The notes under the pieces: model-generated | Databases searched by the model: none | Told to the model about the DNA's origin: nothing | The model's input: the letters and a program-made list of their open reading frames with translations, nothing else | In this document: piece by piece, positions 1-13,405 of the stretch | Position numbering within the stretch: position 1 is the stretch's first letter | Layout of the letters: the number at the start of each line of letters is the position of its first letter | Position numbers and translations under genes: made by a program | Assembly (NCBI GenBank): GCA_024278215.1 | Contig: JAJRTR010000018.1 | Coordinates: forward strand, 1 to 13,405 | DNA length: 13,405 nucleotides | From: a bacterium | Lineage (GTDB): Bacteria > UBP15 > UBA6099 > JAJRTR01 | Reading direction: 5' to 3'

Positions 1-140
1 AATTCTATGAACTCCGCCTGTCCCGCCAATGCCAGTATTCTCGTCATCGCGCTCGTCAGCGTCGTCTTCCCGTGATCCACATGTCCTATCGTCCCCACGT
101 TTACGTGCGGTTTCGTTCTCTCGTATTTTTGCTTTGCCAT
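1..140 (-). CDS. tuf: Elongation factor Tu, N-terminal fragment (runs off left edge)
   Basis: EF-Tu is the GTPase that carries aminoacyl-tRNA to the ribosomal A site. Only the first 46 codons are in the window; the gene continues past position 1. The minus-strand translation begins [20 protein letters not shown], the conserved EF-Tu start, and continues into the P-loop GHVDHGKT (residues 19-26) that binds the GTP phosphates. The ATG at 140-138 is fixed by a strong GGAGGAG sequence 7 nt upstream and by its match to the family N-terminus. The gene lies downstream of four same-strand tRNA genes and is probably cotranscribed with them, as tufB is in E. coli. The visible part is intact. Confidence is high because the P-loop context is specific to EF-Tu rather than to other translational GTPases. 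Confidence 0.97.
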
Positions 141-147
141 TGTGCCG

Positions 148-154
148 CTCCTCC
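148..154 (-). promoter_or_regulatory. Strong ribosome binding site of tuf
   Basis: On the minus strand this reads GGAGGAG and ends 7 nt before the tuf ATG, which is near-ideal Shine-Dalgarno spacing. It follows the base of the large leader hairpin (164-223) by only 9 nt, so folding of that hairpin could influence ribosome access. Confidence 0.85.
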
Positions 155-163
155 AATTATTCC

Positions 164-223
164 GATTGACAGCCGACAGGCAGCATCCGGGATGCTGATA
201 AATCCTGTCTTTCACAGTCAATC
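164..223 (-). promoter_or_regulatory. Three-tier hairpin in the tuf leader
   Basis: The minus-strand RNA can fold into a nested stem. The outer arm is GATTGAC (223-217) with GTCAATC (170-164). The middle arm is GACAGG (209-204) with CCTGTC (180-175). The inner arm is CAGCATC (197-191) with GATGCTG (187-181), closed by a 3-nt loop. That is 20 perfect pairs, interrupted by an internal loop and a 6-nt bulge (ATTTAT). It ends 9 nt upstream of the tuf Shine-Dalgarno sequence. The pairing is directly visible. A role in processing the tRNA-tuf transcript or in controlling tuf translation is inference. There is no T-run after it, so it is not an obvious terminator. Confidence 0.6.
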
Positions 224-246
224 CTGCATTTCATCGCACAAAATCA

Positions 247-260
247 GGCGTAGCTACGCC
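247..260. repeat. Perfect 14-bp palindrome GGCGTAGCTACGCC
   Basis: This is a perfectly self-complementary 14-mer in the spacer between tRNA-Thr(GGU) and tuf. On the minus strand it is followed by TGATTTTG, a weak T-stretch. It could therefore be a poor attenuator hairpin, a processing site or a binding site for a dimeric protein. The sequence does not decide between these. Confidence 0.5.
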
Positions 261-320
261 CATTTCCGAAACACTTAATTTCAGCTTTCTTTCCGCCGCT
301 TGCTTTTTATATACTTCCAG

Positions 321-394
321 AGCCAACGACCGGAGTTGAACCGGTGGCCTCATCCTTACCAAGGATGCGCTCTAACCTCCTGAGCTACGTTGGC
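321..394 (-). tRNA. thrT: tRNA-Thr, anticodon GGU
   Basis: A 74-nt type I tRNA. The acceptor is GCCAACG paired with CGTTGGC, with discriminator T. The D arm is GCTC/GAGC, the anticodon stem CATCC/GGATG encloses loop TTGGTAA (anticodon GGT, codon ACC), and the T arm is ACCGG/CCGGT with loop TTCAACT. CCA is not encoded. It is the last tRNA before tuf. The symbol follows the E. coli gene at the same position in the thrU-tyrU-glyT-thrT-tufB operon. Confidence 0.97.
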
Positions 395-412
395 GACAGC
401 CAGGAACTTATG

Positions 413-486
413 AGCGGGAGACGGGATTCGAACCCGCGACCCTCAGCTTGGAAGGCTGATGCTCTAGCCAGTTGAGCTACTCCCGC
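413..486 (-). tRNA. glyT: tRNA-Gly, anticodon UCC
   Basis: A 74-nt type I tRNA. The acceptor is GCGGGAG/CTCCCGC with discriminator T. The D stem is GCTC/GAGC, the anticodon stem TCAGC/GCTGA encloses CTTCCAA (anticodon TCC, codon GGA), and the T stem GCGGG/CCCGT has loop TTCGAAT. CCA is not encoded. It lies 18 nt upstream of tRNA-Thr(GGU) in the same transcript direction. Confidence 0.97.
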
Positions 487-534
487 GAAAAACCTTATAG
501 TTTTACTTACTGCTCCTTTGCAGCCAGGAGTCAG

Positions 535-617
535 TGGAGGGAATTGGATTCGAACCAATGTAGACTTACGCCAGCAGGTTTACAGCCTGCCCCCTTTAGC
601 CACTCGGGCATCCCTCC
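535..617 (-). tRNA. tyrU: tRNA-Tyr, anticodon GUA (long variable arm)
   Basis: An 83-nt type II tRNA with an extended variable arm, as expected for bacterial tRNA-Tyr. The acceptor is GGAGGGA/TCCCTCC with discriminator A. The anticodon stem GCAGG/CCTGC encloses CTGTAAA (anticodon GTA, codons UAC/UAU), and the T loop is TTCGAAT. CCA is not encoded. It sits between tRNA-Thr(UGU) and tRNA-Gly. Confidence 0.97.
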
Positions 618-650
618 GTCGTACTTAACTCTGCAAGCCGAAGCCGCAAG

Positions 651-723
651 AGCCGGCGATCCGATTTGAACGGACGACCTGCTGATTACAAATCAGCTGC
701 TCTACCAACTGAGCTACACCGGC
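651..723 (-). tRNA. thrU: tRNA-Thr, anticodon UGU
   Basis: A 73-nt type I tRNA. The acceptor is GCCGGTG/CGCCGGC (one G-C edge variant) with discriminator T. The D stem is GCTC/GAGC, the anticodon stem GCTGA/TCAGC encloses TTTGTAA (anticodon TGT, codon ACA), and the T stem GTCCG/CGGAT has loop TTCAAAT. CCA is not encoded. It is the promoter-proximal gene of the operon; the -10 box ends about 25 nt upstream. Confidence 0.97.
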
Positions 724-747
724 ATATCCGCCCAGACGCAAGATAAC

Positions 748-775
748 ATTCTAATATAGTTTCCCCTCAAGTCAA
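748..775 (-). promoter_or_regulatory. Sigma70-type promoter of the tRNA-tuf operon
   Basis: On the minus strand a -35 box TTGACT (775-770) and a -10 box TAGAAT (753-748) are separated by 16 bp. Upstream of the -35 (776-797) is a very A/T-rich stretch with an 8-A tract, resembling the UP element of strong stable-RNA promoters. The predicted start lies about 20 nt before tRNA-Thr(UGU). Confidence 0.75.
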
Positions 776-856
776 TAAATTTTCAGTTTTTTTTCATCGC
801 CGCCTATTCTGCAATATTTTAGTGATTGGGGCCGATTGCCGACCATGATAATAACA

Positions 857-889
857 ACCGGTCGCAGTGGAAATAATACTGCAATCGGT
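857..889. repeat. 12-bp imperfect inverted repeat between the divergent promoters
   Basis: The arms ACCGGTCGCAGT (857-868) and ACTGCAATCGGT (878-889) are inverted copies matching at 10 of 12 positions, around a 9-bp A/T-rich centre. A related GCCGATTGC occurs at 831-839. The repeat lies 27 bp upstream of the recA -35 box. A dimeric regulator such as an SOS repressor is possible, but the sequence matches neither the E. coli (CTGT-N8-ACAG) nor the Bacillus (GAAC-N4-GTTC) LexA box. Confidence 0.45.
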
Positions 890-916
890 ATATTTGCCTA
901 TATTTTATGTTAGGCC

Positions 917-945
917 TTGCATGTATAATATAAGGTTTATATAAT
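917..945 (+). promoter_or_regulatory. Predicted promoter of recA
   Basis: TTGCAT (917-922) and a perfect -10 box TATAAT (940-945) are separated by exactly 17 bp, about 48 bp ahead of the recA start. A second TATAAT lies at 924-929 but has no good -35 partner. Confidence 0.7.
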
Positions 946-993
946 AGCTACGGAAAAAGTGTGACTTAAGAAATTTTGGAAGAGGTAACAACT

Positions 994-2007
994 TTGGCGG
1001 ATGAGAAAGTTCTGGATTCGGTACTTAAGCAGATAACGAAGCAGTTCGGCGAAGGTTCTATAATGAAGATGGGCGACTCACGGGTGAGGGCTACCGAGTC
1101 CATCCCCACAGGATCGCTTTCACTTGATATGGCGCTCGGCATAGGCGGAGTGCCCAAGGGCAGGATGATAGAAATATTCGGCTCCGAAGCTTCAGGAAAG
1201 ACCACGCTTGCTCTGCATATTGTTGCGAACTGCCAGAAAATGGGCGGTACCTGCGCTTTCATTGACGCAGAACACGCCCTTGATCCCGTATACGCCAATA
1301 ATCTTGGTGTAGATATCGACAATCTTCTCATTTCACAACCGGATACCGGAGAACAGGGGCTTGAGATAACCGACATGCTGGTGCGCAGCGGAACCATCGA
1401 GCTTGTAGTGATCGACTCGGTGGCAGCGCTGGTGCCGAGAGCGGAACTCGAAGGCGAGATGGGCGACTCACACATCGGACTGCAGGCCAGACTCATGAGC
1501 CAGGCACTAAGGAAGCTCTCCGGCAATGTCAGCAAGACGAGAGCATGTATTGTGTTCATCAACCAAGTCCGCGAAAAAATCGGTGTGATGTTCGGAAGCC
1601 CCCTGACGACACCCGGCGGCAGAGCCCTGAAATTTGCTTCCTCGGTACGCATACAGGTCAGCAGGATTGAGAATCTCAAAAAAGGAACCGAGATTATCGG
1701 TTCGAGGACAATTGCCAAGGTGGTGAAAAACAAGTTCGCGCCACCCTTCAGGAAAGCCGAGTTCGATATACGATTTGGCGAAGGCATCTGCCCCTACAGC
1801 AATACGCTGGACCTTGCGCTACAGGAAAAGATTGTCACCCAGCGGGGTTCCTGGTTTACCTACGGAGATGAACGTATCGGCCAGGGCCGCGAAAAAGTGC
1901 GGTTAACATTGAAAGAAAGTCCGGATATGTACGAGGAGATAAATGCTAAAGTGCGCGAAAGCCTGGGGATAATACCCAAAAAGGAAGATGAATCGTCAGG
2001 CGAGTGA
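994..2007 (+). CDS. recA: RecA recombinase
   Basis: RecA forms ATP-dependent filaments on single-stranded DNA. It drives strand exchange in recombinational repair and, in SOS-bearing bacteria, triggers LexA cleavage. The product is 337 residues, close to the usual 340-355. The N-terminal helix carries [13 protein letters not shown]. The Walker A is GSEASGKTT (about residues 63-71), the catalytic-glutamate segment [10 protein letters not shown] follows (about 89-98), and loop L2 is in [20 protein letters not shown]. The C-terminus is short and acidic. TTG at 994 is chosen because GAGG lies 8 nt upstream and the protein then starts MADEK like other RecAs; an in-frame TTG at 976 lacks a good ribosome site. 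Oddities are SPLTT instead of the usual N/SPETT in L2, and GSEAS instead of GPESS in Walker A. No recX follows; rny is the next gene. Confidence 0.98.
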
Positions 2008-2355
2008 TTTTGCGCGTTGCTCAGCGTTGTTCCGGCTTCGACTTTCTGCCTCTTTCCATATATACAAAGTCACAAAACAGCTGAATTTAGGGAAATATAC
2101 CCTGAAGGCGCCTGGGTAGCCGGTAGTTTCTCATTGTTTCATTATTATCGGCGATTTTCATTTCGTGTCGATTACCCGGTGAGTAAGGACTATATCCGAA
2201 ACGGATCAGCCCGCGTATTTCACCGGCGGCAGTGTGGTTCACGGCAATGTACTTTGCTTTTAAAGGGCGATTCGTACAGCCTGAACCAGCCCGGAATGAA
2301 TGCTCCCATGAATTTCTCAAGAGATTCATGACGGCGCTTGCTTTCGGAAGGGGAG
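2008..2355 (+). other. Non-coding gap between recA and rny
   Basis: About 350 bp without a convincing gene. Short open frames cross it on both strands (for example 2017-2331 plus and 2087-2329 minus), but their translations show no family features. There is no intrinsic terminator with a T-run after recA, so read-through into rny is possible. Visible elements are a small hairpin ATCCG-AAA-CGGAT (2194-2206) and the strong 24-nt hairpin at 2307-2330. I found no confident promoter here. Confidence 0.6.
2307..2330 (+). promoter_or_regulatory. 24-nt hairpin in the rny leader
   Basis: CATGAATTTC (2307-2316) pairs with GAGATTCATG (2321-2330) through 10 pairs including one G-U, closed by a UCAA tetraloop. 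It ends 20 nt before the Shine-Dalgarno stretch of rny. It is not followed by a T-run. It could be a regulatory or RNase-sensitive structure in the rny mRNA; the function is inferred only from position. Confidence 0.5.
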
Positions 2356-3906
2356 GTGAGCAGCATCAACACTGTAATCCCAGTACTGGTAGGATTGTTG
2401 GCACTTGTCGCCGGACTCGCGGTTGGATACCAGATGGCAAAAAAGGCATTCGACGCGCGGGCGGAACTGCTCAAGGCAGACACTGAAAAAGTTGAGCGTG
2501 ACGCACGCAAAGAAGCGGAATCCAAGGCCAGAGAAATAATCATCAACGCCAAGGACGAATCGCACAGCATCATGAAAAATGCCGAGCGCGACGCACGCAG
2601 AAAACAGAGTGAGATCGACAAGCTGCAACACCGCCTGAACCAGAAGGAAGAGAATCTCGACAAACGTGCCGAGACGCTCGAAAAAAAGGAAGACAAGATC
2701 CGCGCAAGAGAGGAGAGGTCCGTGGCCCTCGAGAAACAAATCGAGGAGGCTCTCGCGGAACAGAAAAGCAAACTCCAGGAGATATCAGGGTTCACTGCGG
2801 AACAGGCCCGCGACTATCTCTTAAGTTCCATGGACAAAGAGCTGCAGAAGGAATACGCAACCAAGATCAAGGAATACGGCGACCGTATGAAGCACGAATC
2901 GAGCCGCCGCGCCCAGCAGATCATCTCGATGGCGATCCAGCGTTGCGGGGTAGACCATGTATCTGAAAGCACGGTCTCGGTAGTCGCTCTTCCGAGCGAC
3001 GACATGAAGGGCCGCATTATCGGACGCGAGGGCCGCAACATACGCGCCTTCGAAACTCTCACAGGTGTCGACCTCGTCGTCGACGACACACCTGAAGCAG
3101 TTGTCATTTCCTCGTTCGACCCGATCCGCAGGGAAGTGGCGCGACTCTCGCTGGAGAAACTCGTCTCCGACGGTCGCATCCACCCCGCACGTATCGAAGA
3201 GGTTATCGAAAAAACACGTGTGGAACTGGACACTACCATCATCCAGGAAGGCGAAAAAGCATCTTTCGACCTCAAAATCACCGACCTGCACCCCGAGTTG
3301 GTCAAACTGATCGGCAGATTGAAGTACCGCACCAGCTACGGACAGAATGTGCTCCAGCACTCGATCGAAGTGGCATTGCTTGCCGGCGCCATGGCGGCAG
3401 ACCTGGACGTTTCGGTCCAACTGGCAAAACGCGGCGGACTCCTCCACGACATCGGCAAAGCTGTCGATTTCGAGGTCGAAGGCCCCCACGCTCTCATCGG
3501 CGGCGACCTTGCAAAGCGTTACCGCGAACACAAGGGTATCGTCCACATCATCGCCAGCCACCACATGGACATCGAGCAGCAGACGATCGAAGCCATTCTT
3601 GTGCAGGTGGCCGACGCCATCTCGGGCTCGCGCCCCGGCGCGCGCCGCGAAGACCTCGACTCCTACATCACTCGACTCACACGTCTCGAAGACCTGGCGA
3701 CGGAATTCGAGGGTGTCGACAAAGCTTTCGCTATCCAGGCAGGCCGCGAAGTGCGCATCATGGTCAGGCCCGACCAGATCGACGACGACACAGCGATCAT
3801 CATGGCACGTAACATCGCCAACAAGATCGAGCATGACCTGTCGTATCCCGGTCAGATCAAAGTCAATGTTATACGCGAAACACGGGCGATCGAATACGCG
3901 AAGTAA
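2356..3906 (+). CDS. rny: Ribonuclease Y
   Basis: RNase Y is a membrane-anchored endoribonuclease that starts mRNA decay in many bacteria lacking RNase E. The product is about 516 residues, the usual size (B. subtilis 520). Domains counted from the GTG at 2356: transmembrane helix (about 6-26), a long charged coiled coil (about 32-150), a KH RNA-binding domain with [10 protein letters not shown] (219-228), and an HD phosphohydrolase domain with H335 and the metal-binding LLHDIGK (H364, D365). The C-terminal segment ends in [11 protein letters not shown], as in the family. The start is uncertain. GTG 2356 overlaps the best Shine-Dalgarno (GGGAGGTGA, 2351-2359). TTG 2338 has no well-spaced ribosome site. 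An ATC at 2365 is ideally spaced. It follows recA on the same strand, a neighbour pair also known in Bacillus, and ends at the terminator at 3972. Confidence 0.97.
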
Positions 3907-3971
3907 GAACAGTATTACTGTAAAGAAGCAGTTTATTGGGGATTTTTATATCAGCAAGACAGAAAGAAGAG

Positions 3972-4013
3972 CCTCCCGGCCAGAAGATTCACAATGCCGG
4001 GAGGTTTTCTTTT
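3972..4013 (+). terminator. Intrinsic terminator of rny
   Basis: A perfect 9-bp G/C-rich stem CCTCCCGGC (3972-3980) with GCCGGGAGG (3996-4004) has a 15-nt loop and is followed directly by TTTTCTTTT. It lies 66 nt after the rny stop. The flanking purine-rich stretch can extend the stem by wobble pairs. Confidence 0.92.
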
Positions 4014-4092
4014 CGGGGAGCTTTCGAATATCCTGTACATTCCGGATAAATGATCCTGAAATCCTTCGCAAGTTCGCTATTGTTTCCAGTTA

Positions 4093-4118
4093 ACCCGCAT
4101 ATTTCTACCGATGCGGGT
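4093..4118. repeat. 8-bp perfect hairpin ACCCGCAT/ATGCGGGT
   Basis: The perfect arms 4093-4100 and 4111-4118 enclose a 10-nt loop. On the plus strand GAAAAAC follows and on the minus strand TTAACTGG follows, so there is no terminator T-run in either direction. It directly abuts the left arm of the larger inverted repeat. Confidence 0.6.
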
Positions 4119-4264
4119 GAAAAACCGGAAGAATGCCCATAATACAAGGCAAGTGAATGGTGAGGGAGCAGCCGGCCCACTAGCCTCCTGCGCAAAATGC
4201 AGGTATGCGACCGATCCCGAATCGCCGCCGCAATGCAGTAGAATGGGCATTCTCACGGTTTTCC
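4119..4264. repeat. 22-nt inverted repeat pair with 102-nt spacer
   Basis: The left arm 4119-4140 and right arm 4243-4264 are inverted copies matching at 19 of 22 positions, with an uninterrupted 11-bp core (AGAATGCCCAT with ATGGGCATTCT). The right arm can instead pair locally (TTCTCAC 4250-4256 with GTGAGAA 4275-4281), so two exclusive folds are possible. There is no transposase, and target-site duplications were not evident. Confidence 0.6.
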
Positions 4265-4288
4265 GTATTTCTTTGTGAGAAATCCAGT

Positions 4289-5239
4289 TTAGTTGCCGGT
4301 GTCTTCTGTTCTGGGGTGATACTTTTTGTGGAAGGCGGTCTCTTCGGCGCGCCACTTGTGTTTTTCAATGAGTTTTACGTATGTCTCCGCGTTTTTTATT
4401 GCCTTCTCGTCGACCGGCACGAAATGTCCGTCGATCAGTTGGAATGCGAATTTGAATGCCGCGAAGTCTTTATCCTTGTGCGCGTTGAGCAGTGTTTTGC
4501 GAATCCTGGCGATCATTTCCGGTGGCACGGTGCGCCAGGCGACAAAGACCCATGCGGGCGACGCTTCCGTGCATACCAGAGGTTCGAAATCTATATCTTT
4601 TCTCTGTGTCTGGCCCGAAATTCGCATGACGGATGAATATGCGATGAACGAATCTATATCACCGTTCGTAAGTTCTTCGACAAGATTTGTTACGGGTGCG
4701 TCGGTCACATAATTGATGGATGAAAAGAATTCGTCGAGCGGTTCGTCTACGCCGTTTGTGTACATGATGTATCTCATGGGTATCAGACGAGGGCCGGCCC
4801 ATTTTGTGCCGCGAAGCTGCTTGATGTTCTCGAATTTGCCTTTTTTCGTGTAAACACATTGCTGGAGAGTGGTTTTTCGATCAATGGCGAGCATGAAAAG
4901 GGGGATAAGGTCTTTTTTCCCGCTCAGCCTGTATTCGGCGTACTCATCGCCGTTTATATAGCTGATGTGAGAGCCGCCTTTCTGAAAATCTTCCAGCACA
5001 AGATCTATTATTTTGTCGCCGTAACGGTAGACAAGCTTCTTTGATGTAATGTTCGCGTCGAGTTTTTCCCCGAGAACCCGCGCAATATCTTCAAGGTATT
5101 TTGTGATCGCGGTATTTTCGAGGCCTTCCACCATCGGCACGGCCAGCACGTAGTTCTCACCCGACGCGTGTACCGGCATCACAGAGAGGATGAAAGTGAA
5201 AAAACATATTGTACAGGTTGAAAAAAATATAGTTTTCAT
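4289..5239 (-). CDS. PhnD-type periplasmic substrate-binding protein (orphan)
   Basis: A 316-residue secreted protein of the type II periplasmic binding fold, closest in pattern to the PhnD/phosphate-phosphonate ABC transporter binding family. Residues 1-26 form a Sec signal peptide (basic start, aromatic/Cys-rich core, cleavage near VHA-SG); no lipobox is seen. The mature start YVLAVPMVEGLEN, the hinge-like GGSHISYINGDEYAEY (about 88-103), the block FENIKQLRGTKWAGP (about 136-150) and VEELTNGDIDSFIAY (about 187-201) match the family's layout. Conserved ligand residues are not clearly retained, so the substrate is unknown. No permease or ATPase gene is adjacent, so it may feed a distant transporter or act as a sensor. 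ATG 5239 has GAGG 11 nt upstream. It has its own promoter at 5263-5291. Confidence 0.75.
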   Translation of the reverse strand: MKTIFFSTCTICFFTFILSVMPVHASGENYVLAVPMVEGLENTAITKYLEDIARVLGEKLDANITSKKLVYRYGDKIIDLVLEDFQKGGSHISYINGDEYAEYRLSGKKDLIPLFMLAIDRKTTLQQCVYTKKGKFENIKQLRGTKWAGPRLIPMRYIMYTNGVDEPLDEFFSSINYVTDAPVTNLVEELTNGDIDSFIAYSSVMRISGQTQRKDIDFEPLVCTEASPAWVFVAWRTVPPEMIARIRKTLLNAHKDKDFAAFKFAFQLIDGHFVPVDEKAIKNAETYVKLIEKHKWRAEETAFHKKYHPRTEDTGN

Positions 5240-5262
5240 TATTTGATGCGCCTCGAAAGAGA

Positions 5263-5291
5263 ATTATATCATGATGTATATTGTCGAACAA
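5263..5291 (-). promoter_or_regulatory. Predicted promoter of the PhnD-like gene
   Basis: On the minus strand, TTGTTC (5291-5286) and a perfect TATAAT (5268-5263) have a 17-bp spacer. The start codon is 23 bp beyond the -10 box, so the leader is very short. An imperfect 14-bp palindrome centred on ATCATGAT (5265-5278) overlaps the spacer and the -10 box and could be an operator. Confidence 0.65.
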
Positions 5292-5378
5292 GTTTCAACA
5301 CCTCGTCGGCCGGCGGTGCGGAATGAGTGGGGAAGACGGCGCAGAAAAGACGTATAAAACAAGTGCAGGGCGTGGGGC

Positions 5379-5395
5379 ACCGTACTTCGCACGGT
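5379..5395 (-). other. Hairpin at the end of the PorV-like gene
   Basis: On the minus strand ACCGTGC (5395-5389) and GTACGGT (5385-5379) form a 7-bp stem with one G-U pair and a GAA loop, starting on the last base of the stop codon. The following sequence is GCCCCACG, with TTGTTTT only about 15 nt later. It is at best an atypical terminator for the surface-protein operon. Confidence 0.4.
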
Positions 5396-6891
5396 CAGAT
5401 TCCCAACAAAGGAATCCCGGTCGGCAACGAGGTTATTCTTCCATACGGGTCGAGCTGGAACTCCGACTCGCCTTCCTCATGCTCGGTGTTATCTTCATAA
5501 GCGGGTATGCTGCCCTGGTAATACATTAGCGGATCAGATGACATTTTCGTCGTCCCGGTCGCCTCTTCAGGAGGTATGACATTTTCAATGGATTCCGGCT
5601 TTTGGGATACGGACGGCGAACCTTCCATCTCGAATTCCGATTCGAACTCCGGCTCTGGTGTTTTTTCCATAATCGTTGCCGGCGCGGCGATTTCCGATGC
5701 TTTTTTAAGCATTTTCACTTCGCCTGTGTTTTCCTCTTCCGCAACGATTTTTTTCTTTTTATCACGTGAAGACTTTTTGTTTTTTGTTTTTTTGTCTTTG
5801 GCTTTTGCCGAACGTTTTTTCTTCGGCTTTTCGGTTTTTTCATCGGTGACATCTTTTTTGCGTTTCGATTCAGGTCTTTTCGAGCGCGAAGGTTTCGCTT
5901 TCTCTTTCGCTGGTTGTTTCTTTTTCGGCAGGTCGAGTTTCGGTTTGGGTTTGCGGCGCGAGGAAGGTGTGAGGTAACTTACGGAAATTTTGGACAGGTT
6001 GCCTGATTCGTCGTCGTTGTTGAAGGCGTAGTCGACCTGGAAGCTGTCGTAATTGAGGCCGACGCCGGCGGAGAATTCGCCGTCGTTGCTGCCGAGGCGG
6101 GCAGTGAAGTTCTGCGCAAGCGTGTATTCCGCGCCGATAGAGAAAAGAGTGTCGTCGAGGTAGTCAGTGTCAAACTGAGCGGAAAGAAGCAGTTTTTCGT
6201 CCATAAACCTGTCGGAAGCGCCGAGCCGGATGTTGAAGGGGACGACATCCGTGCCGATGTCCATGTCGGCGACGTTCTGGAAGACGAGTCCGACGCGGCG
6301 GTTTTCGTTGAATTTCTGCATGAAACCGATGTCGAAGCCGATGCCGGACGCGCTGTAGCCTGCGACTTTCTGTTTTACTGATTTTATCGTAGCGCCTGCC
6401 GACAGGCCGTCGCGCATACGCCAGGGCACGGCATAGGATAGTGAAAAAGCGAATTCGTCGGAGTCGATGACGTCGGTAGGCACCAGGCGCCCGGTGGTGG
6501 AATCCGTACCCGTGACAATAGCGTTGCCGAGTGTGGAATATACGAGATTAAAGCCGAAAGTCGAGTTTTCAAGAGGCAGGGCAAAGCTGAGTGTCTGTGT
6601 TGTGGTGTCGAGGTCGAAAACGGAACGTGACGAGCGCGTGGAAGTGAATTCGTTGCCGCGCAGGTAATAGAGGCCGGCGGGGTTCCAGTATACGGCGCTG
6701 ACGTCGTCGGCGAGTCCGGAGAAGGCGTTGCCCATGCCGAACACGCGGGCGGAGGATCCGTCGATAAAGAAGTCGGTCACAGCGAACGACTCGCCGCTCT
6801 GCTGCGCGGCGGTTGCGAGGTTCACAGCCATAGCGAGCATCAGCACGGTCGCGATGAGAGTGGTGTTTCTTTTAAGTAATTTGTTTTTCAT
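5395..6891 (-). CDS. PorV/UPF0164-like outer-membrane beta-barrel with lysine-rich and acidic tail
   Basis: A 498-residue exported protein. Residues 1-29 are a Sec signal peptide ending ATA-AQQ. Residues 35-75 carry the family hallmark SSARVFGMGNAFSGLADDVS followed by AVYWNPAGL, shared by PorV/PorQ, UPF0164 and FadL-like barrels. Alternating beta-strand pattern continues to about 308. Known PorV proteins are outer-membrane partners of type IX secretion that accept cargo C-terminal domains. The protein does not end with the barrel. Residues 312-381 are about half Lys/Arg, then 382-480 are Glu/Ser/Pro-rich and acidic, and the tail is a short hydrophobic LPTGIPLLGI. ATG 6891 has GAGG 12 nt upstream. 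It lies 53 bp downstream of the giant surface-protein gene on the same strand, so cotranscription is likely. Role as its secretion or anchoring partner is inference. Confidence 0.82.
   Translation of the reverse strand: MKNKLLKRNTTLIATVLMLAMAVNLATAAQQSGESFAVTDFFIDGSSARVFGMGNAFSGLADDVSAVYWNPAGLYYLRGNEFTSTRSSRSVFDLDTTTQTLSFALPLENSTFGFNLVYSTLGNAIVTGTDSTTGRLVPTDVIDSDEFAFSLSYAVPWRMRDGLSAGATIKSVKQKVAGYSASGIGFDIGFMQKFNENRRVGLVFQNVADMDIGTDVVPFNIRLGASDRFMDEKLLLSAQFDTDYLDDTLFSIGAEYTLAQNFTARLGSNDGEFSAGVGLNYDSFQVDYAFNNDDESGNLSKISVSYLTPSSRRKPKPKLDLPKKKQPAKEKAKPSRSKRPESKRKKDVTDEKTEKPKKKRSAKAKDKKTKNKKSSRDKKKKIVAEEENTGEVKMLKKASEIAAPATIMEKTPEPEFESEFEMEGSPSVSQKPESIENVIPPEEATGTTKMSSDPLMYYQGSIPAYEDNTEHEEGESEFQLDPYGRITSLPTGIPLLGI
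5749..5958 (-). other. Lysine-rich low-complexity segment of the PorV-like protein
   Basis: This encodes residues 312-381, in which roughly half the residues are Lys or Arg, in KKK and KPK runs. It begins right after the last recognisable barrel strand (KISVSYL). The plus strand shows a matching T-rich stretch. It may bind peptidoglycan, lipopolysaccharide phosphate or nucleic acid, or the acidic segment that follows. Confidence 0.85.
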
Positions 6892-6944
6892 ACTATGTTT
6901 ATGCCTCGATTTAGAATCCGGTTTTAACCGTAAAGATTGTCTGT

Positions 6945-9900
6945 TTACTGCTTGAATATTGTCAACTTCCCTGTTTTAGTGGTCGTGCCGCGGCTGGTTG
7001 TTGCAACCAGCCTGAATGCGTATATGCCGTTACCGACTATGTGGTTGGACAGGTCGAGGCCATACCACAGGAATTCATTGTAACCGGCATCCGTAAAGAC
7101 TTGGGTTTCCGTGTGGACGAGTTTGCCGGAACGGTTATATATTTCGAGAGTTACCGTTGCCATACTGTCGGCGATCTGGAAAGCGATGCGGGTGGGCTCG
7201 CCGGTGCGCGGATCGAAGATGCCGGGTCCGCTGAAAACGTCGCGCAGAGTCGAGCCGCCCGCGACTTCCACGTCCCATTGCGTCGTCTGCTCGTTCAGGT
7301 TGTAGTCCTTCACAGAGAGTTCGACCGTGTATTTACCGGCAGGCAGCCCGCCTGGATATACTGTGCTGCTCGGGTACCATTTGATGACGCAGTCGGTTGC
7401 GGAAGAGCAATCCGTCGTGTCCGGTGAACTCGAACCGGCTGTAACCGGCTCGCCACTGGAATTTTTCACAGTGACGGCTATCGAGCTTAGATCGACGCCG
7501 ACGCCCTCGTCGCTGAGGCTGACGTGCAGCCTTATTTCGTCGGGATCGACATAGTCGCCGTCGATGATATTGTCGTGATAATTGTCCGTGGAAGCGATGT
7601 AATCCTCGATAGTCGGCGGCACGCGGTCGTCGGATTTGAAGTATATCGAGAAGGTGTCGCCGTAGTTATAGGTTTCGTTTGTGAGTTTGATAGTGACGAC
7701 AGCCTGCCCTTCGGCGGTCGAAGCGATGTAGGCCTCGACAAAACCGGTGGAGTCGGTTGTGAGTTGTTCGTCGGGCGTTATTGACACGGCTGTCGAGTAG
7801 CCGGAGATGCTCGCGTCGATCTCGATGGGTTCGTCCGATATGGCGTTGCCGTACATGTCGTAGACTCGCACCCTGATGATGCCGCGTTCGGAGCCGTCGG
7901 CGGTGATGCGCTCGAGGCCGGAACTCTGGGTGTATGGATAGTCGATAATGGAAAGTTCGGTGCCGCCGTTGTCGTCTACCTTTTGAACGCTGGATTTCTG
8001 TACGTCCGCGGGCAATTGATCGGTGTCGGTTTTTTGTGTTGTTGTCACAGTCAGTGCCGAAACATCGTAGGGGTCCGCCGGGTCGATCGTGTAGCTCTGG
8101 CCGACGGAAGTGAGACCGGTGGATGTGAAAGAGAGACTCGCCTGGCTGGATGATGTAACAGCCTTCGTGTCGTAGTAATAGAAGTCCACAGATTCGGAGC
8201 CGGCGCTGATCTTAACGGAAGACACAGACGACGAAGTCGAAGTCGGATACCTGAATTCGCCGGTGGAAGTATTGGTCGTCGAAAGGCTTATGGTGACATC
8301 TGAGGTCGGGGTGACGGTGTTGCCGTACTGGTCGCGGACGCCGATCTGGAATTTGCCTGAAGGCGTTCCGGCAGTGAGCGGCGACGCGGGGCTCGTGAGT
8401 AGAACAAGCGTATACTCGGCGTCCGGCACGAAGTTGATAACGGCAGTGCCGCCGATGTCGGTATAGCCGACGCTGTCGCTGTCGGTCAGGGACAGGGTAA
8501 CGGTCTGGTATACGCTGTCGGAGAGGGGGATGGTGAAGGTGCCGCTGGCGGCGCGCGCGGCGAGCTGGTTTGTCTGAAGCCCAGAAAGCGCCGTGCCTAT
8601 TGTCGGAGTCGCGAATGTCGGTGAATCCGAATCCACTGATCCCGTCGCGATAATCGTGAATATATCATTACTGTTTGTCACAAGGTTACCGTCCGCGTCG
8701 CGCACGTAACATGTGATGTTGGTGGACATGCCGACGGTAGTTGTCGCATAAGACGATGCGGAGAACTCGACTTTTTTCGGTGCGCCGGGCGCGAAATAGA
8801 TCGTGCCGGAAGCGGTGTCGCCAATGGAAGATTGCGCGTCGACATCGACGGATATAGTCTCGGAAACCGTATCCGTTATGGTGAGTGTAAGCTTTCCGGC
8901 GGTAGTGCTCGCATCAACTATCTGAGAGCTTACAAAGATGTCTATGGTGCCCTCGGTGGCGCTGGTTATAGCCGCGGTTCCGCTGACCGTTACAGTCATT
9001 GTCCAGCTTCCGGTGTCGATGAAATTGCCGTAATCGTCATAAGTTTCGATATAAAACGTGGCCGTTGCATCGGTCGACGTGTCGGCGGTAGTCAGTATGA
9101 TCTGCGTGGGCGTGTCGGTCGTGACAGTTATAGGAAGGTCGGTCGTGTTCGACGCGTGATGCTGCGGCAGGAGTTCGTTGAGCGCGGTGATAGAGGCGAG
9201 TATTTCCTCGCCCGGCGGCGTCTCGACAGTGTCCTCGATAATGATCTGCGCGGTGCCGTCGGTGAGGTAGCCTGTGACAGCCGTGTAGGTGGCGGACATC
9301 AACGCGGTGTTGTCGGGCGATTGCGAAGTGAGAGTGCCGGAGTAAACGTGTTTCTGCGACGCCGGGCTGACGGAACCGCCGGTCATAGAGAAACTCACGC
9401 CGATGTTTCTGGCCGGGCCTGTGCTGATGGCCATGCCGTCGTTGTCGTAGACGGTGACCGTGAGCGGCTCGGCGGATGCGCCCGCGACCATCGTGCCGTC
9501 CTGGGCGGTCAGCGCGATATAGTCTGCGGCGACATAGAGAGTCTGCGTGCCGAAGAACTGGTAATCTTCAGTGATGGTCGACAGGTCGATGGGGCCGATG
9601 TCGACGAGGTCGACCCATTGATCGTCGTCGTAATCGACGTCCTTGATGCTCAGCCAACGTGTGGATGTCGCGACTTTGAACTTGTAGAGTCCCTGCTGGT
9701 TTATCGGGTCGACCTCGACAAACATGTCGGGATAGACCCTGTCGCCGGTGACGGACTCGAAGTAGAAGTTGGTCGTGTTGCCAAGGCCGGAAATGCCGGT
9801 GGGAGTTGAAGTGGCGAACTGGACATATATGCCGACATTGGTCTGGTATTCCAGGCCGCCGCGGAGAGCGTAGTTGCCGGGTTCGGGGGCGGCCGGTATG

Positions 9901-12900
9901 GTGCCGATGTTGCCGTTTTCGCCGATGAGTTTCAGATATGTCTGGCCGTTGCCGGCGCCACCGGGTTCCACGGAGTTAGGCGGAGTTACCGCGTCGATTG
10001 TGTCATAGCCCGATTTAGTTATTGTCAGTCCGGCGGCGGACCACGTGTTGAAATAATACATATTCAGATTCGTGCCCAGGCTGGAGTAGGCGGGTGGAGT
10101 GCCGCCGTGCGCGAGTGTCGCGCCTGTTATCGGGTTGTTGTACTGGTCGTAAAGTTCGACAACCAGCGGGAACTCGAGAGGAACACCCGTGTCGTAGGTG
10201 AAGTCCGGGACGACCACAGTGCCTGTCGCGGAAACCCCGCTCGCCGCGGCGCAGCCGTATACAAAACCCTGTTTCCTGTATTGTACATAATAATTGCCGT
10301 TCGAATGCCCGAGATACCACGCCGGGCCCGCGGCGTCGTAGACCGGTGATACGGCGGGTGTCACTTCCGAACTGCACACGGAATCGGAATAGAGTTTCAC
10401 GGTGTCGGTGCTGCCGAATGCAAGAGTGTTGTTCAGTTCATCTTCGAGCGAGTCGATCATTATCGTATATTCAAGATCGTCGCCCCCGGCGGTGATCCAT
10501 GCGGGTGTCGATTGAGTGGTTGTATTTACATTTATGGAAGCGTCGTCGATTCGTTCCATGTAGCCGGTTTTCAGCAGTTTCACCCAGTGTGCGCCTGTGG
10601 TCTGTGGAGCGATATAGAAAGTAGACGAGGCGGCGTACCATGTCGGGCCGTAAGCCGGGGCCTCCTCGGCGGTGCATGAAGCGTCTGTGCAGATAGTGAT
10701 AGTCTCGGAGCCGTCGAGATCGACGCCGTAGCCGAGTTCCGTAATGATGCTTGCCGTGGCGCCCTGCACAGTGATCTGGTACATGAGGCCGTCGCCGCCG
10801 GTCTGCGTCCAGCCGGGTGAAACCTGCGCCGTGACGGCTGCCGTGATGGTCGCGCCGTCGATTGTGTCGATAAAGCCGTCGCTCTGCACCTCGATTCGTT
10901 TACCGCCTGTCGTGGCGGGCGCGATATACCATGAAGTGCCGGAGAACTGTGATGTAAGCGGTGCCTCGGTCGAGCCGCAGGACGGGTCGAGACACACGGT
11001 GATCGTCTCACTTCCATCGGCGGTGACAGCAACGCCGATCTCTGTTTCCATCATGCCCGTGCCGCTCTGCACGAGAATCTGGAAGGGGAGTCCGTCGCCG
11101 CCCGGGCCGTCCCATGCGGGCACGGCCCTCGTCGTGTTCGACGTCGCGGCGATCTGGGAGCCGTCTACGGTTCGCACGTAGCCGGGTTCGCTGATGCGCA
11201 TGTAGTAATTGCCGTCGAGTGAGGGAGAGATGAACCACGCGCCGGATGCAGCGCTCCAGAACCGCGCGAGTGGCGATTGCGGGTCGCCGCCGCTCGAACA
11301 GTCGAACGCGGCGCATATCTCGACAGTTTCGTCACCGTCGAGTGTCAGCGCGTTGCCGAGTTCGTCCTCGAACGCGCCCGCGCCGCCCGCGACCATGATA
11401 AGATACTGCAGACCGGCATACTGGTTCGATGAGCCGATGACCGGCGCGACGGCGCTGGTGGCGTAGGCGTCGAAATAAAGGATAGTCTGTCCGCTTGTCG
11501 CGGGCTGAAACGCCGCCGCGATGCCGCTGTTGGAAACTTCCGGATTGATGAAACCTGTTTTTCTTATTGTCAGCAGGCCGTTTGTCGATGTCGCCCAGAC
11601 GGCCATGTTCGCGTTCTCGTAATCCGGGGCACCGCCGTTGAAGGTGAGAGTATCCAGTCCGGTCGTGTCCGTCGCGTTGCCGAACTCGTCGGCCATGTAT
11701 ATTTTCAGCGGGTATTTGAGACCGTCCGTGTCGGCCTGCGTCCAGCCGGGCATCACCTGCGGGCCGGACGCGTTCGGAGCTATCGAAGTGTTGTCGATCG
11801 TGTCGACGAAACCGGTTTTGTACATCTTCATCCACGCGGTGGATGTGCTCAGGGGTGCGATGTACCACGACGACGTCAGTGTGTCCCATGTCGGGCCAAG
11901 AACGGGCGACTCCGTACTCGAACAATCGCTCGCCGTACATACGGCCAGAGTTTCCGAGCCCGCCAGGGTGAGGTCCGTGCCGAATTCGTTCTGGAAAACG
12001 CTGCCTGTGTCGTCGACCCTGATCTGGTACATGAGGCCGTCGGCGGCGGCCTGCGTCCAGGCGGGCATCTGCTGCGATGCCGTCGACGCGGTAATGCTCG
12101 CGCCATCGCAGGATTCGATGAAACCGAGATCGTATATTGCAATGTATTTTGTGCCGGTGGAGGCGGGCGCGATGTACCACGAATCGGTGTCGAAGTTGGA
12201 AATAGCCGGCGTTTCCGTCGCTGTGCAGGCGGCGTCGGTGGTGACGCTGACGACTTCGTTGCCGTCGAGTGTAATCGCCGCGCCGATCTCGGACTCGACG
12301 GCTGCCGCGCCGCCCGTGACTTTTATCTGATACTGAAGTCCGTCGCCGGTAGTGTCGTCCCAGTCGGGCGTTTCCTGTGCGGCGGCCGGATCGAGATTGC
12401 GCACTGTACTGTCCGCTGTGCTGACGAACCCTGTGGTCGAGATATGCACGTAGCGCGCCGCGCCGGCGACGCTCGGCGCGATAAACCACGAACTGCTCGC
12501 TGCCGACCACACGCTGCTCGCGGGCGTTTCCGGGCCGGGCGCGCCGCAGCCGACTGCGTTGCAGATTAGAATCTCCTCGGTGCCGTCGAGCGCGAGTTGG
12601 TTGCCCAGTTCGTCTTCATACAAGCCCGCCCCGCCTGTAATTTTCAGAAGGTATTCGAGGCCGCGGTATGTGTTCGCGGAACTGCCGATTGTCGGCGCGG
12701 CGGCGTTCTGCGCGTAGTTCCCGAATGCAAGTACCGTCTGCGAATTCGTCGCGGGCTGGAAGGCGGCGGCCAGGCCGGTGTTTGTGACTTCCGTGTTGAC
12801 GTAACCTGTTTCGGTGATTCTCAGTTGGGCGTTTGTGTCCGTGGCCCAGACAGCCATGTTCGCACTCGAGTAATCCGGGGCAGTCGAGTTGAAGGTGATC

Positions 12901-13405
12901 GAGTCCAGCACGGCGATATTCATCGCTGTGTCGAGTTCGTCGCCGACATAGACTTTGAGCGGGAACTTCAGCCCGTCGGCGGCGGCCATCGTCCATTCGG
13001 GAATCGCCTGCGGGCCCGACGCGGAGGGCGTTATGGCCACGCTGTCTATGGTATCGACATAGCCCGATTTATACATTTTTATATAACGTGAGCTTGTGCT
13101 CGCGGGCGCGATGTACCACGCGGTGCCGTCCCATTCCGGACCGACCGAAGGCGCTTCCGTGCCGGTGCAGGTGCCGTCTGTGCAGACATCCATGGATTCT
13201 GTGCCGTCGAGCGACAGGTCGTTGCCCATTTCGTCCTGGAACTTGCTGCCCGTGTCGACGATTTTGATCTGGTACGGGAGGCCGTCCGCACCCGACCACG
13301 CAGGGCTGACCTGTGTTGTATTCGATGTCGTGATGCTCGAGCCGTCGCAGGTTTCGATGAAGCCGAGATCATAGGCGGCCAGCCACTTATTGCCAGTGCT
13401 CGCGG
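6945..13405 (-). CDS. Giant modular surface protein with tandem beta-repeats, Ig-like domains and FlgD/type IX-like C-terminal domain (5' end outside window)
   Basis: An open frame of at least 2152 codons that continues past the right edge, so the true start and signal peptide are unseen. Layout from N- to C-terminus: about 12 repeat modules of about 100 residues (9540-13405), each with DGL-Y-I, ELG-LDG, WYIAP and GF-DT-DG motifs; then five invasin/Big-type segments marked by D-x-GN turns (DDYGN, DADGN, DQYGN, DMYGN) between about 7630 and 9539; then a further beta domain starting DRVPPTIEDY (about 7260-7628); then a C-terminal FlgD-type domain (6948-7244). Composition is Thr/Ser/Gly/Asp-rich with few Lys, typical of secreted adhesins. 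Cysteines occur mostly as pairs. It is followed after 53 bp by the PorV-like gene. It is probably exported and displayed; adhesion is a likely but unproven role. The ATG at 13229 is internal, not the start. Confidence 0.88.
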   Translation of the reverse strand, partial: ASTGNKWLAAYDLGFIETCDGSSITTSNTTQVSPAWSGADGLPYQIKIVDTGSKFQDEMGNDLSLDGTESMDVCTDGTCTGTEAPSVGPEWDGTAWYIAPASTSSRYIKMYKSGYVDTIDSVAITPSASGPQAIPEWTMAAADGLKFPLKVYVGDELDTAMNIAVLDSITFNSTAPDYSSANMAVWATDTNAQLRITETGYVNTEVTNTGLAAAFQPATNSQTVLAFGNYAQNAAAPTIGSSANTYRGLEYLLKITGGAGLYEDELGNQLALDGTEEILICNAVGCGAPGPETPASSVWSAASSSWFIAPSVAGAARYVHISTTGFVSTADSTVRNLDPAAAQETPDWDDTTGDGLQYQIKVTGGAAAVESEIGAAITLDGNEVVSVTTDAACTATETPAISNFDTDSWYIAPASTGTKYIAIYDLGFIESCDGASITASTASQQMPAWTQAAADGLMYQIRVDDTGSVFQNEFGTDLTLAGSETLAVCTASDCSSTESPVLGPTWDTLTSSWYIAPLSTSTAWMKMYKTGFVDTIDNTSIAPNASGPQVMPGWTQADTDGLKYPLKIYMADEFGNATDTTGLDTLTFNGGAPDYENANMAVWATSTNGLLTIRKTGFINPEVSNSGIAAAFQPATSGQTILYFDAYATSAVAPVIGSSNQYAGLQYLIMVAGGAGAFEDELGNALTLDGDETVEICAAFDCSSGGDPQSPLARFWSAASGAWFISPSLDGNYYMRISEPGYVRTVDGSQIAATSNTTRAVPAWDGPGGDGLPFQILVQSGTGMMETEIGVAVTADGSETITVCLDPSCGSTEAPLTSQFSGTSWYIAPATTGGKRIEVQSDGFIDTIDGATITAAVTAQVSPGWTQTGGDGLMYQITVQGATASIITELGYGVDLDGSETITICTDASCTAEEAPAYGPTWYAASSTFYIAPQTTGAHWVKLLKTGYMERIDDASINVNTTTQSTPAWITAGGDDLEYTIMIDSLEDELNNTLAFGSTDTVKLYSDSVCSSEVTPAVSPVYDAAGPAWYLGHSNGNYYVQYRKQGFVYGCAAASGVSATGTVVVPDFTYDTGVPLEFPLVVELYDQYNNPITGATLAHGGTPPAYSSLGTNLNMYYFNTWSAAGLTITKSGYDTIDAVTPPNSVEPGGAGNGQTYLKLIGENGNIGTIPAAPEPGNYALRGGLEYQTNVGIYVQFATSTPTGISGLGNTTNFYFESVTGDRVYPDMFVEVDPINQQGLYKFKVATSTRWLSIKDVDYDDDQWVDLVDIGPIDLSTITEDYQFFGTQTLYVAADYIALTAQDGTMVAGASAEPLTVTVYDNDGMAISTGPARNIGVSFSMTGGSVSPASQKHVYSGTLTSQSPDNTALMSATYTAVTGYLTDGTAQIIIEDTVETPPGEEILASITALNELLPQHHASNTTDLPITVTTDTPTQIILTTADTSTDATATFYIETYDDYGNFIDTGSWTMTVTVSGTAAITSATEGTIDIFVSSQIVDASTTAGKLTLTITDTVSETISVDVDAQSSIGDTASGTIYFAPGAPKKVEFSASSYATTTVGMSTNITCYVRDADGNLVTNSNDIFTIIATGSVDSDSPTFATPTIGTALSGLQTNQLAARAASGTFTIPLSDSVYQTVTLSLTDSDSVGYTDIGGTAVINFVPDAEYTLVLLTSPASPLTAGTPSGKFQIGVRDQYGNTVTPTSDVTISLSTTNTSTGEFRYPTSTSSSVSSVKISAGSESVDFYYYDTKAVTSSSQASLSFTSTGLTSVGQSYTIDPADPYDVSALTVTTTQKTDTDQLPADVQKSSVQKVDDNGGTELSIIDYPYTQSSGLERITADGSERGIIRVRVYDMYGNAISDEPIEIDASISGYSTAVSITPDEQLTTDSTGFVEAYIASTAEGQAVVTIKLTNETYNYGDTFSIYFKSDDRVPPTIEDYIASTDNYHDNIIDGDYVDPDEIRLHVSLSDEGVGVDLSSIAVTVKNSSGEPVTAGSSSPDTTDCSSATDCVIKWYPSSTVYPGGLPAGKYTVELSVKDYNLNEQTTQWDVEVAGGSTLRDVFSGPGIFDPRTGEPTRIAFQIADSMATVTLEIYNRSGKLVHTETQVFTDAGYNEFLWYGLDLSNHIVGNGIYAFRLVATTSRGTTTKTGKLTIFKQ
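6948..7244 (-). other. C-terminal FlgD/type IX-sorting-like Ig domain of the giant protein
   Basis: The last about 99 residues have the pattern FDP...PTRIAFQI...VTLEIYNRSGKLV...GYNEFLWYGLDLSNHIVGNGIYAFRL...GKLTIFKQ (segments shown). This matches the FlgD Ig-like/type IX type A sorting family (NP-TxI-F-L, V-L-IYD-GR-V, W-G-D--G--V--GIY-y-L, final K-x-x-hydrophobic-K). In Bacteroidota such domains direct cargo across the outer membrane and are removed on anchoring. Whether this one is cleaved is unknown. Confidence 0.75.
9540..10790 (-). repeat. Degenerate third cassette A3-E-B3-C3
   Basis: A3 (10479-10790) is a good copy of A2. It is followed by a divergent module E (10182-10478; SLEDELNNTLAFGS, WYLGHSNGNYYVQYRKQGF), then B3 (9858-10181; LEFPLVVELYDQYNN, GGTPPAYSS), then a weakly related C3 (9540-9857; starts RGGLEYQTNVG, contains an acidic DVDYDDDQ stretch). 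The order differs from A-B-C-D, and similarity fades towards the Ig-like region, consistent with an older edge of the array. Confidence 0.65.
10791..12038 (-). repeat. Super-repeat 2: A2-B2-C2-D2
   Basis: Second copy of the cassette, 1248 bp: A2 11724-12038, B2 11415-11723, C2 11094-11414, D2 10791-11093. Shared DNA words, such as the one at 12020 recurring at 10772 (exactly 1248 bp = 416 codons apart), show duplication of whole cassettes rather than single modules. The frame is intact throughout. Confidence 0.85.
12039..13283 (-). repeat. Super-repeat 1: four-module cassette A1-B1-C1-D1 in the giant protein
   Basis: The four modules start at the DGL-type motif: A1 12975-13283, B1 12663-12974, C1 12342-12662, D1 12039-12341. 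A, C and D share LDG-E--VC and WYIAP/WFIAP motifs. B lacks cysteine and carries TFN--APDY--ANMAVWAT and AAAFQPAT-SQT. The cassette is about 415 residues, and each module is far closer to its counterpart in the next cassette than to its neighbours. The end of a preceding D0 module is visible at 13284-13405. Confidence 0.85.

Follow-up and report, generated by a model that had tools for sequence, protein, structure and literature searches.

A PorV-family outer-membrane barrel with a charged C-terminal tail encoded beside a giant surface-protein-like gene in UBP15

In the Bacteroidota, the outer-membrane barrel PorV binds type A CTDs, and the barrels SprF and PorP bind type B cargo, for which they are the proposed anchor. 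How type B cargoes of the type IX secretion system (T9SS) are held at the cell surface was long unclear, and PorP-PorE complexes are the current model. The PorP/SprF shuttle gene of Flavobacterium is commonly located directly downstream of the gene of its type B cargo (PMC12618676). PorE, whose domains are an OmpA_C domain of the peptidoglycan-binding OmpA type and TPR (PMC5053529), is the presumed bridge between PorP and the wall, and PorP-PorE has been proposed to tie the cargo to peptidoglycan (PMC9143113).

Here we analyzed a whole contig of 13,405 bases (C193; referred to as the window), which belongs to a 4.5-Mb genome of 207 contigs from the candidate phylum UBP15. The window encodes a barrel that resembles SprF in its position relative to SprB, as its gene directly follows that of a giant, repetitive, surface-protein-like product with a C-terminal domain as the would-be sorting signal. 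Like PorP, this barrel should require a connection to peptidoglycan. In contrast to the PorP/SprF-type B pairs, however, PorP_SprF (PF11751) was absent among the Pfam matches of the window barrel with E-values up to 1, and the domain of the cargo is FlgD_ig, while the CHU_C/type B CTD remained below the threshold in the giant protein (17.3 bits, cut-off 27). Moreover, PorE is a separate protein in the PorP system, whereas the periplasmic link would be fused to the barrel in the window system. A dedicated shuttle and anchor barrel for the upstream giant protein, equipped with a built-in periplasmic arm, is the reading that we favor over its rivals, at about even odds. If it is true, PorV-like barrels with fused peptidoglycan-binding or spacer arms would provide the same link in one chain, outside the Bacteroidota.

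A PorV-family barrel with a C-terminal tail

The barrel gene (P0001) occupies positions 5395–6891, the coordinates given by an earlier sequence-only reading. It lies on the minus strand and is an intact gene of 498 codons for amino acids. Residues 1–28 (6808–6891, minus strand) resemble a signal peptide, with a basic start and a following hydrophobic helix that were read from the sequence, and a helix was predicted for residues 2–28. The protein scored 109.2 bits against the PorV/PorQ family model NF033709 (cut-off 90) and 37 bits against the Toluene_X/FadL model (cut-off 29.7). It fell far below the cut-offs of the equivalog models for PorV (NF033710; 35.3 vs. 250 bits), PorQ (54.8 vs. 220 bits), and PorV2 (53 vs. 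325 bits). An AlphaFold2 model, which was built on an alignment of 11 sequences, predicted 14 barrel strands with pLDDT values mostly between 70 and 92. The resulting FadL-type barrel with an N-terminal hatch covers residues 36–309 (5965–6786, minus strand; predicted strands E79–91 to E298–309). T9SS PorV and the FadL/TodX channels were the top structural matches of the model (Foldseek E = 4.6e-11 for 6h3i_F), with Z = 29.7 for PorV 8gl6_F (271 aligned residues, rmsd 4.8) and Z = 31.0 for FadL (259 residues, rmsd 2.8). Based on these family and fold matches, the earlier assignment as a PorV-like barrel holds, and we have hardly any doubt that the window protein is a PorV-family barrel with a FadL-type fold. 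It shares the 14 strands and the N-terminal hatch with the members of the PorV/PorQ family, including T9SS PorV of Flavobacterium and Porphyromonas. It differs from T9SS PorV by its low scores in the equivalog searches, by its pairing with one neighboring cargo, and by an additional tail of 190 amino acids. In the alignment with solved PorV, residue 402 of the PorV chain is reached at residue 315 of the window protein.

The tail of approximately 190 residues follows the end of the barrel near residue 309, as had been noticed before, and from residue 313 on the AlphaFold2 model shows pLDDT values below 50, indicative of disorder. The three parts that had been described for it are all seen in the sequence. 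Residues 312–381 (5749–5958, minus strand) form a basic block with a net charge of +27 and a pI of 10.9, and residues 382–498 (5398–5748, minus strand) comprise an acidic, Glu/Pro-rich block and the end of the protein, with a net charge of −18 and a pI of 4.1. The last 11 residues (488–498, SLPTGIPLLGI; 5398–5430, minus strand) are a short hydrophobic C-terminus, which is not conserved in the orthologues. This split of charges exceeds what is expected by chance from the tail's own composition (p = 0.0005, 2000 shuffles). Barrels with an even number of strands have both ends in the periplasm, as is the case in the solved FadL and PorV structures. Since the predicted strand number of the window barrel is even, its disordered tail would very probably exit on the periplasmic side.

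No known domain, including any recognizable peptidoglycan-binding domain, was detected in the window tail by Pfam searches, and a match to RR_TM4-6 (E = 0.09) was rejected as compositional. The G+C content at third codon positions is 0.73 for the barrel but drops to 0.51 for the tail (5398–5955), and a 15-bp tandem repeat is located at 5774–5806 within the basic block.

The giant neighbor and extended barrels in other phyla

The open frame directly upstream of the barrel gene (6945–13403, minus strand) encodes 2152 amino acids of a giant surface-protein-like product up to the contig end, where it is cut, and contains repeats as well as Big_1-like and FlgD_ig domains. The repeats are diverged and share a WYIAPAS-like motif, and an 88-nt unit is present in five copies with 60–74% identity. 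FlgD_ig scored 39.2 bits in this protein (cut-off 27) and 46.6 bits in a further search, and the C-terminal FlgD_ig domain (6993–7199, minus strand; PF13860, E = 6.7e-10) is its probable sorting domain. A giant gene, with up to 3880 codons, was found directly upstream of the barrel gene in the window and in all five loci of tailed orthologues. The giant cargo-like neighbor postulated by the sequence-only reading was thus confirmed, with a FlgD_ig-ended gene adjoining the barrel gene in each of these loci. Across phyla, 44 of 78 PorV-like genes were directly preceded by a FlgD_ig-like ORF, compared with only 5 of the 342 other ORFs (p about 2e-32, odds ratio 87), and in 57 of the 64 FlgD_ig-like ORFs the domain was found within 15 residues of the C-terminus. 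It is likely that the barrel is dedicated to the neighboring cargo in this operon-like pairing. Tail-less PorV-like relatives also occur beside FlgD_ig-like giants, both in the window genome (C34, C117) and in genome G005, and the tail is therefore not needed for a pair of cargo and barrel as such.

The remaining part of the window contains, downstream of the barrel gene, a gene for a phosphonate-binding-like periplasmic protein (4289–5239, minus strand; PF12974 just above the cut-off), which is absent beside the orthologues of family f2. The minus strand further carries the first part of an EF-Tu gene along with four tRNA genes (3–221 and 321–723), and the plus strand carries recA with a ribonuclease-Y-like gene (976–3906). 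An Rfam search over the window retrieved the four tRNAs only.

That proteins of the PorV type end with their barrel, as had been assumed, does not apply as a family rule outside the Bacteroidota. We compared 105 PorV-like barrels, all distinct and complete, which were drawn from many phyla (genomes as well as contigs) and are a sample of best hits and not a census. In 46 of them, the chain extended beyond the barrel by more than 60 residues, and approximately four in ten of the sampled barrels of uncultured phyla carry extensions. Eight of these 46 are UBP15 proteins. The other 38 stem from other lineages, and their extensions contain TPR (25 barrels), FlgD_ig (6), OmpA (4), and SH3_3 domains (2). 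OmpA-tailed barrels were found at loci L107, L095, L084, and L079, those with SH3_3 at L081 and L085, and those with TPR at many loci of Elusimicrobia. In several uncultured phyla, barrels fused to OmpA, SH3, or TPR domains are often encoded directly after a FlgD_ig-ended gene. The PorV-like barrels of Elusimicrobiota, Firestonebacteria, FCPU426, KSB1, and others thus belong to the same family as the window barrel and often share its position after FlgD_ig-ended genes, but they end in folded OmpA, SH3, TPR, or FlgD_ig domains, whereas the window barrel ends in a disordered charged arm. Peptidoglycan is the ligand of OmpA-family domains, and SH3 domains of bacteria typically bind to the wall. 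Therefore, the C-terminus of the relatives with such extensions should face the periplasm. We found no description of PorV-family barrels with extensions of this kind in the open-access literature.

UBP15 also contains a second group of tailed barrels with 568–573 amino acids (L027–L030, in G001:C186, G003:C39, G004:C42, and G006:C386). Their tails consist of Pro/Lys linkers and a twice-repeated domain of approximately 65 amino acids without a Pfam match. A relative of this group in genome G005 (L008, 287 amino acids) is tail-less.

Conservation and possible role of the tail

Five orthologues of the tailed barrel were found in UBP15/UBA6099 MAGs, four of them from one genus (g2) of family f2 and one from family f3. 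A scan of contigs with the single protein gave no matches; a scan with an alignment did. Each of them has a tail of 175–188 amino acids in one open frame. This excludes a frameshift that joins two genes and shows that the tail is present in homologues of the same phylum, two points on which the original description of the tail could have failed. Including the window, tail length ranges from 175 to 190 amino acids in six genomes, which represent three families only. The composition varies, with Pro/Ala/Glu/Lys mixtures in f2, KKKEEE-like repeats in f3, and a Lys-rich part followed by a Glu/Pro-rich part in the window. We dropped the idea of a conserved two-block charge pattern because the split was not significant in any of the five orthologues (shuffle test, p = 0.48–0.82) and is a property of the window protein alone. 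An excess of basic residues in the first 40 positions of the tail amounts to +2 to +3 in f2 and is nil in f3.

Among the four g2 orthologues, the barrel had a pN/pS of 0.034. In the tail, this ratio was 0.079 over the first 36 codons, 0.36 over the middle, which has 10 gapped columns in the alignment, and 0.09 over the last 55 codons. This purifying selection indicates that the tail is real, that it is translated, and that it is under selection, with ends that are constrained and a middle that resembles a spacer. A conserved end motif across families was rejected, as a pairwise similarity between f2 and f3 (p = 0.011, three comparisons) was not confirmed by a profile of the g2 tail end, which scored the f3 and window tails not above shuffled controls. 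Judged from these comparisons, what is conserved is a charged, disordered tail of about this length, which is a feature and not a sequence.

The likeliest mechanism in view of these observations would start with the FadL-type barrel in the outer membrane, whose extracellular loops may bind the giant protein at its C-terminal FlgD_ig domain. The barrel would collect the giant protein and keep it at the cell surface, and the tail of 190 amino acids would reach down into the periplasm as a disordered charged arm. This arm would be composed of a basic collar near the membrane, a spacer of conserved length but free sequence, and a contacting end. The likeliest contact of this arm would be peptidoglycan or a peptidoglycan-bound periplasmic partner, in which case it would serve the barrel in cis as PorE, a separate protein, serves PorP. 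Kept length, a drifting middle, and constrained ends are the pattern expected of a spacer that makes contact at either end, and we also count the OmpA (4 of 38), SH3_3 (2 of 38), and TPR extensions (25 of 38) of the related barrels in favor of a tether. On the other hand, the tail has no recognizable peptidoglycan-binding domain, and its end is conserved within one genus only. Accounting for both sides, a contact of the tail with the wall or a wall partner may well exist, although we place it just short of an even balance. Among the functions that the sequence-only reading had suggested for the tail, an envelope tether is plausible and the best supported, in view of the relatives that end in OmpA or SH3 domains, but its variant with LPS phosphates as ligand found no support. 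A docking arm for the giant cargo, also suggested there, would be unlikely for a periplasmic tail and a cargo that finally lies outside the cell, even though the arm might capture the cargo early in the periplasm.

The drift in composition could also mean that a passive extension of low complexity, which arose by the expansion of simple repeats and has no specific partner, forms the tail and that the barrel works alone. The sharp differences between families (Lys, then Glu/Pro in the window; Pro/Ala/Glu in f2; KKKEEE in f3), the 15-bp tandem repeat in the basic block, the undetectable sequence conservation across families, and the existence of tail-less paralogues would all agree with such an origin. 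However, a passive tail fits poorly with purifying selection on both tail ends within g2, with the similar length of 175–190 amino acids in three families, and with its retention in six of six orthologues found, and we regard it as possible but doubtful. Binding of the giant cargo in the periplasm prior to export, followed by its transfer to the barrel, is a further explanation, as is a basic block that wraps around lipid or LPS phosphates. Here, the adjacent cargo gene and the position of the basic block in the window right at the membrane, together with the weakly basic tail start in f2, have to be weighed against the small size of this basic excess in f2 and its lack in f3. LPS in particular is a poor candidate, as inner-leaflet lipids, and not LPS, face the periplasm. 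Periplasmic binding of cargo or lipid by the tail is thus rather improbable.

The tail might instead be a handle for detaching the loaded barrel from an SprA-like translocon, on which a motor in the inner membrane or a hub in the periplasm would pull in a TonB- or TolA-like manner. Half-size SprA-like barrels occur in seven of seven genomes of the phylum, and the separation of PorV from SprA has been proposed to be forced by an input of energy (PMC10994853). Domain II of TonB and TolA is, like the window tail, a low-complexity charged or Pro-rich spacer that spans the periplasm. The form of these spacers drifts just as freely and may be Pro-rich, helical, or disordered, and two Pro-rich segments of opposite charge are present in E. 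coli TonB (PMC12204202). However, TonB and TolA are anchored in the inner membrane and have a folded C-terminal domain, whereas the window tail extends from an outer-membrane barrel and has no homology to them. Furthermore, no conserved motif for contact with a motor was found in the tail, and searches for the motor components GldL and GldN were empty, as they were in the controls. Considering all this, a role of the tail as a handle is very improbable.

SprA-like barrels and other type IX components in UBP15

No SprA_N domain was detected in the seven UBP15 genomes by a search that was positive in the more distant genome G007. All seven genomes, however, encode several members of a family of half-size SprA-like proteins with 1100–1500 amino acids. 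The SprA model TIGR04189 matched this family partially, weakly, and below its cut-off (E down to 3.7e-9), and a sequence search of the family against PDB chains gave no match. A profile of the family matched proteins of approximately 2000 amino acids in other phyla, and all four of these that were checked contain SprA_N. For the predicted structure of one member (G001:C45, mean pLDDT 76), solved SprA chains took the first four ranks in Foldseek (E = 2.5e-14 to 2.6e-11), followed by the next structure at E = 3.4e-7. According to VIA-align, SprA was level with small porins by Z-score (16.5, 706 residues, rmsd 7.1), but the alignments covered 706–710 residues of SprA and at most 463 residues of any other structure.

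Since these genomes encode half-size SprA-like barrels, the outer-membrane part of this secretion route may have a version that is simpler than the machine of the Bacteroidota. Tentatively, one may envisage a stripped-down type-IX-like outer-membrane export in UBP15, with half-size SprA-like translocons, FlgD_ig-ended giants, and dedicated PorV-like shuttles, some of which would have a built-in periplasmic arm for anchoring or pulling that replaces the separate PorE and ring parts of the Bacteroidota; we consider this scheme speculative and not very likely. The GldL/GldN motor and ring models had no matches, and the control genomes were equally silent. Peptidase_C25, which also covers peptidases other than PorU, was found in the window genome (C43, C151) and in four of six relatives.

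In the window genome, the SprA-like genes are located on other contigs (C137, L167:4053–7796; C86, L168:5039–8410; C51; C186) and not beside the tailed barrel gene. Relatives carry SprA-like genes at G001:C45 (L169:6140–9634), G004:C52 (L170:9437–12931), and G002:C40 (L174:2120–5863), and in G001, G002, G004, and G006 the SprA-like genes adjoin tail-less PorV-like genes.

Follow-up and report, generated by a model that had tools for sequence, protein, structure and literature searches.

Genes and features of the locus

The window analysed here, i.e., the whole stretch of 13,405 bp, is the entire contig C193 of a 4.55-Mb assembly (G000) from an order of UBP15/ADurb.Bin236-type metagenome-assembled genomes (MAGs). 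The order is represented here by eight genome records, which correspond to seven distinct genomes (G103 is the G004 assembly) and include some that are 97, 95 and 92 percent complete; all of the genomes compared are draft assemblies, for the most part MAGs. The minus strand of the window carries a gene encoding a giant, repeat-rich, putative secreted protein (6945..13403), hereafter the cargo, a spacer of exactly 53 bp between the cargo stop and the next start (6892..6944, minus strand), in which no terminator-like site was found on the minus strand, and a gene encoding a 498-aa outer-membrane barrel of the PorV/PorQ family, the proposed cognate shuttle and anchor (5395..6891, minus strand). 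Downstream of the barrel lies a gene for a phosphonate-binding-like periplasmic protein (4289-5239), and the gene in this position is not the same one in relatives. recA and an RNase Y gene are located on the opposite strand to the pair, towards the window's other end.

The cargo ORF runs off the contig at its 5' end, which leaves 2152 aa. A complete orthologue from another genome of the order (G001, L087:2614-14211) has 3865 aa and a signal peptide-like start. The cargo combines degenerate repeats with Ig-like stretches and ends in a FlgD_ig domain. Self-comparison revealed repeat units of approx. 100 and 208 aa with the motif LDGxE...WYIAP...GFVDTID (10550..13403, minus strand), and no tandem repeats were found in the gene at the DNA level. 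The stalk contains a bacterial Ig-like (Big_1-like) domain (7671..7910, minus strand), whose PF02369 match (1.4e-07, 31.9 bits) lies below the cut-off of 34.9 bits.

The last 105 aa of the cargo (6948..7262, minus strand) constitute a C-terminal domain (CTD) resembling the type A CTDs of the type IX secretion system (T9SS) and FlgD_ig. In the Pfam scan, PF13860 (FlgD_ig) matched cargo aa 2069-2137 with 39 bits (cut-off 27; 6.7e-10), and a CHU_C match was sub-threshold. The AlphaFold model of the CTD is a seven-stranded beta sandwich (pLDDT 95), for which the closest fold in the PDB is the PorU CTD (6za2_B; Z 12.8, 2.3 Å over 100 residues), in a search where many Ig-like folds reach Z 10-12. 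A profile of 41 CTDs matches PorU, PorZ and FlgD, as well as the substrate CTDs observed in SprA complexes (8glj_D and 8glk_D). The PorU CTD ranks first by profile and by fold alike; the cargo thus carries a T9SS CTD of the type A/PorU/FlgD kind, in line with the FlgD/type IX-like end that had been predicted. FlgD_ig-type domains are also known in FlgD and in enzymes, which would suit a reading in which the domain merely caps the protein structurally as an Ig fold, the cargo leaves the cell by a different route (e.g., type II) and the barrel is its surface anchor. Like T9SS CTDs, the domain sits at the very end of the protein, and the PorU CTD takes first rank in both comparisons, which makes this reading quite unlikely.

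The barrel and its tail

The barrel belongs to the PorV/PorQ family (NF033709; 109.2 bits, cut-off 90) and falls well outside the PorV equivalog (NF033710; 35.3 bits, cut-off 250). Neither the Pfam nor the NCBIfam scan matched it to the PorP_SprF family; the Pfam scan yielded a PF03349 match. Together with the ORFs and the PF13860 match, NF033709 confirms the original prediction of a giant cargo with a FlgD/type IX-like end and, 53 bp further on, a PorV-like barrel. The barrel domain was modelled for aa 30-312 (5956..6804, minus strand; AlphaFold pLDDT 92), and the top Foldseek matches of this model are 8gl6_F and 6h3i_F, the PorV of the Flavobacterium johnsoniae translocon. Both this model and that of the CTD are confident, and they drew solely on sequences from the window and related loci. 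In the VIA-align fold comparison, in which only the families on its list were counted as evidence, the FadL family ties with PorV at Z 30-31.6: FadL and TodX reach Z 28-31.6, the model aligning with 2r88_A at Z 31.6 (2.6 Å over 258 residues) and with 8gl6_F at Z 31.0 (5.3 Å over 277 residues). This equally strong FadL/TodX fold match, along with PF03349, favours the view of the barrel as a FadL-like channel for small molecules, next to which the cargo gene lies incidentally or for the sake of mere co-regulation. By sequence profile, however, the nearest solved barrel is, by a wide margin, PorV rather than FadL (chain 6h3i_F, E 1e-39, compared with 1e-4 or worse for FadL relatives), and the barrel is PorV-like in both sequence and fold, as expected of the T9SS shuttle family. 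The same family includes the UPF0164 and PorV-PorQ barrels of Spirochaetes, Elusimicrobia and others. These proteins are usually annotated as stand-alone FadL-like barrels, and we found no description in the literature of their pairing with a cargo.

The barrel protein ends in a charged, K/E/P-rich tail of 192 aa, recognised by its composition (5398..5973, minus strand), which contains 43 K/R and 34 D/E residues arranged with a basic stretch first and an acidic one after it. From the topology of the barrel, this tail would be periplasmic. Barrel orthologues are found throughout the order, with tails that are longer or shorter, and the barrels of a further pair (pair B) have repeated domains in place of the charged tail.

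Pairing of cargo and barrel across genomes

An orthologous cargo-barrel pair is present in five genomes of the window's order (G001, G002, G003, G004 and G006), and a related pair occurs in G005. Within the window's own genome, a CTD cargo is encoded directly upstream of three of the four PorV-family barrels examined (on C193, C34 and C117); the barrel on C55 has none in that position. The same arrangement recurs in a set of 80 loci from many phyla, picked by the barrel alone: a same-strand CTD cargo is the immediate upstream neighbour of 49 of the 82 barrels and the immediate downstream neighbour in 5 of 80 cases (Fisher P 7e-14, for loci that are not fully independent, particularly those of the same phylum), with a median gap of approx. 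12 bp. The CTD profile used for this count had been built from these loci and those of the order, and iterated on that set. The expectation that cargo-PorV pairs would be found repeatedly in relatives therefore holds, and extends to this genome and to many phyla. Because relatives in the order have the pair too and its gene order is seen again in other phyla, the pair in the window is not a chance arrangement. A directional gene order kept across phyla, in loci selected only by the barrel, also argues against a FadL-like channel with an incidental neighbour, which we regard as very unlikely. In a further genome (G035, contigs C2 and C40), FlgD_ig repeats occur in large number inside open frames of 22,286 and 10,454 aa.

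The shuttle gene is conserved directly downstream of the cargo gene, as in the cognate pair SprB-SprF. By analogy with the published type B cargo/SprF pairs, the cargo with its cognate shuttle appears to be a widespread unit. Similarities to SprB-SprF and Fjoh_3952-3951 include the one-to-one relationship of cargo and barrel, the position of the barrel gene directly downstream, and the giant adhesin as cargo (PMC12618676, PMC9143113). Here, however, the shuttle is of the PorV family and not PorP/SprF, and the CTD is type A/PorU/FlgD-like rather than type B. Moreover, the published type B cargo/shuttle cases work with canonical SprA (PMC12618676, PMC9143113).

Search for SprA, the motor and the sortase

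In the cross-phylum set, TIGR04189 (SprA) matches were found in 42 of the 44 pair-bearing genomes, most of them in ORFs of 1700-2250 aa, and the cut-off was reached by 14; one of the 44, G103, which belongs to the window's order, gave short matches only. A second profile (A8), made from SprA proteins of candidate phyla, reaches 370-750 bits in numerous pair-bearing genomes and phyla outside the order. In the window's order, neither TIGR04189 nor A8 found a canonical SprA, giving only short stretches of at most 41 bits in eight records (seven genomes). PF14349 (SprA_N) was silent in G000 and in its controls too, and TIGR03517 (GldM), for which there was no positive control, was silent everywhere, including genomes with a strong SprA.

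C25 peptidases were found in G000, G001, G002, G005 and G006. The two C25 proteins examined in G000 have no CTD detectable by HMM; one of them, of 1138 aa, scores 139 bits against a PorU cut-off of 420 and has TPRs at its end. As no CTD was found in either and one ends in TPRs, they were set aside as PorU candidates. A C25 peptidase with TPRs fused in place of a CTD (L263:3692-7108) is kept in some relatives.

It may be asked whether the organism, albeit of an unusual phylum and with cognate shuttles, simply possesses an ordinary T9SS, of which the canonical SprA or the full apparatus was missed through assembly gaps or extreme divergence. The draft state of all the genomes, the presence of T9SS-type CTDs and PorV, and the PorU-related C25 peptidases of G000 and some relatives would fit this explanation. 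It is nonetheless unlikely, given that eight records, including those 97, 95 and 92 percent complete, gave no more than 41 bits where many other phyla give 370-750, and that the two G000 peptidases lack a CTD, one having a TPR end instead.

SprA-related outer-membrane proteins of the order

Genomes of the window's order encode approximately five to six large outer-membrane proteins (OMPs) each, of 1100-1850 aa. The profile of this SprA-related family (A7) aligns with SprA in hhalign (prob 98.9, E 2e-17, 428 columns, SprA model positions 199-651), whereas the control, the PorV-barrel profile against SprA, gave a prob of 1.9 percent. The matched part is the N-terminal third of SprA only; no match extends into the remaining two thirds, to which the DTEDLN region belongs. 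The OMPs themselves are sub-threshold with TIGR04189, and a PDB sequence search with A7 did not reach SprA. The possibility that the 1660-aa OMP on C109 (A5) is a canonical SprA that has diverged was rejected, since its hhalign match (prob 95.3) covers just 165 columns and it groups with the other OMPs of the order (E 5e-64).

Regions like the N-terminus of SprA are likewise present in OMPs whose genomes also encode a true SprA (A14; hhalign prob 98.9, 199 columns) and in DUF11-linked barrels (A13; hhalign prob 98.2). Because of this, homology to the N-terminus of SprA is no proof of a translocon. A DUF11-type repeat protein, for example, has an SprA-like motif in its C-terminal barrel (L189:1-5742). 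A cluster in G033 (CTD cargo, PorV and an 883-aa OMP) was dropped as support, its OMP being of the DUF11-barrel subtype.

The argument for a translocon is instead carried by gene linkage, which is partial in the window's order and strong in Bipolaricaulota. In the order, an A7-family OMP is encoded directly after a further cargo-barrel pair (pair C) in G001, G004 and G006 (where the OMP is partial), directly after a barrel without cargo in G002, and, in the case of another A7-family OMP, directly after a CTD cargo on C131 of G001. In G000, the A7-family OMP does not adjoin pair C, and nothing SprA-like adjoins the window's own pair. At another locus (L213:4362-10423), the gene for a CTD cargo with a BamB/PQQ-type propeller immediately precedes that for an SprA-related OMP, without an intervening PorV gene.

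The three-gene cluster of Bipolaricaulota

In 17 of the 20 Bipolaricaulota loci (L243-L262), a count in which the barrel score is weak in two or three loci, the genes follow the order CTD cargo, barrel, SprA-related OMP. In one such run (G099), the genes for a cargo made of a subtilase plus CTD, a PorV-family barrel and a 1321-aa SprA-related protein overlap or nearly touch; the conserved cluster (e.g., L241:4175-11195) comprises an S8 subtilase with CTD, a PorV-family barrel and the SprA-related OMP. The OMP, which contains an inserted beta-propeller, is found in 55 of 60 Bipolaricaulota genomes, nearly always as a single copy. Its profile aligns with SprA over 515 columns (hhalign prob 99.7, E 4e-25) and retrieves the SprA chain 6h3i from the PDB (E 7e-5). 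No canonical SprA was found in the Bipolaricaulota genomes, in which A8 gave at most 56 bits, with coordinates that, among the matches listed, lie within the SprA-related ORFs. We found no relevant literature on T9SS in Bipolaricaulota or Elusimicrobia.

The Bipolaricaulota cluster resembles the window's locus in that a CTD cargo is followed by a PorV-type barrel and that canonical SprA was not found. The two differ in the compact SprA-related OMP, which in Bipolaricaulota is adjacent and mostly single copy and in the window's genome is located elsewhere and multicopy. These loci also bear on the original prediction that the pair is complete in itself as a minimal two-gene system, which is not supported: elsewhere, the pairs mostly coexist with a full-size SprA in the genome, and in Bipolaricaulota they have a third adjacent gene. 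A true two-gene system, in which the barrel would be translocon and anchor at once, as in two-partner secretion or a split autotransporter, might be read from the adjacency of the genes in every orthologue read and from the unusually long tails of the barrels. Against it stand the narrow PorV/FadL-type fold predicted for the barrel, the coexistence of SprA with most pairs elsewhere, and the large OMP gene fixed beside the pair in Bipolaricaulota, and we consider such a system highly improbable.

A proposed type IX-like system with cognate shuttles

In F. johnsoniae, PorV docks at the lateral opening of SprA, PorV loops bind the CTD inside the pore, and PorV exits SprA sideways together with the cargo (PMC10994853). 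Type B cargo has its cognate PorP/SprF shuttle gene directly downstream (PMC12618676). It is reasonable to assume that one gene of the window's pair codes for a surface protein and the other for the PorV-type shuttle dedicated to it, which would act as type IX substrate and carrier, and that, by analogy with the type B pairs, each cargo would have its own PorV-type shuttle. The barrel would bind the CTD, pass laterally out of the translocon together with the cargo and then anchor the cargo on the cell surface. The translocon would be provided in trans; since the searches yielded no canonical SprA in the order, an SprA-related OMP of 1100-1850 aa appears the likeliest candidate. While the cargo-shuttle reading is well supported, the reading as a whole (a surface protein with its own PorV-type shuttle and a translocon in trans, likely an SprA-related OMP) is probable rather than firm.

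Our proposal is a type IX-like system whose translocon is compact and SprA-related; in the window's organism, this component is inferred. In its more general form, the system would belong to lineages lacking canonical SprA and consist of a CTD cargo, a cognate PorV-type shuttle and an SprA-related translocon of approx. half the size of SprA. Its genes would be clustered in Bipolaricaulota, whereas in the window's lineage they would lie apart, with several paralogous translocons; we put forward this general scheme tentatively, as somewhat less likely than not. The original prediction was to fall if there was neither an SprA-like translocon nor co-occurrence of the two genes. With regard to the former, canonical SprA was indeed not found, but SprA-related OMPs are present; with regard to the latter, co-occurrence is strong.

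Compared with the type A branch of T9SS (PorV and SprA/Sov of F. johnsoniae and Porphyromonas gingivalis), the locus shares a type A-like CTD, a PorV-family barrel and, in the genome, SprA-related OMPs. It differs in that the type A branch has one shared PorV, whereas here there is one PorV-type barrel per cargo; in addition, canonical SprA was not found, nor was a PorU with a CTD among the two C25 proteins examined in G000, and the organism is not a member of Bacteroidota. In a genome survey, T9SS was reported as confined to Bacteroidetes (PMC4793230), and type A cargo has been described as dependent on a single PorV shuttle (PMC12618676). Since many candidate phyla have one PorV-type shuttle per cargo, cognate pairing may be more general, and a PorV common to all cargo would then be a special case. 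Lineages that have cargo and shuttle and lack canonical SprA provide a test case for the smallest working translocon and would offer a simpler structural target than the 36-strand SprA machine. Most interesting in this respect is that cognate PorV-type pairs and compact SprA-related barrels occur together in lineages without canonical SprA.

Genes for ExbB/ExbD-type proton channels are located near PorV-family barrels at three loci (L127:4646-6230, L097:13550-15213 and L225:5795-7071) and are a lead as to what may energise these systems.
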